This document shows, piece by piece, positions 1-64,000 of a stretch of DNA of 64,000 bases. The position numbers and the translations under genes were made by a program. Position 1 is the stretch's first letter, and each line of letters opens with the position of its first letter. Source of the DNA: Chloroflexota bacterium (GTDB lineage: Bacteria; Chloroflexota; Dehalococcoidia; Lucifugimonadales; UBA3495); NCBI GenBank assembly GCA_022573285.1, contig JACZUF010000007.1, positions 1 through 64,000 of the forward strand, read 5' to 3'. Below the pieces are notes generated by a model. It searched no databases. It saw only the letters and a list, made by a program, of their open reading frames with translations, and was not told the origin of the DNA.

Positions 1-2
1 TT

Positions 3-590
3 TCCGCCGGAGGCGACATCCACGAGCAGCGGGTTGACGCCCGCGAGCGTTCCGAAGAGGAACGGGACGCCCGGTCGGCCGAATACCAGCAATGGATGTA
101 TGAGATATCCGCCTCGCCCAAGCCGGTCATCGGAATGATGAACGGGTTGGCCTACGGTGGCGGTTCGGTGCTGGCGTCATGCCTCGACATTCGCATCGGC
201 TGCGAGAACACCAAGTTCCGGTTCCTGGCCGTGGCCTATGGCCGCATCAACTGCACCTGGACCCTCACCAACCAGGTGGGCTGGCCCATCGCCAAGGAGT
301 TCCTGTTCACCGGACGGGTGGTGGAAGCCGAGGAGGCCCACCGGGTAGGGCTGCTGAACCATCTGGTGCCCGCGGACCAACTGCGGGCCAAGACCATGGA
401 GATCGCCGTCACCATCGCCAAGCACCGTCAAGAGTCGGTGATCGGCATCAAGCGGATACTGCTTAAGGACAAGACCGCCGACCTGCGGGGCATGTGGGAG
501 AACGAGCGGGACTACACCACCAACGTGGTCAAGGGCTACGGAGTTGAGGACGCCTTCCCCGAGTTCATCGCCAGAAAGGGCCGGGGGTAG
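3..590 (+). CDS. Enoyl-CoA hydratase/isomerase (crotonase) family protein, 5' end missing
   Basis: The reading frame is open from the first bases of the window, so the start lies upstream. The visible part begins with SAGGDIHEQR, the usual first oxyanion-hole segment of crotonases (SAGxDL). The second follows as MMNGLAYGGGSVLASCLDIRI. After it come the typical TGRVVEAEEAHRVGLLNHLVP region and a C-terminal helix. Crotonases hydrate, isomerise or cleave CoA thioesters. In the middle segment the usual PE motif is not obvious (FRFLAVAYGRINCTW), so the reaction cannot be named. The gene stands alone on the plus strand before a repeat and a convergent his cluster. Family is confident, substrate unknown. 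Confidence 0.85.
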   Translation, partial: SAGGDIHEQRVDARERSEEERDARSAEYQQWMYEISASPKPVIGMMNGLAYGGGSVLASCLDIRIGCENTKFRFLAVAYGRINCTWTLTNQVGWPIAKEFLFTGRVVEAEEAHRVGLLNHLVPADQLRAKTMEIAVTIAKHRQESVIGIKRILLKDKTADLRGMWENERDYTTNVVKGYGVEDAFPEFIARKGRG

Positions 591-603
591 GCCCCACGAA
601 AAG

Positions 604-687
604 CCCTTCCCCGCGCCGGGGGAAGGTTAGGTCCCCCGATGTCCCGATGTCATCGGGAGGGCGACTATCGACGTAGTCGGAGATGGG
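604..687 (+). repeat. Dispersed intergenic repeat, copy A
   Basis: This stretch matches the reverse complement of 21965-22085. The shared core starts with a GC hairpin (CTTCCCC...GGGGGAAG), runs through GGTTAGGTCCCCCGATGTCC and a CCCGATGTCATCGGG palindrome at 643-657, and ends with GTCGGAGATGGG. Copy B carries about 40 extra bases before the last motif. It has no coding potential and lies directly after a stop codon. Confidence 0.75.
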
Positions 688-813
688 CGGAGAGCCCAGT
701 CTCAAAATGGCGGAAAGAAAATTACCCGCTAAGGTCCTATATAAGCTGTGGGATATTCGGTCCGAATAGCCGGAAGGATACGGGGAATTCCGGTTGAGGC
801 AAGGAAAGAGGGA

Positions 814-1740
814 ATGACATTAAGCGATGGAGCAGATGAGGCGGCCTTGGAGAGGACGTACAACGGTCTACATCCACTTGACCCGGCCACCGCCGAGATC
901 ATGCTGAAGGAAGCCAAGGTGATCATGGGTCAACTGGGAGTGGTGTTCTTTCTTCGGCAGGGGACATGTCTCGGTGCAATCAGGGATAACGGATTCATTC
1001 CTTGGGATGACGACCTCGATCTAGGCTCCGTGATCGGACTTCATGGCCTCGCCGCAAAGTCGATTGATCAGGTCGTCAGCCGGGTTGTCACCGCCTTCAA
1101 GGACAACGGGTATTACGCCGATGTGGGAGGCACCGACCAATACATATCCGTCGCGATGATAAAGTCGTCAATAAGGATGGACTGGGTCTGCCACCGAATC
1201 ATCGGCGACAGCATTTTCCAATACCCTGGGGTCCGGTTCCCGGTCAAGCTGTTCAATGAACTCAAAGAGATCGACTTCATCGGCGAAAAGTTCCTGGTGC
1301 CAAATCCACCCGAAGAATATCTACGATTCAAGTACGGTGAGGATTGGATGACCCCGAAGGAATCAGCTTACGAGAAAGACGTGGTGCGATTGATTCCCGA
1401 AGGTCCCATCTCCGGTAACGCCAGCAGATGGAGGCAGTTCCTAATCAAGCACCTTCTGCATTCACGGACCGGAAGGCTCCGAGTTTTTGACCAGCAGGGC
1501 GAGCCGGTCCCTGGCGCTGAGGTGGTGATTGCAGGACTTAGTCGCTCTAGAACCAACATGCAGGGGTACGCGAAGTTCTATTTGCCCCGAGATCAGGATG
1601 AGTACTACGCGCTTATTATCAGATATCACAACCATGAAGAAGTGCTCTACCAGGAGAAGATGAGTCCAGGGGGGTCGTATGTCTATAGACCGGATTCCTC
1701 TTCACCTTCCGGTCGGTTCCGGGCCCTGTCTCAGGAATGA
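814..1740 (+). CDS. LicD-family nucleotidyltransferase-fold protein with C-terminal beta-rich domain
   Basis: Residues about 25-225 look like a LicD domain: RQGTCLGAIRDNGFIPWDDD holds the Gly-rich start and the Asp triad (about residues 65-67), and YLRFKYGEDWMTP is the usual downstream motif. LicD enzymes move phosphocholine or related phospho-groups onto cell-surface glycans. The last ~75 residues (RVFDQQGEPVPGAEVVIAGL and onward) resemble a carboxypeptidase regulatory/Ig-like beta domain. The start at 814 has AAGGA eight bases upstream; an in-frame GTG at 748 is an alternative without an obvious ribosome site. Base composition is visibly AT-richer than the neighbours, which fits acquisition, as is common for surface-glycan genes. 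No other glycan gene is adjacent. Confidence 0.7.
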   Translation: MTLSDGADEAALERTYNGLHPLDPATAEIMLKEAKVIMGQLGVVFFLRQGTCLGAIRDNGFIPWDDDLDLGSVIGLHGLAAKSIDQVVSRVVTAFKDNGYYADVGGTDQYISVAMIKSSIRMDWVCHRIIGDSIFQYPGVRFPVKLFNELKEIDFIGEKFLVPNPPEEYLRFKYGEDWMTPKESAYEKDVVRLIPEGPISGNASRWRQFLIKHLLHSRTGRLRVFDQQGEPVPGAEVVIAGLSRSRTNMQGYAKFYLPRDQDEYYALIIRYHNHEEVLYQEKMSPGGSYVYRPDSSSPSGRFRALSQE

Positions 1741-1924
1741 ACTGCCTGTCGACTCGGCAGTTTGGTGGGTTGTGATGCCGGACGGCCCTACTCCCTGCAT
1801 TCCGTCGAAGGCCGCCAACGCCACCAGAGCCCATCAACCACGAATTTAGAGCTATGTGGCTGTAACGAGGGCTTTCCACATCGTTTCAAACGCCGGGTAA
1901 GAACACATTGCTCTCAGCGGAAAT

Positions 1925-2554
1925 TTAACCGCCTAGAGTCCCCTTGGTGCTTGGGATCTGAGAGGGCGCGCGGGGGTCCGGCTCCAGGGCGTCCCGCAGG
2001 GCCCTGGCCAGGGCCTTGCAAAGCGCCTCGGCCTTGTGGTGGGGGCTGACCCCGGCCATGATCTGGGCGTGGAGGTTTATCTTCCCCTCCAGGGCGAAGG
2101 ACTCGAAGAAGTGCTTTACCAACGCGCCGGGCAGCGTCTCCACCATGGTGTCGTCCAAGGTTGTTTCGATCACCGCGTAACCCCGTCCGCTGAAGTCCAG
2201 CGCCACCATTGCCAGGGTCTCATCCAGGGGCACGATGGCGTGGCCCATGCGGCGGATGCCCCGGGCGTCGCCCAGAGCTTCGTGGAACGCCCGGCCCAGG
2301 GTGATGGCCACGTCCTCCACCAGGTGATGCCAACCGGTGTGGGTGTCCCCTTTGGCCCGCAGTGTTATGTCAATTAAACCGTGCCGGGAGATCTGGCAGA
2401 TCATGTGGTCCAAGAACCCGTTACCGGTATCGACGTCATAGACGCCCTGGCCGTCCAGGTCCAGAGTTAGGGTAATCTCGGTCTCGCCGGTCTTGCGCTC
2501 GATGGTCGCAGTCCGGGCGTTTTTCTTGGCCAGTGCCGGTTTTCTAGGCGCCAT
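1925..2554 (-). CDS. hisB: Imidazoleglycerol-phosphate dehydratase
   Basis: HisB removes water from imidazole glycerol phosphate in the sixth step of histidine synthesis. The ~209-residue protein is the single-function form without an N-terminal phosphatase. The metal-binding His-rich motifs are present: FLDHM, TGWHHLVEDVAITLG and SPHHKAEALCKA. The ATG at 2554 has GAGGAG close upstream; a GTG one codon earlier is possible. It is the last gene of the minus-strand his run, 43 bases after hisC, and converges on the licD-like gene. Confidence 0.95.
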   Translation of the reverse strand: MAPRKPALAKKNARTATIERKTGETEITLTLDLDGQGVYDVDTGNGFLDHMICQISRHGLIDITLRAKGDTHTGWHHLVEDVAITLGRAFHEALGDARGIRRMGHAIVPLDETLAMVALDFSGRGYAVIETTLDDTMVETLPGALVKHFFESFALEGKINLHAQIMAGVSPHHKAEALCKALARALRDALEPDPRAPSQIPSTKGTLGG

Positions 2555-2597
2555 CACTTTCTCCTCACAATTCAGTCACCCGATTCAGGCGCCCGAT

Positions 2598-3701
2598 TTA
2601 GGCACACAACTCCGCGAATGCCTCTACGACCGCGTCGGTTTCATGGGGCAGGCCGATGCTGGTCCGGATGAAGTTTTTCAACCGCCCGCTGCCCCAATAG
2701 CGCAGGAATATTCCCCGGCTGCATAGACTCTCAAAGATCTCTTTGCCCCGCCCCTCAGGCACCTGACAGAGGATGAAGTTGGCCCGCGACGGCCAGGGTT
2801 TCAGGTTGGGTATCTGTTGTAGCCGCTGCATCATCCGGTCGCGTTCGGCCACGATCTGCTTCACCCTTTCCAGCAGTCCGGGGGTGTCCTCCAGGGAGGT
2901 GGTCAGGGCTACCTCGGCCGCCAGATTAACGTTGTAGGGCGGCTTCATGGCCATCATGGTGGCGGCCAGGTCCGGGTCCATGGCGCCCACGCCGATCCGC
3001 AGACCTGCAAGTCCGGCCCATTTGCTGAACGTCCGCAGCACCACCAGGTTCTTGTACTCGGCCAGCAATGGGATGGCGGTCTCGCCGCAGAACTCGAAGT
3101 AGGCCTCGTCCATCACCACCAGCAGTCCCGTGTCCAGCAGGGCGCGGGTCTGGGACTCGGCGATGATGTTTCCGGTGGGGTTGTTGGGCGAGGCCAAGAA
3201 TATGATCTTGCTCTTGGCGGTGATGGCCGATTTCATGGATTCAAGGTCGATCTCAAAGTTGTCGTCCCGTTCGACCGCGATGGCCTCGCCGCCGCAGATG
3301 CCCGCCGAGAAGGAGTACATGCCGAAGGTCGGCGTGGGGATGATGACGTTGTCGCCGACGCCCACGTACGTGCGCAGCAAGAGGTCGATCAGCTCATCGC
3401 TGCCGTTGCCCGCCACGATCCGTTCCGGGTCCACGTTCAAGTAGCCCGAAAGCACCCGGCGCAGGTTGCGCTGTCCGGGGTCGGGGTAGTGGTTGAAATT
3501 CTGGAAACTGCCCAGGGCCTTAGCCACCTTTGGCGAGGGGCCGTAGGGGTTCTCATTGCCGTTCAGGCGGATGATCTTCTCCGGGGGGACCCCGGCCCGC
3601 TCGGCCAGGACCTCCATGGGGTCCACGCCTTCATAGGTCTCCAGCGCCCGGATGTGGGGCAGCATCGGCGGCATCTTCTGAGTTGTTTTACTCTGGGTCA
3701 T
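2598..3701 (-). CDS. hisC: Histidinol-phosphate aminotransferase
   Basis: HisC is the PLP-dependent aminotransferase that makes histidinol phosphate from imidazole acetol phosphate. At 367 residues it has the normal length. Fold type I landmarks are visible: NGNENPYGPSP near the N-terminus, NPTGN, VVMDEAYFEF, the PLP-lysine segment RTFSKWAGLAGLRIG and a C-terminal RTSIG. Family members can also act on aromatic amino acids, but the place between hisD and hisB fixes the role. The gap to hisD is 25 bases, so the two are probably co-transcribed. Confidence 0.95.
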   Translation of the reverse strand: MTQSKTTQKMPPMLPHIRALETYEGVDPMEVLAERAGVPPEKIIRLNGNENPYGPSPKVAKALGSFQNFNHYPDPGQRNLRRVLSGYLNVDPERIVAGNGSDELIDLLLRTYVGVGDNVIIPTPTFGMYSFSAGICGGEAIAVERDDNFEIDLESMKSAITAKSKIIFLASPNNPTGNIIAESQTRALLDTGLLVVMDEAYFEFCGETAIPLLAEYKNLVVLRTFSKWAGLAGLRIGVGAMDPDLAATMMAMKPPYNVNLAAEVALTTSLEDTPGLLERVKQIVAERDRMMQRLQQIPNLKPWPSRANFILCQVPEGRGKEIFESLCSRGIFLRYWGSGRLKNFIRTSIGLPHETDAVVEAFAELCA

Positions 3702-3726
3702 CTCTAATTGCCTGATTAATTTCGGT

Positions 3727-5067
3727 TTAGGCGCCCTTGGCCAACGAATCGAGCCGGACCTGAATGGCGCTGGCGTGTCCGCTCAGCCCCTCGGCGTTGG
3801 CGATGTGCACTGCGGCCTGGCCCAGCTTCTGAAACTCGGCGGGGCTGAGACCGACCACCGGCATGGTCCGCAGGAAATGGTGCACGCTCAGGGCGGAACC
3901 GAACCGGGCAGTGCCACCCGTGGGCATCACGTGACTGGGTCCCGCGATGTAATCGCCCATGACCTCCGGGGAGAATTCACCCAGGAACAGGCCGCCGGCA
4001 TGCTTTATCTTATCGACCCAAGACCAAGGGTCGTCCACCAGCAGGCACAGGTGCTCCGGAGCGATGCGGTTCACCAGGTCCACGGCGTCTTCCAGCGAAT
4101 CGACCAGTACCACCCGGCCCTGGCGGTCCAGAGCCGCCTTGGCGATATCGCCCCTGGGCTGGGTGGCCAGCATCCGGTCCACCTCAGCTTGCACCTGATC
4201 GATCAGTTTCTGGCTGTTGGTGATCAAGATGGCGGTGGCCAACGGGTCGTGCTCCGCCTGGGCGATGAGGTCGGCGGCGCAGAAGCTGGCGTTGGCGGTC
4301 TCGTCGGCCAGCACGATGGTCTCGGTCGGTCCGAACACCCCGTCGATGTCCACCTGGCCCTGGACCAGCTTCTTGGCGTAGGACACGAAGATGTTGCCGG
4401 GGCCGCAGATCTTATCTACTTTGGGCACCGACTCGGTGCCGTAGGCCATGGCCGCGATGGCCGGCGCCCCGCCCACCTGATATAGGGCGTCCACACCGGC
4501 GATCTCGGCGGCGACTATCACCGCCGGGTTCAAGGCTTCTCCCCGTTGGGGCGGCGTGCAGAGGATCACCTCGCGGACACCGGCCACTCTGGCCGGAACC
4601 GCCGTCATCAATACAGTGGAGGGGTAGGCGGCGCTGCCGCCGGGAGCGTAGAGCCCCACCCGGTCCAAGGGCCGGACCAGTTCGCCAAGGCCCTGGTCGC
4701 GGTCGACCCATTCGCTGGGCATGGTGGCCTCGTGAAAATCCCGCACCCGTTGGGCGGCCAGTTCCAGGGACTCGCGAAGTTCTTGGCTGATGGAGTCTCT
4801 GGCCTGGGCCATCTGCGCTTCGGTCACCCGAAAATCTTCCAGGTCCGAGTCGTCAAGGAGCTTGGCGTAGCGCCGCACCGCGGCGTCGCCATTTTCGCGG
4901 ACGTCGGCCAGCATCTGATGCACCGACTGCTCCGGGGTTACTCCCTTGCCGAAGGCCTCTTCGGTCCGGGCCAACACCGACTCGGGCAGCGAGTCCAAGT
5001 CCAGGGGGTCGATTCGGACCAGAACGTTCTCAGCGTTCTGGACTCCATGTATCACTTTAAGGGGCAA
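3727..5067 (-). CDS. hisD: Histidinol dehydrogenase
   Basis: HisD performs the last two NAD-dependent oxidations, histidinol to histidine, with a zinc ion. The 446-residue length is usual. Landmarks are YAPGGSAAYPSTVLM, GPGNIFVSYAKK, AEHDPLATAILITNS, RIAPEHLCLL and the C-terminal GPSHVMPTGGTARF. The reading starts with TTG at 5067, with GGAG seven bases before it; no ATG lies near the family's normal N-terminus. It follows the RelA/SpoT-type gene by 21 bases on the same strand. Confidence 0.95.
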   Translation of the reverse strand: MPLKVIHGVQNAENVLVRIDPLDLDSLPESVLARTEEAFGKGVTPEQSVHQMLADVRENGDAAVRRYAKLLDDSDLEDFRVTEAQMAQARDSISQELRESLELAAQRVRDFHEATMPSEWVDRDQGLGELVRPLDRVGLYAPGGSAAYPSTVLMTAVPARVAGVREVILCTPPQRGEALNPAVIVAAEIAGVDALYQVGGAPAIAAMAYGTESVPKVDKICGPGNIFVSYAKKLVQGQVDIDGVFGPTETIVLADETANASFCAADLIAQAEHDPLATAILITNSQKLIDQVQAEVDRMLATQPRGDIAKAALDRQGRVVLVDSLEDAVDLVNRIAPEHLCLLVDDPWSWVDKIKHAGGLFLGEFSPEVMGDYIAGPSHVMPTGGTARFGSALSVHHFLRTMPVVGLSPAEFQKLGQAAVHIANAEGLSGHASAIQVRLDSLAKGA

Positions 5068-5088
5068 AGGGTTACTCCATTGTCGAAA

Positions 5089-6066
5089 TCAATTATCTAG
5101 CGGGGAGATGAATATTTGATATTTTGCATACTCCTCTCCAGAAGTACGCCTTTTTTCGCGAAAAATTGGGTTTACCATTTCCAAAGAGACTCTCACCACA
5201 CCAACATCGTGATATTTCCCGGAAGGTGGTGGGAGTTCCTCTTCGTAATATCTAAATGCGACTTCCGCGCGTCGCATATCGTCGCTTAGCTCAGAAATAG
5301 TTCGGTATTCTGATGCCACCAATTCATCGACGAGTTCCGATATGAAAGAGGGTTCAGAAACGACTCGGTCTGGGTAATTTTGACTTAGAAAAGTGCTAAC
5401 TGTATCAAAATTAATCTCTTCGTTTGCGATTCCCCCCTCGGACTGAGATTTCTCCAATGTGAGTTCCCGAGTCTTCTGGCTAGCCTGGAAAAACTGCTCG
5501 AAATGCGAATCCGCCAAGTAAAAGAGCGCGTTCAAGGCATAAAAATCTTTTCTAAGATTAGACGGTATCGCATTCTGAGATTTGTAATCCAGATAATGGG
5601 AGATAGTGGCCCAGGCATGGGTTGCGATCGTCCTTATTTGGATTTCGAATTGAATCCCCTTTATCCCGTCGTAACGGGGTCCTGAAAAATCCGTTGGAAG
5701 CGTCGCAATGTAGTGGTCCGACATGTATTCAAACTGGGAATCCGGCTGCTTAGTTGTCTTTTTATCGATGTCTTTTATTTCGAAAATTTCTTCTATTACT
5801 CTTTCGCACGCCTCAAGGTCGGAATTGAACAATGCGATTATGCGCACACCACAGATATCAAGTATTTCATCGAATGGCTCCTCGATTTGGTTCTGTTCAG
5901 ATTTTGTGATGAGAGAGTCGATTGATTTTACTCGACCCTCTACTAGGTGAAACGCAATCCCGTTTTTGCGTAGAGCTTCTTCTACGCTAAACACGATTTC
6001 GTCTTTTAACTGATGGTATGAAGGACTAAGCCGTGCGTATTCAGCGTAGATAGTTGTTAGGTTCAT
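5089..6066 (-). CDS. RelA/SpoT-domain nucleotide pyrophosphokinase (small alarmone synthetase type)
   Basis: The 325-residue protein has a RelA/SpoT synthetase domain in residues ~20-165 and no HD hydrolase, TGS or ACT domain. Visible motifs are GRVKSIDSLITKS, ILDICGVRIIALF, FEYMSDHYIATLP (the place of YKSxH) and FEIQIRTIATHAWATISHY. Proteins of this kind transfer pyrophosphate from ATP to GDP/GTP; some relatives are toxins acting on adenine nucleotides or tRNA ends. The C-terminal ~160 residues are not recognised. The ATG at 6066 has TAGG upstream. The gene is clearly AT-richer than the flanking his genes, which suggests insertion into the his run. Whether it is an alarmone enzyme or a toxin cannot be told here. 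Confidence 0.8.
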   Translation of the reverse strand: MNLTTIYAEYARLSPSYHQLKDEIVFSVEEALRKNGIAFHLVEGRVKSIDSLITKSEQNQIEEPFDEILDICGVRIIALFNSDLEACERVIEEIFEIKDIDKKTTKQPDSQFEYMSDHYIATLPTDFSGPRYDGIKGIQFEIQIRTIATHAWATISHYLDYKSQNAIPSNLRKDFYALNALFYLADSHFEQFFQASQKTRELTLEKSQSEGGIANEEINFDTVSTFLSQNYPDRVVSEPSFISELVDELVASEYRTISELSDDMRRAEVAFRYYEEELPPPSGKYHDVGVVRVSLEMVNPIFREKRRTSGEEYAKYQIFISPLDN

Positions 6067-6088
6067 ACAACCTACATAAAGTCCTGGT

Positions 6089-6847
6089 CTAGTCCGGCAC
6101 GAATTCGCGGACCTGGGCGATGGTGGCGGCCACGGCCCGCTGCTGGTAGGCGGACACCTCGCCCTCGGGGACTTTCTCGTAGACCTGTTCCAGACTGCGG
6201 GGCATCCCTTCCAGGAACCGCTCCACCGTCCGTTGCACATCTTCATCATCACGATACAGCCGGTTCAGGGCCCGTTTCAACCGGTCCCAGGTGAACTCCC
6301 ATCCCATGAACCGCCCCACCCAGTCCTTCCATTCGGTCAAGATGCCTTCCTCCAGGAAGGACACCGATACGTCCTGGTCGGAACAGGCCAACACCTCTTG
6401 AGGGTTGGTCTCGCCGTTCAGTTGGGGCAGGGTCTGCCGGTCCATGTCCAGTTGCAAAGCCCGGTCCCAGATGTTGGCCTCAACCTCATCGTCCGTTACC
6501 CGGCTGTGTTCCAGCGCCGTGTCGAAGTGGGGCCGGAACACGCTGGTGATCCAGACCTCGTCCGCCGCCAGATGGGAGACATAGCCGGCCAGAAAGGCCC
6601 GGGTGGCGGGCGACACGTCCTGGCTTAATTCCGGGTGCATCTGGAACATGGTCCTGGCGCCGGTGCCGACCTCCTCCACCGAGAGCGGCGCGAAGTGGGT
6701 CTGCTCCCTGGGCCACCCGGTCATGGCCCGGATGTCCGGAGTGGTGGAACCCAGGAAGTAGCTGCCCAGGTGGTCGTAGACGTAGCTGCGGTCCAGCTGC
6801 TCGGCAACCTGGTTGGCCAGATATATATGCATCGGTAGGTTTGGCAT
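6089..6847 (-). CDS. Zinc-dependent phospholipase C-like protein
   Basis: The 252-residue protein starts MPNLPMHIYLANQVAEQL and continues LGSYFLGSTTPDIRAMTG, then FLAGYVSHLAADEVWI. This spacing of His and Asp residues is that of the zinc-dependent phospholipase C fold (S1/P1 nuclease-like), widespread in Chloroflexota and Firmicutes with unknown substrate. No signal peptide or membrane segment is seen, so it is probably cytoplasmic. It sits between hisG (29 bases upstream) and the RelA/SpoT gene (22 bases downstream) on the same strand. A link to histidine synthesis is not known and may be positional only. Confidence 0.65.
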   Translation of the reverse strand: MPNLPMHIYLANQVAEQLDRSYVYDHLGSYFLGSTTPDIRAMTGWPREQTHFAPLSVEEVGTGARTMFQMHPELSQDVSPATRAFLAGYVSHLAADEVWITSVFRPHFDTALEHSRVTDDEVEANIWDRALQLDMDRQTLPQLNGETNPQEVLACSDQDVSVSFLEEGILTEWKDWVGRFMGWEFTWDRLKRALNRLYRDDEDVQRTVERFLEGMPRSLEQVYEKVPEGEVSAYQQRAVAATIAQVREFVPD

Positions 6848-6876
6848 TATCTATAAACCCAACGGGTACCTGCTGG

Positions 6877-7920
6877 TTATATTTGAGTGGCGGCGTCCTC
6901 GCCGAAAAGCGCCTGGTAGGCGTCGGAATGGCCGTCAAATAGGTAGCTCAATTGGGATGCGGCCACATCGATGGCCCCGCAGTCCCGCAGGTGGTCCACC
7001 GCTTCCAGCAGTTGGTCTTTCTTGATCAGCAGGCTCACGTTGTACCAGTCCTGCTCCTCGACGTTATAGACCCTGGCGACCGTGGGGCCCCGCAGTCCGG
7101 CCAGGTCGGGACGGGCCAGCACCGTTGAGCTGACCTCCTCCGCCGAAGACGCGCGCACGTTGGCGGTGACGCGGTAGTAGGGCTCCGCCCTCAGGTGGCC
7201 CTCCATCAACTCGACAACAGAACGGGCCAAGGCCAGGGCCTCGACCGACGCCGAGAGCAAAACGGGGTTGGCGATGAGACACGCCTGGGAGGCCAGGATC
7301 GTCCCCTCGTCCAATGTCTTGAGCTGGTTCTCCCGGAGGGTGACTCCAGTGGCCGTTAGGTCGGCGATCAGGTCGGCGTAACCGGCCGCCGGGGCCGCTT
7401 CCATGGCGCCGCTGGCCGGGACCAGGGTGAAATAGTTGATGCCCCGTTCGTACAGATAGCTCCGCAACAACCGGGGGTACTTGGTGGCGATGCGGAGTTG
7501 CTTGCCCTCCTGACGGAACTCCAAAGCCAGGTCGGCCAGGTCGGAAAGGGACGTTACGTCCAACCAGGAATCGGGCACGGCCATGACGAACTCGCAACGG
7601 CCGTATTCCAAATCTTCGATCAGCACCGCCGCCCGCGACTCGTCGTTGCGGTATTCCAATACCCGGTCCAGGCCGGTCACGCCCAGTTCCGCACTGCCTT
7701 CTTCCACCTTCTGGGTGACGTCGGCCGTGCGTTGGAACAACACCTCCACCCCTGGGATGGCGGGAACCGAGCCGGTATAGCGCCGGACGTTGGGCCGGTA
7801 GACCGGCAAGCCGCAGGCGCTCATGAAGCTGAGGGTCGAATCATACAGGTCGCCGTCGCTGGGCAGCACTATGCGCAGCGGGCCGGGTCCCTGGTTCTTG
7901 TTCTGGTCTTGATCGGTCAA
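6877..7920 (-). CDS. hisG: ATP phosphoribosyltransferase, long form
   Basis: HisG joins ATP and PRPP in the first, feedback-controlled step of histidine synthesis. The catalytic part is recognised by LRIVLPSDGDLYDSTLSF, AELGVTGLDRVLE, RIATKYPRLLRSYL and the PRPP loop ADLIADLTATGVTLREN. The ~75 C-terminal residues (YNVSLLIKKDQLLEAVDHLR...) look like the HisG C-terminal regulatory domain, so at 347 residues this is the long form. A TTG at 7920 is the probable start, nine bases after the hisZ stop. Finding hisZ directly upstream is unusual, because HisZ normally serves short HisG lacking this domain. Confidence 0.93.
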   Translation of the reverse strand: MTDQDQNKNQGPGPLRIVLPSDGDLYDSTLSFMSACGLPVYRPNVRRYTGSVPAIPGVEVLFQRTADVTQKVEEGSAELGVTGLDRVLEYRNDESRAAVLIEDLEYGRCEFVMAVPDSWLDVTSLSDLADLALEFRQEGKQLRIATKYPRLLRSYLYERGINYFTLVPASGAMEAAPAAGYADLIADLTATGVTLRENQLKTLDEGTILASQACLIANPVLLSASVEALALARSVVELMEGHLRAEPYYRVTANVRASSAEEVSSTVLARPDLAGLRGPTVARVYNVEEQDWYNVSLLIKKDQLLEAVDHLRDCGAIDVAASQLSYLFDGHSDAYQALFGEDAATQI

Positions 7921-7929
7921 TGTTCCGGC

Positions 7930-9159
7930 CTAACTCGCGCCGAGAGCGATGAGCGCGTCCAAGTTATAGGCAAAACCCAGGGCCGGGACGGCGTCGCTGC
8001 TGCCCAGCGCCCTGGAAAGGGTGTCGTAGCGGCCGCCTCCGCCCAAGGTCCCCGGCCAATCGGGGTGGCTGACCTCGAAGATGACCCCGTTGTAATAGGC
8101 CAGGCCGCGGACCAAGCCGAAGTCCAACACGATCTGTCCCTTGGTGTCCTTCCCAGCGGGAAGGAGGCCGATGACCTCCGAAAGGCGGTCGGCGGCGTCT
8201 TGGTTGGCCCCGGCCGACGCCAGGGTTTTCCTGACCGCTTCTAAAGCCGGTCCCGGCTCGCCCTTGATCACCGCCAAGTCACTGGCCAGTTCCAGTCCCT
8301 GGCGAAGTTTGTCTTCGTTGTCGGCGCCCCGGATCTTGCGGAGCAAACGCTCCACCACCTCTTCGGGGGTGCGCTGGCCGAGTTGGTCGGCCGAGTTCCA
8401 TTGCAGCAGGCCCAATAACACTGACCTGGCCTGAGCATCGTCCAGGCCTTGCACAGCCTGGTGCAGGGCCGCGTCCTCCGAGTCCACGTAACCGTTGGCC
8501 CCGCCGACGAGGTGCAGGTGACGTCCCTCTTCCAGGAACCTGGGCACTGCGGAACGGCCTTCCCTAAGCCGGGGCATGCTCTGGATTATGAAGGACCTGG
8601 CCCGTTCGGAAACGCCCACCGGGTCCAGCAGGCTATCAAGTATGTCCAAGTCGGCCAACTGCAAGCTCCAGCCGTCCAGTCCCAACTGGGCAGGCACGGC
8701 CACGGCAAGATTCAGGAGTTCCACGTCGGCGGTGATCTCGGTCGAGCCGATGAGTTCGCTGCCCACCTGGGTGAACTGGCCGCTGGCCTCGGGGTGGGAG
8801 ACGTCGAACCGGAACACCGGCCCGCAGTACTGCCAACGCGCCGGGAGGCTGATGTTGGCCGCGTTCTCCAGGTAATGCCGCATGATCGGCGAGGTGAACT
8901 CCGGACGCAGGCTGACCGAGTTACTCCCGGCGTCGGTGAAACTGTACAACTGGGAAGCCAGTTCCCCGCCCGATTTCCTCAGGAAAAGCTCGGTGGGTTC
9001 GAGGACCGGAGTCTCCAACATGCGATAGCCGTGGCTGCCCAGAAGCTGGCGCAACCGGTCCTGCAGTTCCAGTTTGTGGCGCCAGGAGTCCTCGGACAAG
9101 TCGTGCATGCCCTGAAGCCGGGAGACGGTGTTGGTTGATTGTGCCGGTTGGCGGTACAT
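7930..9159 (-). CDS. hisZ: ATP phosphoribosyltransferase regulatory subunit (HisRS-like)
   Basis: The ~409-residue protein has the catalytic-core fold of histidyl-tRNA synthetase: motif 2-like CGPVFRFDVSHPEASGQFTQ, GSELIG, the HisA-like LVRGLAYYNGVIFE and GGGGRYDTLSRALG. It lacks the C-terminal anticodon-binding domain, and the HisRS residues needed for adenylation are changed, which fits HisZ. HisZ binds histidine and controls HisG. ATG 9159 is chosen because the family N-terminus (LQGMHDLSEDSW) follows it; upstream in-frame sequence has no family resemblance. It heads the his run, after a promoter at 9258-9287. Confidence 0.85.
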   Translation of the reverse strand: MYRQPAQSTNTVSRLQGMHDLSEDSWRHKLELQDRLRQLLGSHGYRMLETPVLEPTELFLRKSGGELASQLYSFTDAGSNSVSLRPEFTSPIMRHYLENAANISLPARWQYCGPVFRFDVSHPEASGQFTQVGSELIGSTEITADVELLNLAVAVPAQLGLDGWSLQLADLDILDSLLDPVGVSERARSFIIQSMPRLREGRSAVPRFLEEGRHLHLVGGANGYVDSEDAALHQAVQGLDDAQARSVLLGLLQWNSADQLGQRTPEEVVERLLRKIRGADNEDKLRQGLELASDLAVIKGEPGPALEAVRKTLASAGANQDAADRLSEVIGLLPAGKDTKGQIVLDFGLVRGLAYYNGVIFEVSHPDWPGTLGGGGRYDTLSRALGSSDAVPALGFAYNLDALIALGAS

Positions 9160-9197
9160 CTCAAATAAACGGTACGCGGGTAGCCGGAATACCGGAC

Positions 9198-9234
9198 AAA
9201 TAAATAAGGACGCCTCGAACGGTTTGAGACGCCC
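9198..9234 (-). terminator. Terminator-like hairpin in the his leader (possible attenuator)
   Basis: On the minus strand GGGCGTCTC (9234-9226) pairs with GAGGCGTCC (9216-9208) over nine pairs with two G-T wobbles, nine-base loop. TTATTTATTT follows at once. It lies between the predicted promoter and hisZ. No His-rich leader peptide and no T-box were found, so the controlling signal is unknown. Confidence 0.5.
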
Positions 9235-9257
9235 AGGGACGCCTTCGGACTCCCGAT

Positions 9258-9287
9258 ATTGTACATCAGGCCAGGCGTTACTACCAA
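9258..9287 (-). promoter_or_regulatory. Predicted sigma-70-type promoter of the his run
   Basis: On the minus strand TTGGTA (9287-9282) and TACAAT (9263-9258) are 18 bases apart. Transcription would begin near 9251, leaving a leader of about 90 bases before hisZ that contains the hairpin at 9198-9234. Confidence 0.5.
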
Positions 9288-9332
9288 GAAAGGGGGGTGT
9301 CCTGGAAGGGGTGGTTCTCACCCCAGCCAAGC

Positions 9333-10085
9333 CTAGGGATGGGCGTTCAGGCCGCCATCAACATACACCGGTTGTCCCGTGCAGTAATCGCAGGACTCGG
9401 AGCAGAGGTAGACCAACAGGGGGCCGATGTCGTTGGGAGTGCCCTTGCGGCGGAGGGGCGTGTAGCGCACGAACAGCTCTTCCTGCTGGGCCTCCAGCGG
9501 CTGGCCCTCGGTGTCGATCAATCCGGTGCCGATGACGTTGATCCGGATGTTGAACCGGCTCCACTCCACGGCCAGGGACCGGGTCAGGGCCAGCACGGCG
9601 GCCTGACTGGCGGCGAAGGCCGAGCCGTTGATCATGCCCCTTTCGGCCAGTTCCGAGACCAGGTTGACCACCCGGCCGTACTCGTCCTTGGCCATGCGGG
9701 GCAACACCTGTTGGGAGAGCAGGAACGGCGCTTTGGCGTTCCGGGTCTGCACGGCGTCCCAGTCGCTAACGCTTATCTCCTCCAGGGGCCGGGCGTACAT
9801 GCTGCGGGCGTCGTTGACCAGGATGTCCACCCTGTTGTGGGCCTGGTCGAACTGTTCCATGACGTTCTTGGCGCTATCGGGAACGCTGGCGTCCATCACC
9901 GCGCCGCTGGAACCCGATGGCAGGGATTCTAAGAGCGCGTCCAAGAGCGCCTGGGTGCGGGCCACGGCGAACACACTGGCCCCGGCCTCGATTAATGCCT
10001 GCCCCAAGAACGGGGCCTCGCCGCCGCCTGAGGTCGCCAGTATGGCCGTCTTGCCGGAAAGGTCAAATTCGGGTAGGACCGGCAT
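9333..10085 (-). CDS. SDR-fold protein with degenerate catalytic and cofactor motifs
   Basis: Length (250 residues) and overall pattern are those of a classical short-chain dehydrogenase, ending GQPVYVDGGLNAHP. The key motifs are all altered. The TGxxxGxG cofactor loop reads TSGGGEAPFLG, NNAG reads NDAR (residues 91-94), and the catalytic YxxxK reads F157-AAS-Q161. Ser144 and Asn116 may remain. Normal SDRs use Tyr and Lys for hydride transfer, so this protein is probably not an ordinary dehydrogenase. It resembles halohydrin dehalogenase-type or divergent SDRs only in having a changed nucleotide loop. It lies 55 bases downstream of an intact SDR on the same strand, and the pair may work together. 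Confidence 0.75.
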   Translation of the reverse strand: MPVLPEFDLSGKTAILATSGGGEAPFLGQALIEAGASVFAVARTQALLDALLESLPSGSSGAVMDASVPDSAKNVMEQFDQAHNRVDILVNDARSMYARPLEEISVSDWDAVQTRNAKAPFLLSQQVLPRMAKDEYGRVVNLVSELAERGMINGSAFAASQAAVLALTRSLAVEWSRFNIRINVIGTGLIDTEGQPLEAQQEELFVRYTPLRRKGTPNDIGPLLVYLCSESCDYCTGQPVYVDGGLNAHP

Positions 10086-10140
10086 CTAAGTTCTCCTGAT
10101 GCCAGGGCCGGGACTTGGCCCTGGGTCATTACACTTCGAA

Positions 10141-10944
10141 TTAAGCTTCTAGGGGGATCACTGGAGCGTGGCCCGTGGGCGTGACGCCCCCGGCCAGGCC
10201 ACCGCCGTCGGCGATGAACATCTCGCCGGTCATGTAGTCCGAGGCCGGCGAGGCCAGATAGACGGCCAGCGGGCCAAAGTCCTCGGGCTTGCCCAGCTTG
10301 CCGGTGGGCAGGAATTCGCCGCTCCTGGGCACGCTGGCGGACATGGTGTCAGTTCCGGTGGGCACGAAGCCGGGCACGATGGTGTTGGCGGTGATTCCGT
10401 AGCGGGCCAGGTTGAAGGAGAGCACCCGGCTGAGCTGAATCATGCCCCCCTTGCTGCAACAGTATATATAGATATCCCGGCCGCCCCGAAGGCCGAACCC
10501 AGAGGCCACGTTGATTATCTTGCCGTGTCCCTGGTCCACCATGGTCTGGGAGACCTCCCGCGAGCAGTAGAACGCGCCGGTGAGGTTCACCTTCATGATC
10601 CGGTCCCATTCCTCGTCGGTCAGGTCCCAGATGGGCTTGCGGACATTGTCCGAGACGGCGCCGGCGTTGTTGACCAGCACGTCGATCTTGCCGAACCGGT
10701 CCAGGCAGGTCTGCATCAGGTTGGCGACTTGGGCCGAGTCCGTCACGTCCGTCGCCACCGAAGCCGCCCTGGCCCCCAGGGTCTCGGCCTCGGCGGCGGC
10801 CTCTTCGATGGGGCCCGTGCGCCGGCCGGCGATGACCAAGTCCGCTCCGGCGCGGGCCATGGCGCGGACCATTGCCCGGCCGAGGCCGGTGCCCCCGCCG
10901 GTGATTACGACCGATTTGCCATCCAGGCTAAGTGATTCCAGCAT
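10141..10944 (-). CDS. Short-chain dehydrogenase/reductase (SDR), intact
   Basis: A classical 267-residue SDR with TGGGTGLGRA for NAD(P) binding (residues ~15-24), VNNAG at 91-95, and a catalytic set of Ser148 (NVAS), Tyr161 and Lys165 (YCCSK). The end (GEMFIADGGGLAGG) is that of the FabG-like group. These enzymes oxidise or reduce alcohol/ketone pairs; the substrate cannot be read from sequence. The neighbouring downstream SDR-like gene has lost the same residues, so a catalytic plus non-catalytic pair is possible. The start is ATG 10944. Confidence 0.85.
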   Translation of the reverse strand: MLESLSLDGKSVVITGGGTGLGRAMVRAMARAGADLVIAGRRTGPIEEAAAEAETLGARAASVATDVTDSAQVANLMQTCLDRFGKIDVLVNNAGAVSDNVRKPIWDLTDEEWDRIMKVNLTGAFYCSREVSQTMVDQGHGKIINVASGFGLRGGRDIYIYCCSKGGMIQLSRVLSFNLARYGITANTIVPGFVPTGTDTMSASVPRSGEFLPTGKLGKPEDFGPLAVYLASPASDYMTGEMFIADGGGLAGGVTPTGHAPVIPLEA

Positions 10945-11058
10945 TCAATCCTCTAGGCGGCGGGCGGCTCGCCGCGTTTTCATATAGCGCTTGTAGTTTG
11001 AGATAAAAATAAGATGAAACGAAACGGCCGACAACGGATATTGGATAACCAAAACTGA

Positions 11059-11838
11059 TCAATGATCACTCAGTGTTACGTCCCCGGCGGTCAGAGTGAC
11101 CAGGGTGCCGTCGTCCAGCCTTAGGAGCAGGTTACCCAACTCATCGGTACCCTCTGCCACGCCGGTGAATGTGTCGTCTCCCCAGGTGGCCACCAGGCGC
11201 TGGCCCGTGGTTTCCAGCAGGTCTTGCCACTCGGCGATGGGGGACTTCCCCTGGCCCAACGCCAGGTATAGGGCGTCCAGGTCCATGAGGAATTGGCGGA
11301 GCAGGTCTTCCCGGGGGACCTCCCTCCCGGCGGCGGCGTTGACGCTGGTGGCGAAGGAAGAAAGCTCCTCTGTCTGGCTGGTATCCAGGCCCACGTTCAT
11401 GCCTACGCCGAGCACAGCATACCATACGGTATCCCCGGCGATTGCGCTCTCGGCCAGGATGCCGGCGGCTTTGAGCCCGCCGATGAGCAGGTCGTTGGGC
11501 CACTTGATCTTGGGGTCCAGTCCGGTGACCTTCCGCACCGCCCGGGCGGCGGCGATCCCGCCGATGATGCTGATGAAGGGCAGGGCCTCCAGGGTGGGAC
11601 GGAACAAGACGGAAATCAGCAGGTTGCCCGGTTGGGATACCCAACTGCGGCCCTGGCGTCCCCGGCCCGCCCGCTGCACCTCGGCCACCACCACCGCGCC
11701 CTCTTCGGCGTCGCCCTCCCCCAGCCTGGTGGCCTCGTCCATCGTGGAAGAAAGCTCCTGGTAATACAGCAGCCGCCGCCCAACGATGCGGGTGAACAAC
11801 CCCTGCCGGACTGTGGCGGCAACTAAGTTAGGAGGCAT
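11059..11838 (-). CDS. birA: Biotin--[acetyl-CoA-carboxylase] ligase, class I (no DNA-binding domain)
   Basis: The protein attaches biotin to a lysine of biotin-dependent carboxylases by way of biotinyl-AMP. Visible motifs are LSSTMDEATRL, the biotin/ATP loop AGRGRQGRSWVSQPGNL, KWPNDLLIGGLKAAGIL and VLGVGMNVG. At 259 residues it has the catalytic and small C-terminal domains but no N-terminal helix-turn-helix, so it should not act as the biotin repressor. ATG 11838 is the start. It stands between glyS and the SDR pair on the same strand. Confidence 0.93.
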   Translation of the reverse strand: MPPNLVAATVRQGLFTRIVGRRLLYYQELSSTMDEATRLGEGDAEEGAVVVAEVQRAGRGRQGRSWVSQPGNLLISVLFRPTLEALPFISIIGGIAAARAVRKVTGLDPKIKWPNDLLIGGLKAAGILAESAIAGDTVWYAVLGVGMNVGLDTSQTEELSSFATSVNAAAGREVPREDLLRQFLMDLDALYLALGQGKSPIAEWQDLLETTGQRLVATWGDDTFTGVAEGTDELGNLLLRLDDGTLVTLTAGDVTLSDH

Positions 11839-11951
11839 GTCTTTCTCGATTCCTAGAGAATTTCTGGAATCTTGGGGAGCCGGCGGCGGCTAGATCAAGA
11901 GGAAAGTCTTACTCGCCACATAGCCGCAATATGGAAACCCGGCTGCGCCGG

Positions 11952-13322
11952 CTACCAGGCGTGTTCGATTTTGTCCTTGAGAATGTCTACCAATTCTGAG
12001 ACCGGCACGCGTGCCTGGTGCATGGTGTCGCGGTCGCGGATGGTCACCTGGTTGTCGTCGATGGTGTCGAAGTCGATGGTCACGCAGTAGGGAGTGCCGA
12101 TCTCGTCCTGACGGCGGTAACGCCGGCCGATGCTCTGGGCGTCGTCGTACTGGGTCTTGAAGTGCTTGCGCAACAGGTCGTAGACCCTCCGGGCGGTGGG
12201 CAACAGCTTCTCGTTCCTGCTCAGGGGCAGGGCGGCCACGGTGACGGGCGCCAGGTCCCGGTGAATGTGGGAGACCACGCGCACGGCGTCGCCGTCGGGT
12301 TCCTCGTCGTAGGCGTCCAGCCAGAAGGCCAGCACCGCCCGGTCGACGCCGCCCGAGGGCTCAATCACGTAGGGAAAGTAGCGTTCTTTGGACTCTTCGT
12401 CGAAGTACGAGAGGTCCTCGCCGCTGGACTCGGAGTGCTGTTTCAGGTCGTAATCGGTGCGGTCGGCGATGCCCTCCAACTCCGCCCAGCCCCAGGGGAA
12501 CCGGTACTCAATGTCGTAGCAGTCCTTGGCGTAATGGGCCAGTTCGTCCTCGCCGTGGCGGCGCAGCCGCAGGTTCTCGCGCCGGATACCCAGGTCCACG
12601 TACCACTGGAAGCGGTCCTTGACCCACCGGTCCAGCCATTCCTGGTCGGTGCCCGGTTTCACGAAGAACTCCACCTCCATCTGCTCGAACTCCCTGGTGC
12701 GGAAGGTGAAGTTGCCGGGGGTGATCTCGTTCCGGAACGACTTGCCGATCTGGCCGATGCCGAAGGGCAGCTTCTTGCGTGTCGAGTCGAGCACGTTTTT
12801 GAAATTGACGAAGATGCCCTGGGCGGTCTCCGGCCGCAGAAAGACCTCGTTGGCCGTGTCTTCCACCGGGCCCATGAAGGTCTTGAACATCAGGTTGAAG
12901 CGCCGCGGTTCGGTCAACTCGCCGCCGCAATTGGGGCAGCGCAGCGCTTTAAGCGCGGCTTCGGCATCCGGGGATTCCGGGTCCACGCCCGACTCTTCCA
13001 GCAGATGGTCCTGGCGGAACCGGGTGTGGCACTCTTTGCACTCGACCAAAGGGTCGGAGAAATTCTCCACGTGGCCGCTGGCGACCCACGTTTGGGGGTG
13101 CATCAGGATGGCGGCGTCCAGGCCCACCATGTCGTCCCGCTCCGTGATCACCGAGCGCCACCAGGCCTCTTTGACGTTGCGTTTGAGTTCGACGCCCAAG
13201 GGGCCGTAGTCCCAGGTGGAACCCAGCCCTCCGTAGATCTCCGAGCTTTGGAACATGAAACCCCGGCGCTTGGACAGAGACATCATCTTGTCCATGTCGG
13301 CGTAGGGCATATGGCGGGCCAA
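11952..13322 (-). CDS. glyS: Glycyl-tRNA synthetase, class II homodimeric type
   Basis: The enzyme charges tRNA-Gly. It is the single-chain alpha2 type (456 residues), not the alpha/beta type. It opens MSLSKRRGFMFQSSEIYGG, has the motif 2 stretch FRNEITPGNFTFRTREFEQM, and ends with an anticodon-binding domain (APVTVAALPLSRNEKLLPTA). A zinc-ribbon-like insert shows paired cysteines CKEC and CPNC. TTG 13322 is preferred: AGGAGG lies seven bases before it, whereas the in-frame ATG at 13310 is too far from that site. Confidence 0.95.
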   Translation of the reverse strand: MARHMPYADMDKMMSLSKRRGFMFQSSEIYGGLGSTWDYGPLGVELKRNVKEAWWRSVITERDDMVGLDAAILMHPQTWVASGHVENFSDPLVECKECHTRFRQDHLLEESGVDPESPDAEAALKALRCPNCGGELTEPRRFNLMFKTFMGPVEDTANEVFLRPETAQGIFVNFKNVLDSTRKKLPFGIGQIGKSFRNEITPGNFTFRTREFEQMEVEFFVKPGTDQEWLDRWVKDRFQWYVDLGIRRENLRLRRHGEDELAHYAKDCYDIEYRFPWGWAELEGIADRTDYDLKQHSESSGEDLSYFDEESKERYFPYVIEPSGGVDRAVLAFWLDAYDEEPDGDAVRVVSHIHRDLAPVTVAALPLSRNEKLLPTARRVYDLLRKHFKTQYDDAQSIGRRYRRQDEIGTPYCVTIDFDTIDDNQVTIRDRDTMHQARVPVSELVDILKDKIEHAW

Positions 13323-13457
13323 GTGGGTACCTCCTGAGGTTTGGGAAAAGGGTTTTATCGCCGTTATGGCCCCATATGGGTCATATTCGAGGTTACCAAC
13401 TCCCGTAAGTGATGTAAACGGGGCTTTGCATCAAAAGCGATAATAATCACCCGTTGC

Positions 13458-13560
13458 CCCGATGGAATCGGGACGAGGGGTCTCGTTCTCCCTGCGCTGT
13501 CATTCCCAGTTGAAACGAGATTCTTTCCCGACGCGTCGGGAGCGCTCCTCAGAATGACAG
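13458..13560. repeat. Nested inverted-repeat block in the glyS-chlID intergenic region
   Basis: The 268-base gap between two minus-strand genes holds several palindromes: CCCGATGGAATCGGG at 13458-13472, the arms CTGTCATTC (13497-13505) and GAATGACAG (13552-13560), and between them the perfect palindrome CCCGACGCGTCGGG at 13527-13540. TCTCGTT and AACGAGA form a further pair. No open frame is plausible. It looks like a REP- or MITE-like element. Confidence 0.6.
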
Positions 13561-13591
13561 TTTTGAGGCGGGCGATGTAAGCGGGGCTGGC

Positions 13592-15676
13592 TTAATTGAC
13601 GTGGGGCGGGGCTTCACCGATGACGGGCATACGGAGCCGCACGGCCTCGGCCAGGCTGTCGGCCCGCAGGTCCTCCAGCTTGAGGTACTGTGCGCCCATG
13701 GCCTCGGCGATCGGCTGGATCAGGCCCAGCCTGACGAAACCGGATTCGGTGTCCACCACCACCGACGGTATTTTGTCGTCGCCGATGATCCCCGCCGCGG
13801 CGGACGCTTCGTCCAGCGGCGAGTCCGGGCCCAGGGCCACGTTGCCCCGGCCGTCGGACAGCAGGACCACCAGGGGCAGCACGTCCCGGTCCTTGATCCG
13901 CTCGGTCTCGATGACCTCCAAGGCCTTGAAAAGACCGGCGCTCAGCGGCGTCCGGCCTCCGGTGGGCATCTCCTGCAGGTGCGCCTGGGCCAGGTCGACA
14001 CTGTTGGTTGGCGGCAGCAGCAGATCGGCCTTGAGTCCACGGAAAGAGATCAGCCCCACCCGGTCGCGCCGCTGGTAGGCGTCCAGCAACAGGGACATGA
14101 TGGCCCCTTTTACCGCCACCATCCGCCGCTGCGCCCCCATGGAGCCGCTGGCGTCCACCACGAACAACACCAGACTGCCGGACTTGCTCTCCCTGACCTT
14201 GACCCGGACATCCTGCGGCTCGACCAACACCGCATTACCGGACTCGGACGCCGCCCGGCGGTCTATCTGGTGGGGGGCAGCGGCGCGCAAGGTGGCGTCC
14301 AAGGCCAGGCCCGACGCCTTGCCCTCGGGCTGGCGTGAACGCACGTAACGCCCCGCCGAGGAGTCGGTGATGGTGACGTTGCGGCGGCCGGAGGCGCGGC
14401 GGGAGCGCTTGTCGGGCGGCTTCAGATTTAGCGGCCGCACGGAGTAGGGGTCGCCAATCTCGAACTGCTGGTCTTGGGGCCTGGAACCTGGGCCGAGATC
14501 GTCGGTCTCGTCGGCAGGGTCCGGAGGCTTTGGCTGTTCTAGATCTGAGGGTCCTAAGTCCGAGGGCTCTGAATCGCCCTCTCCTTGGTCCCCGTCTCCG
14601 GACTGGTCTTGCGGCTCCCGCTGGTTGTCCCGGCTTTGAAAGTCGTCCACCATGGAGTCCAGTTGCTCGGTTGCCAGGTTGGGCTGCTGGAAGGGCTGAC
14701 GCCGTTGCCGGTGCAGCAGGGCCAGGTTGGCGGCCTCGCGGACGTCCTCGGCGTTGACCTCGGTCCGGTCCTCGTAGGCCGCGATGGTGCTGGCGGTCTT
14801 GTACATCACGATGTCGCCGCGCATCCCGTCCACGTCGTACTCGGAGCAGATGGTTGTGATGAGCGTCAGGATGTCGTCGCTGACCTGCACCTGGGGCAGC
14901 AATTTCTGACTGCGCAGCACTCTTTCCCGCTCTTCCCGCTCCGACTGCTGCCACTCCGCCATGAACCCTGGGGGGTCGGCCTCGTAGGCGATGCGTCGTT
15001 TGACCACCTGTTGGCGTTCCTCAAGGGAGAACCGGCTGTCAACCTCCACGGCAAGGCCGAAACGGTCCAGGAGCTGGGGCCGCAGGTCGCCTTCCTCCGG
15101 GTTCATGGTGCCCACCAGGATGAACTCCGAGCGGTGTGAGATCGAGATTCCCTCGCGCTCGACATAGTTGCGGCCCATGGCGGCGGCGTCCAGCAGGATG
15201 TCCACCAGGTGGTCGTTGAGCAGGTTAACTTCGTCGATATACAGGATGCCCCGGTGGGTGGCGGCGATGAGGCCGGGCTCGAAGACCCGGTTGCCGGTCT
15301 TGATGGCCTCTTCGATGTCCAGAGAACCCACCAACCGGTCCTCGGTCGCGCCCACGGGCAGGTCCACGATGGGTATCTGGCGGACCACCGTCGGCGCGTC
15401 ATCGCTATTGGGCTCGCACCGGCCGCACAGACCCTGCCGGTCGTCCGGGCTGCAGTTGTAGGGGCAGCCTTGGACCACCGTGACCGAGGGAAGCAGGGAC
15501 GCCAGGGAACGGACCGCCGTGGACTTGGCGGTGCCCTTCTTGCCCCGCACCAGAACGCCGCCGATCTTGGGGTTGACGGCGTTCAGCAGCAGCGCCCGTT
15601 TCATGGCCCTTTGACCGACGATGGCCGTGAACGGGAACCGGTACTCGATGTTGGGTGTGGCGCTCTGCTCGGTCAC
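13592..15676 (-). CDS. Fused ChlI-ChlD-type chelatase motor subunit (putative cobaltochelatase component)
   Basis: The 694-residue protein joins the two AAA+ motor subunits of class I chelatases. Residues ~10-340 are ChlI/BchI-like with Walker A RGKKGTAKST, Walker B GILYIDEVNLLNDH and the arginine-finger region. A Cys cluster (GCPYNC...LCGRC, residues ~74-92) lies between them, as in many putative cobaltochelatases. A Pro/Asp/Glu-rich linker (~350-410) leads to a von Willebrand A domain with the metal site VVDASGSMG. GTG 15676 overlaps the cbtA stop as GTGA. Shared transcription with cobalt transporters and the nearby cobN suggest cobalt insertion; magnesium chelation is the alternative. Confidence 0.85.
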   Translation of the reverse strand: MTEQSATPNIEYRFPFTAIVGQRAMKRALLLNAVNPKIGGVLVRGKKGTAKSTAVRSLASLLPSVTVVQGCPYNCSPDDRQGLCGRCEPNSDDAPTVVRQIPIVDLPVGATEDRLVGSLDIEEAIKTGNRVFEPGLIAATHRGILYIDEVNLLNDHLVDILLDAAAMGRNYVEREGISISHRSEFILVGTMNPEEGDLRPQLLDRFGLAVEVDSRFSLEERQQVVKRRIAYEADPPGFMAEWQQSEREERERVLRSQKLLPQVQVSDDILTLITTICSEYDVDGMRGDIVMYKTASTIAAYEDRTEVNAEDVREAANLALLHRQRRQPFQQPNLATEQLDSMVDDFQSRDNQREPQDQSGDGDQGEGDSEPSDLGPSDLEQPKPPDPADETDDLGPGSRPQDQQFEIGDPYSVRPLNLKPPDKRSRRASGRRNVTITDSSAGRYVRSRQPEGKASGLALDATLRAAAPHQIDRRAASESGNAVLVEPQDVRVKVRESKSGSLVLFVVDASGSMGAQRRMVAVKGAIMSLLLDAYQRRDRVGLISFRGLKADLLLPPTNSVDLAQAHLQEMPTGGRTPLSAGLFKALEVIETERIKDRDVLPLVVLLSDGRGNVALGPDSPLDEASAAAGIIGDDKIPSVVVDTESGFVRLGLIQPIAEAMGAQYLKLEDLRADSLAEAVRLRMPVIGEAPPHVN

Positions 15677-16443
15677 GTTCTGGCGGGCGCTCCAGTCACC
15701 GGGTCAAAGCGGTTGCCGGCTTTCTCGTCCCGCCGCTGGTACCAGTACAATCCCGCCGTGACTCCGACGGCCATCAGCGCCCAGGTTAGGAACTGTCCGA
15801 CCATGGTCAGGGTCCGGAACAACTCAAGCAGGTCGATGGGCACTGGGACCGGGTCGGGATTGGCCGGATGGGCGAAGAATATGACGGCGGCGAAAACCCC
15901 GTAAACCAACGCCGCACCTGCGTACATGCGGAACCTGGCAGCGGCGTCCCGGACCCGCTGGTTGATCGCGCGCAGTCCAAACAGCAGGGCTCCCACGCCG
16001 AGCACCGACAGCACCAAGAACAGGGTTTGCAGACCCTGCCGGTAGGTCAAAGTATCTGGATCTCCGACCCCGGGCGGATTCAGCGGGTAGCGAATGAACG
16101 GGAACAGGGACAGGGCCCAGAACCCTAATGCCGCCACGGTCACTGCCATCGCCAGCGGCTTCCAATCGGGGACGACCCGGCGCAGCATGGTGAAACCGGC
16201 GGCGAATACTATGCCGAGGACGGCGCCGTAGATCCCGGTTCCTACGGCCATTCCCCACCGTTGGGTGCCGAGACTCACCAACGGGTCTTCATCCGGGGCG
16301 TTGGGATTGAGCGCCGCGGATTGAGCCTCTTCGAAGTCGATGGCCCGTTCGATAACAGGTATGGTAAATAGGTTATGGAAACCACCCACGAGCAGGCCGG
16401 CAAACAGGCCTGCCAACAACCCAACAATCAGTATTCTTGGCAT
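15673..16443 (-). CDS. cbtA: Cobalt transporter subunit CbtA
   Basis: A 256-residue membrane protein starting MPRILIVGLLAGLFAGLLVGGFHN, the typical CbtA opening, with five or six hydrophobic segments. CbtA and CbtB are a two-part cobalt uptake system found mostly next to cobalamin genes; the energy source is not settled. ATG 16443 has GAGG eight bases upstream. It overlaps chlID by four bases and follows cbtB. The B12 riboswitch upstream of cbtB should control all three. Confidence 0.85.
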   Translation of the reverse strand: MPRILIVGLLAGLFAGLLVGGFHNLFTIPVIERAIDFEEAQSAALNPNAPDEDPLVSLGTQRWGMAVGTGIYGAVLGIVFAAGFTMLRRVVPDWKPLAMAVTVAALGFWALSLFPFIRYPLNPPGVGDPDTLTYRQGLQTLFLVLSVLGVGALLFGLRAINQRVRDAAARFRMYAGAALVYGVFAAVIFFAHPANPDPVPVPIDLLELFRTLTMVGQFLTWALMAVGVTAGLYWYQRRDEKAGNRFDPVTGAPART

Positions 16444-16637
16444 GATTTTTCCTCTTTAAGTGTGAACGAAGGTTTGAAAGATTGCCCTGCGTTGCGAGAC
16501 TCTAAATAAGCATCGATAATCATCGGTTGCGAAAATGCTTACGAGTTAGCACAACACAAGGGTTGATGGTGACGCGCGAAATCTGATTCAACCCGGTTGA
16601 AGGGTGGGGCCATGGGAGCAGTGGGTGGAGCGGACCC

Positions 16638-16717
16638 GCAGTCTCCGGGATGGAGACTGCGACACTTTTCTCGTTATCGAGGACCGTTGGGCTGCCTGCC
16701 AGGAACGAGTTCCTGGC
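16638..16717. repeat. Two perfect hairpins between cbtB and cbtA
   Basis: GCAGTCTCC/GGAGACTGC pair at 16638-16660 (five-base loop). GCCAGGAAC/GTTCCTGGC pair at 16698-16717, and this second palindrome abuts the cbtB stop codon. Neither has a T-run on the minus strand, so they look like processing or stability elements rather than terminators. The rest of the 274-base gap holds nothing recognisable. Confidence 0.55.
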
Positions 16718-16915
16718 CTAATGGCACATCAAGGCAAGGTGACGGGCGTGGTGGAAGAACTCGTGGACATAGGCCATGTTGGAACCCAAGAACGCACCCT
16801 GGGCCGAGCCGTCCACGTAGCCAATGAAATACAGGGCGACGGTTGCCACCATCACGGCGGGCAGCCATCGGGAAGTCTCTCTGTTTGCTATGGACTGCCG
16901 AAACACTTGGACCAT
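16718..16915 (-). CDS. cbtB: Cobalt transporter subunit CbtB
   Basis: A 65-residue protein with one membrane segment (WLPAVMVATVALYFIGYV) and the C-terminal His-rich end HEFFHHARHLALMCH, the metal-binding signature of CbtB. An ideal GAGGAGG site lies five bases before ATG 16915. It is the first gene after the B12 riboswitch at 17177-17359, with cbtA and chlID downstream. The short length is normal for the family. Confidence 0.88.
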   Translation of the reverse strand: MVQVFRQSIANRETSRWLPAVMVATVALYFIGYVDGSAQGAFLGSNMAYVHEFFHHARHLALMCH

Positions 16916-17099
16916 GTCATCCTCCTCAGGGTTCTCGCAATATCTTTTTCAGATGTTTCGAGTAACGAGCCAGTGGGCGAACCCACCGCGCTGGGTCTGC
17001 TCAGTTTTCCACCAAGATTATAGCCCCTTGGGCCATAGCCCCGAACAACCTAGGGATTCAATTTTTGGTAATTTGCCTGGCTGGCCGTCCGGCGGGCAC

Positions 17100-17128
17100 A
17101 AAAAACGCCCGACGGGCAGGGTCAGGCG
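17100..17128 (-). terminator. Rho-independent terminator serving the cbtB riboswitch
   Basis: On the minus strand CGCCTGAC and GTCGGGCG form an eight-pair stem (one wobble) with loop CCTGCCC, followed by TTTTTT. It sits between the riboswitch and cbtB, as an expression platform that stops transcription when cobalamin is bound. Confidence 0.85.
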
Positions 17129-17176
17129 GAATCATCATGATGACTCATACCCCCTTCCTCGAAGGTCTTCAAGTCA

Positions 17177-17359
17177 AGCCGAAGGCAGGTCTCCTGGCTT
17201 CTGGCATTTACACCCCGTTTCACCTTCCCATCCCGACGATTCGGGACAGTGGCTCCACTCCCTGTGGGAGACGGGGTTACCAGTTACAGTGGCGGGACCG
17301 CGCCGGACTCTCACCGGCTTCCCTTTTCAGTCCCGATAAATCGGGACCACCAAACGGCT
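17177..17359 (-). promoter_or_regulatory. Cobalamin riboswitch upstream of cbtB-cbtA-chlID
   Basis: On the minus strand the B12 box reads AGCCAGGAGACCTGCC (17199-17184). The core AAAAGGGAAGCCGGTG, the CCGGCGCGGTCCCGCCACTG stretch, and closing arms AGCCG/CGGCT (17359-17355 with 17181-17177) are all present. Two peripheral stems are built from TCCCGA...TCGGGA palindromes (17231-17246 and 17331-17346). High B12 should switch off cobalt uptake and the chelatase motor gene. Confidence 0.95.
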
Positions 17360-17409
17360 CATCCAGATTGTTAATTGAAGCCCAACCTCTGCGCTGGTCT
17401 TCGTGGCAA

Positions 17410-17438
17410 ATAATAGCTCGATTGCCCGGGATGGTCAA
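17410..17438 (-). promoter_or_regulatory. Predicted promoter of the cbtB riboswitch transcript
   Basis: TTGACC (17438-17433) and TATTAT (17415-17410) are separated by 17 bases. The same TATTGTCTATTGACC sequence precedes the second B12 riboswitch. The remaining bases up to the permease stop at 17633 hold nothing I recognise. Confidence 0.7.
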
Positions 17439-17632
17439 TAGACAATAATGGCTTCCTGAACCGAATGCCTGATATCAGGCGGGACACCAATTGATTGGAG
17501 ATGGATCCGGGGTGTTGAAGAAGCCGTCTGCCTAGGTTGATCCAGGTATGAAATTGGGGCCTTAAAGACGACATCATTTCCGACTACAGTATGAGCGGCC
17601 CGGTCTCGCCGAATTAGCACTTCAAAATGACC

Positions 17633-18496
17633 CTAATTGCGGTAAGTCGTCGGGTCCAACATATCCCTTATTCCATCGCCCAGTAAATTAAAGCCCAACA
17701 CCAGCAGGAAGATGGCGACGCCGGGAGCAAGCAACAACGCCGGGGTTGTCTGCATGTACGACCGGGAATCGTTGAGCATGGCTCCCCATTCCGGGGTCGG
17801 CGGCTGGGCGCCCAGCCCCAGGAAGCTCAACCCGGCGATGCCCAGGATGATCCACCCCATATCCAGTGTCGCCAGCACCACGAAAGGCCCCATGATGTTG
17901 CGGGCGATGTGATTGACCATTATTCTTCCGTCACTCGACCCTATGGCCCTGGCCGCTACTACGTACTCCCGATGTCTTGCCGACAAGACCATTCCACGGA
18001 TTACGCGGGCGTGGCTGGCCCACCAAACGACTGAGACTGCGATCATCACGTTGATCAGACTCGGTCCCAAAATGCCGGCCACGGCCACCCCAAGAATCAA
18101 AGATGGGAAAGACAACAGAAGGTCTACCACCATCATGAGCCCGGTGTCGAGCCAGCCACCGTAGTAGCCTGACAATGCGCCTACTACTGAGGCCAGGGTC
18201 ATGATGATTGCCAAGGACGCGCTTGACATCAAAAGTGTGGTCCGCGCCCCGAATACGAGACGACTCAACTCGTCACGGCCCAGGTGGTCGGTGCCCAAGG
18301 GAAATTCGGTGGACGGAGAAAGTAACCGGTTCTGCAAGTTCAACTCTGTGGGGTCGTGCAGCGGGAGCAATGGGGCCAGCGCCGCCACCAGAATAACCCC
18401 GGCCACGATTGCAAAACCCAAGAAGCTGCCGGGGTCTCGGCGCAGGCCGCGGAGAGTCGGCAGGCGAAGTAAAGGCCGTTGCAGTGTTCCTTCCAC
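17633..18496 (-). CDS. ABC importer permease, DppC/NikC type
   Basis: A 287-residue inner-membrane permease of the peptide/nickel importer family. It has a soluble N-terminal start, then SFLGFAIVAGVILVAALAPL, the NLQNRLLSPSTEFPLGTDHLGRDELSR segment typical of DppC/OppC/NikC, and the EAA loop region AARAIGSSDGRIMVNHIARN that docks an ATPase. It ends LLGDGIRDMLDPTTYRN. GTG 18496 is the likely start, 14 bases after the partner permease. No ATPase gene follows: the next elements downstream are another promoter and riboswitch. Peptide, nickel or cobalt are all possible substrates. Confidence 0.88.
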   Translation of the reverse strand: MEGTLQRPLLRLPTLRGLRRDPGSFLGFAIVAGVILVAALAPLLPLHDPTELNLQNRLLSPSTEFPLGTDHLGRDELSRLVFGARTTLLMSSASLAIIMTLASVVGALSGYYGGWLDTGLMMVVDLLLSFPSLILGVAVAGILGPSLINVMIAVSVVWWASHARVIRGMVLSARHREYVVAARAIGSSDGRIMVNHIARNIMGPFVVLATLDMGWIILGIAGLSFLGLGAQPPTPEWGAMLNDSRSYMQTTPALLLAPGVAIFLLVLGFNLLGDGIRDMLDPTTYRN

Positions 18497-18510
18497 CGGT
18501 CTTCGTTACC

Positions 18511-19458
18511 TCAGTTGAACTTCCCGCCAAAATGGAGGCGGGGGTCCAGCCAGCGATAAGACACATCGACCGCCAGGTTTATCAGTAGAAAGGTCATGGC
18601 CATATACAGCACAAAACCTTGCACCACGGGATAGTCCCTTTGGGATATGCCTACGACCACAAACTGGCCGACGCCGGGCCACCCGAAGATAGTCTCGATG
18701 ATGATCGCGCCACCCAACAGATATCCCGTGCTGGTTCCGAGTACTGTAACCACCGGCAATAGGGCGTTTTTAAGGCCATGACGCCACACCACCAAACGTT
18801 CGGACAGGCCCTTGGCTCGGGCGGTGCGCATGTAGTCTTGGCCCAAAACCTCTAGCATGCTGGCCCGGGTAAGGCGCATCAGTTGAGCCATGGTTCCAAA
18901 GGACAGCGCTAAAGCCGGCAACACCAAGGTTTTGGGGGAGCCGTAGCCGATGGCCGGCAACCAGTCCAGCTTAACGGCGAAGAGCAGCATTAGCGCCGGG
19001 GCCATCACGTAGCTGGGCACCGCTGCACCCACCAGGGCTAGCAGCCGGCAGCCAGTGTCCAGCCATGATCCCCGCTTCACTGCGGCCATCACCCCAAGAG
19101 GGATGCCCGCCGCCACCGCTAAGGCTAGGGCGGTGGATGCTAATAAAAGCGTGGCGGGCAACCGACGGAAGAGTTCTGCGGCAATCGAGTTGCCGGTGCG
19201 GTAGGAATCGCCCAGGTCTCCGCGCACAGCGCTGAAAACCCACCTTCCATAGCGTACCGGCAGAGGGTCGTCCAACCCCAATTCCTGGCGCAGCGCCACC
19301 ACGGCCTCGCGAGGCGGGGTTACGCCGCCGTTCTGACGACGGAGGGTGATCTCAGCAGCGTCTCCGGGGGCGAAGTTCAACAGCATAAAGCTGATAAGCG
19401 AGATACCCACCATCAGCAGCGGCAGAGTCATCAGGCGTCGCGCCAGATAGCCGCGCAT
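18511..19458 (-). CDS. ABC importer permease, DppB/NikB type
   Basis: A 315-residue permease starting MRGYLARRLMTLPLLMVGIS, with about six membrane segments, FAPGDAAEITLRRQ after the first, GLDDPLPVRYGRWV in the periplasmic part, and the EAA-like loop ARAKGLSERLVVWRHGLKNA. This is the standard DppB/OppB/NikB layout. The stop of the binding-protein gene is only one base upstream of ATG 19458, so translation is probably coupled. It forms a heterodimer with the DppC-type protein downstream. Confidence 0.9.
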   Translation of the reverse strand: MRGYLARRLMTLPLLMVGISLISFMLLNFAPGDAAEITLRRQNGGVTPPREAVVALRQELGLDDPLPVRYGRWVFSAVRGDLGDSYRTGNSIAAELFRRLPATLLLASTALALAVAAGIPLGVMAAVKRGSWLDTGCRLLALVGAAVPSYVMAPALMLLFAVKLDWLPAIGYGSPKTLVLPALALSFGTMAQLMRLTRASMLEVLGQDYMRTARAKGLSERLVVWRHGLKNALLPVVTVLGTSTGYLLGGAIIIETIFGWPGVGQFVVVGISQRDYPVVQGFVLYMAMTFLLINLAVDVSYRWLDPRLHFGGKFN

Positions 19459-19459
19459 T

Positions 19460-21025
19460 CTATTTCAGGCCGATCAGATGGTCAATGAAGTAGAGTTGGG
19501 CGGCATGCGGTCCCGACGTCCAATCTACAGAATCCGAGATACCGTAGAGCCGGTTCGGGAACATCACCGGTATCAATGCAACTTCATCCTGCCCTGCCTG
19601 CAGTGCTTCGCAAGCGATCTGCTGCCGTTGGGCGGGGTCCGCGGCGCCGGACAACCGGCCGATGAGCTCATCCACCTTGGCGTTGCTGAAATTCCCCCGG
19701 TTCTCGTCGCCGCCGGTCAGATACTGCCGGGTCAGCGCCCACTGGGGATCGCCGGTGGTGATCGTACCGTTGCTGTAACCGAACAGGTCGTACCCCCCCT
19801 GGCTGGCAAGAGTCCATTCCACGATCTGCACCTTGGCGCCCACCCCGATGTCCCGCAACATTGACTGGAACGCTTCCAGCATTGGGGGCAATAGGGGCTG
19901 CTCGGGATAGGTCTGTAGGATCAGTTCCAGAGGCTTGCCGTCCTTTTCCACTATGCCGTCGCCATTCTGATCCTGATAGCCGGCATCAGCCAATAGTTGC
20001 CGCGCCGCTTCCGGATCGTAGGTGTACCCGGCCACATTCTGGCAGGAAAGAAATCCGGGCGGGAACATGCTCTTCGCAGGGACAGCATTGCCGTCTGCGA
20101 CGCCCTCCGACATCGCCTCCCGGTCTACAGCGATGGCTATGGCCCTACGCACCAGGGAGTCCTGCATCGCCGGACTTTCATGGTTCAAAAACATGAACAG
20201 CATTCCCGAAGGGGGAGCGGTCCTAACCTCAAGGGAGGAATCGTTACCCACAACCACTGCGCCCTGGGGGGAGAGATTTACTGAGATGTCCACGTCGCCA
20301 CTTTGCAGGGCAATCAGACGGGTATCGCTTTGGGTGAAGGCCACGTATTCGATCCTGTCCACCGCAGGCGTCCCCTGCCAATAATCGGTGTGGGCAACCA
20401 CCTTCATACTTTGGTCGGCAGTGAAAGACACCAGCTTATATGGGCCGGTCATCGCGGCGCGCTCGGCGGAGTCTTCTGGCGAGGCCGGTACAGTATCCGG
20501 ATCGGCGATGCTGGTATTCTGATTTGTCAACAGCCCAGGCAGGGTCGGGTTAGGGGAATTCGTGATTATGATCACCGTCGACGGGTCCTTGACCTCAATC
20601 CGGTCGATATCCAGCAATACCCTAGTGCCGGGCCGGCGCTCCAAGGCCAGGTCGAGTGAGCCCTTCACCTTGGCAGCGTCCATCACCACGCCGTTGTGGA
20701 ACTTGACGCCCTCACGAAGGGTAATTTCCCAGATTGTGGGATCAATTTGAGTGGCTCCCGTAGCCAGCCATGGCTCCGGCTTCAGGTTATCGCCAAGCCG
20801 AAACAAGGTCTCGGCCAGGCCGGTGGGCACGGCTAGCCAGCCAGCCTGATAAGGGTCGGGAGGCTCGTCCAAGAAAGTCATCGCGATTTTCAAGACCCGC
20901 TCCTCAGCCGGTGCGGCGGACGTGCCGGTTGTGCTGGGCGTGGCCGTGGCCGCAGCTCCGCACGCGGTTATAGCCAGAATCAAAATGGTAAAAGCCGGTC
21001 CAAAGAACCGTGTACGCCACCCCAT
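19460..21025 (-). CDS. Family-5 extracellular solute-binding lipoprotein under B12 control
   Basis: A 521-residue binding protein of the peptide/nickel family (SBP_bac_5). The N-terminus has a signal peptide ending in the lipobox ITAC, then a Ser/Thr/Ala spacer. Family landmarks are LAETLFRLGDNLKPEPWLA, WEITLREGVKFHNGV, MTGPYKLVSF and VRRAIAIAVDREAM. ATG 21025 has GAGGAG eight bases before it. The gene lies directly after a cobalamin riboswitch and terminator, so its ligand is probably tied to B12: cobalt, nickel, a metal chelate or a corrinoid. The binding site cannot be read from sequence. Confidence 0.88.
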   Translation of the reverse strand: MGWRTRFFGPAFTILILAITACGAAATATPSTTGTSAAPAEERVLKIAMTFLDEPPDPYQAGWLAVPTGLAETLFRLGDNLKPEPWLATGATQIDPTIWEITLREGVKFHNGVVMDAAKVKGSLDLALERRPGTRVLLDIDRIEVKDPSTVIIITNSPNPTLPGLLTNQNTSIADPDTVPASPEDSAERAAMTGPYKLVSFTADQSMKVVAHTDYWQGTPAVDRIEYVAFTQSDTRLIALQSGDVDISVNLSPQGAVVVGNDSSLEVRTAPPSGMLFMFLNHESPAMQDSLVRRAIAIAVDREAMSEGVADGNAVPAKSMFPPGFLSCQNVAGYTYDPEAARQLLADAGYQDQNGDGIVEKDGKPLELILQTYPEQPLLPPMLEAFQSMLRDIGVGAKVQIVEWTLASQGGYDLFGYSNGTITTGDPQWALTRQYLTGGDENRGNFSNAKVDELIGRLSGAADPAQRQQIACEALQAGQDEVALIPVMFPNRLYGISDSVDWTSGPHAAQLYFIDHLIGLK

Positions 21026-21055
21026 GTGAAATTCTCCTCGTGGTCTTATTTGGGC

Positions 21056-21083
21056 AAAAAAAACCCCGACTTCGAAAGTCGGG
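21056..21083 (-). terminator. Rho-independent terminator serving the ABC-importer riboswitch
   Basis: On the minus strand CCCGACTT and AAGTCGGG form a perfect eight-pair stem with a TCG loop, followed by GTTTTTTTT. It lies 30 bases before the binding-protein start, downstream of the riboswitch. Confidence 0.9.
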
Positions 21084-21135
21084 TCAACAGAGATATAGTG
21101 ACTCACACCCTCAACTGCGAAGTGCATCAAGTCAG

Positions 21136-21317
21136 GTCATAGGCAGGTCTCCTGGCTCCTGGATCTGGCCCTTACCCCCGCCTTCCCATCCCGACGACTT
21201 GTCGGAACAGTGGCATTTTGACCGTGGGGTGGACTACACCAGTTACAGTGGCGCGACCGCGCCGGTATCTCACCGGCTTCCCTTTTCAGTCCCGATTGAT
21301 CGGGACCACCTATGGAC
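21136..21317 (-). promoter_or_regulatory. Cobalamin riboswitch upstream of the ABC importer
   Basis: The minus strand carries the B12 box AGCCAGGAGACCTGCC (21157-21142), AAAAGGGAAGCCGGTG, CGCGCCACTGTAACTGG and closing arms CATAG/CTATG. A TCCCGATTGATCGGGA palindrome (21290-21305) makes the 5' peripheral stem, as in the first riboswitch. With the terminator at 21056-21083 it should shut the importer off when cobalamin is plentiful. Confidence 0.95.
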
Positions 21318-21383
21318 ATTTTGAGATTGTTAAGCGATTGACAGCCCACGATGGCTATCCCACCGTAGTTATCATCGTTTTTG

Positions 21384-21412
21384 ATGGTAGTCTATGGGGC
21401 GGGTACGGTCAA
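21384..21412 (-). promoter_or_regulatory. Predicted promoter of the ABC-importer riboswitch transcript
   Basis: TTGACC (21412-21407) and TACCAT (21389-21384) are 17 bases apart on the minus strand. The bases from the -35 upstream (ATTGTCTATTGACC) match those of the first riboswitch promoter. The 70 bases between this promoter and the next gene hold nothing else. Confidence 0.65.
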
Positions 21413-21482
21413 TAGACAATAGAAATTCAACGCAATTCGACGGGCTGAACCGGACTGCCGGAATTGGTTGTGTGATCTGCCA

Positions 21483-21908
21483 TTAACTGCTCGGGCTGCG
21501 GGGCCGCTTCACATAGACTATCTTTTCCCCGTCGATGAACCGGTCGCGCATCTCCTCGAACACCCGGTACTTCTCCGGTTGGAACTCGGTCCGTTTATGG
21601 TCTGAGTCCAGATTGGGGTTGGGGAAATAACCCCGGAGCATCGTCTCTTCTTTCTCGTTGGAGAAACGCACGTAGTAGGAGAGCAGGTCGTCGTGGCTCT
21701 CTGCTTCCACGAACTGGACACCGGTTATCTGGTCGACGCCGATATGGAAATGCCAGTTGTCCGCCTCGACGGTCATGTAGCCGTTGTCAACCTCCGGCTC
21801 TTTAATGCCCTTGGAGTCGTTCTCGCTGACGACGTCCCCGTGTCCGACGACCCACATGACAGCTTCGTCCTTGGTGAGCTCCCGTATTATCTCCAGGGCT
21901 TTCTCCAT
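21483..21908 (-). CDS. Uncharacterised 141-residue protein in the cobalamin block
   Basis: Not assigned to a family. The protein begins MEKALEIIRELTKDEAVMWV, continues with NWHFHIGVDQITGVQFVEAE and LLSYYVRFSNEKEETMLRGY, and ends in a basic, Ser-rich tail. It is soluble and lacks a signal peptide. The WHFHI...VQFVE...YYVRF pattern is faintly like the ChuX/HutX/HemS heme-binding fold, which would suit a tetrapyrrole neighbourhood, but this is only an impression. AGGAGG six bases before ATG 21908 makes the start secure. It lies between a repeat copy with cobN upstream and the promoter of the B12-controlled importer downstream. Confidence 0.6.
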   Translation of the reverse strand: MEKALEIIRELTKDEAVMWVVGHGDVVSENDSKGIKEPEVDNGYMTVEADNWHFHIGVDQITGVQFVEAESHDDLLSYYVRFSNEKEETMLRGYFPNPNLDSDHKRTEFQPEKYRVFEEMRDRFIDGEKIVYVKRPRSPSS

Positions 21909-21964
21909 GATCGGCCTCCTGGTCATTGACTTCATTACGCCGGTCTTGATAGTGGCGATTCGCC

Positions 21965-22085
21965 CCCATCTCCGACTTCGTCGTGCGCCGATTATATCGA
22001 GCGTCCTCGGCTTCGCCGGGAAGTCTCCCTCCCGATGGCATCGGGACATCGGGGGACCTAACCTTCCCCCGGCGCGGGGGAAGGG
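21965..22085 (-). repeat. Dispersed intergenic repeat, copy B
   Basis: Reverse-complement match of 604-687. The first ~65 bases are almost identical (hairpin CTTCCCCC...GGGGGAAG, GGTTAGGTCCCCCGATGTCC, CCCGATGCCATCGGG). About 40 extra bases then precede the shared end GTCGGAGATGGG. It fills most of the gap between cobN and the uncharacterised gene. Confidence 0.75.
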
Positions 22086-22096
22086 ATTGCTGGCTT

Positions 22097-25000
22097 TTAA
22101 CTCTGCGGGCCCTCTTGGCGGGCCTCCAGGTCGGCTTCCAGGTCCAAGAACATCTGTTGAAGTTTCTCTTTCATGTCCGGAGGCGGGTTCTCCCACATGC
22201 CGCGCTCGATGGCCTCCAACAGCCGCTCCACGATGTCCCTGAGGGCCCAGGGGTTGCTCTGGTGGAAAAACTCCTGGGTCTCCGGGTCCAACACGTAGGA
22301 CTCGGTGACGTTCTCGTACATCCAGTCTTCAATGACCTGGGCGGTGGCGTCGTAGCCGAACATGTAATCGACGGTGGCCGCGAGTTCGAAGGCGCCCTTG
22401 TAGCCGTGGCGCTTCATGGAGTCGATCCACTTGGGGTTCACCACCCTGGTGCGGAAAACCCGCCGGGCCTCGTCCTCCAGCTTGCGGACCCTGGGGCGGG
22501 TCGGGTCCGAACTGTCCCCAAAGAATTGCTGGGGGTTCTTGCCGGTCAGCGCCCGCACGGTGGCGATCATGCCGCCGTGGTACTGCATGTAGTCGTCGCT
22601 GTCGAAGATGTCGTGTTCCCGGTTGTCCTGGTTCTTGGCCGCCACCACTATCTGGCTGAACCGGCGGCGGAACTGGTCCCTGGCATGGACGCCGAATTCC
22701 CGTCGGGTGTAGGCGTAGCCGCCCCAGGCGGTATAGACCTCGGCCAGGTCCTGGACGGTCTCCCAGTTGCGTTCATCGATGGCGGCTAAGATCCCCGCTC
22801 CGTAGGTCCCCGGCTTGCTGCCGAAGATCCGGTACAGCGACGGGTTGCTCTCCGAGTCCGAATTTTCCTCCGCGGCCTGATCGTCAGATCCGTCGATTTG
22901 ATCATTGGCACGGTCCTCTTGCAGGTGCTTGACGATCATGTTGTCCTCGGGCGATTCATCCAGCGACGCCACCAGTTGCACCGCCTGGTCCAAGAGGTCG
23001 ATCAGGTTGGGAAAGGCGTCCCGGAAGAACCCGCTGATCCGAACCGTGACGTCGATCCGGGGGCGGCCCAGTTCCGCCAGCGGTATCACTTCCAGTCCGG
23101 TGACGCGCCGGCTCTCCTGCTGCCAGACCGGCTTCACCCCCAGCAGGCTGAACACCTGGGCGATGTCGTCTCCGTGGGTGCGCATGGCCGAGGTCCCCCA
23201 GATGACCAGTCCCACCATCTCGGGATAGGCGCCCTCCTCCTCCATGTATACCTGGAGCAGGGCGTCGGCCAGACCAACACCCATATCCCAGGCGGTGGGC
23301 GATGGGATGGTCTTGGGGTCCACCGAGTAGAAATTGCGGCCGGTGGGCAGGATGTTGGCCATGCCCCTGGTGGGCGCTCCACTGGGCCCGGCGGGAACGA
23401 ACTGGCCGTTCAACCCGCGCAGCAGGTTGCCGATCTCATCGGTGGTCCGCAGCAGGGCCGGATGCAAGGTGTCGGCCACGTAATTCAGCACACGGCTGGT
23501 CTGGGCGTCCTCGGCGCCGAGCAACTGCTCAACGGTCCCGGCCACGGCCTCGCTCTTGAACCCGCCGGCGTCGAGCAGCGAGTATGCCGTGCGGGAGAGG
23601 TCCTCCAGCCGCTCCAGCAGGTCGCCCTGGGTGCGTACCGGCGACCCGTCACCCTTGGCCAACGGCGCAGGCACCGGGTCCGGAGCGGCCAGGGACGGTT
23701 CCTCCAACAGGCTGGCGTAGTCCAAGCCCATGGCCTCCGCCAATGACCGCCGCAGACTGGGAATCGCGCCGGTGTCCAGCCTGGTCAGGGCCGATAGGAG
23801 TCCGGTCATCTGCTCGTCTTGCGGCACCTCACCCAGGGTATGAAGCCCGTCCTTGATCTGGGCGTCTTTCAGCTCGCAGAGATAACCGTCTATGTGCAGG
23901 ATAAAACCGCCGAAGTCCTCCGGCTGTTCGTCCACCCCCAGGTCCCGGTCCAGATCGGCCTGGCGCACCATGTCCCAGATCTGGCCCTCCAGTATGGGCA
24001 GTTTGGCCGGGTCCAACGTCTGGCATTGGTAGTGCTCGTCCATCAGTTGTTCCAGCCGCGCGATGTCGCCGTAGCTGTCGGCGGTCGTCATGGGGGGAAT
24101 CAGATGGTCGATGATGGTGGCGTGGGCGCGGCGTTTGGCCTGGGCCCCTTCGCCGGGGTTGTTGATGATGAAGGGATAGAACAGGGGCACGTCTTCCAGG
24201 GTCACTTCCGGGTAGCAGGCGTTGGAGAGACCGATCCCTTTACCGGGCAGCCATTCCAAGGTGCCGTGCTTGCCCAGGTGGACCATGGCGTCGGCCTTGA
24301 AAACGTCCCGCACCCATCGGTAATAGGCCACGTAGTGGTGGGTGGGAGCCAGGTCGGGGCTGTGGTAGATGGAGATGGGGTTCTCACCGAAGCCCCGGGG
24401 CGGCTGCAGGCCCACGAACACGTTGCCCAAGTCGATGCCGGCGATGGCCAGGTCGTCCCCGGTGCGGTACACCTGGCCCGGCGGCTCACCCCAGGCCTCC
24501 GTCAAATCGTCCTGGACCCGCTGGGGCATGGCGCTGAACCACTCTTTGTACTGTGAACCGCTGACGTGTCCCGCCGCCAGCCGGAGTTGCTCTTCGGTCA
24601 GGGTGTCGGTGTCGTTGCTGCAGCGCTCGATTATTCGGTGCACCAACTCGTCGCCGTCGGCCGGAATATCGGTCACATGGTACCCGGCGTCTTTCATGGC
24701 GTTCAGCAGGTTCACCACCGACGCCGGGGTGTCCAGGCCCACGGCGTTGCCCACCCTGGCGTCCTTGGTGGGGTAATTGCTGAGGATGATGGCGATGCGT
24801 TTTTCCGAGTTGGGCTTGAGCCTCAGTGCGGCCCATTTAACGGACAGCCGGGCCAGGAAGTCGATGCGGTCGGGCCGGGGCACGTTCCTTTGCAGCCGGG
24901 CGTCCATCTTCCGGTTGCGCCCGCCGCCATCCGGCGATACTTTTTCCGATGCCACCTCCTCCTTGAAGGAGATGGGGACGGTGATGATCCGTCCGTCGAA

Positions 25001-26032
25001 TTCGGGCAGGGCCACGTTCATGGCGGTGTCGATCGGTCCCAGGCCCAGGGAGCTCTCTTCCCAGTCGGCCTCTTTGCCGGAGCTGAAGATGCCCTGGATT
25101 ATCGGGACGTTCAGCTGGTCCAGATAATCGACCTGGGGCCCGGTGGCGAAGGTCGCGCCGTCCTGGTGCAGGTCGGTCATGGACATGCCCATGGTGTTGA
25201 CGATGCAGTGGACCCGCGCTTTGCCCTTGGAATCGCAGAGGATCTCGGAGAAGGTCCGGTTGACCTGCCCGTCGCCCTCGGGATTGTGCTTCAGGCTGAA
25301 AGAGTAGACCGGCAGCACGTTGGCCCCCAGCTCCTCAAGACGCCGGACCAAGGCGTCCACCGTTTGAAGATTACCGCTCATCCAGTGGGCCCGGTAGAAG
25401 AGGACCGCCACACTGGGACGGCCCGGTTGGAACCTGCGTTCGACGAAGTCTTGGGCGTCCATGCCGTCCGCTTCGTCCGGATGGTAAACGCCTTCCCAGG
25501 GCACCTCGGCGGGGGCTTCGTGGCCGTATTCGGTGCCCAGGTAAGAGTCGCTCAGGAAGAGGAACAAGTTCTGGAAATTGGGCACGCCACCCCGGATTAG
25601 ATAGGAAAAAACGGCGTCAAGCTCGGAGGGCGGAACGGTGCAGGCGGTGACCAGGTCCTGGTCCCATTCCTGGTGGCCGGGGCAGGCGATGAGCGTGGTC
25701 CCTTTTTCGTGGCACAGACGCACCAGAGAGTCGAAGGTCTCGGGCATGGCCCGCTTTCCGCCTAACAGCCGGAGCACCACAACGTCGGCCTGGGCGGCGG
25801 CTTCCAATATCTCTTGTTGTTCGCCATCTCCAGGGAGGTTGGCCGGGTTGAAGGCCTTCACCTCAGGGAAATCCGCCGGCAGCCCTTCCAGGGCCCGGTC
25901 GGCGGTGAGCAGGTCGGTGTCGGCGGTGGTGACAAACAGGATCAAACTGGGGCCGGTCCCTTCCGGCCGCTCCGAGACTGGTCGGAGGCGGGCCGGTGAA
26001 ATATCATGCCTAGGTGGAGGCAGGCCGGTCAA
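22097..26032 (-). CDS. cobN: Cobaltochelatase large subunit CobN
   Basis: A 1311-residue CobN/ChlH-family protein, the porphyrin- or corrin-binding subunit that inserts cobalt into hydrogenobyrinate a,c-diamide with ATP-driven motor partners. Recognisable stretches are [79 protein letters not shown] and [20 protein letters not shown]. A short acidic insert with DD and EE runs near residues 1040-1070 is variable. TTG 26032 overlaps cbiE by 23 bases; the true start may be slightly downstream. Magnesium chelatase ChlH is the alternative, but cbiE and the B12 riboswitches favour cobalt. Confidence 0.9.
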   Translation of the reverse strand: [1311 protein letters not shown]

Positions 26033-26711
26033 ATACCATTATCGAAAGGTCGCTGAACTCGGTGGTGATGGCGGCGCACTCGCTGATGCTGCCGCTCCAA
26101 GACTGTTCGTCGTCGTGGGTGAGGCGTTGGTATACGGTCATACCGCGGTCTCCCGGCACTCCCTCTTTAATCAGGCCCTCGGCGATGCCGGCCGGCATCA
26201 GATCGTAGGGACGGGGCAGGAGGATGACGTTGCGGCCGCCATCCATAAGGTAGTGGACCAACTCCTCCAATGCGGAGCCGGCGCCGTCCCGCCGGTGGAG
26301 GGTGATGAAAACCGTGTCTTCCAGGGATATGCCCGATCGGGACAACGCTATCTGGACGGAACTGATACCGGGCACCAGTTCTACGTGGTCCACCCGCCGT
26401 CTCACCCGGTCGAGGAGCTCCTTGGCCGAGACGTTAAGGTCTCCCCAGGCACAGACCACCAGGCTCTTGCCTTCTTTCGCCTTGCCCACGGCGTAGTCCA
26501 AGACCTCTTCTTGGTTGCGGTAGGCCATGGAACAAAGCTCGGCCTTTTTGGCGAAGGGGCGGATGACGTTTAGGACGGTCTCGAAGCCGGCGACCAAGTC
26601 GGCCTCTTCGATGGCCTGTTTCCCCTTCAGGGTCAAGAAACCGCTGTCCCCCGGACCCACGCCCACGATAGTCACGCGGGTCACCTGGGCGCCGTCTTTG
26701 GCGGAGGTCAT
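26010..26711 (-). CDS. cbiE: Precorrin-6Y C5,15-methyltransferase, CbiE (methyltransferase) part
   Basis: The 233-residue protein is a SAM-dependent tetrapyrrole methylase: VGVGPGDSGFLTLKGKQAIE at the N-terminus, then VVCAWGDLN in the SAM pocket and ELVPGISSVQIALSRSGISL. Among the corrin methylases it looks most like CbiE (N-terminal half of CobL), which methylates C5 or C15. The decarboxylating CbiT half is not fused and not in the window. ATG 26711 has no good ribosome site, so the in-frame GTG near residue 10 is possible. It overlaps cobN and is probably the first gene of that operon. Confidence 0.8.
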   Translation of the reverse strand: MTSAKDGAQVTRVTIVGVGPGDSGFLTLKGKQAIEEADLVAGFETVLNVIRPFAKKAELCSMAYRNQEEVLDYAVGKAKEGKSLVVCAWGDLNVSAKELLDRVRRRVDHVELVPGISSVQIALSRSGISLEDTVFITLHRRDGAGSALEELVHYLMDGGRNVILLPRPYDLMPAGIAEGLIKEGVPGDRGMTVYQRLTHDDEQSWSGSISECAAITTEFSDLSIMVFDRPAST

Positions 26712-26819
26712 CGGGCGGCCGCCGCGGCGGCGAATCGGGTGCTCCCGCAGAGGTATTTCTCCGATTGGGAGATTTCAGATAGGGGATTTACCGGGGAGTT
26801 GTGATTGATCATGGGCGAT

Positions 26820-26849
26820 AAAAAAACCCCGGCAATCGCGACGCCGAGG
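26820..26849 (-). terminator. Terminator hairpin in the cbiE-cobN leader (possible attenuator)
   Basis: On the minus strand CCTCGGC and GCCGGGG pair (one wobble) around a nine-base loop, followed by seven T residues. The hairpin starts about 25 bases after the predicted transcription start and 108 bases before cbiE. An upstream GCCGA in the leader could pair with TCGGC of the first arm, as an alternative fold. No cobalamin aptamer is seen here. Confidence 0.6.
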
Positions 26850-26879
26850 GATCAGATCGGCAAGCTGATATCAAGGGCT

Positions 26880-26908
26880 ACTCTATGATTGGCCGATGGG
26901 GTTGTCAA
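26880..26908 (-). promoter_or_regulatory. Predicted promoter of cbiE-cobN
   Basis: TTGACA (26908-26903) and TAGAGT (26885-26880) with a 17-base spacer on the minus strand. The same two hexamers and spacing occur in the divergent rpsL promoter at 27012-27040. Apart from the two promoters and the hairpin at 26820-26849, the 364-base gap between cbiE and rpsL holds nothing recognised. Confidence 0.6.
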
Positions 26909-27011
26909 GAAGGACGGATAATGGAGGAGAGGGGATATTGCGGGAGGAAGGGAGCCGCACCAGCCCCGTTGCCGTCAGGTGGATTCATAGGCGAATCACT
27001 CGTAAAATCTG

Positions 27012-27040
27012 TTGACATTCTTAGACTCGATTGATAGAGT
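27012..27040 (+). promoter_or_regulatory. Predicted promoter of the ribosomal superoperon
   Basis: TTGACA (27012-27017), a 17-base spacer and TAGAGT (27035-27040), 36 bases before the rpsL start. A perfect -35 and close placement to rpsL support it. Confidence 0.65.
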
Positions 27041-27075
27041 TATATCTCGCGCCCATTGCGGCGAGGGGATTGCTT

Positions 27076-27498
27076 GTGCCAACAGTGAACCAACTGGTAA
27101 GGAAAGGCCGAAAGCCGGTCCGTAAAAAGACCAAGGCTCCGGCCATGCATTGGGTCCAGAATTCCCTCACCAATAGAACGAAATGGGGGCCCGGCTGCCC
27201 GCAGCGGCGGGGTGTTTGCATCCAGGTGCGCACCATGACGCCGAAGAAGCCCAACTCGGCCCTTCGGAAGATCGCCAGGGTCCGCATGACCAACGGAGTA
27301 GAAGTCACCGCCTACATCGGCGGTGAGGGGCATAACCTCCAGGAACACTCGGTGGTGTTGATCAGAGGCGGCCGCGTCAAAGACCTGCCGGGTGTCCGTT
27401 ACCACGTGATCCGCGGCGCTCTCGACTGTGAGGGCGTACCGGACCGCCGGCGAGGCCGCAGCAAGTACGGGGCAGTGAAGCCCCGGGATGGCCGTTAG
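27076..27498 (+). CDS. rpsL: 30S ribosomal protein S12, with a ~14-residue insertion
   Basis: S12 sits at the decoding site of the small subunit. The start is GTG 27076 with GAGGGG seven bases upstream, giving 140 residues. The conserved [43 protein letters not shown] and RSKYGAVKP stretches are present. Between KAPA and CPQRRG the protein has [17 protein letters not shown] (residues 24-40), about 14 residues more than the E. coli protein. It is the first gene of a run continuing to rpsI. Confidence 0.97.
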
Positions 27499-27572
27499 CC
27501 GGTTACCACGGCTTCCCTTTTCCAACTTTCCCCCTGGACCATGCTTGGACCTAAACGCAGGTGTGAATACCT

Positions 27573-28043
27573 ATGTCTAGAAGACGGCCCGCAGTAAGAA
27601 GGATAATAGCGCCCGACCCGCGTTTCAATGACGTGGAGTTGGCCAGGTTCATTAATCGTTTGATGATGAAGGGCAAAAAGACCCTTGCCCAGCGCATCAC
27701 CTACAGTGCTTTCGACATCATTCAGGAAGAGTCCAACAGGGAACCCCTGGAGGTCTTCCAACAGGCATTAAGGAATGCCACCCCCGCGGTGGAGGTCCGC
27801 CCCAAGCGTATCGGCGGGTCCACCATACAGGTGCCCACGGAACTCCGTGCGGTGCGTAGCGAAGCGCTTGCCATGCGCTGGCTCATCAGAGGGGCCAGGT
27901 CCCGTAACGGGATACCCATGCGGCGGGGATTGGCGCAAGAATTGATGGATGCCTCCCGTGGCGAGGGATCGGCGGTCCGTAGAAGGGAGGAGTTGCACCG
28001 GATGGCGGAAGCCAACCGGGCCTTTGTGCACTACCGTAGGTAA
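27573..28043 (+). CDS. rpsG: 30S ribosomal protein S7
   Basis: S7 binds the 3' major domain of 16S rRNA and nucleates head assembly. The 156-residue protein has the normal length and landmarks: DPRFNDVELARFINRLMMKG, VEVRPKRIGGSTIQVP and MAEANRAFVHYRR at the end. It follows rpsL by 74 bases in the usual str order. Confidence 0.97.
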   Translation: MSRRRPAVRRIIAPDPRFNDVELARFINRLMMKGKKTLAQRITYSAFDIIQEESNREPLEVFQQALRNATPAVEVRPKRIGGSTIQVPTELRAVRSEALAMRWLIRGARSRNGIPMRRGLAQELMDASRGEGSAVRRREELHRMAEANRAFVHYRR

Positions 28044-28115
28044 TTTTCTTTTCAGTTAATTCCCAGTAGGGCCCAGCGCCCAGTCTTCATTGTCCAGTAT
28101 CCTGTGCCCAGTCTC

Positions 28116-30206
28116 ATGGAAGCCAAGGAAGCCAAGTACCCAATTGCGCAGATCCGCAATATTGGGTTTATCGCCCACATCGACGCCGGTAAGACCACTA
28201 CAACCGAGCAGGTACTATTCGCCACCGGCCGCATCCACCGCGCCGGCGGCGTGGACGACGGCAACACCACGATGGACTGGATGCCCCAGGAAAAAGAAAG
28301 GGGCATCACCATCACCGCCGCGGCAACCACCACCTACTGGCAAGACTGCCGCATCAACATCATCGACACCCCGGGCCACGTCGATTTCACCGCTGAAGTA
28401 GAACGCAGTCTCCGTGTCTTGGACGGCGGCATCGTCGTGCTCGACGCCGTCGCCGGCGTCCAGCCCCAGTCGGAAACCGTCTGGCGGCAGGCCGACACCT
28501 ACAAGGTCCCACGAATCTGCTTCGTCAATAAGATGGACCGGGTCGGCGCCAGCTACGAGCGCACCATCGAGTCCATCCGCCGCCGCCTGAAAGGCAATCC
28601 CGTGGCCATTCAATTGCCCATCGGCGTCGAGGACCAGTTCGCCGGGATGATTGACCTGATCAACGGGAAAGCCACCATGTATCCCGTGGGCAGGGTCAAT
28701 GAAGGCAACGCCGACCGCCCGGAAGAGGTCGACATGCCGGCCGAGTACGAAAACGAGTTCCAGCAGTACCGTCAAGCAATGATCGAGAAGGTCGTTGAGA
28801 CCGATGAAGCCCTTCTGATCAAATATCTGGAAGGCGAAGAAATCACCCCAGAGGAACTGAAAAAGGCCCTGAGACAGGCCACCATCGACCAGAAGTTGGT
28901 GCCGGTCTTGTGCGGCAGCGCCATGTTCGCCAAGGGTATACACCCTTTGTTGGACGCCATCATTTGGTACCTGCCCTCCCCCGCCGACGCACCTCCCGTA
29001 GAAGGCATCAACCCCCGCACCGAAGAAATCGAACTCCGCTACTCCGATGAGAATGCTCCTCTCGCCGCCTTGGCGTTCAAAGTGGCAACCGACCCCTACG
29101 TGGGCCGTCTGGTGTTCCTCCGGGTATATTCGGGCACGGTGAAGGCCGGGGCCGTGGTACACAATGTTTCCAAGAATGGCCGCGAGCGCATGGGGCGCCT
29201 CCTCCGGATGCACGCCAACTCCAGAGAGGAATTGGAGGAGGTCACCGCCGGAAACATCTGCGCCGCGATCGGCCTGAAGAACACGTTCACCGGCGATACC
29301 ATCGGTACCCTGGACCAGCCGGTGATCCTAGAGCCGCCCAAGTTCCCCAAGCCGGTTGTGTCGGTGGCCATCGAGCCCATGACCAAGGCTGACCAAGACC
29401 GTCTGACGGACGCATTGCGGAAATTGTCCGACGAGGACCCAACCTTCGTGGTCCACGTCAACGACGAGACGGGCCAGACCATCATGTCGGGCATGGGAGA
29501 GCTGCACCTTGAGGTGCTGGTCGACCGGATGCGCCGGGAATTCAACGTCGCGGCCCAGGTCGGGATGCCCCGTGTCTCCTACCGCGAGACCCTGACCATT
29601 TCCCGGCAGGTCGAGGGCCGGTTCGTCCGGCAGACCGGCGGCCACGGCCAGTTTGGCCACGTGGTGTTGGACCTAATACCCCTGGAACGGGGCGAGGGAA
29701 TCGTCTTCGAAAACAAAATCACCAGGGGCGCGATCCCCAGGGAATATATCCCCGCGGTAGAGAAAGGCGTGAGGGACGCCCTAGACAATGGACCCCTGGC
29801 CGGGTATCCTCTGGTGGACTTAAAAGTATGCTTGGTGGATGGAAGCTTCCACCAGGTAGACTCTTCTGAGTTGGCTTTCCGCAGCGCCGGAATGTTGGCC
29901 ATCAGGGAGGGCGCGCCTAAGTGCGCGCCGGTTCTGCTTGAGCCCATTGCCGATCTGGAAGTGGTGACCCCGGGGGAATACCTCGGCGATGTCATTGGGG
30001 ACCTGGGGACACGGCGGGCCCAGATACAGAGCATCGAGGGTCAGGAAAACCTCCAGTCGGTCCGGGCGTTATTGCCTTTGGGCGAAACGTTCTCCTATAC
30101 GACTGCGCTTCGTTCCATCAGCCAGGGCCGTGCCTCGTACACCATGGAATTCAAGTATTACGAGCCGGTTCCGGACCACATCGTTAAGACGTTGGTCACG
30201 GCGTAG
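28116..30206 (+). CDS. fusA: Elongation factor G
   Basis: EF-G drives translocation with GTP hydrolysis. The 696-residue protein shows [13 protein letters not shown] (P-loop), [12 protein letters not shown] (switch I), [12 protein letters not shown] (G3), NKMDR (G4), then domain II, and domains III-V up to [18 protein letters not shown] 28116 is chosen because the family N-terminus follows; a GTG lies four codons earlier and neither has a clear ribosome site. The usual tuf gene does not follow; rpsJ comes next after 68 bases. Confidence 0.97.
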
Positions 30207-30274
30207 GCCCGAGGCCCAATCCCAACAAGCGATTTATTAAGAATAAGGACGACCAAAAAGCAGGTATCGGATAT

Positions 30275-30586
30275 ATGGCAACTCGGCAAAAAGTACGGAT
30301 CATCTTGAAGGCCTTCGATCATAAGATGCTGGACCTGTCCACCGGACAGATCGTAGAGACGGCCGAACGGACCGGGGCCCGCGTCGCCGGACCGGTGCCG
30401 CTACCCACCCATATCCGGCGGTTCTGCGTCATCCGCGGCCCCCATGTGGACAAAGACTCCCGCGAGCATTTTGAGATCCGGACCCATAAGCGCCTGATCG
30501 ACATCCTCGAGCCTACGTCCAAGACCATCGACTCGCTGACCAGGCTGAACCTGCCGGCGGGCGTCGATATCTCCATAAAGCTATAG
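30275..30586 (+). CDS. rpsJ: 30S ribosomal protein S10
   Basis: The 103-residue S10 has the standard layout [46 protein letters not shown] and [13 protein letters not shown]. It is part of the 30S head and, as NusE, of antitermination complexes. It opens the S10 gene order rpsJ-rplC-rplD-rplW-rplB, 27 bases before rplC. Confidence 0.97.
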
Positions 30587-30613
30587 TCAACAGATCAGGA
30601 AGGGCTGCCAATA

Positions 30614-31231
30614 ATGCTCCAGGGATTCCTGGGAAAGAAGATAGGGATGACTCAGATCTTCCGTGAAGACGGAAGGGTGGTCCCCGTTACTGTTATCGAG
30701 GCCGGCCCCTGCGTCGTCACCCAGGTCAAGACCAAGGAGACCGACGGCTACGAGGCGGTCCAACTGGGGTTCGGCGAGGTCAAACGCCGGAACAAGCCAT
30801 TAAGCGGCCACCTGAAAGACAGCCGTTTGTGCCGGTTCCTACGCGAGGTAGCCGCCGATAACACCAGCGAATTTGAAGTCGGCCAGACCATCAGCGTGGA
30901 CATCTTCCAGGCCGGAGAGAAAGTAGATATCATCGGCCGTTCCAAGGGCCGCGGATTCGCCGGCGTCATGAAGCGCTGGGGGTTTAAGGGCGGGCCTAAG
31001 ACCCACGGCCAGTCCGACCGGGCCCGGGCTCCTGGGTCCATCGGCGGCGGCACCACCCCCGGCAAGGTCTACAAGGGCCTGAAGATGGCCGGGCACATGG
31101 GCAACCGCCGGATCACCGTGAAGGGCCTGGAGATCGTCGAAGTCGACGCCGAGCGGAACCTGCTCCTGATCAAGGGCGGCATTCCAGGGGCCACCAACAG
31201 CCTGGTCCAGATCAGGAGGGTTGGCGCCTAG
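30614..31231 (+). CDS. rplC: 50S ribosomal protein L3
   Basis: L3 binds near the peptidyl transferase centre. The 205-residue protein starts MLQGFLGKKIGMTQIFREDG and contains GRSKGRGFAGVMKRWGFKGG, SIGGGTTPGKVYKGLKMAGH and a normal C-terminus. Length and order (between rpsJ and rplD) are usual. Confidence 0.97.
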   Translation: MLQGFLGKKIGMTQIFREDGRVVPVTVIEAGPCVVTQVKTKETDGYEAVQLGFGEVKRRNKPLSGHLKDSRLCRFLREVAADNTSEFEVGQTISVDIFQAGEKVDIIGRSKGRGFAGVMKRWGFKGGPKTHGQSDRARAPGSIGGGTTPGKVYKGLKMAGHMGNRRITVKGLEIVEVDAERNLLLIKGGIPGATNSLVQIRRVGA

Positions 31232-31276
31232 CCGTGCTGGCGCGTAACCGCGCTGACATAAAGATATAAAGAGCCA

Positions 31277-32302
31277 ATGCAAGTTTTAGTTAAGAATCAA
31301 AATGGTGACGCGCTGGAAAGCATCGAACTCAACGATGCCGTCTTCAACGTGCCCATGAATCCCTCCCTGGTGCACCAGGCAATGGTCATCTATCAAGGCA
31401 ACAAGCGCCAGGGCACCAGTTCCACCAAGACCAGGGCCCAGGTGTCCGGCGGCGGCCGCAAGCCGTGGATCCAGAAGCACACCGGCCGGGCGCGCCAAGG
31501 CAGCATCAGAGCCCCCCAGTGGCGTCACGGCGGTGTCGTCTTCGGCCCCCATCCCCGCAGCTACCGGGCCGCGCTGCCCAAGCGCATGAAGAGACAGGCC
31601 CTGCGTTGCGTGCTCTCGGACAAGGCCCGGCAGGACCGTTTGGTCTGCCTGGACTCCACCGACACCATCGACGGCAGGACCAAGTCCATGGCCCAGCTAT
31701 TGGAGAATCTCTCCGTCTCCGGATCGGCCTTGGTGGTTACCAAGGGCTCCGACCGGGACGTTGTCATGGCGGCCCATAACCTGAAAAAGGTCTGGACCCT
31801 CCCGGTCAACCAACTGAACGCCCAGGAACTGCTGGCCAGGGATACGGTGATCATGACCGTGGAAGCTGCCCGGTGGGCGGAAGAGACCTTGGCTGTAGAA
31901 CCCCACGGACGGCGAGGCGCCAAATGGGCTACTGCCGTCCCAGCCGCCGACGCCCCGATTGAAATCGGGGAACCGGAAGCCGCCGCCCCCGAACCCGTGG
32001 CAGATGAAGCGCCGGCGGCGGATGAGGCAGTTCCTGCGGTTGAAGAAGAGACCCCGGCCCCCCGGCCGCGCCGCCGCCGCACCACCGCCCGGACGACCGA
32101 GGCCGCCGCACCGGAGGCCGCTGCTGAGACGCCCGGTGAGACATCCATCGAAGAGGAAGCCCCCAAACCGCGGCCCCGCCGCCGCCGGACCACCGCCCGC
32201 GCGGCGCAAGAGCCTGCCGCGGAGGCCCCGGCCCCTGATCCGGAGCCCACGGAAAATCCGCCTGCGGAAAATCCGCCTGCGGAAAATCCGGAGGAGGCTT
32301 AG
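31277..32302 (+). CDS. rplD: 50S ribosomal protein L4 with a ~130-residue low-complexity C-terminal tail
   Basis: Residues 1-~208 are a normal L4 (GTSSTKTRAQVSGGGRKPW, RARQGSIRAPQWRHGGVVFG, TLPVNQLNAQELLARDTVIM). L4 lines the exit tunnel and in some bacteria represses its own operon. The remaining ~130 residues are rich in Ala, Pro and Glu, with two basic repeats PRPRRRRTTAR, and end in a PPAEN repeat. The frame continues to the stop just before rplW, so the tail is read as part of the protein. Its DNA includes a CCCGATTGAAATCGGG palindrome at 31954-31969. Typical L4 is about 205 residues. Confidence 0.93.
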   Translation: MQVLVKNQNGDALESIELNDAVFNVPMNPSLVHQAMVIYQGNKRQGTSSTKTRAQVSGGGRKPWIQKHTGRARQGSIRAPQWRHGGVVFGPHPRSYRAALPKRMKRQALRCVLSDKARQDRLVCLDSTDTIDGRTKSMAQLLENLSVSGSALVVTKGSDRDVVMAAHNLKKVWTLPVNQLNAQELLARDTVIMTVEAARWAEETLAVEPHGRRGAKWATAVPAADAPIEIGEPEAAAPEPVADEAPAADEAVPAVEEETPAPRPRRRRTTARTTEAAAPEAAAETPGETSIEEEAPKPRPRRRRTTARAAQEPAAEAPAPDPEPTENPPAENPPAENPEEA

Positions 32303-32587
32303 ATGGATATCCATCGCGTGCTCATCAAGCCCACCATCACGGAGAAGAGCACCCTCTTGCAGGAATCGGGCAAGTACACCTTCCACATAGCCCCCCGGGC
32401 CAACAAGGTGGAAGTTAAAGAGGCCGTTGAGAAGAACTTCGGCGTCACCGTGCTGGATGTGAACATCACCAAGTCGCGGGGGAAGATGAAGCGCTACGGC
32501 CCGCGCATCACCAAGCAGCCCGACATCAAAAAGGCGGTTGTAACGCTGAAGCAAGGCGACCGCATCAACCTGATCGAGGGGCTGTAG
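32303..32587 (+). CDS. rplW: 50S ribosomal protein L23
   Basis: The 94-residue L23 ([55 protein letters not shown]) sits at the tunnel exit and binds trigger factor and SRP. ATG 32303 directly abuts the rplD stop. Length is normal. Confidence 0.96.
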
Positions 32588-32597
32588 AGACCTCGCC

Positions 32598-33431
32598 ATG
32601 CCGTTGAAGATCCTAAAGCCTAGGACGCCGGGAACCCGGAACGCGGTGCGCCCCTCCTTCGAGGAGATCACCGCTAAAAAGCCGGAGAAATCCCTGCTGG
32701 AGCCCAAGACCAACCATGCCGGACGCAACAACCGGGGCCGCATAACTACGCGGAGCCGGGGTGGTGGGTCGAAACGCATGTACCGGCAGATCGACTTCAA
32801 GCGGAGAAAGGACGGCGTGCCGGGCCGGGTGAAGTCCATCGAGTACGACCCGAACCGGACTACCCGCATAGCCTTGATCTTTTATGTCGACGGCGAGAAG
32901 AGTTATATCCTGGCGCCCCACGGTTTGGAAGTGGGCGCTTTCGTCCAATCCGGACCGGACGCCGAGATCAGCTTGGGCAATTGTCTGCCCCTGCAGAACA
33001 TCCCGACTGGAACGGTGGTCCACAACCTGGAGTTGACTCCGGGCAGGGGCGGTCAGATGGTCCGTGGGGCCGGCACCGGCGCCCAGGTATTGTCCCGGGA
33101 AGGCGAGTACGTCCTGATACGTCTGCCCTCGGGCGAGATGCGCCGGATTTTGCTTCGCTGCCGGGCCAGCGTTGGGCAACTTTCCAATCCCGACCACAAG
33201 AACGAAAGCCTGGGGAAGGCGGGGGCCTCCCGCCACAAGGGCCGCCGCCCCCAAGTGCGCGGCGTGGCCAAGAACCCGGTGGACCATCCCCACGGCGGTG
33301 GGGAGGGACGTTCTCCCATCGGCATGCCGGGGCCCAAGACGCCCTGGGGCAAACCGACGTTGGGTTACAAGACACGGCGCAAGAAGAAGGCGTCCAGCAA
33401 GTTCATCATGCGCAGGACCAGGAGACGGTAG
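32598..33431 (+). CDS. rplB: 50S ribosomal protein L2
   Basis: The 277-residue L2 is needed for subunit joining and peptidyl transfer. It carries [51 protein letters not shown] and the C-terminal [19 protein letters not shown] with the conserved His. Length and position after rplW are normal. Confidence 0.97.
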
Positions 33432-33432
33432 G

Positions 33433-33717
33433 ATGTCCCGATCGATAAAAAAGGGACCGTACGTAAATCCCAAGCTCATGAAGAAGGTGGATGCGGTGCA
33501 ACGCTCCGGGGCCAATACGGTCATCCGGACGTGGGCCCGCGCCTCTATGATCATGCCCGAGATGGTCGGCCTGACCTTCGGAGTGCATGACGGCCGCCGG
33601 CACGTGCCGGTGTTTATCACGGAGAACATGGTTGGCCACCGGTTGGGGGAGTTCTCTCCCACCAGGACCTTCCGTGGACATGTATCAAGGTCCGAACGGA
33701 CCAGCCGGGTGAGGTAA
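33433..33717 (+). CDS. rpsS: 30S ribosomal protein S19
   Basis: The 94-residue S19 starts [20 protein letters not shown] and holds [20 protein letters not shown] and [15 protein letters not shown]. It belongs to the 30S head next to S13. ATG 33433 lies one base after the rplB stop, so the two genes are tightly coupled. Confidence 0.97.
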
Positions 33718-33721
33718 CCAA

Positions 33722-34063
33722 TTGCCGCCGGTCAGAGCATTAGCCAGACAACTGGGCGCTTCCCAGAAGAGGCTCAAGCCCATCTTGGACCTGGTCAGGG
33801 GTCAGCGCGTCGAAGAAGCCCTGAACAACCTGAGCCTGCTGACCTCGCCGTGGGCCAAGTCCGTGGCCAAAGTGGTGGCGTCGGCGGCGGCCAACGCCGA
33901 GAACAACATGTTGATGAACCGGGACAATCTCCGGATCGTCCATATATCGGCGGACAACGCCAAGTCGCTGAAACGGTTCCGGCCAAGGGCCAGGGGCCGC
34001 ATCGGCCGGATAATCAAACGCTCCAGCCACCTGATGGTGGTTGTGGACGAAGACGAGGAATAG
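33722..34063 (+). CDS. rplV: 50S ribosomal protein L22
   Basis: The 113-residue L22 (KRLKPILDLVRGQRVEEALN, AAANAENNMLMNRDNLRI, RARGRIGRIIKRSSHLMVVV) lines the exit tunnel. The start appears to be TTG 33722, with GAGG about eight bases before it inside the end of rpsS. It ends in an acidic DEDEE. Confidence 0.95.
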   Translation: MPPVRALARQLGASQKRLKPILDLVRGQRVEEALNNLSLLTSPWAKSVAKVVASAAANAENNMLMNRDNLRIVHISADNAKSLKRFRPRARGRIGRIIKRSSHLMVVVDEDEE

Positions 34064-34072
34064 GAGCTAGGC

Positions 34073-34816
34073 ATGGGGCATAAGACCCACCCATACGGGT
34101 TCCGGCTGGGTATCATCAAGGACTGGAAGGCCCACTGGTACGCGCCAAACAGCAGCTCTTACCGTCACCTGGTGACTCAGGACCTTCGCTTGCGCGAAAG
34201 CATCAAGAACGAGTACAAAGCGTTTTCCGATGCGGGAATCGCGCTGGTCGAGATCGACCGCGGCGCTCAAGATAGCGTTATCAATATCCATTCGGCGCGC
34301 CCCGGAATCCTGATCGGCCGGGACGGAGAGCGGGTGAAGAGCCTGCGGTCCAAGCTCGAGGCCATCGCCGAAGGCCGCATACAACTGAATATCATCGAGA
34401 TTGAACAGCCCGAGACCAACGCCTATCTGGTGTCCCGGAACGTGGCCGACCAGTTGGAACGCCGGGTTGCCTACCGCCGGGCCATGCGCCAGGCCGCCCA
34501 GAGGGCGATGCAGGCCGGGGCCCAGGGAATCAAGATTATCATCAAGGGCCGCATCACCGGCTCTGAGATCGCCCGCGTCGAAAAGCTGATGCTGGGCCGG
34601 GTGCCCCTCCATACGCTCCGGGCCGACATCGACTACTCATTGGCCGAGGCGCACACAACTATGGGACAGGTCGGCGTCAAGACCTGGGTCTATCACGGCG
34701 ATATACTTCCTCCCCAGCCGGAAGAGGTTGAGGAATTGGAAAACATTGAAGTCACCGTCCAGGCGGAGGATATCGAGGAAGCCCTGGAGTCCATCGACCT
34801 GGAAAACCCCGAATAG
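34073..34816 (+). CDS. rpsC: 30S ribosomal protein S3, with acidic C-terminal end
   Basis: S3 forms the mRNA entry site. The 247-residue protein starts MGHKTHPYGFRLGIIKDW and contains the KH segment ARPGILIGRDGERVKSLRS, and AQGIKIIIKGRITGSEIARV. The last ~30 residues after HGDILPPQPEEVEELE are acidic and beyond the usual core, a milder case of the extensions seen on S17, L5 and L4. Confidence 0.97.
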   Translation: MGHKTHPYGFRLGIIKDWKAHWYAPNSSSYRHLVTQDLRLRESIKNEYKAFSDAGIALVEIDRGAQDSVINIHSARPGILIGRDGERVKSLRSKLEAIAEGRIQLNIIEIEQPETNAYLVSRNVADQLERRVAYRRAMRQAAQRAMQAGAQGIKIIIKGRITGSEIARVEKLMLGRVPLHTLRADIDYSLAEAHTTMGQVGVKTWVYHGDILPPQPEEVEELENIEVTVQAEDIEEALESIDLENPE

Positions 34817-34837
34817 GGACCGGACTAGGAGCGATCC

Positions 34838-35278
34838 ATGCTGCAGCCCAAGCGGACCAAATTTAGGAAGCATTTCCGTGGCAAGATGCGGGGCGCCGCC
34901 ACCACGGGAAGCTCTGTTTCCTTTGGGGAAATCGGTCTTAAGGCCATGGGAGCCTCATGGATAACCGCCCGCCAGATAGAGGCCGCCCGCGTCGCCGTGA
35001 CCCGGCATCTGAAGCGGGGCGGACAGGTCTGGGTCCGCATCTTCCCCGATAAATCGGTCAGCAAGAAAGCCGCTGAGACCCGGATGGGCGGCGGAAAGGC
35101 CGCCGTGGACTACTGGGTGGCCGTGGTAAAGCCGGGCCGGATACTCTTCGAGGTGGCCGGTGTGCCCCACGAAGAGGCGGTCCAGGCGCTGCGTCTGGCT
35201 TCGCAGAAACTGCCCATCCCCACTAAGACCGTCGTCAGGGACCGCTTGGCCGCCGCGGTGGCCAACGGCTTGGTTTAA
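34838..35278 (+). CDS. rplP: 50S ribosomal protein L16
   Basis: The 146-residue L16 helps form the A-site tRNA pocket. Landmarks are [58 protein letters not shown] and [15 protein letters not shown]. Order and length are standard; the stop is two bases from the rpmC start. Confidence 0.97.
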
Positions 35279-35279
35279 T

Positions 35280-35480
35280 ATGCGTGTCCACGAGATAAGA
35301 GAACTCAGCAACGACCAGTTGTACGAGGAATTGGTAAAGGCTGGCAGGGAACTGATGAACCTTCGTTTCCGTGCCGCGACTAACCAGTTGCCCAACACCA
35401 ACGAACCCCACTCGGTTAGAAAGACCATCGCCAGGCTCCGGACGGTGATCAAAGAGCGGCAGATTCAGGAGGCTGGTTAG
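35280..35480 (+). CDS. rpmC: 50S ribosomal protein L29
   Basis: The 66-residue L29 (MRVHEIRELSNDQLYEELVK, LMNLRFRAATNQLPN, IARLRTVIKER) lies at the tunnel exit beside L23. ATG 35280 overlaps the end of rplP by one base spacing, and the last G of its stop is the first base of the rpsQ GTG start. Confidence 0.96.
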   Translation: MRVHEIRELSNDQLYEELVKAGRELMNLRFRAATNQLPNTNEPHSVRKTIARLRTVIKERQIQEAG

Positions 35481-36037
35481 TGGCAAGAACCATGCGCAAG
35501 GTCCGCGTCGGCGCCGTCGTGCGGACCAATCAAGACAAGACCGCCATTGTGGAGATGGTCTGGAAACAGCGCCACCGGCTATACCGGAAACAGATGCGCC
35601 GGGTGGCCCGGTTCTACGTCCACGACCCGGAGAACCAGTGCCGCTTGGGCGACACTGTGCGCATCGAAGAGACCAGGCCCATTTCCAAGAACAAACACTG
35701 GCGTCTCATGGAGATACTGGAACGTAAGCAGGTGGCCGAGGTCCGTCCCATCGACTTGGAGACCGACGTTGCCCCCGAGATAACTCAGCCCCGCATCCTG
35801 GCGGCGGAAGCCAGAGCGGAAGCTGCGGCGGCGGAGGCTGCCGACGAAGAAACTGCGTCCCAAGAGAAAGCGGCAGAAGAAGCCGTGGCGGAAGTTGCTG
35901 CAGAAGAGCCTATAGCTGAAGAGGAAACCGCAGAAGAAGAGGAAGCTGAGCCGGAAGCAGAAGAGCCGGAAGTAGAAGAGCCGGAAGAAGCTGAGCCGGA
36001 GGAAGCTGAGCCGGAAGAACGGGAAGAAAAGGAATGA
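35480..36037 (+). CDS. rpsQ: 30S ribosomal protein S17 with a ~95-residue Glu/Ala-rich tail
   Basis: Residues 1-~88 are a normal S17 ([53 protein letters not shown]). The following ~95 residues are almost only Glu, Ala, Pro and Val, with repeats such as [20 protein letters not shown]. Typical S17 has 80-90 residues, so the tail doubles the protein. GTG 35480 shares its G with the rpmC stop. The tail stays in frame until ATGA, where rplN begins. A strongly negative tail on an rRNA-binding protein should project into solvent. Confidence 0.93.
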
Positions 36038-36402
36038 TACAGACCTATACCCGGCTGAAGGTGGCCGACAACAGTGGGGCCAAAGTGATTCGCCTCATAA
36101 ATATTCCTGGCAGCGGCAAGCGCAGATATGCCCACGTTGGCGACATTATCGTCTGCAACGTGAGAGAAGCGGCGCCAAACTCGCCGGTCCGCAAGGGCGA
36201 GGTGGTCCGGGCGGTGGTGATTCGCCAGGCCCAAGGACGGCGCCGGCCCGACGGCACCTACATCAAGTTCGACGACAACGCGGCCGTGCTCATCGGCGAC
36301 GACCAACTCCCCAGGGGCACCCGCATCTTTGGCCCGGTGGCCCGTGAGCTGAGAGACAAGGGATTCATGCGTATCGTCTCCCTCGCGCCCGAGGTGGTCT
36401 AA
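36034..36402 (+). CDS. rplN: 50S ribosomal protein L14
   Basis: The 122-residue L14 forms bridges to 16S rRNA. It starts [19 protein letters not shown], with [20 protein letters not shown] and [20 protein letters not shown]. Its ATG overlaps the rpsQ stop (ATGA), and its own stop overlaps the rplX start. Confidence 0.97.
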
Positions 36403-36722
36403 TGCGTATCCGCACCGGAGATACCGTGCTGGTAATCGCCGGCAAGGAGAAGGGCAAGACCGGCCGGGTGGAACGGCAGGTCCCCGGGAAAGACCGGGTG
36501 ATTGTCGAGGGTGTAAACTTGGTTACGCGGCACATGAAGGCCAGGCCCGGCGTGACCCAAGCGGGGCGGATCCAAAAAGAGGGTCCGATCCACGTGTCAA
36601 ACGTGGTCCTGATCTGTAATAAGTGCAACGAGCCTACCAAGCCCAAGACCATCTTCTTGGACACGGGCTCCAGAGTGCGCAGATGCACAAAATGTCAGGA
36701 AGTTATCGACGATGCTCGATGA
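36402..36722 (+). CDS. rplX: 50S ribosomal protein L24
   Basis: The 106-residue L24 opens with the KOW segment [20 protein letters not shown], then [19 protein letters not shown] and a C-terminal half with CNKC and CTKC pairs, a possible zinc site. It starts assembly of the large subunit. Its end overlaps the rplE start by 11 bases. Confidence 0.95.
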
Positions 36723-37488
36723 AGAGAGACAACAACCAGAGGACGTAGCAGAGTCCCAAGAGACTGCCGGCGAGGCCGCCGAGTCCGAGGATTCGGCTGA
36801 GCAAGCAGACGGTGAAGCGGCCGCCGAGAGCGAGGAGCAGCAAGCCCCCCGGCGGCAGCGGCGTGAGCGCGCCGGTGGACGGGGCGGCAGAGCAGCCGCT
36901 GCCGAGCTCGAGCCGCCGACGGAACCCCCGCCTCCGCCCCGTCTCTGGGAGCAGTTCAAGAACGAAATAATTCCCGCCATGGTCCGGGAATTCGGTTACG
37001 GGAACCCAATGGAGGTTCCGCGGCTGCAGAAGATCGTTCTGAACATCGGGTTGGGCGAAGCGCTGACGAACGGCCGGGCCATGGAGGCCGCCACCCGTGA
37101 CCTGACGGTGATCAGCGGTCAGAAGCCGATCGTCACCCTGGCGCGGAAGTCGATCGCCGGGTTCAAGATCAGGCAGGGGAATCCCATCGGTACCGCGGTC
37201 ACCCTCAGGGGCGCCCGGATGTACCACTTCTTGGACCGGCTGGTAAACACCGCCCTGCCCCGTATCCGGGACTTCCGCGGCCTAGCCCGGCGGGGACTGG
37301 ACGGACGCGGAAATTACACGATCGGTATTCGGGAGCAGATCATCTTCCCGGAGATCGACTACAACGACATAGACAAGATCCGTGGACTGCAGGTAACCAT
37401 CGCGACCACGGCCAAGAATGATGCCGAGGCCATCCGCCTGTTGGAACTCTACGGCATGCCCTTTATCAAAGACACGGTTGAGGCTTAA
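36712..37488 (+). CDS. rplE: 50S ribosomal protein L5 with a ~76-residue acidic N-terminal extension
   Basis: The L5 core runs from about residue 77 ([20 protein letters not shown]) to [16 protein letters not shown], with [16 protein letters not shown] and [20 protein letters not shown]5 holds 5S rRNA at the central protuberance. The first ~75 residues are rich in Glu, Ala and Ser, then basic ([14 protein letters not shown]), then proline-rich. ATG 36712 lies inside the end of rplX; the only later in-frame starts are within or after the core, so the extension is probably translated. L5 is normally about 180 residues; this one has 258. Confidence 0.92.
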
Positions 37489-37499
37489 CGGAGGCGTCG

Positions 37500-37685
37500 T
37501 TGGCGAAAACTTCAGTAATCCAGAGGTGGCTCAAAGAGCCTAAATTCCCGGTCCGGGCTTACAACCGGTGCCACCGGTGCGGCCGTGCGCGTGCCTACAA
37601 CCGGCATACCGGACTCTGCCGCATCTGCTTCCGCCAATTGGCCCTAAACGGCGAACTGCCCGGCGTGCGCAAGGCCAGTTTGTAG
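37500..37685 (+). CDS. rpsN: 30S ribosomal protein S14, zinc type
   Basis: The 61-residue S14 is the short, zinc-binding (type Z) form with CHRC and CRIC pairs and the end [21 protein letters not shown] 37500 is the likely start, with GGAGG six bases upstream. Order rplE-rpsN-rpsH is normal for spc operons. Confidence 0.95.
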
Positions 37686-37756
37686 TCCGGTGCATCGTTT
37701 CTTTAATCAATACTTAGCGTTGTTAACTTCAGGTGTAGAGGAGAGATAGACCTAAA

Positions 37757-38161
37757 ATGCCGGTAACCGATCCGTTGGCAGATATGTTGACCAGGATCCG
37801 TAACGCCGTACAGGCGCGTCACGATTCGGTCACTCTCCCGCACTCCAAGTTGAAGTTGGCCGTGGCCAAGATCCTCAAAGAGGAGCGCTTCATCCGGGAC
37901 TTCGACCTGCCCCGGCCCCAGGCCCAGACCCATCCCACAATTCGGCTGCACCTCATCTACCGCGAGGGGCGGCAATCGGCCATCTCCGGTCTCAAGCGCG
38001 TGAGCAAACCCGGCCTAAGAGTTTATGTGGGCAGGGGAGAGATACCCAGGGTCTATGGCGGGATCGGCCTGGCCATTTTATCCACTTCCAAAGGCGTTAT
38101 GGCCGGGCGGAAGGCTTGGCGTGAAGGCGTCGGCGGAGAGCTACTCTGTTATGTCTGGTGA
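37757..38161 (+). CDS. rpsH: 30S ribosomal protein S8
   Basis: The 134-residue S8 ([60 protein letters not shown]) binds the central domain of 16S rRNA. In E. coli S8 also represses the spc operon. ATG 37757 follows a GGAGAG; the 3' end overlaps the rplF start. Confidence 0.96.
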
Positions 38162-38741
38162 TGCGGCTGTGAACGAGAAGAAGCAAGAAAAAACCCTCTC
38201 CCGCATCGGCCGGAAGCCCATACCCTTGCCCGATGGAGTCCAGGTGGAGGTCCAATACGGCGGAGTCAAGGTCACCGGACCCAAGGGGACCATCGAGCAG
38301 AAATACCATCCCGAAGTGGTGGTTAAAGTCGAAGATGGGGAGGTGTTGGTGGAGCGGCAATCGGAAAAAAAATTCCACCATGCGCTGCACGGTCTCACCC
38401 GCAGCCTGATCGCCAACGCCGTGACCGGCGTGTCCGAGGGGTTCACCAGGTCTCTGGAGATCATGGGTGTCGGCTACAGAGTCGCCGAAGCTGGGAACGG
38501 GATCATACTAAACGTGGGCTTCAGCCATCCCGTGGAGATTCACCCCGAAGAAGGGGTGACCATGGAAGTGGAAGGCAACAACAGGATCCACGTCCGCGGC
38601 ATCGACAAGCAAAAAGTAGGCCAATTGGCGGCCCGAGTCAGAAGGGTCCGCCCGCCCAACACCTATAAGGAAAAGGGCATCCGGTACTCCGACGAAGTCC
38701 TTCACTTTAAACCTGGAAAGGCGGCGGCTAGAAAGGCCTAA
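38151..38741 (+). CDS. rplF: 50S ribosomal protein L6
   Basis: The L6 core starts at [20 protein letters not shown] and ends [20 protein letters not shown], with two repeated alpha/beta domains near the sarcin-ricin loop. ATG 38151 gives 196 residues and an 11-base overlap with rpsH; GTG 38169 is the alternative and would remove a six-residue non-conserved start. Position between rpsH and rplR is normal. Confidence 0.95.
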
Positions 38742-38779
38742 CGGCCCACAAGAACGACCCGCGGTATATTGAATTAATC

Positions 38780-39148
38780 ATGCCTAAAGATAAGAACGCA
38801 AAACGGCTGAGAAAAGTTCGGCACATCAGGTTACGGAACAAGATTTCCGGCACACCGGAGCGGCCTAGGCTTGCCGTGTTCCGCAGCCTGCGGCATATCT
38901 ACGCCCAGGTGATCGACGACACCACCGGGCACACCCTTGCGGCGGCTTCCAGCGCCGATGCGATCGAAGAAGCCGGCGGGCCCATCATCCCCAAGATTGC
39001 CGCGTCTACCGCCGTGGGCAAACTGGTGGCGGAAAGGGCCATGGCAGAGGGGATTACGCAGGTGGTGTTCGACCGAGGCGGATGCAAATTTCATGGCAGG
39101 GTCAAGGCCCTGGCCGAAGCGACCCGGGAAGCCGGGCTGATATTCTAA
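38780..39148 (+). CDS. rplR: 50S ribosomal protein L18
   Basis: The 122-residue L18 carries [18 protein letters not shown], a conserved [19 protein letters not shown] segment and the end REAGLIF. It binds 5S rRNA together with L5. Length and order are normal. Confidence 0.96.
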
Positions 39149-39193
39149 GAGCGAACTCAACTTACCGCAGAGACTGGGAGGTCTAGCCCGCTT

Positions 39194-39775
39194 ATGGTCC
39201 AAGCCCCTAACAGGTTCTTCTCCGACCGAGGTCGAGGCCGAGACGAGGATACCGGAGGTTTCTCCGAGAGAGTCGTCTTCACCCGCCGTATCGCCAAGGT
39301 GGTGAAGGGAGGCCGTCGTCTCCGTTTCAATGCATTGGTCGTGGTGGGAGACGGAAAAGGAAAGGTGGGTGTTGGCCTGGGCAAGGCACTGGTTATTCCC
39401 GACGCAGTAAGAAAAGGCAACGCCGTCGCCCAGCGCGACATGGTCACCATCCCCCTGCGCGGAAGCACCATCCCCCAGAAGATCACGGTCAAGAAGGGCG
39501 CAACCATCGTGATGATCAAGCCGGCCCGAGAGGGGACCGGAGTCATCGCCGCCGGCGCCATGCGCGCCATCTTGGAACTGGGCGGCGTGAAAGACGTAGT
39601 CGGAAAATCGCTGGGCTCCCGGAACCCCATAAACATCGTTTACGCCACCATGGAAGCCCTGCGCCAATTGCGGGACCCTGAGGTCGAGTTGGCCCGCCGC
39701 CTGGGCCGGCCGCTACCATCGAAGAGCATACCCGCGGACGAGTTATCTGCGGACGGGACATCCGAGGGAGAATAA
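39194..39775 (+). CDS. rpsE: 30S ribosomal protein S5
   Basis: The 193-residue S5 has the double-stranded RNA-binding start FSERVVFTRRIAKVVKGGRR, FNALVVVGDGKGKVGVGLGK and AGAMRAILELGGVKDVVGKS. It takes part in mRNA unwinding and accuracy. A ~25-residue Arg/Asp-rich N-terminal extension and an acidic C-terminus (ADELSADGTSEGE) flank the core. Confidence 0.96.
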   Translation: MVQAPNRFFSDRGRGRDEDTGGFSERVVFTRRIAKVVKGGRRLRFNALVVVGDGKGKVGVGLGKALVIPDAVRKGNAVAQRDMVTIPLRGSTIPQKITVKKGATIVMIKPAREGTGVIAAGAMRAILELGGVKDVVGKSLGSRNPINIVYATMEALRQLRDPEVELARRLGRPLPSKSIPADELSADGTSEGE

Positions 39776-39814
39776 AGGCCGTACAATCTAATCGAAGATA
39801 CCGGTCGACACACT

Positions 39815-39994
39815 ATGGCGGAAATAAAAATCACCTGGACCAAAAGCGTTATCGGACGGCCGCAGAACCAGCGGCGGATCATCAAGTCCCTGGGGCTGCA
39901 TCGCTTGAACCATACCGTGGTCCATCAGGACTCGCCGACCATCCGCGGCATGGTGAACAAAGTTAGCCACCTGGTGAAGGTGGAAGAGGTCTAA
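39815..39994 (+). CDS. rpmD: 50S ribosomal protein L30
   Basis: A 59-residue frame reading MAEIKITWTKSVIGRPQNQR, RRIIKSLGLHRLNHTVVHQD and ending GMVNKVSHLVKVEEV. This is the bacterial L30 pattern, in its usual place between rpsE and rplO. ATG 39815 is the only sensible start. Confidence 0.95.
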   Translation: MAEIKITWTKSVIGRPQNQRRIIKSLGLHRLNHTVVHQDSPTIRGMVNKVSHLVKVEEV

Positions 39995-39995
39995 G

Positions 39996-40016
39996 CCGCC
40001 CGCCAACGCCGGGCGG
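39996..40016. repeat. Hairpin after rpmD
   Basis: CCGCCCG and CGGGCGG form a seven-pair stem just after the rpmD stop. No T-run follows, so it is not a clear terminator. The remaining ~125 bases before rplO show nothing recognisable. Confidence 0.4.
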
Positions 40017-40142
40017 TCCTTGCCGAGACCGGGACGAAGTTGCCGTTAAACCGGCATTATGGCAACCCGAAACGGTTTACCAGCGGCGATGACGCATTTA
40101 AAATCAGTCTAGAAGGCGTAACAGGTCAATGAGGCGCGCCCC

Positions 40143-40592
40143 ATGATGGAACATCAACTGGCCCCCGCCAAGGGAGCCAGGAAAAACAGAAAACGGATCG
40201 GCCGCGGCGACGCGGCAGGCCAAGGAAGTACCGCGGGACGGGGCATGAAGGGACAAAAATCCCGCTCCGGTAGCGGACCGCCTGTGTGGTTCGAGGGTGG
40301 TCAGTTGCCCTTGATTAAGGGACTGCCCATGAAGCGGGGCTTCCACAACAGATTCAAGACCTATTACTCCCTGGTCAAATTGGAGACCCTGGACAAATTC
40401 GACGCCGGAGAGCGCATCACCCCGGAACTCCTTCTGGAGAAGGGCTACCTTCGGAACCTCAATCGGCCGGTGAAGGTCATGGGCGATGGGGAGATCAGCA
40501 AGGCCGTGACCGTGGTGGCGGCAAAATTCACCCGCACCGCTAAAGAAAAGATTGAAGCGGCCAAGGGAACGGCGGAGGAGACTGCGGCGTAA
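40143..40592 (+). CDS. rplO: 50S ribosomal protein L15
   Basis: The 149-residue L15 contains RKNRKRIGRGDAAGQGSTAG, KSRSGSGPPVWFEGGQLPL and KVMGDGEISKAVTVVAAKF. It binds late in large-subunit assembly. ATG 40143 or the next codon (40146) may start it. Its stop overlaps the secY ATG. Confidence 0.96.
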   Translation: MMEHQLAPAKGARKNRKRIGRGDAAGQGSTAGRGMKGQKSRSGSGPPVWFEGGQLPLIKGLPMKRGFHNRFKTYYSLVKLETLDKFDAGERITPELLLEKGYLRNLNRPVKVMGDGEISKAVTVVAAKFTRTAKEKIEAAKGTAEETAA

Positions 40593-41920
40593 TGATGAAC
40601 GCCGAGGTCCAGTCCGGCAGATTTCCTAGGCTGATCCAGGCGGCGATCGACGCCTTCAGCCTTCCTGACCTGCGGGCCAAGATACTCTTCACTCTGGCCA
40701 TCCTGGCCCTGTACCGGTTCATCGCCCACATCCCCCTTCCGGGCATCGACCAGATAGCGTTAGACAACCTCTTCAGGAATAACCAACTCCTGGGCTTCTT
40801 GGACCTGTTCAGCGGCGGAGCGCTGAGCCGCATGAGCATCGTGGCGCTGGGCGTTTTCCCCTATATCACCTCGTCAATCATCATCCAGTTGCTGACCCCG
40901 GTCATACCCCAATTGCAGGAATTGTCCCGTGAAGGCGAGTCGGGCCGGGCCAAGATGAACCGGATCACCCACTGGATCACCATCCCCATCGCCTTCGCCC
41001 AGGGGTACGGGCAACTGGTCCTCTTGGAACAGAGCAACGTCATCGCCGAGGTGGGATTCTCCGGCGATGCTTTATTGCCCACCGTCGCGGCCCTGGTTTC
41101 CATCGCCGCCGGGACCATGTTCTTGGTTTGGCTGGGTGAGATGATCACGGAGCGAGGCATCGGAAACGGCATCTCCCTGATAATCTTCGCCGGAATCGTG
41201 GCCGGGTTCCCCAGGCTGCTGACCCAAGGCTTCTTGGACCGGGACAACGTGTTGGGCATCGGCTTCTTCGCCATAATCGGCGTGCTGATCATCGCCTGCA
41301 TCGTGATGTTCAACGAGGCCCACCGGCGCATCCCGGTGCAGTATGGCCGCAGCATCTTCAGGGGCGGTAGGATGTACCGGCAAAGCGGGGCGACCTATCT
41401 ACCATTGCGCATAAATTCGGCGGGCATGATTCCCCTGATATTTGCCTTTTCCATCGTGATCTTGCCCGGCACCATCGCGACCTACTTCGCCACCAACACC
41501 AGTTGGGTGGGCGACGTGGCGAATTTCTTTGCCGACTTGCTGATACCCACCTCGCCCCTTTATTGGGTGATGGTGTTCGTGCTGGTGGTGATGTTCACCT
41601 TCTTCTACACCTTGGTGATATTCAACCAGCAGCAACTGGCCGAGAACCTCCAGAAGAACGGCGGGTTCGTGCTGGGCATCCGGCCCGGCAAACCCACGCA
41701 GGACTACCTAAACCGTGTGATTGTGCGCATAACGTTGGGCGGGGCCCTCTTCCTGGGCACCATCGCAATCATGCCCTATATTGCGTCGCTCATCACCGGC
41801 GTTCAAGCCATATCCCTCAGCAGCACCAGCTTGCTGATCATGGTCGGCGTCGGTCTGGATACCCTGCGCCAACTTGAGGCGCAACTAATGATGCGGAATT
41901 ACGAAGGATTCCTGAGATAG
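40592..41920 (+). CDS. secY: Protein translocase subunit SecY
   Basis: SecY is the channel of the Sec translocon. The 442-residue protein has ten hydrophobic segments, with RFIAHIPLPGIDQIALDNLF, the plug region LLGFLDLFSGGALSRMSIVA, YITSSIIIQLLTPVIPQLQ and the C-terminal LIMVGVGLDTLRQLEAQLMM. Its ATG overlaps the rplO stop and its stop abuts adk, in the common spc order. Confidence 0.97.
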   Translation: MMNAEVQSGRFPRLIQAAIDAFSLPDLRAKILFTLAILALYRFIAHIPLPGIDQIALDNLFRNNQLLGFLDLFSGGALSRMSIVALGVFPYITSSIIIQLLTPVIPQLQELSREGESGRAKMNRITHWITIPIAFAQGYGQLVLLEQSNVIAEVGFSGDALLPTVAALVSIAAGTMFLVWLGEMITERGIGNGISLIIFAGIVAGFPRLLTQGFLDRDNVLGIGFFAIIGVLIIACIVMFNEAHRRIPVQYGRSIFRGGRMYRQSGATYLPLRINSAGMIPLIFAFSIVILPGTIATYFATNTSWVGDVANFFADLLIPTSPLYWVMVFVLVVMFTFFYTLVIFNQQQLAENLQKNGGFVLGIRPGKPTQDYLNRVIVRITLGGALFLGTIAIMPYIASLITGVQAISLSSTSLLIMVGVGLDTLRQLEAQLMMRNYEGFLR

Positions 41921-42577
41921 ATGGCCCAGGGACTGCGATTTGTTTTGTTCGGCTCTCCCGGCGCCGGGAAAGGCACCCAGGCCAATCTGCTGCGGGACCG
42001 CTTGAACGTGACCCATATAAGTTCGGGCGACCTATTCCGTCACCACCTGGAACAGGGAACACCCCTGGGCCTGCGCGCCAAAGAGTACATGAACAAGGGA
42101 GAATTGGTCCCCGACGAAGTGACCATCGGCATCATTCTTGACAAGGTGATGTGCCTTCCGGACGACGAAGGGTTCATCCTGGACGGGTTCCCCAGGAACA
42201 CCAATCAGGCCCAGGAACTGGAGAATACATTGGCCGCCGGGTCCCGGAACCTGGACAAGGTGGTGCATATCGACGTCTCCGAGCCGGAGTTGCTGCGCCG
42301 GCTAGGCGGCCGGTTCGTCTGCCGCGCCTGCCAAGCGCCCCACGCCATCGGCGAAGGCGAGGACGGGGCGGCCAAGAAGTGCGGCCAATGCGGCGGGGAA
42401 CTCTACCAGCGGGACGACGACCGTCCCGAGGCGGTCAAGAAACGGATTGAGGTCTATAAGAGAGAGACCATGCCCGTCCTTGGCTTCTACCGAGAACGGG
42501 GAGTCTTGGTGAACATTCCGGGCGACGATACCGTTGACGAGGTCAACAAACAGGTTTTGGCGGCCTTGGGTGCCTAA
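41921..42577 (+). CDS. adk: Adenylate kinase with zinc-type LID
   Basis: Adk balances ATP, ADP and AMP. The 218-residue protein has GSPGAGKGTQANLL (P-loop), the AMP site NKGELVPDE and DGFPRNTNQAQEL. The long LID holds CRAC and CGQC pairs, the zinc-binding form common in Gram-positive-like lineages. It starts one base after the secY stop. Confidence 0.96.
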   Translation: MAQGLRFVLFGSPGAGKGTQANLLRDRLNVTHISSGDLFRHHLEQGTPLGLRAKEYMNKGELVPDEVTIGIILDKVMCLPDDEGFILDGFPRNTNQAQELENTLAAGSRNLDKVVHIDVSEPELLRRLGGRFVCRACQAPHAIGEGEDGAAKKCGQCGGELYQRDDDRPEAVKKRIEVYKRETMPVLGFYRERGVLVNIPGDDTVDEVNKQVLAALGA

Positions 42578-42664
42578 ACGGTGCGCCAAAACCGGATAAT
42601 AGTTATAATCTCTTGGGTTCCAACTGGGTTCCCAATGTGATCAATCGGGAGTAGAATACTAAAA

Positions 42665-43489
42665 GTGAATCGCGGCCGAAATGTTGAGACCGCTTCTAAC
42701 TCGGCGTCCAACTACTCGGGGGGGATCACGATCAAGTCCCCTCAAGAGCTGGACTCAATGCGCCGTGCGGGAGCGGTTGTTGGCGCGGTTATCGACCTGT
42801 TGAAGGCCTCGGTGGAGCCCGGCATGACCACCAAGGACCTGGACAAGCTCGCGTATAAAGAGATTACCCGGCGGGGCGCCAAACCCACGTTCAAGGGTTA
42901 CCGGGGATTCCCTGCCAGTATCTGCACGTCGGTGAACGAAGAGATCGTCCACGGGATACCCGGCAAACGGGTGCTCCGGGAGGGCGATATCGTCAAGATC
43001 GACGTTGGCGCGACCATTGAAGGCATGATCGGCGACGCGGCGGTGTCCATAGCCGTGGGCCAAGTGACGCCGGAGGCCGCCGCCTTGATGGACGACACAC
43101 GCCTCAGCTTGGAGGCGGGTATCGAAGCCGCCCAGCCCGGTGGCCGGGTCGGAGATATAGGCGCTGCGGTGCAGGCCTACGGTGAGAGCCGGGGCTACGG
43201 CGTGGTGCGGGAGTTCGTGGGACACGGCGTAGGCCGGGCCTTGCACGAGGACCCCCAGGTGCCCAACTACGGGCAGGCGGGCATGGGCCCGCTGCTCCGC
43301 GTGGGCATGTGCATCGCCATTGAGCCCATGTTCAACATGGGGGACTGGCATACCAAAATATTGGATGACGAGTGGACCGTGGTCACAGCGGACGGCAAAC
43401 TCTCGGCCCACTTCGAACATTCCATAGCCATCAACGAGGACGGACCGGAGATTCTGACCGTTCATAGTCAGTACCGGTCCATAGACTAG
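42665..43489 (+). CDS. map: Methionine aminopeptidase, type I
   Basis: MetAP trims the start methionine from new proteins. The metal ligands are visible: [15 protein letters not shown] (Asp, Asp), [15 protein letters not shown] (His), IEPMF (Glu) and [15 protein letters not shown] (Glu). The 274-residue length includes ~22 extra N-terminal residues. GTG 42665 is the likely start, though the GGGAG upstream is far (13 bases). A TATAAT at 42604-42609 may mark an internal promoter. Confidence 0.95.
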
Positions 43490-43538
43490 TCCCGGCGCAG
43501 CAACCGGGGCGGGCGCAAATCCGCACGAAAGAGGACTT

Positions 43539-43757
43539 ATGGCGAAGAAACAAGCGATCGAGGTGGAGGCCAGCGTTAAAGAGGCCCTGCCCAACGGCAT
43601 GTTCCGCGTGGAACTACCCAATGACCACGAGGTATTGGCCCACGTGTCCGGCAAGATCAGGATGCACTTTATCCGGGTGTTGCCCGGCGACCGGGTGTTG
43701 GTGGAGCTCTCTCCATACGACCTGACCCGGGGCCGGATAACCTACCGGTTCAAGTAG
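43539..43757 (+). CDS. infA: Translation initiation factor IF-1
   Basis: The 72-residue IF-1 ([51 protein letters not shown]) is a single OB-fold that blocks the A site during initiation. GAGGA lies before ATG 43539. Order map-infA-rpmJ is normal. Confidence 0.97.
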
Positions 43758-43773
43758 CTTAAGGGCGTTAGTT

Positions 43774-43887
43774 GTGAAAGTATCAGCATCGGTTAAACCC
43801 AGGTGCAACAATTGCCGTGTGATCAAGCGCAAGGGCGTGGTCAGAATCATCTGCAGCAACCCCAGGCACTCGCAGCGGCAGGGATGA
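43774..43887 (+). CDS. rpmJ: 50S ribosomal protein L36
   Basis: A 37-residue protein starting with GTG 43774: [20 protein letters not shown], continuing [17 protein letters not shown]. The CxxC, Cys and His ligands make the zinc-binding form. It lies between infA and rpsM, its usual place. Confidence 0.96.
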
Positions 43888-43945
43888 TCAGAAGCGTTCC
43901 TAAAGCATTATTCAGGGAGACAGGAACAGAAAAAGGAGGCCCGGA

Positions 43946-44338
43946 GTGGTCCGTATCGCTGGAGTAGACGTTCCTGACCGGAAGAGGGCTCACGTTGCCC
44001 TCCGAAGCATCTATGGCATCGGTCCCAAGATCGCCCAAGAGATCCTGATCAAGGCCGACCTGGACCCGGTCATTCCCCCGCGGATGAATGAGCTAACCGA
44101 GGAGCAGATCGACCGCATCCGGGAGCTGGTGGACCGGGACTACATCTCTGAGGGCGACCTCCGCCGGGAAGTCAACCAGAACATACGCCGGTTGATCGAG
44201 ATCGGCTCCTACCGGGGCTCGCGCCACCGCAGGAACCTGCCCGTGGCGGGCCAGCGGACCAAGACCAACGCCCGCACCCGCAAGGGCCCCCGCCGCACCG
44301 TTGCCGGCCGCGGCAGGCGCACCGGCGGCAAGAAGTAA
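43946..44338 (+). CDS. rpsM: 30S ribosomal protein S13
   Basis: The 130-residue S13 starts with GTG 43946 (GGAGG six bases upstream) and reads [32 protein letters not shown] and [20 protein letters not shown]. It contacts tRNA and bridges to L5. It begins the alpha-operon order rpsM-rpsK-rpsD-rpoA-rplQ. Confidence 0.97.
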
Positions 44339-44365
44339 GCAATTAGCGCAGAGTGAGAATAACGT

Positions 44366-44749
44366 ATGGCTAGACCCAGGACCAGGCGCCGCGAGCGCCG
44401 CTCGGTGCCCCAAGGACGGGCGTATATCTACTCCACGTTCAACAACACGCTGGTGAGCCTCACCGACCCCCAGGGCAACGTGATTGCGTCGGCAAGCTCG
44501 GGGACCGTGGGCTTCAAGGGTTCCCGCAAGGGCACCGCCTTCGCCGCCCAGCGCGCCGCGGAGCAGGCCGCCCGCAAGGGCATGGACTCCGGCCTCCGCC
44601 AGATAGACGTGCTCATCAAAGGGCCGGGCGCGGGACGGGAGGCCGCCATCCGCTCGTTGCAGAGCGCAGGCCTCTTCGTGACCAGTATCCGGGACGTGAC
44701 TCCTATCCCCCACAACGGGTGCCGCCCGCCAAAACGAAGGAGAGTGTAA
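44366..44749 (+). CDS. rpsK: 30S ribosomal protein S11
   Basis: The 127-residue S11 has [40 protein letters not shown] and the C-terminal [18 protein letters not shown]. It forms part of the platform near the E site. Length and order are normal. Confidence 0.97.
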
Positions 44750-44759
44750 CTCCACTCCT

Positions 44760-45386
44760 ATGGGAAGATATACAGGACCATCCTGCCGCCTTTGCCGGCG
44801 GTCCGGTGAAAAATTATTCCTGAAGGGCGATAAGTGTTTCACGCCCCGATGCGCCTTTGAAAAGCGCCGCAACCCGCCTGGCGACGTTTCCCGCCGCCGC
44901 AGAAGGCCCACGGACTATGCCGTGCACCTGCGCGAGAAGCAGAAGGCCAAGTACATCTACGGCGTGATGGAAGGCCAGTTCCGCCGCTACATGACCGACG
45001 CGTTCAACAGCCCGGGAGTAACCGGCATGAACCTGCTCCGCACCTTGGAGCGCCGTCTGGACAATGTGGTGTTCAAACTGGGCTTCTCCGACTCCAGGAA
45101 ACAGGGCCGGCAGATCGTCCTCCACGGCCACTTCCGGGTCAACGGCGTGAAGACGGACATCCCCTCCTTTCAGGTCAGGCCCGGAGACGTGGTCTCCTGG
45201 AAGGAATCGGTTAAAGGCACCGACTTTTACGCCCAGCGCATCGACGGCGTGCCCAAGCGGCCGGTTCCCGCCTGGTTGAGTCTGGACCAGGGCGAAATGA
45301 CCGGGACCGTCGTGTCCTTGCCCGCAGATGAAGACCTTCAGGCGATCGTAGATTCAAGATTGATCGTAGAGTTTTATTCGAGGTAG
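44760..45386 (+). CDS. rpsD: 30S ribosomal protein S4, zinc-binding form
   Basis: The 208-residue S4 opens MGRYTGPSCRLCRRSGEKLF with Cys residues (CRLC, then KCF and RC) of the zinc form. It continues with EKQKAKYIYGVMEGQFRRYM and the S4 RNA-binding region RRLDNVVFKLGFSDSRKQGR. In E. coli S4 represses the alpha operon. The stop lies just before rpoA. Confidence 0.97.
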   Translation: MGRYTGPSCRLCRRSGEKLFLKGDKCFTPRCAFEKRRNPPGDVSRRRRRPTDYAVHLREKQKAKYIYGVMEGQFRRYMTDAFNSPGVTGMNLLRTLERRLDNVVFKLGFSDSRKQGRQIVLHGHFRVNGVKTDIPSFQVRPGDVVSWKESVKGTDFYAQRIDGVPKRPVPAWLSLDQGEMTGTVVSLPADEDLQAIVDSRLIVEFYSR

Positions 45387-45393
45387 ATTGTCC

Positions 45394-46581
45394 ATGTTGG
45401 ACACCTTAATCCTAACTCCGGGTTCGCCGGAGGCTGGTGCGGAAACGCTAAAACCCGAGATACGGGTAATTGAATCCGAAGATACCTACGGTAAGGTGGC
45501 CGTCGAGCCGCTGCCCCGCGGGTTTGGGCTGACCATCGGCAATCCTCTCCGGAGGATACTGCTCAGTTCCACCAACGGCAGCGCCATCACGTGGGTGAAG
45601 ATCGACGACGTGGTCCACGAGTACTCCGCCGTGCCCGGCGTCAAAGAGGAGGTCATGGAAATCCTCCTCAACGTCAAGCGCATCCGCATACGCTCCCAAT
45701 CAGACCGGGCCGGCAAGATGCGCTTGGACGTCACCGGCGAAGGCCGGGTCTGTGCGGGAGACATATCCACGTCCAGTGATTTTGAGATCGTGAATCCCGA
45801 GTTGCACCTGGCGACCCTGGACTCCGACGAGGCTCATCTGTCCATGGAATTCAACGTCGAGCAGGGCGTGGGTTACCAACCTGCGGTCCAGAGCGACGGG
45901 ACCTCAAACACGCCTGTGGGCGTTCTGCCGGTGGACGCGGTGTTCAGCCCCGTGCGCAAGGTCAATTACAACGTTGAGCGCACCCGGGTCGGCCAGGTCA
46001 CCGACTACGAGCGCCTGATAATGGAGGTCTGGACCGACGGCACCATCAATGCGGTTGAGGCGATTCAACAGGCCGCGGAAAACCTGGTAAACCATTTCTT
46101 CCTGTTCAGCAACCTCAACAGGGTGGCGGAGGAGGGCTCCGAGCGGGCGCCAATGGCGGTTTCCCCGGAGATCTACCAGACGCCCATCGAGAAGCTGGAA
46201 TTGTCCCCACGCACGCTCAACTGCTTGAAGCGGTCCCACATCTCCAAGGTGGGAGAAGTGCTGGAGATGTCCGACGACGAGCTGCTTAAGATCCGCAACT
46301 TCGGCGAGAAATCCCTGGCCGAATTGAAAGAGAAACTGGCCGAACACGGCGTGGCCGACCCCTCGGATAGCGCCGTGGGCTCCGTACCCAGCATCTCGCC
46401 CGAGGACCTGGGCGAGCTCATGGGCGACGAAGAAGTGGCGTCCGACTCACCTGTTGAAGCGCCTGGCATGTCCATAGAAGAAACAGGCGAAGAAACGGGC
46501 GAAGAAACGGGCGAAAAAACAGGCGAGGATGACTCCGGCGATGACGATACTGACGATAACCAAGGCGAGGACGGAGACTAA
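45394..46581 (+). CDS. rpoA: RNA polymerase alpha subunit with long acidic C-terminal tail
   Basis: Alpha starts polymerase assembly, and its C-terminal domain binds UP elements and regulators. The N-terminal domain has [20 protein letters not shown] and [18 protein letters not shown]; the C-terminal domain has [20 protein letters not shown] and [18 protein letters not shown]. About 75 further residues follow, highly acidic, with an [16 protein letters not shown] repeat and a [10 protein letters not shown] end. ATG 45394 is preferred for its spacing from GAGG; TTG 45388 is too close. The subunit has 395 residues against the usual ~315-330. Confidence 0.96.
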
Positions 46582-46583
46582 CC

Positions 46584-46937
46584 ATGGCCTCCCACAGAGT
46601 TGCCGGCAGAAAGCTTAGCCGGTACCGGGACCAACGCACCGCACTGTTGCGGGGTCTGGTCGTGGAACTTATAACGCACGAACGCATCACCACCACGCTG
46701 GCCAAGGCCAAGGAGACCCGGGTGATGGCGGAGAAACTGATTACCCACGGAAAGAAGGGTAACCTGCATCACCGCCGGTTGGCCCTGGCCCAGGTGCCCA
46801 ACTCCGGCGTGGTCAAGAAGGTGTTCGACGACGTTGCCGTCCGGTACGCCGAGCGCGCCGGCGGTTACACCAGGATCTTGAAGTTGGGGCCACGAAACGG
46901 GGATTCAGCGGAGATGGCGATCATCGAGCTGGTCTAA
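46584..46937 (+). CDS. rplQ: 50S ribosomal protein L17
   Basis: The 117-residue L17 starts [20 protein letters not shown] and holds [20 protein letters not shown] and [20 protein letters not shown]. It lies at the tunnel exit. It begins two bases after the rpoA stop. Confidence 0.97.
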
Positions 46938-46964
46938 CAGAGCAGGTATAGAGGTATTACTTAG

Positions 46965-47801
46965 ATAGAAGAAGGCAGAGTCCATAACTCAGACGGCGAG
47001 TCAGAAAGAGGAACGGGCGGGCAGCTTTGGCGGGCCGCCCTTCTGGTTGAATACCAGGGCACCAGGTACGCTGGTTTCCAGCTTCAAGTCGGCCAGCCGA
47101 CCATTCAAGGCGAGTTGGAAAAGGCCCTGGCCCGGTTCACCGGCCAGGAGACCAGGATCAGGGGCGCCAGCCGTACCGATTCCGGGACCCACGCCAAAGG
47201 CCAGGTGGTCGATTTTCTCACCGGCACTCAGCATGCCTTGGAACGGTTCGCCCCCGCGCTGAATTATCATCTCCCCGAGGACATCAACGTCCTTGAGGCC
47301 CACCGGGTTGACGACGACTTCGATTCCCGGAAGTGCGCCCTGAGCCGGACCTACCAGTACAGCATATTGAACCGGCCGGCGCCCTCGCCGTTGCGGCGGC
47401 ACACCCACCTCTGGATCCGGGAGAGTCTGGACACCGAAAAGATGGCGGAGGCCGCCCAGCTTCTGGTGGGCATCCACGATTTCCGGGCCCTTGCGGTGGG
47501 GCACCCCCAAGACCGCAGCGCGGTGAGGGAGGTGATGCGGTGGGAGGTGGAAAGGTCTGAGGATAACGTGGTGATTGAGTGTGAAGCCACCGGCTTCTTG
47601 AAACAGATGATCAGGAAAGCCAACGGAATACTGACGGAGATAGGAAGGGGAAAATACCCAGTGGAGCGGATGACCGAGGCGCTGTCGGGCGCTGGCGACG
47701 GCACACCCCTGCTGCCCGCCCACGGGCTCTGCCTAATTAGTGTAAAATACCCAGGTTCCGTGAAATTCGGTCCGGCCCCTGGAAATATAGAATCGGAATA
47801 A
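46965..47801 (+). CDS. truA: tRNA pseudouridine(38-40) synthase TruA, start codon unresolved
   Basis: TruA makes pseudouridine at positions 38-40 of tRNA anticodon arms. The catalytic loop GASRTDSGTHAKGQVVDF carries the Asp, and CALSRTYQYSIL and ATGFLKQMIRKANGILTEIG are typical. The conserved first strand WRAALLVEYQGTRYAGFQLQ is encoded at about 47028-47087, in frame but upstream of the first canonical start (TTG 47115). The frame is open back to 46965 and holds no ATG, GTG or TTG. So the start is non-standard (ATA 46965, ACG 47013 or CTG 47043), or the DNA here has an error. The coordinates give the whole open frame. It is followed by rplM after six bases. Confidence 0.85.
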   Translation: MEEGRVHNSDGESERGTGGQLWRAALLVEYQGTRYAGFQLQVGQPTIQGELEKALARFTGQETRIRGASRTDSGTHAKGQVVDFLTGTQHALERFAPALNYHLPEDINVLEAHRVDDDFDSRKCALSRTYQYSILNRPAPSPLRRHTHLWIRESLDTEKMAEAAQLLVGIHDFRALAVGHPQDRSAVREVMRWEVERSEDNVVIECEATGFLKQMIRKANGILTEIGRGKYPVERMTEALSGAGDGTPLLPAHGLCLISVKYPGSVKFGPAPGNIESE

Positions 47802-47807
47802 CAATAG

Positions 47808-48272
47808 ATGAAAAGAACTAGCACATACTTCGCCAAGCCTGGCGAGACCACCGAAAGGTGGCGGGTAATCGACGCTCAGGGCCAGATTCTGGGCCGCCTG
47901 GCGCGGAACATCGCCATCGCCCTTCAGGGCAAAGACAAAACCAGCTATACGCCCCATACCCTCACCGGGGACTTCGTGGTGGTGACCAACGCGGCCGATA
48001 TGCGGGTTACCGGCAAAAAGATGGACCAGAAGATGTACTACCGGCACAGTGGGTACGTGGGAAACCTCAAGACCTTCCGGCTCAAGGACATGATGGAGTC
48101 CCGGCCCGACCGGGTGCTGGAACTGGCCGTAAAGGGCATGCTGCCCAAGAACCACATGGGACGGCAGATGCTGCGCCGCCTCAAGGTCTACAACGGCCCG
48201 GACCATCCCCACGAAGCCCAGGTGACCGGACACCCAGCAGCGGCCGAAAGCCCCGTAGTGAATGGAGGATAG
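47808..48272 (+). CDS. rplM: 50S ribosomal protein L13
   Basis: The 154-residue L13 has RWRVIDAQGQILGRLARNIA, MYYRHSGYVGNLKTFRLKDM and AVKGMLPKNHMGRQMLRRLK. It binds early in large-subunit assembly. It pairs with rpsI downstream, as in most bacteria. Confidence 0.97.
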   Translation: MKRTSTYFAKPGETTERWRVIDAQGQILGRLARNIAIALQGKDKTSYTPHTLTGDFVVVTNAADMRVTGKKMDQKMYYRHSGYVGNLKTFRLKDMMESRPDRVLELAVKGMLPKNHMGRQMLRRLKVYNGPDHPHEAQVTGHPAAAESPVVNGG

Positions 48273-48280
48273 AACTTACC

Positions 48281-48691
48281 TTGGTACAAGCTGAAGCCAA
48301 CCAGACCTACTATTACGGTACGGGTAAGCGCAAAACCTCCATCGCCAGAGTGCGCCTGTATCTGGACGACAGCGGCCCGATCTTGGTCAACGGCAAACCC
48401 ATGGACGAGGTCTTCAACTGGGCCCCGTGGCAGAAGACCATCAACGAGGCCTTCCGCATCAGCGACACAGTAAACAAGTTCCGTGTGGTGGTCAAAGTTG
48501 CCGGCGGTGGCGTGAACTCGCAAGCGGAGGCCATACGGCACGGCATCGCCAGGGCTTTGGTGGTCTTCGACGCCAGCCTCAAACCAGGTCTTCGCCGGGC
48601 GGGTCTCATCACCCGGGACGCCCGCATCAAAGAGAGCAAGAAATACGGTCTCAAGCGCGCCCGCAGGGCGCCGCAGTACACCAAACGGTAG
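48281..48691 (+). CDS. rpsI: 30S ribosomal protein S9
   Basis: The 136-residue S9 contains YYYGTGKRKTSIARVRLYLD, VKVAGGGVNSQAEAIRHGIA and the C-terminal KKYGLKRARRAPQYTKR that reaches the P-site tRNA. TTG 48281 is taken as start, 12 bases after GGAGG. It is the last gene before a strong terminator. Confidence 0.96.
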   Translation: MVQAEANQTYYYGTGKRKTSIARVRLYLDDSGPILVNGKPMDEVFNWAPWQKTINEAFRISDTVNKFRVVVKVAGGGVNSQAEAIRHGIARALVVFDASLKPGLRRAGLITRDARIKESKKYGLKRARRAPQYTKR

Positions 48692-48713
48692 AGACCGCCA
48701 TCCAGTAGAAACC

Positions 48714-48742
48714 GAAAGGCCCCGGTATTTCCGGGGCCTTTC
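48714..48742 (+). terminator. Terminator closing the ribosomal superoperon
   Basis: GAAAGGCCCCGG and CCGGGGCCTTTC form a perfect 12-pair stem with loop TATTT, 23 bases after rpsI. The symmetric stem could also act on minus-strand transcripts coming from the phosphohexomutase gene. Confidence 0.85.
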
Positions 48743-48853
48743 TGATTTGACGGCAGTATCACGGTCGAACGTTCCCCTAACCATGTGACCATGCCGCTGC
48801 CGTCGCCGGAATGACGAAGGAGGCTCTGCCTAGTGTCAACTGATACCTGCCGG

Positions 48854-50284
48854 CTAAACCTCCAGATACGCCATGGCCCCATCCAACAGCTTGGTCACCA
48901 TCTCCGGGGTGGCGGCCTCGGCGTAGATACGCAGCAAAGGCTCGGTGCCGGAGAAACGCACCGCCAACCAGCCATCATTCACGTGGAACCTTCGGCCGTC
49001 GATCGTGTCCGAATCGACTATCCGGACGCCGGCGATCTCGGTTAGTCCGGGGCTGTTCAATCTTTGGAGTATCCTCTCCCGGTCCGCCGCTTCGAACTCG
49101 ATATCCCGCCGGTGGTAGGAATGGGGACCCACCTTGCTGATCAGCCGCTCCAGCAACTGAGAGGGGCTGTCGCCGGTGGTGGCCATGTACTCAAGGAAGT
49201 ACAACCCGCTGAGGATACCGTCGCGCTCTGGGATATGTCCCCGGAAAGCGAACCCGCCGCTCTCTTCCCCGCCCATCAGAGCGTCCACCTCGGTCATCTT
49301 GGGGCCGATATTCTTGAAGCCTACCCGCATCTCGTGGACGTCCACGCCGTAGGCCTCGCCCAGCTTGTTCAAGGCGATGGACGAGGTCACGCCCTTCACC
49401 AACGCGCCCCGTTGTTGTTTCTGCTCCAACAGGTATTGGGCCAGTATCGAGAACGTGTCCAGGGTGGTGATGAACCGGCCCCGCTCGTCGATGATACCCA
49501 CCCGGTCGGCGTCGCCGTCCAATGCGATGCCCACCGATGCGCCCTTATTCGGACCCTCTTGGGCAATGAGAGTCGAAATCTCGGTCAGGTTATGGGCGAT
49601 GGGCTCAGGCTGCTCCATGCCGGGAAACGCCGGGTTGCGGTGGCCGTGGAGCTCCTTGACCGTGGTCTTGCCGCCACGCAGCAGGGTGGGCAGATACCCG
49701 CCGCCGGCCCCGTACATGGAATCCACGACCACATCGAGTCCGGCCTCCTTGATCGCACCCAGGTCCACGAGAGAGGCTATGCGGTCCAGATACGGTGGCG
49801 AAGGGTCCAGGTCCACGATAAGCCCGCTATTACGGCCCTCGGCGACGCTATGGGCCCCGACTGAAGCCGGGGCGGCCTGGGCGATGGACTCCTCCAGACG
49901 GTCGGTGATCTCCTGGGTGGCGCTGCCCGCGTATTCGGGTTTGAACTTGAACCCGTTCCATTGGCTGGGATTGTGGCTGGCCGTGATGATTGCCGCCCCG
50001 GCAGTCTGGTGATGCAGCACGTTGTAGCTGAGCACCGGGGTCGGGGCGGGCTGATTGGCCAGAAAGACCTTGATGCCCTGGGCGGAGCACACCGCGGCCA
50101 CGGTTTCGGCGAACTCGGGAGACAGGAACCTGGTGTCGTAGCCCACGACCAGTCCCCTCTCGGCGGTGCCCACCTCCTTCAGGTAGGCACAGAGCCCCTG
50201 AGCGCAACGGGCCACGTTCTCAAAGGTGAACTCGTCGGCGATCAGGGCGCGCCAACCGTCTGTGCCGAATCTGATGTCCGTCAA
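48854..50284 (-). CDS. Phosphoglucomutase/phosphomannomutase family protein
   Basis: A 476-residue alpha-D-phosphohexomutase. The phosphoserine loop is AAIITASHNPSQWNGFKFK, the metal site is IALDGDADRVGIID, the sugar-binding loop GGEESGGFAFRGHI, and the phosphate-binding end AVRFSGTEPLLRIYAEA. Such enzymes interconvert hexose-1- and hexose-6-phosphates; phosphoglucose, phosphomannose or phosphoglucosamine cannot be separated safely by eye. TTG 50284 has GGAGGG eight bases before it. It follows metK on the same strand but after a strong terminator, so it is probably a separate unit. Confidence 0.9.
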   Translation of the reverse strand: MTDIRFGTDGWRALIADEFTFENVARCAQGLCAYLKEVGTAERGLVVGYDTRFLSPEFAETVAAVCSAQGIKVFLANQPAPTPVLSYNVLHHQTAGAAIITASHNPSQWNGFKFKPEYAGSATQEITDRLEESIAQAAPASVGAHSVAEGRNSGLIVDLDPSPPYLDRIASLVDLGAIKEAGLDVVVDSMYGAGGGYLPTLLRGGKTTVKELHGHRNPAFPGMEQPEPIAHNLTEISTLIAQEGPNKGASVGIALDGDADRVGIIDERGRFITTLDTFSILAQYLLEQKQQRGALVKGVTSSIALNKLGEAYGVDVHEMRVGFKNIGPKMTEVDALMGGEESGGFAFRGHIPERDGILSGLYFLEYMATTGDSPSQLLERLISKVGPHSYHRRDIEFEAADRERILQRLNSPGLTEIAGVRIVDSDTIDGRRFHVNDGWLAVRFSGTEPLLRIYAEAATPEMVTKLLDGAMAYLEV

Positions 50285-50324
50285 ACGCCATTCCCTCCGC
50301 TCCGCCGGATGCTAACAGCTTAAG

Positions 50325-50359
50325 AAAAAAGGGGGCTTTGGTCGAGTGCCAAAACCCCC
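50325..50359 (-). terminator. Terminator downstream of metK
   Basis: On the minus strand GGGGGTTTTGG pairs with CCAAAGCCCCC (one wobble), loop CACTCGA, followed by TTTTTT. It ends the SAM cluster. Confidence 0.9.
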
Positions 50360-50402
50360 CATAATCCAATTGTTGCGATGTTTGCCGGTCGTGGGATGAG
50401 CG

Positions 50403-51611
50403 TTAGAGACCGGCGTCTTTGCGCAGGATATCGGCCTTGTCCGTGCGCTCCCAGGTCAGGTTGAGGCTCTCCCGGCCGAAGTGGCCGTAGGCTGCCGTGG
50501 CCTGGTAGATGGGCCGGCGCAGGTCCAGGTCCCGGATGATTGCCGCGGGACGCAGGTCGAAGTGTTTGGCCACCAGCGCGTGGATCGTCTCGCTGTCGAC
50601 CTTGTTGGTGTCGAAGGTCTCCACCGCCACGGAGATGGGAGTGGCGACGCCGATGGCGTAGGACACCAACACCTCGCAACGGTCGGCCAAACCGGCCGCC
50701 ACCAGGTTCTTGGCGACGTGACGGGCCGCGTAGGCCGCCGAGCGGTCCACCTTCGTTGGGTCCTTGCCCGAGAAAGCGCCGCCGCCGTGGCGGGCGATGC
50801 CGCCGTAGGTGTCGACTAAGATCTTCCGGCCGGTCAGTCCGCTGTCGCCGGCGGGACCTCCGATGACGAACCGCCCGCTGGGGTTGACGAATATCTTGGT
50901 GTCGGAGTCCATCATGTCAGCGGGCACAATCTTTCGGATAACGTGCTCGGTGATGTCCTTTTCTATCTGCTCATTGGCAACTTCCGGGCTGTGTTGGGTG
51001 CTGATGACCACCGTGTCGACACGCTTGGCGACGCCATGGCAGTACTCAACGGTCACCTGGGACTTGCCGTCGGGCCGGAGGTAGGGCAGGATGCCTTCTT
51101 TGCGGACCAGGGCCAGTTGTTCAACCAGGCGATGGGAAAGACTGACGGTCAGAGGCATCAGTTCCGGGGTCTCATTGCAGGCGAATCCGACCATCATCCC
51201 TTGGTCGCCGGCGCCGATCTTGTCCAGGTCGTCTTCGGGCGCATCGCCACGTTGTTCCAGGGCGGTGGTCACCCCTTTGCTGATGTCTCCGGACTGCTCC
51301 TGAATGGAGACGATCACTCCACAGCTCTGGGCGTCGATGCCATAGTCGGAGTTGGTGTACCCGGCCTTGGTCAGGGTATCGCGGACGATCTTGGGCACGT
51401 CCACGTAAGAGGTCGTGGTGATCTCGCCCATGACGATCACCAGTCCGTTGGTGATGCCGGTCTCGCAGGCCACGCGGCCCATGGGGTCGTCCCTCAAGAC
51501 GGCATCCAGGACGCCGTCGGAGATTTGGTCACAGATTTTGTCGGGGTGTCCTTCGGTCACCGATTCCGAGGTCAACAGATATTTTGGTGACTCGTGGAAT
51601 AACATCGGCAT
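50403..51611 (-). CDS. metK: S-adenosylmethionine synthetase
   Basis: MetK makes SAM from methionine and ATP. The 402-residue protein shows [60 protein letters not shown] and [22 protein letters not shown] 51611 starts it. It is the last gene of the SAM-I-controlled run, after ahcY (78-base gap), so SAM can limit its own synthesis. Confidence 0.97.
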
Positions 51612-51689
51612 CTTTCTTTCTTTCTCCTTCCTGTCGTAGGCCGGGGCCTCTTTGGGGCCCTCTTGCCGGATTATTTAGGCTGTTTTCGG

Positions 51690-53021
<1,332 letters not shown>

Positions 53022-53053
53022 TTAATTCCTACCGGCTATTTCGGCGATCAAGG

Positions 53054-53413
53054 TTAGGCGTCATTACCGTAGGACGTCGGATGGCCTCCGGCGATCCAAG
53101 CGGGGGTCCCGTCCTCGATGTTAATAAGATTCTCTGGGTCAAATCCCAGGGCCGCGGCCATCTCGCAGGCCAACCCGCTTCTGACGCCGGCCGCACAGAT
53201 GAATAGGACTTTCTTGCCGGTGGGTATCTCGTCGATCCGGTCGGTCAGGTCGTCCACCGGGATGTGGACCGCTCCCGCCACGTGTCCGGTGACCCATTCG
53301 TCGTCCCGCCTAACGTCGATCACGACGGTCCCATCTGGGTCTGCGTCCAAGATCGACCGGCCTTCGCTGGAATCGACGCGGAAATATGGCTCGCCTGGGT
53401 CTTGTCTAGGCAT
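53054..53413 (-). CDS. Single-domain rhodanese-like protein
   Basis: A 119-residue rhodanese domain with DVRRDDEWVTGHVAGAVHIP and the active loop VLFICAAGVRSGLACEMA carrying the catalytic Cys. Rhodaneses carry a persulfide sulfur. AGGAGG six bases before ATG 53413 sets the start. Its place between mtnP and ahcY suggests a role in sulfur handling of the methionine cycle, but the acceptor is unknown. Confidence 0.9.
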   Translation of the reverse strand: MPRQDPGEPYFRVDSSEGRSILDADPDGTVVIDVRRDDEWVTGHVAGAVHIPVDDLTDRIDEIPTGKKVLFICAAGVRSGLACEMAAALGFDPENLINIEDGTPAWIAGGHPTSYGNDA

Positions 53414-53440
53414 TGGAATCCTCCTGGACCTCGCCGGTCC

Positions 53441-54325
53441 CTAGCTTAAATATCTCCCCGTAACCGGGGCAAGTTTTAGTTTCAGGTCCTCCGGGATATC
53501 CTCTTTACGGGTGATTATCGCGTCCCGCAGGGCCGATTCACAGGGGCATTTGCGCTCGCCGGTCAGGGTGGGGACCACCTGACGCAGTAAGGCCTTGGAC
53601 GCCGCCACGTTCTGCTGCAGATTTGCGATCACCATCTCCACGGTGACCGATTCCGACCCCTGGCGCCAACAATCGTAGTCGGTGATCCAGGCCATGGTGG
53701 CATAACACATCTCGGCTTCCCTGGCCAGCTTGGCCTCGGGGAGGGCGGTCATGCCGATTATGTCTGCTCCCCAGGAGCGGTACATGAACGACTCGGCCCT
53801 GGTGGAGAAGGCGGGCCCTTCCATGACCACCATGGTCCCACCTGGGTGTACCGTGATGTCCAACTGTTGGGCCGCCTGGTGGACCATCTGGCTGGTGTGG
53901 GCGCAGAACGGGTCCGCCATCGCCACGTGCACCACCACGTCGGTATCGAAGAAGGTGCTCTCCCGCAGCCTGGTGCGGTCGATCAACTGGTTGGGCACTA
54001 CCAGGTCCAGGGGGGCGAATTCCTCCTTGAGGCTGCCCACGGCGCTCACGGAGATGATCCGCTCGACGCCCAATGATTTCAGGGCGTAGATGTTGGCCCT
54101 GGCCGGTATGTGGGTTGGGTTGAACCGGTGGCCCCGGCCGTGCCGCGGCAGGAAGGCGACCCTCACCCCGTCCAGGTCCCCCAGGACGACGGCGTCACTG
54201 GGCTTTCCAAAGGGCGTGTCCACAGCCACGGACTCGACGCCGGTCATGCCGTCCATCTCGTAGAGACCGCTGCCGCCGATAACCCCGATTGACGCTCTCG
54301 CTGTCGCATCCGGTTTCGTGCTCAT
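53441..54325 (-). CDS. mtnP: S-methyl-5'-thioadenosine phosphorylase
   Basis: MtnP splits methylthioadenosine into adenine and methylthioribose-1-phosphate. The 294-residue protein has GVIGGSGLYEMDGM, FLPRHGRGHRFNPTHIPARA, VMEGPAFSTRAES and IGMTALPEAKLAREAEMCYA followed by ITDYDCW, the MTAP purine-site signature. It starts seven bases after mtnA, which uses its product. Other purine phosphorylases are less likely, given that context. Confidence 0.94.
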   Translation of the reverse strand: MSTKPDATARASIGVIGGSGLYEMDGMTGVESVAVDTPFGKPSDAVVLGDLDGVRVAFLPRHGRGHRFNPTHIPARANIYALKSLGVERIISVSAVGSLKEEFAPLDLVVPNQLIDRTRLRESTFFDTDVVVHVAMADPFCAHTSQMVHQAAQQLDITVHPGGTMVVMEGPAFSTRAESFMYRSWGADIIGMTALPEAKLAREAEMCYATMAWITDYDCWRQGSESVTVEMVIANLQQNVAASKALLRQVVPTLTGERKCPCESALRDAIITRKEDIPEDLKLKLAPVTGRYLS

Positions 54326-54332
54326 CTGGCGT

Positions 54333-55403
54333 CTATCGGACCGACCTTACTGCCAAGTCCAAGCTTTCAATAAAGGGCGGGCGGGCCACTCCAGCCTCGG
54401 TGATGATGGCGCTCACGTATTTGGCGGGCGTCACGTCGAACCCCGGATTCAGGGCCTCGATGCCTTCCGGGGCCACGGGCACACCGCGGAACTCGGTCAC
54501 CTCGTCGGGAGAGCGCTCCTCGATCTCTATCTCGTCTCCATTGTTTAGGTTCAGGTCCACCGTGCTGGTCGGCGCGGCCACGTAGAACGGGATGCCGTTC
54601 TCCTTGGCCAGCACCGCCAGGGTGTAGGTGCCAATCTTGTTGGCCGTGTCCCCGTTGGCGGCGATCCGGTCGGCCCCGGTTATCACGCAACCGATGTCGC
54701 CCCGTCGCATCAACATGCCGGCCGCCGAGTCCACCACCAGGGTGGACGGAATCCCAAGTTTCTTGAACTCCCAAGAGGTCAGTCTGGCGCCCTGGAGGAA
54801 GGGTCTGGTCTCGGTGTTGAACACCTTGAAGCGTTTGCCGTCTTCCCAGCCGGCCCTGATGACACCCAGTGCCGTGCCAAAAGCCGCCGTCGCCAGGGCG
54901 CCGGCGTTGCAATGGGTCAATACCGAACCGCCATCGGGTATCAGTTCTTTGCCGTGGTTGCCCATCCGGCGGTTGATCGCTTCGTCTTCTTGTTCGATCG
55001 AGACTGCCTCTTCCAGCAGCCGGTCTTTGATCATCGATGTGCCGGCGCCGGACCCAACTCCAGAACCGGCCACGGTCATCATCCGGTCCACAGCCCACAT
55101 AAGGTTCACGGCGGTGGGCCGGGCGGCTTTAATCTCAGCCCCAGCTTCTCCCAACCGCTGCAAGAACGTGTCCCGGTCTAAGGCGCCGGGGTCAGCTGAG
55201 TCCAACTCCCGGGCCGCCATGGCGACGGCGTAGGCCGCGGTGACCCCGATGGCCGGCGCGCCGCGCACGCGCATCTCTTTGATGGCGTCCACGGCCTCCA
55301 GATACCCATGCACCTCCAAGATTATTTCTTCGGATGGAAGGCGGGTCTGGTCAAGCAACCTGAGTGTGCCGTTGGCCCACTGGATGGGTCGGATTTCGCT
55401 CAC
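54333..55403 (-). CDS. mtnA: Methylthioribose-1-phosphate isomerase
   Basis: MtnA converts methylthioribose-1-phosphate to the ribulose form. The ~356-residue protein has RGAPAIGVTAAYAVAMAARE, LTHCNAGALATAAFGTALGV, VFNTETRPFLQGARLTSWEF and GADRIAANGDTANKIGTYTL with the catalytic Asp. GTG 55403 is preferred, with GGAG eight bases before it; TTG 55418 is possible. It is the first gene after the SAM-I riboswitch. The later steps of the salvage pathway are not in the window. Confidence 0.95.
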   Translation of the reverse strand: MSEIRPIQWANGTLRLLDQTRLPSEEIILEVHGYLEAVDAIKEMRVRGAPAIGVTAAYAVAMAARELDSADPGALDRDTFLQRLGEAGAEIKAARPTAVNLMWAVDRMMTVAGSGVGSGAGTSMIKDRLLEEAVSIEQEDEAINRRMGNHGKELIPDGGSVLTHCNAGALATAAFGTALGVIRAGWEDGKRFKVFNTETRPFLQGARLTSWEFKKLGIPSTLVVDSAAGMLMRRGDIGCVITGADRIAANGDTANKIGTYTLAVLAKENGIPFYVAAPTSTVDLNLNNGDEIEIEERSPDEVTEFRGVPVAPEGIEALNPGFDVTPAKYVSAIITEAGVARPPFIESLDLAVRSVR

Positions 55404-55454
55404 CGGATATGCTCCCAAGGGTTAGACCGGAGATTCACGACAGGTCTTAACATC

Positions 55455-55479
55455 AAAAAAGCCTCTCGACTAGAGAAGC
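55455..55479 (-). terminator. Terminator serving the SAM-I riboswitch
   Basis: On the minus strand GCTTCTC and GAGAGGC pair (one wobble) around TAGTC, followed by TTTTTT. It lies between the aptamer and mtnA as expression platform. Confidence 0.85.
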
Positions 55480-55500
55480 TCGCAGATACACTGGGCTCCC

Positions 55501-55629
55501 CTCATCTTTCGCCTGCCGCTGTTTTACCAGCGCCCGACGCCGGAATTAGCACCGTATCCCTGCCCGCCTCAACGGACCGAGACCGGTTGCCAGGCTTCAT
55601 AGGGCCGTCCCCTCTGCCGTTCTGGATAA
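55501..55629 (-). promoter_or_regulatory. SAM-I (S-box) riboswitch upstream of mtnA-mtnP-rhodanese-ahcY-metK
   Basis: On the minus strand the aptamer reads CTTATCCAGAACGGCAGAGG, GGCCCTATGAAGCCTGGCAA, CGGTGCTAATTCC and GAAAGATGAG, with CTTATC and GATGAG as closing arms. These are the conserved S-box segments. With the terminator at 55455-55479, SAM should stop transcription of the whole salvage and synthesis run. Confidence 0.95.
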
Positions 55630-55651
55630 GGGTTTCTGAGTTGTTTTTCGA

Positions 55652-55680
55652 TTTTTAAGCGTGTCTGCCGGTCGGGTAAA
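55652..55680 (-). promoter_or_regulatory. Possible promoter of the SAM-I transcript
   Basis: TTTACC (55680-55675) and TAAAAA (55657-55652) are 17 bases apart, just upstream of the aptamer. The rest of the 435-base gap up to pncB holds only the divergent promoter at 55766-55795. Confidence 0.4.
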
Positions 55681-55765
55681 TGTTACTAAGGGCCAGTCAC
55701 CGTGTCAAGAAGAGCCGCGCTGGAGTGCCTGGGGGCGACTAGGCGTGGACCACGCTCAATCTCGG

Positions 55766-55795
55766 TTGACAGGGCCTTCGGAACGCCAACATAAT
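55766..55795 (+). promoter_or_regulatory. Predicted promoter of pncB
   Basis: TTGACA (55766-55771) and CATAAT (55790-55795) with an 18-base spacer, 43 bases before the pncB start. Confidence 0.55.
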
Positions 55796-55838
55796 ACGCG
55801 CTAACCCATCCCAGAATCACCGTCCAGTTACGGATTCA

Positions 55839-57224
55839 ATGACCGCACCGAAACTGCCTTTGCCCGGGGAGGACCTGGGCCTATTCACCGACCTCTACGA
55901 ACTGACCATGGCCCAGGCACTCTTCCGCCAGGGGATGTCGGCCACGGCCACCTTCAGCCTGTTCATACGCACCTATCCGCCCAACCGCGCATTTTTCGTC
56001 TCGGCCGGGCTGGAGGACGTGCTGGACTACCTCTCCAACTTGAACTTCAGTGACCAGGCCATCGATTACCTACGGGCCTTGGGCATCTTCTCCGAAGACT
56101 TTTTACAGTACCTTCGCGGCGTGCGTTTCACGGGCAGCGTCCGGGCAATTCCCGAGGGTCGGCTGTATTTCGCCGACGAACCGGCGGTGGAGGTAACGGC
56201 GCCCATAATCGAGGCCCAACTGGCCGAGACCTTCATCATCAACCAGGTCAACCTCCAGAGCATGCTGGCCACCAAAGCCGCCCGTTGCGTCTGGGCCGCC
56301 CAGGGACGGGGCATCGCCGATTTCGCTTCCCGCCGCACCCAGGGCACCGACGCCGCGCTGAAGATGGCCCGCGCCAGCTACATCGCCGGGTTCAACTCAA
56401 CCAGCAATGTACTGGCCGCCAGTCTCTACGGCATGCCACCGGCCGGGACCATGGCCCATTCGTTTGTCTCGGCCTTCGCGACCGAGTTAGACGCCTTCCG
56501 GGCCTACGCCGAATCCTTTCCAGACCGCACCACCCTGCTCTTGGACACCTACGACACCATCGCCGGGACCCGGAACGCGGTGCGGGTGGCCAAGGAGATG
56601 GAGGCAGACGGGCGGCAGCTCGTGGCCGTCCGCCTGGACTCGGGCGACTTCGATGAACTGAGCCGCCAGGTGCGGAGGATACTGGACGATTCGGGGCTGG
56701 ATTACGTCAAGATATTGGCCAGCGGCGGACTGGACGAATACGAGCTGGAAACCCTGGTCAAGGCCGGAGCGCCCATAGACCTGTTCGGCGTCGGCACCAA
56801 GGCCGGAGTATCGGCGGACGCCCCCTGGTCGGACATGGCCTACAAACTGGTCTGCTTCGACGACCGGCCCGTGATGAAGCTCAGCACCGGTAAAGTTTCC
56901 CTGCCCGGCGCCAAGCAGGTGTTCCGGACCAAAGACGCCGGCGGCATGTTTGCCAAAGACATCATCGCCCTGCAGGACGAGGAGCTTCCGGGCGGGCTGC
57001 CGGTGCTGGAAGAGGTTATGAAGGGCGGGCAGAGGACCGGGCCCTCGGCCACGCTCGAAGAAGTCAGGGGCAGGTTTCAAGAGGACTTTGCCACCCTGGA
57101 CGAAAGGTTTAAGGCCCTAAACAACCCACCCCGCTATCCAGTCAGCCTCAGCGGACGCCTGAAACGCCTGACCTCGAAGGTCCGGGAAGAGGTCTTGGGA
57201 GTCAACGTTTCAGACAATGACTGA
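55839..57224 (+). CDS. pncB: Nicotinate phosphoribosyltransferase
   Basis: The enzyme makes nicotinate mononucleotide from nicotinate and PRPP in NAD salvage. The 461-residue protein begins FTDLYELTMAQALFRQGMSA, then has IADFASRRTQGTDAALKMAR, GTMAHSFVSAF, VRLDSGDFDELSRQVRRILD and DLFGVGTKAGVSADAPWSD. A linker and C-terminal ~100-residue extension are present. It stands alone between the SAM cluster and etfBA. Confidence 0.93.
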   Translation: MTAPKLPLPGEDLGLFTDLYELTMAQALFRQGMSATATFSLFIRTYPPNRAFFVSAGLEDVLDYLSNLNFSDQAIDYLRALGIFSEDFLQYLRGVRFTGSVRAIPEGRLYFADEPAVEVTAPIIEAQLAETFIINQVNLQSMLATKAARCVWAAQGRGIADFASRRTQGTDAALKMARASYIAGFNSTSNVLAASLYGMPPAGTMAHSFVSAFATELDAFRAYAESFPDRTTLLLDTYDTIAGTRNAVRVAKEMEADGRQLVAVRLDSGDFDELSRQVRRILDDSGLDYVKILASGGLDEYELETLVKAGAPIDLFGVGTKAGVSADAPWSDMAYKLVCFDDRPVMKLSTGKVSLPGAKQVFRTKDAGGMFAKDIIALQDEELPGGLPVLEEVMKGGQRTGPSATLEEVRGRFQEDFATLDERFKALNNPPRYPVSLSGRLKRLTSKVREEVLGVNVSDND

Positions 57225-57318
57225 GCATCTAAACGCCCCATCGGCCAAATCAAAAAATAAGTATCTAATGACCCCAAAGGCACCTGGGGCCAATTCAAAC
57301 TTGAGGCGCAGCTAATCT

Positions 57319-59211
57319 ATGAAGACCGCCGTGTGCATGAAATACGTGCCCATCATCGCGCGTATCCAGTTCGACTACGAAGCAAAGACCATCATCCGCG
57401 ACGGCGTTCCATCCGAGGTCAATCCCTTTGACCTCTTGGGACTGGTCCGGGCCGTCGAGTTGAAGCGGTCGCCCGAGGACGAGGTGGTGGTCATCTCCAT
57501 GGGGCCGCCGGGGGCCAGCGAGGGGCTGACCGACTGCGTGGCCCTGGGCGCCGACCGGGCGGTGCTGGTGACCGACCGCGCCCTGGCCGGGTCCGACACC
57601 CTGGCCACGTCACGGGCGTTGTCCCTGGCGCTGCTGCGGGAGAAACCCGACCTGATAATCTGCGGCCGTAATAGCACCGACGGCGAAACGGGCCAGGTTG
57701 GCCCGGAGATCGCCGAACTCATGGGCCTGCCCCACGTCAGTCACGTGCGAAAACTGGACCTGAGCGATGACGGTAAGTCCGTGATCGCCGAGCGTATGAC
57801 CGACGAGGGATTTCAGACCCTGGAGTGCGGCCTGCCGGCCCTGATTTGCGTCACCGAGGGCGTGGCCCCCGAGCTCTACCCCAATAAGGAGCAGATGGAG
57901 CGGGCCCAGGAGATTCCGGTTGAGGAAATGACCTGCGCCGACCTTTTGGCCGATCGACCCCCCGGGCTTTCTGGCGACCTGACCCAGTTCGGGGCGGCGG
58001 GCTCGCCAACCTGGGTGGACGAGATACGTCTGGTGGAGCCCAACCGGCTGGGCGTCCTGCTGGAGGACGTTACGCCGGAGGACGCTGCCAAGCAGGTGGC
58101 CGACGCCCTGCGCCAACGCCTGGCCGAACTGGCGGCCGCCGATTCAGTCGGTTCCGGTAAGAGCGCGGCGGCGGCGATGCCCAGATTCCCAAATAGCAGA
58201 GAAAAAAGCATCTGGGTGGTGGCCGAGAACACCCGCCAGGGCCTGGCCCACGTAACACTGGAGATGCTGGGCAAGGCCCGGGAATTAACCCAGTTCACCA
58301 AGAGCGAGGTCGTGGCGGTGCTCATCGGGCCCCAGCAAGACGCCAGGGTCGCGGAACTGGCCTCTCAGGGCGCGGACCGGGTGCTGGTGCTGGACAATTC
58401 TCAGATCGGGCCGGTCTATGGCAGGGCCGTCGGTCAGGCATTGGCCGAGGCCGTCCAGAAAGAACCTCCCTACGCCGTGCTATTTGCCTCCACCGCCGAC
58501 GGCCGCGACCTGGCATCCCGGCTGGCGGCCAGACTGGAACTGGGCCTTACCGGCGACGCCATCGATTTGGAAATCGACGCCGAAGGGCGGCTGGTGCAAC
58601 TGAAACCGGCCCTGGGCGGCAACGTGATCGCGCCCATCCTGTCCAAGACCCTGCCCAACCTGGTGACCCTGCGGCCCGGCCTGCTCACGCCCGTTACACC
58701 GGAGCCCGGCGCAACCGTCACCGTGGAGCAACTACCCGCGGTCCCCTTCGACGGCCCAGATGTCCGGCTGCTGCACGAGGAGTTCCAGGAGGACCAGGTT
58801 GGACTCATCCTGGCCAAAGCCCCGGTGGTGCTGGGGGTCGGCATGGGCATCGGCGGAGTCGAGAACCTGGCCAAGATCCAGGAGATGGCCCGGTCCATCG
58901 GAGCTTCCATCGCCACCACCCGGGACGTGGCCCATGAGGGCTGGCTGCCCCAGCAGCTCCAAGTCGGCATCAGCGGCCGGACCATCGCCCCCACGGTGTA
59001 CCTGGCGGTGGGCATCCGGGGCGCCTTCAACCACACGGTTGGCCTGCAAAGGGCCGGAGTGATCATCTCCGTGAACCAGAACCGCCGGGCGGTCATGTTC
59101 CGCTCTTCCGACTTCGGCATCGTGGGCACCTGGGAGGAGTTCCTGCCTCCGTTGATCGAACAACTGCGGCCCATATTGTTGGAACTAAACTCGGCACCTA
59201 TGAAGACTTAA
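57319..59211 (+). CDS. Fused electron transfer flavoprotein (EtfB-EtfA)
   Basis: One 630-residue chain joins both ETF subunits. Residues 1-~260 are EtfB-like (VCMKYVPI, EVNPFDLLGLVRAVELK, DLIICGRNSTDGETGQVGPE). After a linker (~265-295), residues ~297-630 are EtfA-like (WVVAENTRQGLAHVTLEMLG, then the FAD domain VGISGRTIAPTVYLAVGIRG, AFNHTVGLQRAGVIISVNQN, SSDFGIVGTWEEFLPPL). ETF takes electrons from acyl-CoA dehydrogenases to a quinone or other acceptor. Two such dehydrogenases lie 1.1 kb downstream. The order beta-alpha within the fusion matches the usual fixA-fixB gene order. Confidence 0.92.
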   Translation: MKTAVCMKYVPIIARIQFDYEAKTIIRDGVPSEVNPFDLLGLVRAVELKRSPEDEVVVISMGPPGASEGLTDCVALGADRAVLVTDRALAGSDTLATSRALSLALLREKPDLIICGRNSTDGETGQVGPEIAELMGLPHVSHVRKLDLSDDGKSVIAERMTDEGFQTLECGLPALICVTEGVAPELYPNKEQMERAQEIPVEEMTCADLLADRPPGLSGDLTQFGAAGSPTWVDEIRLVEPNRLGVLLEDVTPEDAAKQVADALRQRLAELAAADSVGSGKSAAAAMPRFPNSREKSIWVVAENTRQGLAHVTLEMLGKARELTQFTKSEVVAVLIGPQQDARVAELASQGADRVLVLDNSQIGPVYGRAVGQALAEAVQKEPPYAVLFASTADGRDLASRLAARLELGLTGDAIDLEIDAEGRLVQLKPALGGNVIAPILSKTLPNLVTLRPGLLTPVTPEPGATVTVEQLPAVPFDGPDVRLLHEEFQEDQVGLILAKAPVVLGVGMGIGGVENLAKIQEMARSIGASIATTRDVAHEGWLPQQLQVGISGRTIAPTVYLAVGIRGAFNHTVGLQRAGVIISVNQNRRAVMFRSSDFGIVGTWEEFLPPLIEQLRPILLELNSAPMKT

Positions 59212-59309
59212 AAAGATTTATGTCAACCACAGAACCGGGCCGTAGGCGATTTTTGGCGCTAGTCGGTAAGCGAGAGAAGATGGGGATGTCGTTTTCAGAC
59301 ACCCAACGA

Positions 59310-59338
59310 TTGTAATTTCATTTAGTAAATTGTACAAT
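59310..59338 (+). promoter_or_regulatory. Predicted promoter with palindromic operator for the toxin-antitoxin pair
   Basis: TTGTAA (59310-59315) and TACAAT (59333-59338) with a 17-base spacer. The perfect palindrome ATTGTACAAT (59329-59338) covers the -10, a fitting site for autorepression. The surrounding ~60 bases are markedly AT-rich. Confidence 0.6.
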
Positions 59339-59354
59339 AATCTGTACGTAATTG

Positions 59355-59669
59355 ATGGATTACTCAATCGAAATCACGGCGAGCGCAGCAGAGATGCTGA
59401 CTCGAATCCGTGACCGCCGGATTCGCCGGCTGCTGGCATCCCGTATCGATAACCTGGCTGATGAGCCAGAGAAACAAGGTCGCTCACTAGGTGGGGCGTT
59501 GGCTGGGCAACGTAGCTGCCGGGCGGTAGGGCAACGCTATCGGATAATATATCGAAACGACGTGGCCGGCGCCGTGGTCGTAGTGGTGGCCGTAGGTCTG
59601 CGGCGCGCCGGAGTCCGAAACGACGTGTATGCGCTTGCCGAGAGGCTTGCTAGACTGGGATTGCTGTAG
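59355..59669 (+). CDS. RelE/ParE-superfamily toxin
   Basis: A 104-residue basic protein: MDYSIEITASAAEMLTRIRD, then SLGGALAGQRSCRAVGQRYR, IIYRN and a Val-rich strand followed by RNDVYALAERL. This is the RelE/ParE fold (mRNA cleavage or gyrase poisoning). ATG 59355 is chosen over TTG 59352. The antitoxin gene follows after 22 bases, so the order is toxin first, opposite to most relBE loci. Confidence 0.8.
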   Translation: MDYSIEITASAAEMLTRIRDRRIRRLLASRIDNLADEPEKQGRSLGGALAGQRSCRAVGQRYRIIYRNDVAGAVVVVVAVGLRRAGVRNDVYALAERLARLGLL

Positions 59670-59691
59670 ACCAAACAGGTAGGTATGAACC

Positions 59692-59979
59692 ATGGCTGCA
59701 ATATTCGATAGACAAGAAGGGTTGTCCCTTTCGGACGCTCGGGCCATCCTGACTCAACTTCCTGAGAAGCTGGCTGCCGGTCAAGGGGTAGTCCCATTGA
59801 CTCGGCACGGTAAACCGGTCCTGGCAATCATGACTTGGGACCTGTTCGAGTCGCTTTCGGAGACCATTGAAATCATGGCCGACTCAGAATTGATGGACCA
59901 GATTCGTAAAGGCTTAAAGGAAATCGAAGAAGGCAAGACTCGCTCTTGGGACGAAGTTAAAACTGAACTCGATCTCTAA
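59692..59979 (+). CDS. Phd/YefM-family antitoxin
   Basis: A 95-residue protein with an N-terminal Phd/YefM-type DNA-binding half (LSLSDARAILTQLPEKLAAG, VVPLTRHGKPVLAIMTWDLF). Its C-terminal half (SETIEIMADSELMDQIRKGL and KEIEEGKTRSWDEVKTELDL) would wrap the toxin. The pair is probably autorepressed at the palindrome 59329-59338. Confidence 0.85.
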   Translation: MAAIFDRQEGLSLSDARAILTQLPEKLAAGQGVVPLTRHGKPVLAIMTWDLFESLSETIEIMADSELMDQIRKGLKEIEEGKTRSWDEVKTELDL

Positions 59980-60306
59980 CGGAGCGCCGCAGCAACGGCT
60001 CCGGTGCAACTAAGGCAATTCCCTCAGCCGGGAGTATCACATGGTCAAGGACGGACTATGTGCTTCCCTGGTATTCGCGGCGGACCAGGTGGCTATGTTG
60101 TCCAGCACGTAGCCGACCTGGAGTACGGGTCAAGCGGCCGGATTTAGGAGTAATTGGACATATTGCCGGATGGGCCGTTTCCAGCCGTGGCGATACGGCT
60201 TAACTTGACACCGATTCCACGGCACAGGAAAATGGCAAGGCGTGAGTCTGAGGGGCGGTGGCAGCATTGCCAGGCCAAGTTTTCACGCGTTAGGGGAGAG
60301 TCACAA
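59980..60306. other. Gap between antitoxin and acyl-CoA dehydrogenase
   Basis: The 327 bases hold no supported gene. An in-frame extension of the next gene reaches back to 60154 but shows no family resemblance. TTGACA at 60204-60209 with GAAAAT 17 bases later is a weak candidate promoter for the dehydrogenase pair. Confidence 0.35.
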
Positions 60307-61509
60307 ATGGATTTTGGCTACACACCGGAACAAGAGGACCTTCGCCGGGAAGTTCAGGAATTCATCGCCGAGAACGTCAGTCAAGGGCTCCTTGACGAAC
60401 TGGAGAGCGGCGAAGAAGGGGGACACGGTCCCGAGTACCGCGCCCTGGTCAAGAAGGTCGCCGACAAGGGCTGGATCGGCATCAGTTGGCCCAAAGAGTA
60501 CGGCGGCCAGAGCGGCAGCCGCATGGACCAGTACATCGTCGAGGAAGAGTTCACCAGGGTCGGTATCGGCATCGGCGGCGCGGGAAGCGGTGCCCCGGCA
60601 ATCCTTGCCGCCGGCACCGAGGAACAGAAAGAGTACTTCATCCCTGGAATGATCCGCGGCGAGATCACCTTCGCCTTGGGCTTCACCGAGCCCCAGGCCG
60701 GGGCCGACCTGGCGGGACTGCAATGCCGGGCGGTGCGGGACGGCGACGAGTACGTGATCAACGGGCAGAAGATGTACACCTCCGCCGCCCACTACGCATC
60801 CCACATCTATATGATGTGCCGCACCGACCCCGACGCCCCCAGGCACCGCGGCATCTCCATCTTCCTGATACCCATGGACACGCCCGGGATCACCGTGCGG
60901 CCGCTGTGGACCATCCAGAACGACCCGCCCGCCCCCCTGGGCACCACCTACGGCATGGCCCGCACCAACGAGACCTTCTTCGAGAACGTGCGTATCCCAG
61001 GGTCCTGCTTGCTGGGCGAGGAGAACTCCGGCTGGTACGTGGGCGCCATGGGACTGAACCTGGACCGCGTCGGCGCCAGCCGGTATCTGATCTCGGTCCG
61101 CCGCGACGAGGACATCGTCAACTGGGTCAAGGAGAACGACTTTGGCGGCCATTCCCTGGCCGGCGACCCGGCGGTACGGGACAAGCTGGCCGAACTGTGG
61201 ACCGAAGCCCAGGTCTGCCGTTTGATGACCATGCGCAGCATGTCCATGGTGGATCGGGGCGATACATTCACCTACGAAGGCTCCGCCGAGAAGGTCTGGG
61301 CGCCGGAGCACGGCGTGCACACCACCGAGGCCATCTCCCAGATACTGGGGCCCTACGCCCAACTGCTCAACGGCTCAGAAGAGGCCATCGAGGACGGCCT
61401 GTTCGCCCACAACCTGATGGGTTCGTTCCAGTCGGGGATCAACCACGGCAGCGTGCAGATCATGCGCGACCAGATGGCCCGCCGTGGCCTGGGCCTGCCC
61501 AGGGGTTAA
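60307..61509 (+). CDS. Acyl-CoA dehydrogenase family protein (first of a pair)
   Basis: A 400-residue FAD enzyme of the acyl-CoA dehydrogenase fold: MDFGYTPEQEDLRREVQEFI, GWIGISWPKEYGGQ, the FAD stretch FALGFTEPQAGADLAGLQCR, YVINGQKMYTSAAHYASHIY, FFENVRIPGSCLLGEENSGW and a C-terminal MRDQMARRGLGLPRG. It starts at ATG 60307 with GGGGAG seven bases before. The catalytic Glu is not evident at the usual places. The next gene is another member, 91 bases later, so a heterotetramer like the FadE26-FadE27 type of sterol catabolism is possible. Confidence 0.88.
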   Translation: MDFGYTPEQEDLRREVQEFIAENVSQGLLDELESGEEGGHGPEYRALVKKVADKGWIGISWPKEYGGQSGSRMDQYIVEEEFTRVGIGIGGAGSGAPAILAAGTEEQKEYFIPGMIRGEITFALGFTEPQAGADLAGLQCRAVRDGDEYVINGQKMYTSAAHYASHIYMMCRTDPDAPRHRGISIFLIPMDTPGITVRPLWTIQNDPPAPLGTTYGMARTNETFFENVRIPGSCLLGEENSGWYVGAMGLNLDRVGASRYLISVRRDEDIVNWVKENDFGGHSLAGDPAVRDKLAELWTEAQVCRLMTMRSMSMVDRGDTFTYEGSAEKVWAPEHGVHTTEAISQILGPYAQLLNGSEEAIEDGLFAHNLMGSFQSGINHGSVQIMRDQMARRGLGLPRG

Positions 61510-61600
61510 GCGCCACAGGCGCCGCAAGAGTCGACTGTGCCGTTTCATTAGGCGTGGGTCCAGATTCCAAGAACTAGCGACCGTAACTACAAGGAAATCC

Positions 61601-62776
61601 ATGGATATATTGCCCTCCGAAGAAGAACAGATGCTGAAGAACGTGGCCAGGGAGTTCTTGGAAGCGGAATGCTCCACGGCCATGGTCCGCGAGATGGAAA
61701 TCGACGGTCTGGGCTACCCTCCCGCCCTCTGGAAACAGATGGCGGACCTGGGGTGGCTGGGGTTGGCGCTTCCAGAAGCGTACGGCGGCCAGGGACTGCC
61801 TCTAACCTACCTGGGCCTGATCATTGAGGAAGCCGGGCGGGTGCTGGCGCCGGTCCCGCTGCACAGCACCGCGGTGGCGGCCCTCACCATTGCCAGCGAC
61901 GGAACAGACCAGCAGAAGCAGAACATCCTCCCGGCGGTATCGGACGGCAGCATGATACTCACCTGGGCCGTCCACGAGCGCGACCCCCGCCTGCTCCCAG
62001 AAGCCATGCAGTTGCAGGCCACCGCCGACGGCGACGGTTGGGTGTTGAACGGCGCCAAGATGTTCGTGGACAACTTCAACATGGCCCAGCGGTGCCTGGT
62101 GGCCTGCCGCACCTCGCCCGCCTCGGACTCCAACCAGGGGATATCTCTTTTCCTGGTGGACCCCAATGGCACCGGAGTCACCCAGACGGCGCTGGTCACT
62201 CTGGCCAAGGACAAGCAGAGCAAGGTGGACTTTAAAAACGTCCGCATCGACCGGGCGGCCCTGGTGGGCGATGTGGACCAGGGATGGCCCATTGTCGAGG
62301 CGATGCTGGACCGGGCCACTGCGTTGCTGTGCTGCCAGATGCTCGGCGCGGCCCGTAAAGACGCCGAGATGGCCATCGAATACGCCAAGAACCGGGTGGC
62401 CTTCGGCCGGCCCATCGGGGCGTTCCAGTCGGTGCAGCACATGCTGGCCGACATGATTCTCCATGTCGACGGCGGCCAGATGCTGACCTACGAAGCCCTG
62501 TGGAAGATGGACCGGGGCCTTCCCGCCTCGGTTGAGGTCTCACAGGCCAAGTCCTTCTGCAACGAGAAGTGCGAGGTGGTGGTGCGTACCTCCCAGGTGA
62601 TCCACGGCGGTATCGGGTTCATGATGGAGTTCGACCTGCACCTGTGGTTCCGCCGGGTCACCTCTTGGACCATGCGTCTGGGGACGACCTACGACCACCG
62701 GGCCAGGATCGCGGCGGCCCTCCTGGACGTTCCCGGCAAGGTCCGGCTGGGGATGCCCCTGCCCACGAGTGTCTAA
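61601..62776 (+). CDS. Acyl-CoA dehydrogenase family protein (second of a pair)
   Basis: A 391-residue protein starting MDILPSEEEQMLKNVAREFL, with LGLALPEAYGGQGLPLTYLG, VLNGAKMFVDNFNMAQRCLV, AKNRVAFGRPIGAFQSVQHM and the C-terminal VIHGGIGFMMEFDLHLWFRR. The C-terminal stretch where many members have EGT with the catalytic Glu reads MRLGTTYDHR. That fits a partner subunit that supplies FAD-binding surface rather than catalysis. ATG 61601 follows AAGGA. Confidence 0.88.
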   Translation: MDILPSEEEQMLKNVAREFLEAECSTAMVREMEIDGLGYPPALWKQMADLGWLGLALPEAYGGQGLPLTYLGLIIEEAGRVLAPVPLHSTAVAALTIASDGTDQQKQNILPAVSDGSMILTWAVHERDPRLLPEAMQLQATADGDGWVLNGAKMFVDNFNMAQRCLVACRTSPASDSNQGISLFLVDPNGTGVTQTALVTLAKDKQSKVDFKNVRIDRAALVGDVDQGWPIVEAMLDRATALLCCQMLGAARKDAEMAIEYAKNRVAFGRPIGAFQSVQHMLADMILHVDGGQMLTYEALWKMDRGLPASVEVSQAKSFCNEKCEVVVRTSQVIHGGIGFMMEFDLHLWFRRVTSWTMRLGTTYDHRARIAAALLDVPGKVRLGMPLPTSV

Positions 62777-62865
62777 AAAGACGGGGCCTAACCGGACCGG
62801 GTCTAAGATTCAAACACCAGATGCCGCTGGGTTGAACGGCGGCTAAAATTAATGGAGAGTGACCG

Positions 62866-63069
62866 ATGGCCAAAGATGTCGTATGCGGCAAGGAGATAGA
62901 CGAGGAACAGGCGCGGGCCGAGACTTCGCTGACCGTCCACGGGGCCTCCGAGGTGGACCCGGCGCAGGGGACCCGCATCTTTCACGACGGCCAGTGGCTG
63001 TATTTCTGCGGTCTGGACTGCCGGACCAAGTTCCTGGCCAGCCCCGACGCCTACCTCGAGAACAAGTAG
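62866..63069 (+). CDS. YHS-domain protein
   Basis: A 67-residue protein: MAKDVVCGKEIDEEQARAET, then RIFHDGQWLYFCGLDCRTKF and LASPDAYLENK. The Cys pattern (VCG, FCGLDC) is that of YHS domains, small metal-binding modules found in copper pumps and alone. ATG 62866 has GGAG eight bases upstream. The function is unknown; it lies between the acyl-CoA dehydrogenase pair and an isochorismatase-like gene. Confidence 0.8.
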   Translation: MAKDVVCGKEIDEEQARAETSLTVHGASEVDPAQGTRIFHDGQWLYFCGLDCRTKFLASPDAYLENK

Positions 63070-63106
63070 GGGCATCCCGATTCCGTCGGGACCGTGCCCC
63101 TACGCG
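63065..63106. repeat. Nested hairpin after the YHS gene
   Basis: GTAGGGGCA and TGCCCCTAC form the outer arms and TCCCGA/TCGGGA (63075-63091) the inner one. GTGCCCCTACGCG recurs at about 63775-63787, just after the next gene. No T-run follows. Confidence 0.55.
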
Positions 63107-63167
63107 CATCAGACGAATCCCATAAGCCAGACCCTGGACCGAACCCGGCCTGGAGTAAAGAATAACC

Positions 63168-63770
63168 ATGCCTGACGCCATAAAGCTCGACCCCAAGAAG
63201 ACCGCCTTTATCATCATCGACATGGTGAACGCCATCGCCAAGGGCGGTCCCGGCCCCACCTACACGCTGCCCGATAACCGCAAGGACATCGTGGCCAGCT
63301 TCCAGAAGATGATTGCCCATTGCCGCAAGGTTGGGACGCCGCTCATCTACATCACCACCCACCGCCGGGCGGACAACGCCGACAGTCCAAAGACGGTCTC
63401 CGACATCGGCGGGGGCGGCGGCAATCCGATGTTGCCCGGCACTCCTGCGGTGGATGTCATCGACGAACTGGCCTTGCAGCCCGACGACTTCCTCCTGGTG
63501 AAGCCCCGGTTCAGCGCGTTCTACGGCACCAACCTGGACGGCATCCTGCGGCACCTGGGCACCGAGACCATCTTGGTGGGCGGAATCTCCACTCAGCGTA
63601 GTGTGGAGGGCACGGCCAGGGACGCCAAGAACCGGGACATGCAGTGTGTGGTGGTCAGCGATTGCTGCACCGCCGGCGAGGTGGATGTCCACGAGATGAC
63701 CATCAATCACGTGCTGCCGCTATTGGTCCGGGTCCGAAACACGGACGAGACGATCACCGCCCTGAGTTAA
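63168..63770 (+). CDS. Isochorismatase/cysteine hydrolase-fold protein lacking the nucleophilic Cys
   Basis: The 200-residue protein has the cysteine-hydrolase layout: AFIIIDMVNA with Asp18, LVKPRFSAFYGTNLDGILRH with Lys112, and GGISTQRSVEGTARDAKNRD. In active members the last segment reads TxxCVExTARDA; here Ser145 replaces the Cys. Asp and Lys remain. True isochorismatases also lack this Cys, so the protein may be a lyase-like or changed hydrolase. The substrate is unknown. ATG 63168 is the start. Confidence 0.85.
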   Translation: MPDAIKLDPKKTAFIIIDMVNAIAKGGPGPTYTLPDNRKDIVASFQKMIAHCRKVGTPLIYITTHRRADNADSPKTVSDIGGGGGNPMLPGTPAVDVIDELALQPDDFLLVKPRFSAFYGTNLDGILRHLGTETILVGGISTQRSVEGTARDAKNRDMQCVVVSDCCTAGEVDVHEMTINHVLPLLVRVRNTDETITALS

Positions 63771-63802
63771 CCGGTGCCCCTACGCGTGTCAATCTCAGCC
63801 CC

Positions 63803-63840
63803 AATAAAAAGGCCCCTTCCTAATGGAAGGGGCCGTTATT
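63803..63840. terminator. Bidirectional terminator between convergent genes
   Basis: GGCCCCTTCC (63811-63820) and GGAAGGGGCC (63825-63834) form a perfect ten-pair stem with loop TAAT. On the minus strand TTTTTATT follows; on the plus strand GTTATT. It separates the isochorismatase-like gene from the convergent flavin enzyme. Confidence 0.9.
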
Positions 63841-63856
63841 CGCGCCGTTATACGGC

Positions 63857-64000
63857 CTAATCGTCGTAGGGCTTGAGCTTGATCTGGTGCAGAGCCGGGA
63901 TGACCTCTTTGCCCAGGAGCTCGATGGAGCGCATGGTGTCTTCGTGCTTCATGGCGCCCTCGTTCCCGTAGATGTGGAGGTATCCGGGGCTCAGGCGCTC
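63857..64000 (-). CDS. LLM-class flavin-dependent oxidoreductase, C-terminal end only
   Basis: The last 47 codons of a minus-strand gene whose start lies beyond the window. They read RLSPGYLHIYGNEGAMKHED, then TMRSIELLGKEVIPALHQIK and end KPYDD. The TMRSIELLGKEVIPAL pattern is the usual C-terminus of luciferase-like (F420- or FMN-using) monooxygenases. Substrate and cofactor cannot be known from this part. Confidence 0.65.
   Translation of the reverse strand, partial: ERLSPGYLHIYGNEGAMKHEDTMRSIELLGKEVIPALHQIKLKPYDD

Follow-up and report, generated by a model that had tools for sequence, protein, structure and literature searches.

A B12-riboswitch-led NikABC-type operon that most likely imports cobalt in an uncultured Chloroflexota bacterium and whose motor is probably encoded elsewhere

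Nik-type operons behind B12 riboswitches have been predicted earlier in Clostridium tetani and Desulfitobacterium hafniense (cited in Zhang et al. 2009, PMC2667541). As far as the passage on them in that source goes, they resemble the operon studied here in combining a family-5 substrate-binding protein (SBP) with NikB/NikC permeases under a cobalamin riboswitch, distinct from nickel-specific NikABCDE. Our database search returned further B12-riboswitch-led nik operons, own ATPases included, in the Bacillota, the Fusobacteriota and a Leisingera. An earlier note on this DNA had expected a family-5 system for cobalt, a cobalt chelate or a corrinoid to be new or little described; as regards B12-controlled family-5 systems, that expectation is overtaken by these predictions and by how common such operons are in databases. 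What sets the present operon apart is its ATPase-less form and its embedding with cobN and chelatase genes: the same passage describes the C. tetani and D. hafniense systems as NikABCDE, and the similar operons that we found carry two ATPases of their own, whereas the operon studied here carries none. A Nik-type B12-controlled importer is not named in the portions considered of a C. difficile riboswitch review and a cobalt review, and we found no description of the cobalt supply of B12-making uncultured Chloroflexota in the literature searched.

Four other systems invite comparison. The metal-chelate importers NikABCDE of Escherichia coli and NikA/CntA of Staphylococcus aureus match all three parts of the operon in fold and family and provide the nearest solved structures, but they answer to a metal-dependent repressor rather than a B12 riboswitch, and the operon differs from them in lacking ATPase genes and in a binding protein that scores below the NikA equivalog cut-off. 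CbtAB, a predicted cobalt transporter whose over-expression gave no growth gain in one test (PMC2773004), occupies the same genomic slot, with the same kind of riboswitch and chelatase operon; it consists, however, of unrelated membrane proteins without a binding lipoprotein, and it adjoins the importer here but is missing in several relatives. The vitamin B12 importer BtuCDF is likewise headed by a cobalamin riboswitch but belongs to other permease and binding-protein families, with FecCD-type permeases where this operon encodes BPD_transp_1 proteins. Finally, in the Opp system of Borrelia burgdorferi a single OppDF serves two permease pairs (PMC5736914); it shares with the present genome an excess of permease pairs over ATPases and, presumably, a shared energizer, although it handles peptides with a DF heterodimer, whereas we propose a metal and a lone NikD-type gene.

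The operon lies in a 64,000-nucleotide stretch of Chloroflexota DNA, hereafter the window. As the earlier note had described, a binding lipoprotein and two permeases form a tight operon behind a cobalamin riboswitch. The riboswitch scores strongly (Rfam gathering score for RF00174, 31.5 bits), a terminator follows it, and the three genes are all encoded on the minus strand, 1-14 nt apart:

21384..21412, minus strand: promoter-like site TTGACC-17-TACCAT, 9/12, a consensus match only
21125..21328, minus strand: cobalamin riboswitch aptamer RF00174 at the head of the importer operon (cmscan, 117 bits, E=1.1e-28)
21065..21083, minus strand: intrinsic terminator between riboswitch and first gene, hairpin CCCGACTTTCGAAGTCGGG plus T-run T8
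19460..21025, minus strand: substrate-binding lipoprotein of 521 aa, SBP family 5, probably of the NikA/Opp5A branch (start ATG at 21025, stop at 19460; Pfam SBP_bac_5, 271 bits)
18511..19458, minus strand: NikB-type permease, BPD_transp_1 (NCBIfam Opp2B 'nickel ABC transporter permease', 359.8 bits, passing the cut-off of 350)
17633..18496, minus strand: NikC-type permease, BPD_transp_1 (NCBIfam Opp2C, 308.5 bits, passing the cut-off of 300)

The best NCBIfam match of the binding protein is Opp5A_nikA, at 309 bits and so below the cut-off of 600, and both permeases fall below the cut-offs for TIGR02789/02790 and Opp1B/1C. The nearest PDB relatives of the binding protein are Ni-binding proteins that hold small metal chelates of Ni or Co. 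Its AlphaFold model (mean pLDDT 77, with the C-terminus and residues 243-254 poorly modelled) confirmed a NikA-like fold in a Foldseek search, and nothing beyond. The whole architecture was found again in other genomes, with SBP identities of 72-88%, which excludes chance or assembly error. An orthologous riboswitch precedes the importer in all near relatives whose contig includes the leader; the near-relative leaders keep a hairpin and T-run at equal spacing while the stem sequence is altered. We infer that the hairpin at 21083-21065 is the transcription-attenuating OFF platform of the predicted riboswitch.

The importer operon sits between cobN and a cobaltochelatase I/D gene, a position that we call the importer slot:

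26010..26711, minus strand: tetrapyrrole methylase, nearest to cobalt-precorrin-7 C5-methyltransferase
22097..26032, minus strand: cobN, cobaltochelatase large subunit (NCBIfam TIGR02257, 1285 bits)
21483..22196, minus strand: ChuX/HutX-like (DUF7676) protein, kept between cobN and the importer slot in relatives
17167..17370, minus strand: second cobalamin riboswitch (RF00174, 110.2 bits), heading cbtB-cbtA-cobaltochelatase
17128-17106: terminator of the second riboswitch, located 3' of it
16718..16915, minus strand: cbtB, proposed cobalt transporter subunit of 65 aa, recognized by position, size and C-terminal His pattern (no match in a Pfam search); adjoins cbtA in relatives too
15673..16443, minus strand: cbtA, proposed cobalt transporter (Pfam CbtA, 150 bits, above cut-off; NCBIfam TIGR02458 only 20.5 bits, cut-off 182.9)
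13592..15676, minus strand: cobaltochelatase I/D-type subunit, AAA+VWA (NCBIfam TIGR02442, 809 bits, above cut-off)

The second riboswitch, equal in strength to the first, and the upstream cobN and corrin-ring methyltransferase genes had gone unmentioned in the earlier note.

Across relatives, the slot holds nikABC alone (G003, G004, G007, G028, G029), nikABC with cbtBA (G000, G001, G008, G011), cbtBA alone (G006, G014, G026, G035, G040, G042, G045) or, in G002, a FecB-FecCD-ABC set behind a nik-type riboswitch. Where nikABC stands alone, nikC is followed by the chelatase gene after a riboswitch-free spacing of about 140-245 nt. In G006 the nik riboswitch is retained upstream of the cbt riboswitch together with a 62-nt relic of nikB, and in one relative the nikABC operon is disrupted by an IS. 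CobN is present in 18 of 19 genomes, CbiM and NiCoT were above the profile cut-off in none of the 19, and some genomes have nikABC as the only one of these importers, without CbtA, CbiM and NiCoT. The slot is a natural replacement experiment in which NikABC, CbtBA or a FecBCD-type system alternate, and this exchange supports a role for each of them in supplying the cobaltochelatase, the poorly tested CbtAB among them.

Because the importer lies inside a cobalt-insertion cluster and is predicted to be switched by B12, we suggest cobalt as its most likely cargo, probably in the form of a small chelate. The exchange with cbtBA or a FecBCD-type system, together with the genomes that have nikABC alone, makes cobalt, free or chelated, the best-supported substrate as judged from gene content. 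A FhuF-like reductase adjoins nikABC in three related loci and a CobW-type GTPase lies near it in 12 more distant ones, which favours a metal over a peptide; in G029 the FhuF-like protein is encoded at 7134-7961 of L075. Among the substrates named in the earlier note (cobalt, a cobalt chelate or a corrinoid), the first two fit best, and the neighbourhood speaks less for a corrinoid. Import of a corrinoid in place of an absent BtuFCD, be it cobalamin, cobinamide or some other incomplete form, is unlikely. This alternative draws on the shared riboswitch control of B12 importers, on the lack of any FecCD/BtuC protein above cut-off in the organism's own genome and on the importer of the BtuCDF family in the slot of G002, and the FhuF-like reductase could equally act on Co(III) corrinoids. 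The usual slot partner is nevertheless cbtBA, in several relatives the operon continues into the gene for the cobaltochelatase, CobN is present in 18 of the 19 genomes, and the closest solved binding proteins carry small metal chelates. Moreover, genomes of this family generally lack BtuC whether or not they have nikABC, so the presence of nikABC does not follow the loss of BtuC. Import of nickel, either alone or on a par with cobalt, would match the NikBC annotation, the permeases passing nickel-permease cut-offs and the binding protein being nearest to nickel-binding proteins, but B12 control and a cobaltochelatase operon fit cobalt only, and we regard this alternative as still less probable than a corrinoid.

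We therefore favour, with a probability of roughly two in three, a B12-repressed NikABC-type cobalt importer that serves the cobaltochelatase and whose motor is encoded elsewhere. The NikABC-type receptor and membrane channel would supply cobalt, most probably as a small Co chelate, to the CobN-type cobaltochelatase encoded by the flanking genes. When B12 is plentiful, adenosylcobalamin would bind the leader, the terminator would form and the operon would be off; under B12 shortage, the lipoprotein would capture a cobalt complex and pass it to the permease pair. Less certainly, the permeases may be powered by a shared Opp/Nik-type ATPase from another locus.

The claim that no ATP-binding subunit lies in the operon or nearby was borne out: a motif scan found no ABC ATPase within the window, and none of the 30 ABC matches that a nikE profile gave across the entire assembly lies on the 115-kb contig C46, which thus carries no Opp/Nik-type ATPase gene. 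No operonic ATPase was found in any related Chloroflexota locus inspected, a pattern that could indicate a decaying operon or a secondary or ECF-like system, and one relative is IS-disrupted and another reduced to a relic. However, the permeases are stop-free, their coupling loops are intact and conserved in orthologues whose binding proteins keep the 72-88% identity given above, and riboswitch and terminator are retained while the terminator stems have changed. We consider an operon without a functioning ATPase very improbable. Loss of function as the cause of the missing ATPase was rejected, as frames are intact, coupling loops conserved and the operon widespread. The suggestion that the system 'works otherwise' is likewise unsupported, given the intact loops and the fact that operons lacking an ATPase are the majority of family-5 operons in this genome.

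The genome-wide search for orphan DppD/DppF-like ATPases that the earlier note had proposed identified seven Opp/Nik-type NBDs, the next match falling to 145 bits; stand-alone candidates among them, a lone gene on contig C65 and a pair on contig C21, support an ATPase supplied from another locus. The C65 NBD (about 40137-41123) lies between ftsK and holA, in an ftsK-PHP-NBD-holA order kept in 15 of 15 genomes inspected. It falls inside the NikD clade (support 98/93), with the other three D-type NBDs outside, and the NikC of the window is the genome's only permease-C on the NikC side of its tree; the permease-B tree leaves Nik and Dpp types unseparated. As the only NikD-lineage NBD alongside the only NikC-lineage permease, the C65 ATPase is the best candidate motor, the putative pairing being read from trees, since a BLAST comparison of NikD proteins with the genome's own ATPases had given best-hit scores that were suggestive only. 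It might act as a homodimer or with a DppF-type subunit; a NikE-lineage partner was not found in the genome. A lone NikD-type NBD also occurs in G002, G006, G014, G023, G035 and G040, which have no nikABC at the locus, and so cannot be dedicated to nikABC; in the incomplete, nikABC-bearing genomes G003 and G028 it was not among the matches of a thresholded search.

Our second choice of motor is the DppD-DppF pair encoded by itself on C21; counted together with the ATPases that belong to complete operons on C13 or C23, it has somewhat worse than even odds. The usual heterodimer is of the DF kind, this pair stands alone in the genome, a C21-type pair lies beside a C6-type ATPase-less A-B-C operon on the opposite strand in several relatives, and Borrelia offers a precedent. 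Against it, the D subunits encoded on C21 and C13 do not fall within the NikD clade, and the nearest DF pairs in G002 and G008 sit in complete operons.

Returning to the C65 gene, we venture, with low confidence, a fuller scheme in which one conserved lone NikD-type ATPase (ftsK-PHP-NBD-holA) would drive several family-5 importers that have no ATPase of their own. One of these would be a B12-repressed Co(III)-chelate importer, with an FhuF-like reductase freeing cobalt that is passed to CobN, and so a cobaltophore uptake route. Such an outsourced motor would be unusual in detail, yet probably within known kinds of system. If the motor is indeed shared, this would explain why an ATPase is missing from most family-5 operons in these genomes, and such operons should not be annotated as broken. 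In the Chloroflexota genome studied here such operons are ordinary, five of its seven family-5 permease pairs having no ATPase.

The importer operon belongs to an assembly of 3.17 Mb (81 contigs, 92.7% complete, 5.5% contamination), in which the window covers positions 1-64000 of contig C46. It sits within a set of minus-strand genes for cobalt insertion, arranged as follows.

26010-26711 (-), tetrapyrrole methylase
22097-26032 (-), cobN
21483-22196 (-), ChuX/HutX-like (DUF7676) protein
21125-21328 (-), cobalamin riboswitch heading the importer operon, 117 bits
3' end at 17633 (-), family-5 lipoprotein, then NikB-type permease, then NikC-type permease
17167-17370 (-), second cobalamin riboswitch, 110 bits
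3' end at 13592 (-), cbtB, then cbtA, then cobaltochelatase I/D-type gene

These features confirm the earlier note's description of a lipoprotein and two permeases under a cobalamin riboswitch and lacking an ATPase gene. Between each of the two riboswitches and its first gene we identified a hairpin followed by T6-T8. Across orthologous leaders the hairpin spacing is about constant and the stem letters differ (e.g. CCCGACTTTCGAAGTCGGG, GCCTGGCCTTCTGGTCAGGC). Judged from sequence, this layout matches an OFF switch that would act by terminating transcription, and the response of both riboswitches to ligand is predicted from their class. The assembly contains one further cobalamin riboswitch, before a nitroreductase-like gene that we read as a putative bluB. 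A SAM-I riboswitch also occurs in the window (55499-55632, minus strand, 69 bits). The ChuX/HutX-like protein, kept family-wide between cobN and the importer position, may have a role in cobalt or corrin handling.

A search with a nikE profile placed seven Opp/Nik-type ATPase domains at the top (159-259 bits; next match 145 bits), and the same seven bear the oligo_HPY domain.

Contigs C13 and C23 (fused in C23): four domains, in two complete operons
Contig C21: two domains, a stand-alone DppD-DppF pair
Contig C65, about 40137-41123 (L027 8138-9124): one domain, standing alone

The orphan DppD/DppF-like ATPases for which the earlier note proposed a search are thus present, as the C21 pair and the lone C65 gene. 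Five of the seven family-5 permease pairs in the genome (window, C70, C75, C6 and C61) are ATPase-less, so missing ATPase genes are the local norm. Supply of the ATPase in trans, one of the options raised earlier, is likely, with C65, the C21 pair and the complete operons C13 and C23 as candidates. In Borrelia, two Opp permease pairs share a single OppDF pair (PMC5736914).

Phylogenetic analysis placed the C65 ATPase inside the NikD clade (support 98/93), which includes D subunits of riboswitch-led nik operons from other phyla; the genome's other three D-type ATPases fall outside it. The window's NikC-type permease is the only one of its genome on the NikC side (97 SH-aLRT), and Nik-side placement was not resolved in the permease-B tree. 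Given these matching lineages, C65 appears to be the best candidate motor. However, it is also retained in genomes without nikABC (the lipoprotein and two permeases) at the cobN-chelatase slot, no NikE-lineage partner was found for it, and a thresholded search did not return it among the matches for G003 and G028. Its context, ftsK-PHP-ATPase-holA, is fixed in all 15 genomes inspected, none of which has a permease or binding protein beside it. The simplest reading is a shared role, possibly as a shared motor.

Lipoprotein orthologues (72-88% identity) are present in G028 and, as intact genes, in six further genomes of the genus, with more remote relatives in G029 (53%) and G021 (46%). The order riboswitch-lipoprotein-permease-permease is preserved in every near relative with the leader on its contig (that of G004 begins at the lipoprotein gene), and we found no Opp/Nik-type ATPase gene beside any of these orthologues. 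Remoter Chloroflexota copies (about 42%) are likewise ATPase-less, some with an upstream cobalamin riboswitch (L081, L087, L094). In G009 (L083 7739-8878), a nik-type riboswitch precedes a lipoprotein fragment fused to a reading frame that reads as an IS3-type transposase.

The earlier suggestion that a B12-controlled family-5 system would be new is not supported. The class of riboswitch-led nik operons is already known as a prediction, cited by Zhang et al. 2009 (PMC2667541) for Clostridium tetani and Desulfitobacterium hafniense. We found more in Lachnospiraceae, Paenibacillus, Leptotrichia and a Leisingera, and these additional operons carry their own ATPases, whereas the window operon does not. 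What is new is a form without ATPase genes that lies within the cobN cluster, the exchange of importers described below, and the stand-alone NikD-type ATPase.

Exchangeable importers occupy one slot, which has the cobN/HutX-like genes on one side and the chelatase I/D gene on the other; rpsG-fusA and glyS-birA flank this stretch.

nikABC only: G003, G004, G007, G028, G029
nikABC and cbtBA, one riboswitch each: window, G001, G008, G011
cbtBA only: G006, G014, G026, G035, G040, G042, G045
Riboswitch followed by a CbiX-like protein and FecB-, FecCD- and ABC-type proteins: G002 (L258 10546-14778)

When a riboswitch was found in a cbtBA-only genome outside the genus, it stood before the methylase-cobN end of the cluster and not before cbtBA itself. 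The G002 riboswitch clusters with nik leaders with modest support; in that slot a CbiX-like/2Fe-2S protein accompanies the FecB-FecCD-ABC importer. Upstream of the cbt riboswitch, G006 retains 62 nt of nikB and a nik-type riboswitch together with its terminator, indicating that nikABC was lost. Its two tandem cobalamin riboswitches lie ~350 nt apart (L259 6825-7573), the first a relic of the deletion; cobN is in three pieces in that assembly.

CobN is present in 18 of the 19 genomes tested. CbiM was absent from all 19, and none had a NiCoT protein above cut-off; nikABC is therefore the sole recognised candidate cobalt importer in G003 and G007, both about 90% complete. In G023, the one genome without CobN, nikABC and CbtA are also missing and a complete FecCD importer is present.

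The place of nikABC in a cobalt-insertion operon and its replacement by cbtBA in the slot point to cobalt as the probable substrate, supporting the earlier proposal. The closest solved relatives of the lipoprotein bind nickel or metallophores (3t66, S. aureus NikA, E. coli NikA, and CntA with cobalt-staphylopine); peptide import is unlikely, and some Ni/Co promiscuity is conceivable. FhuF-type proteins free metal from chelates by reduction, and a Co(III) chelate is accordingly a possible substrate; a corrinoid would fit an FhuF-like reductase too. Such a reductase repeatedly adjoins nikABC (L075 7134-7961, L076 7465-8064, L145 4647-5474), twice in a B12-riboswitch operon. The G029 operon (L075) runs riboswitch-fhuF-nikABC-chelatase, the G021 reductase lies upstream of nikABC, and that of L145 lies downstream of riboswitch-nikABC. 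The L145 protein scores slightly under the Pfam cut-off, yet shares 50% identity with its G029 counterpart. In twelve loci (one being L081 9229-11672), nikABC copies of the 42%-identity group are linked to a WD40 propeller protein and a CobW-type GTPase.
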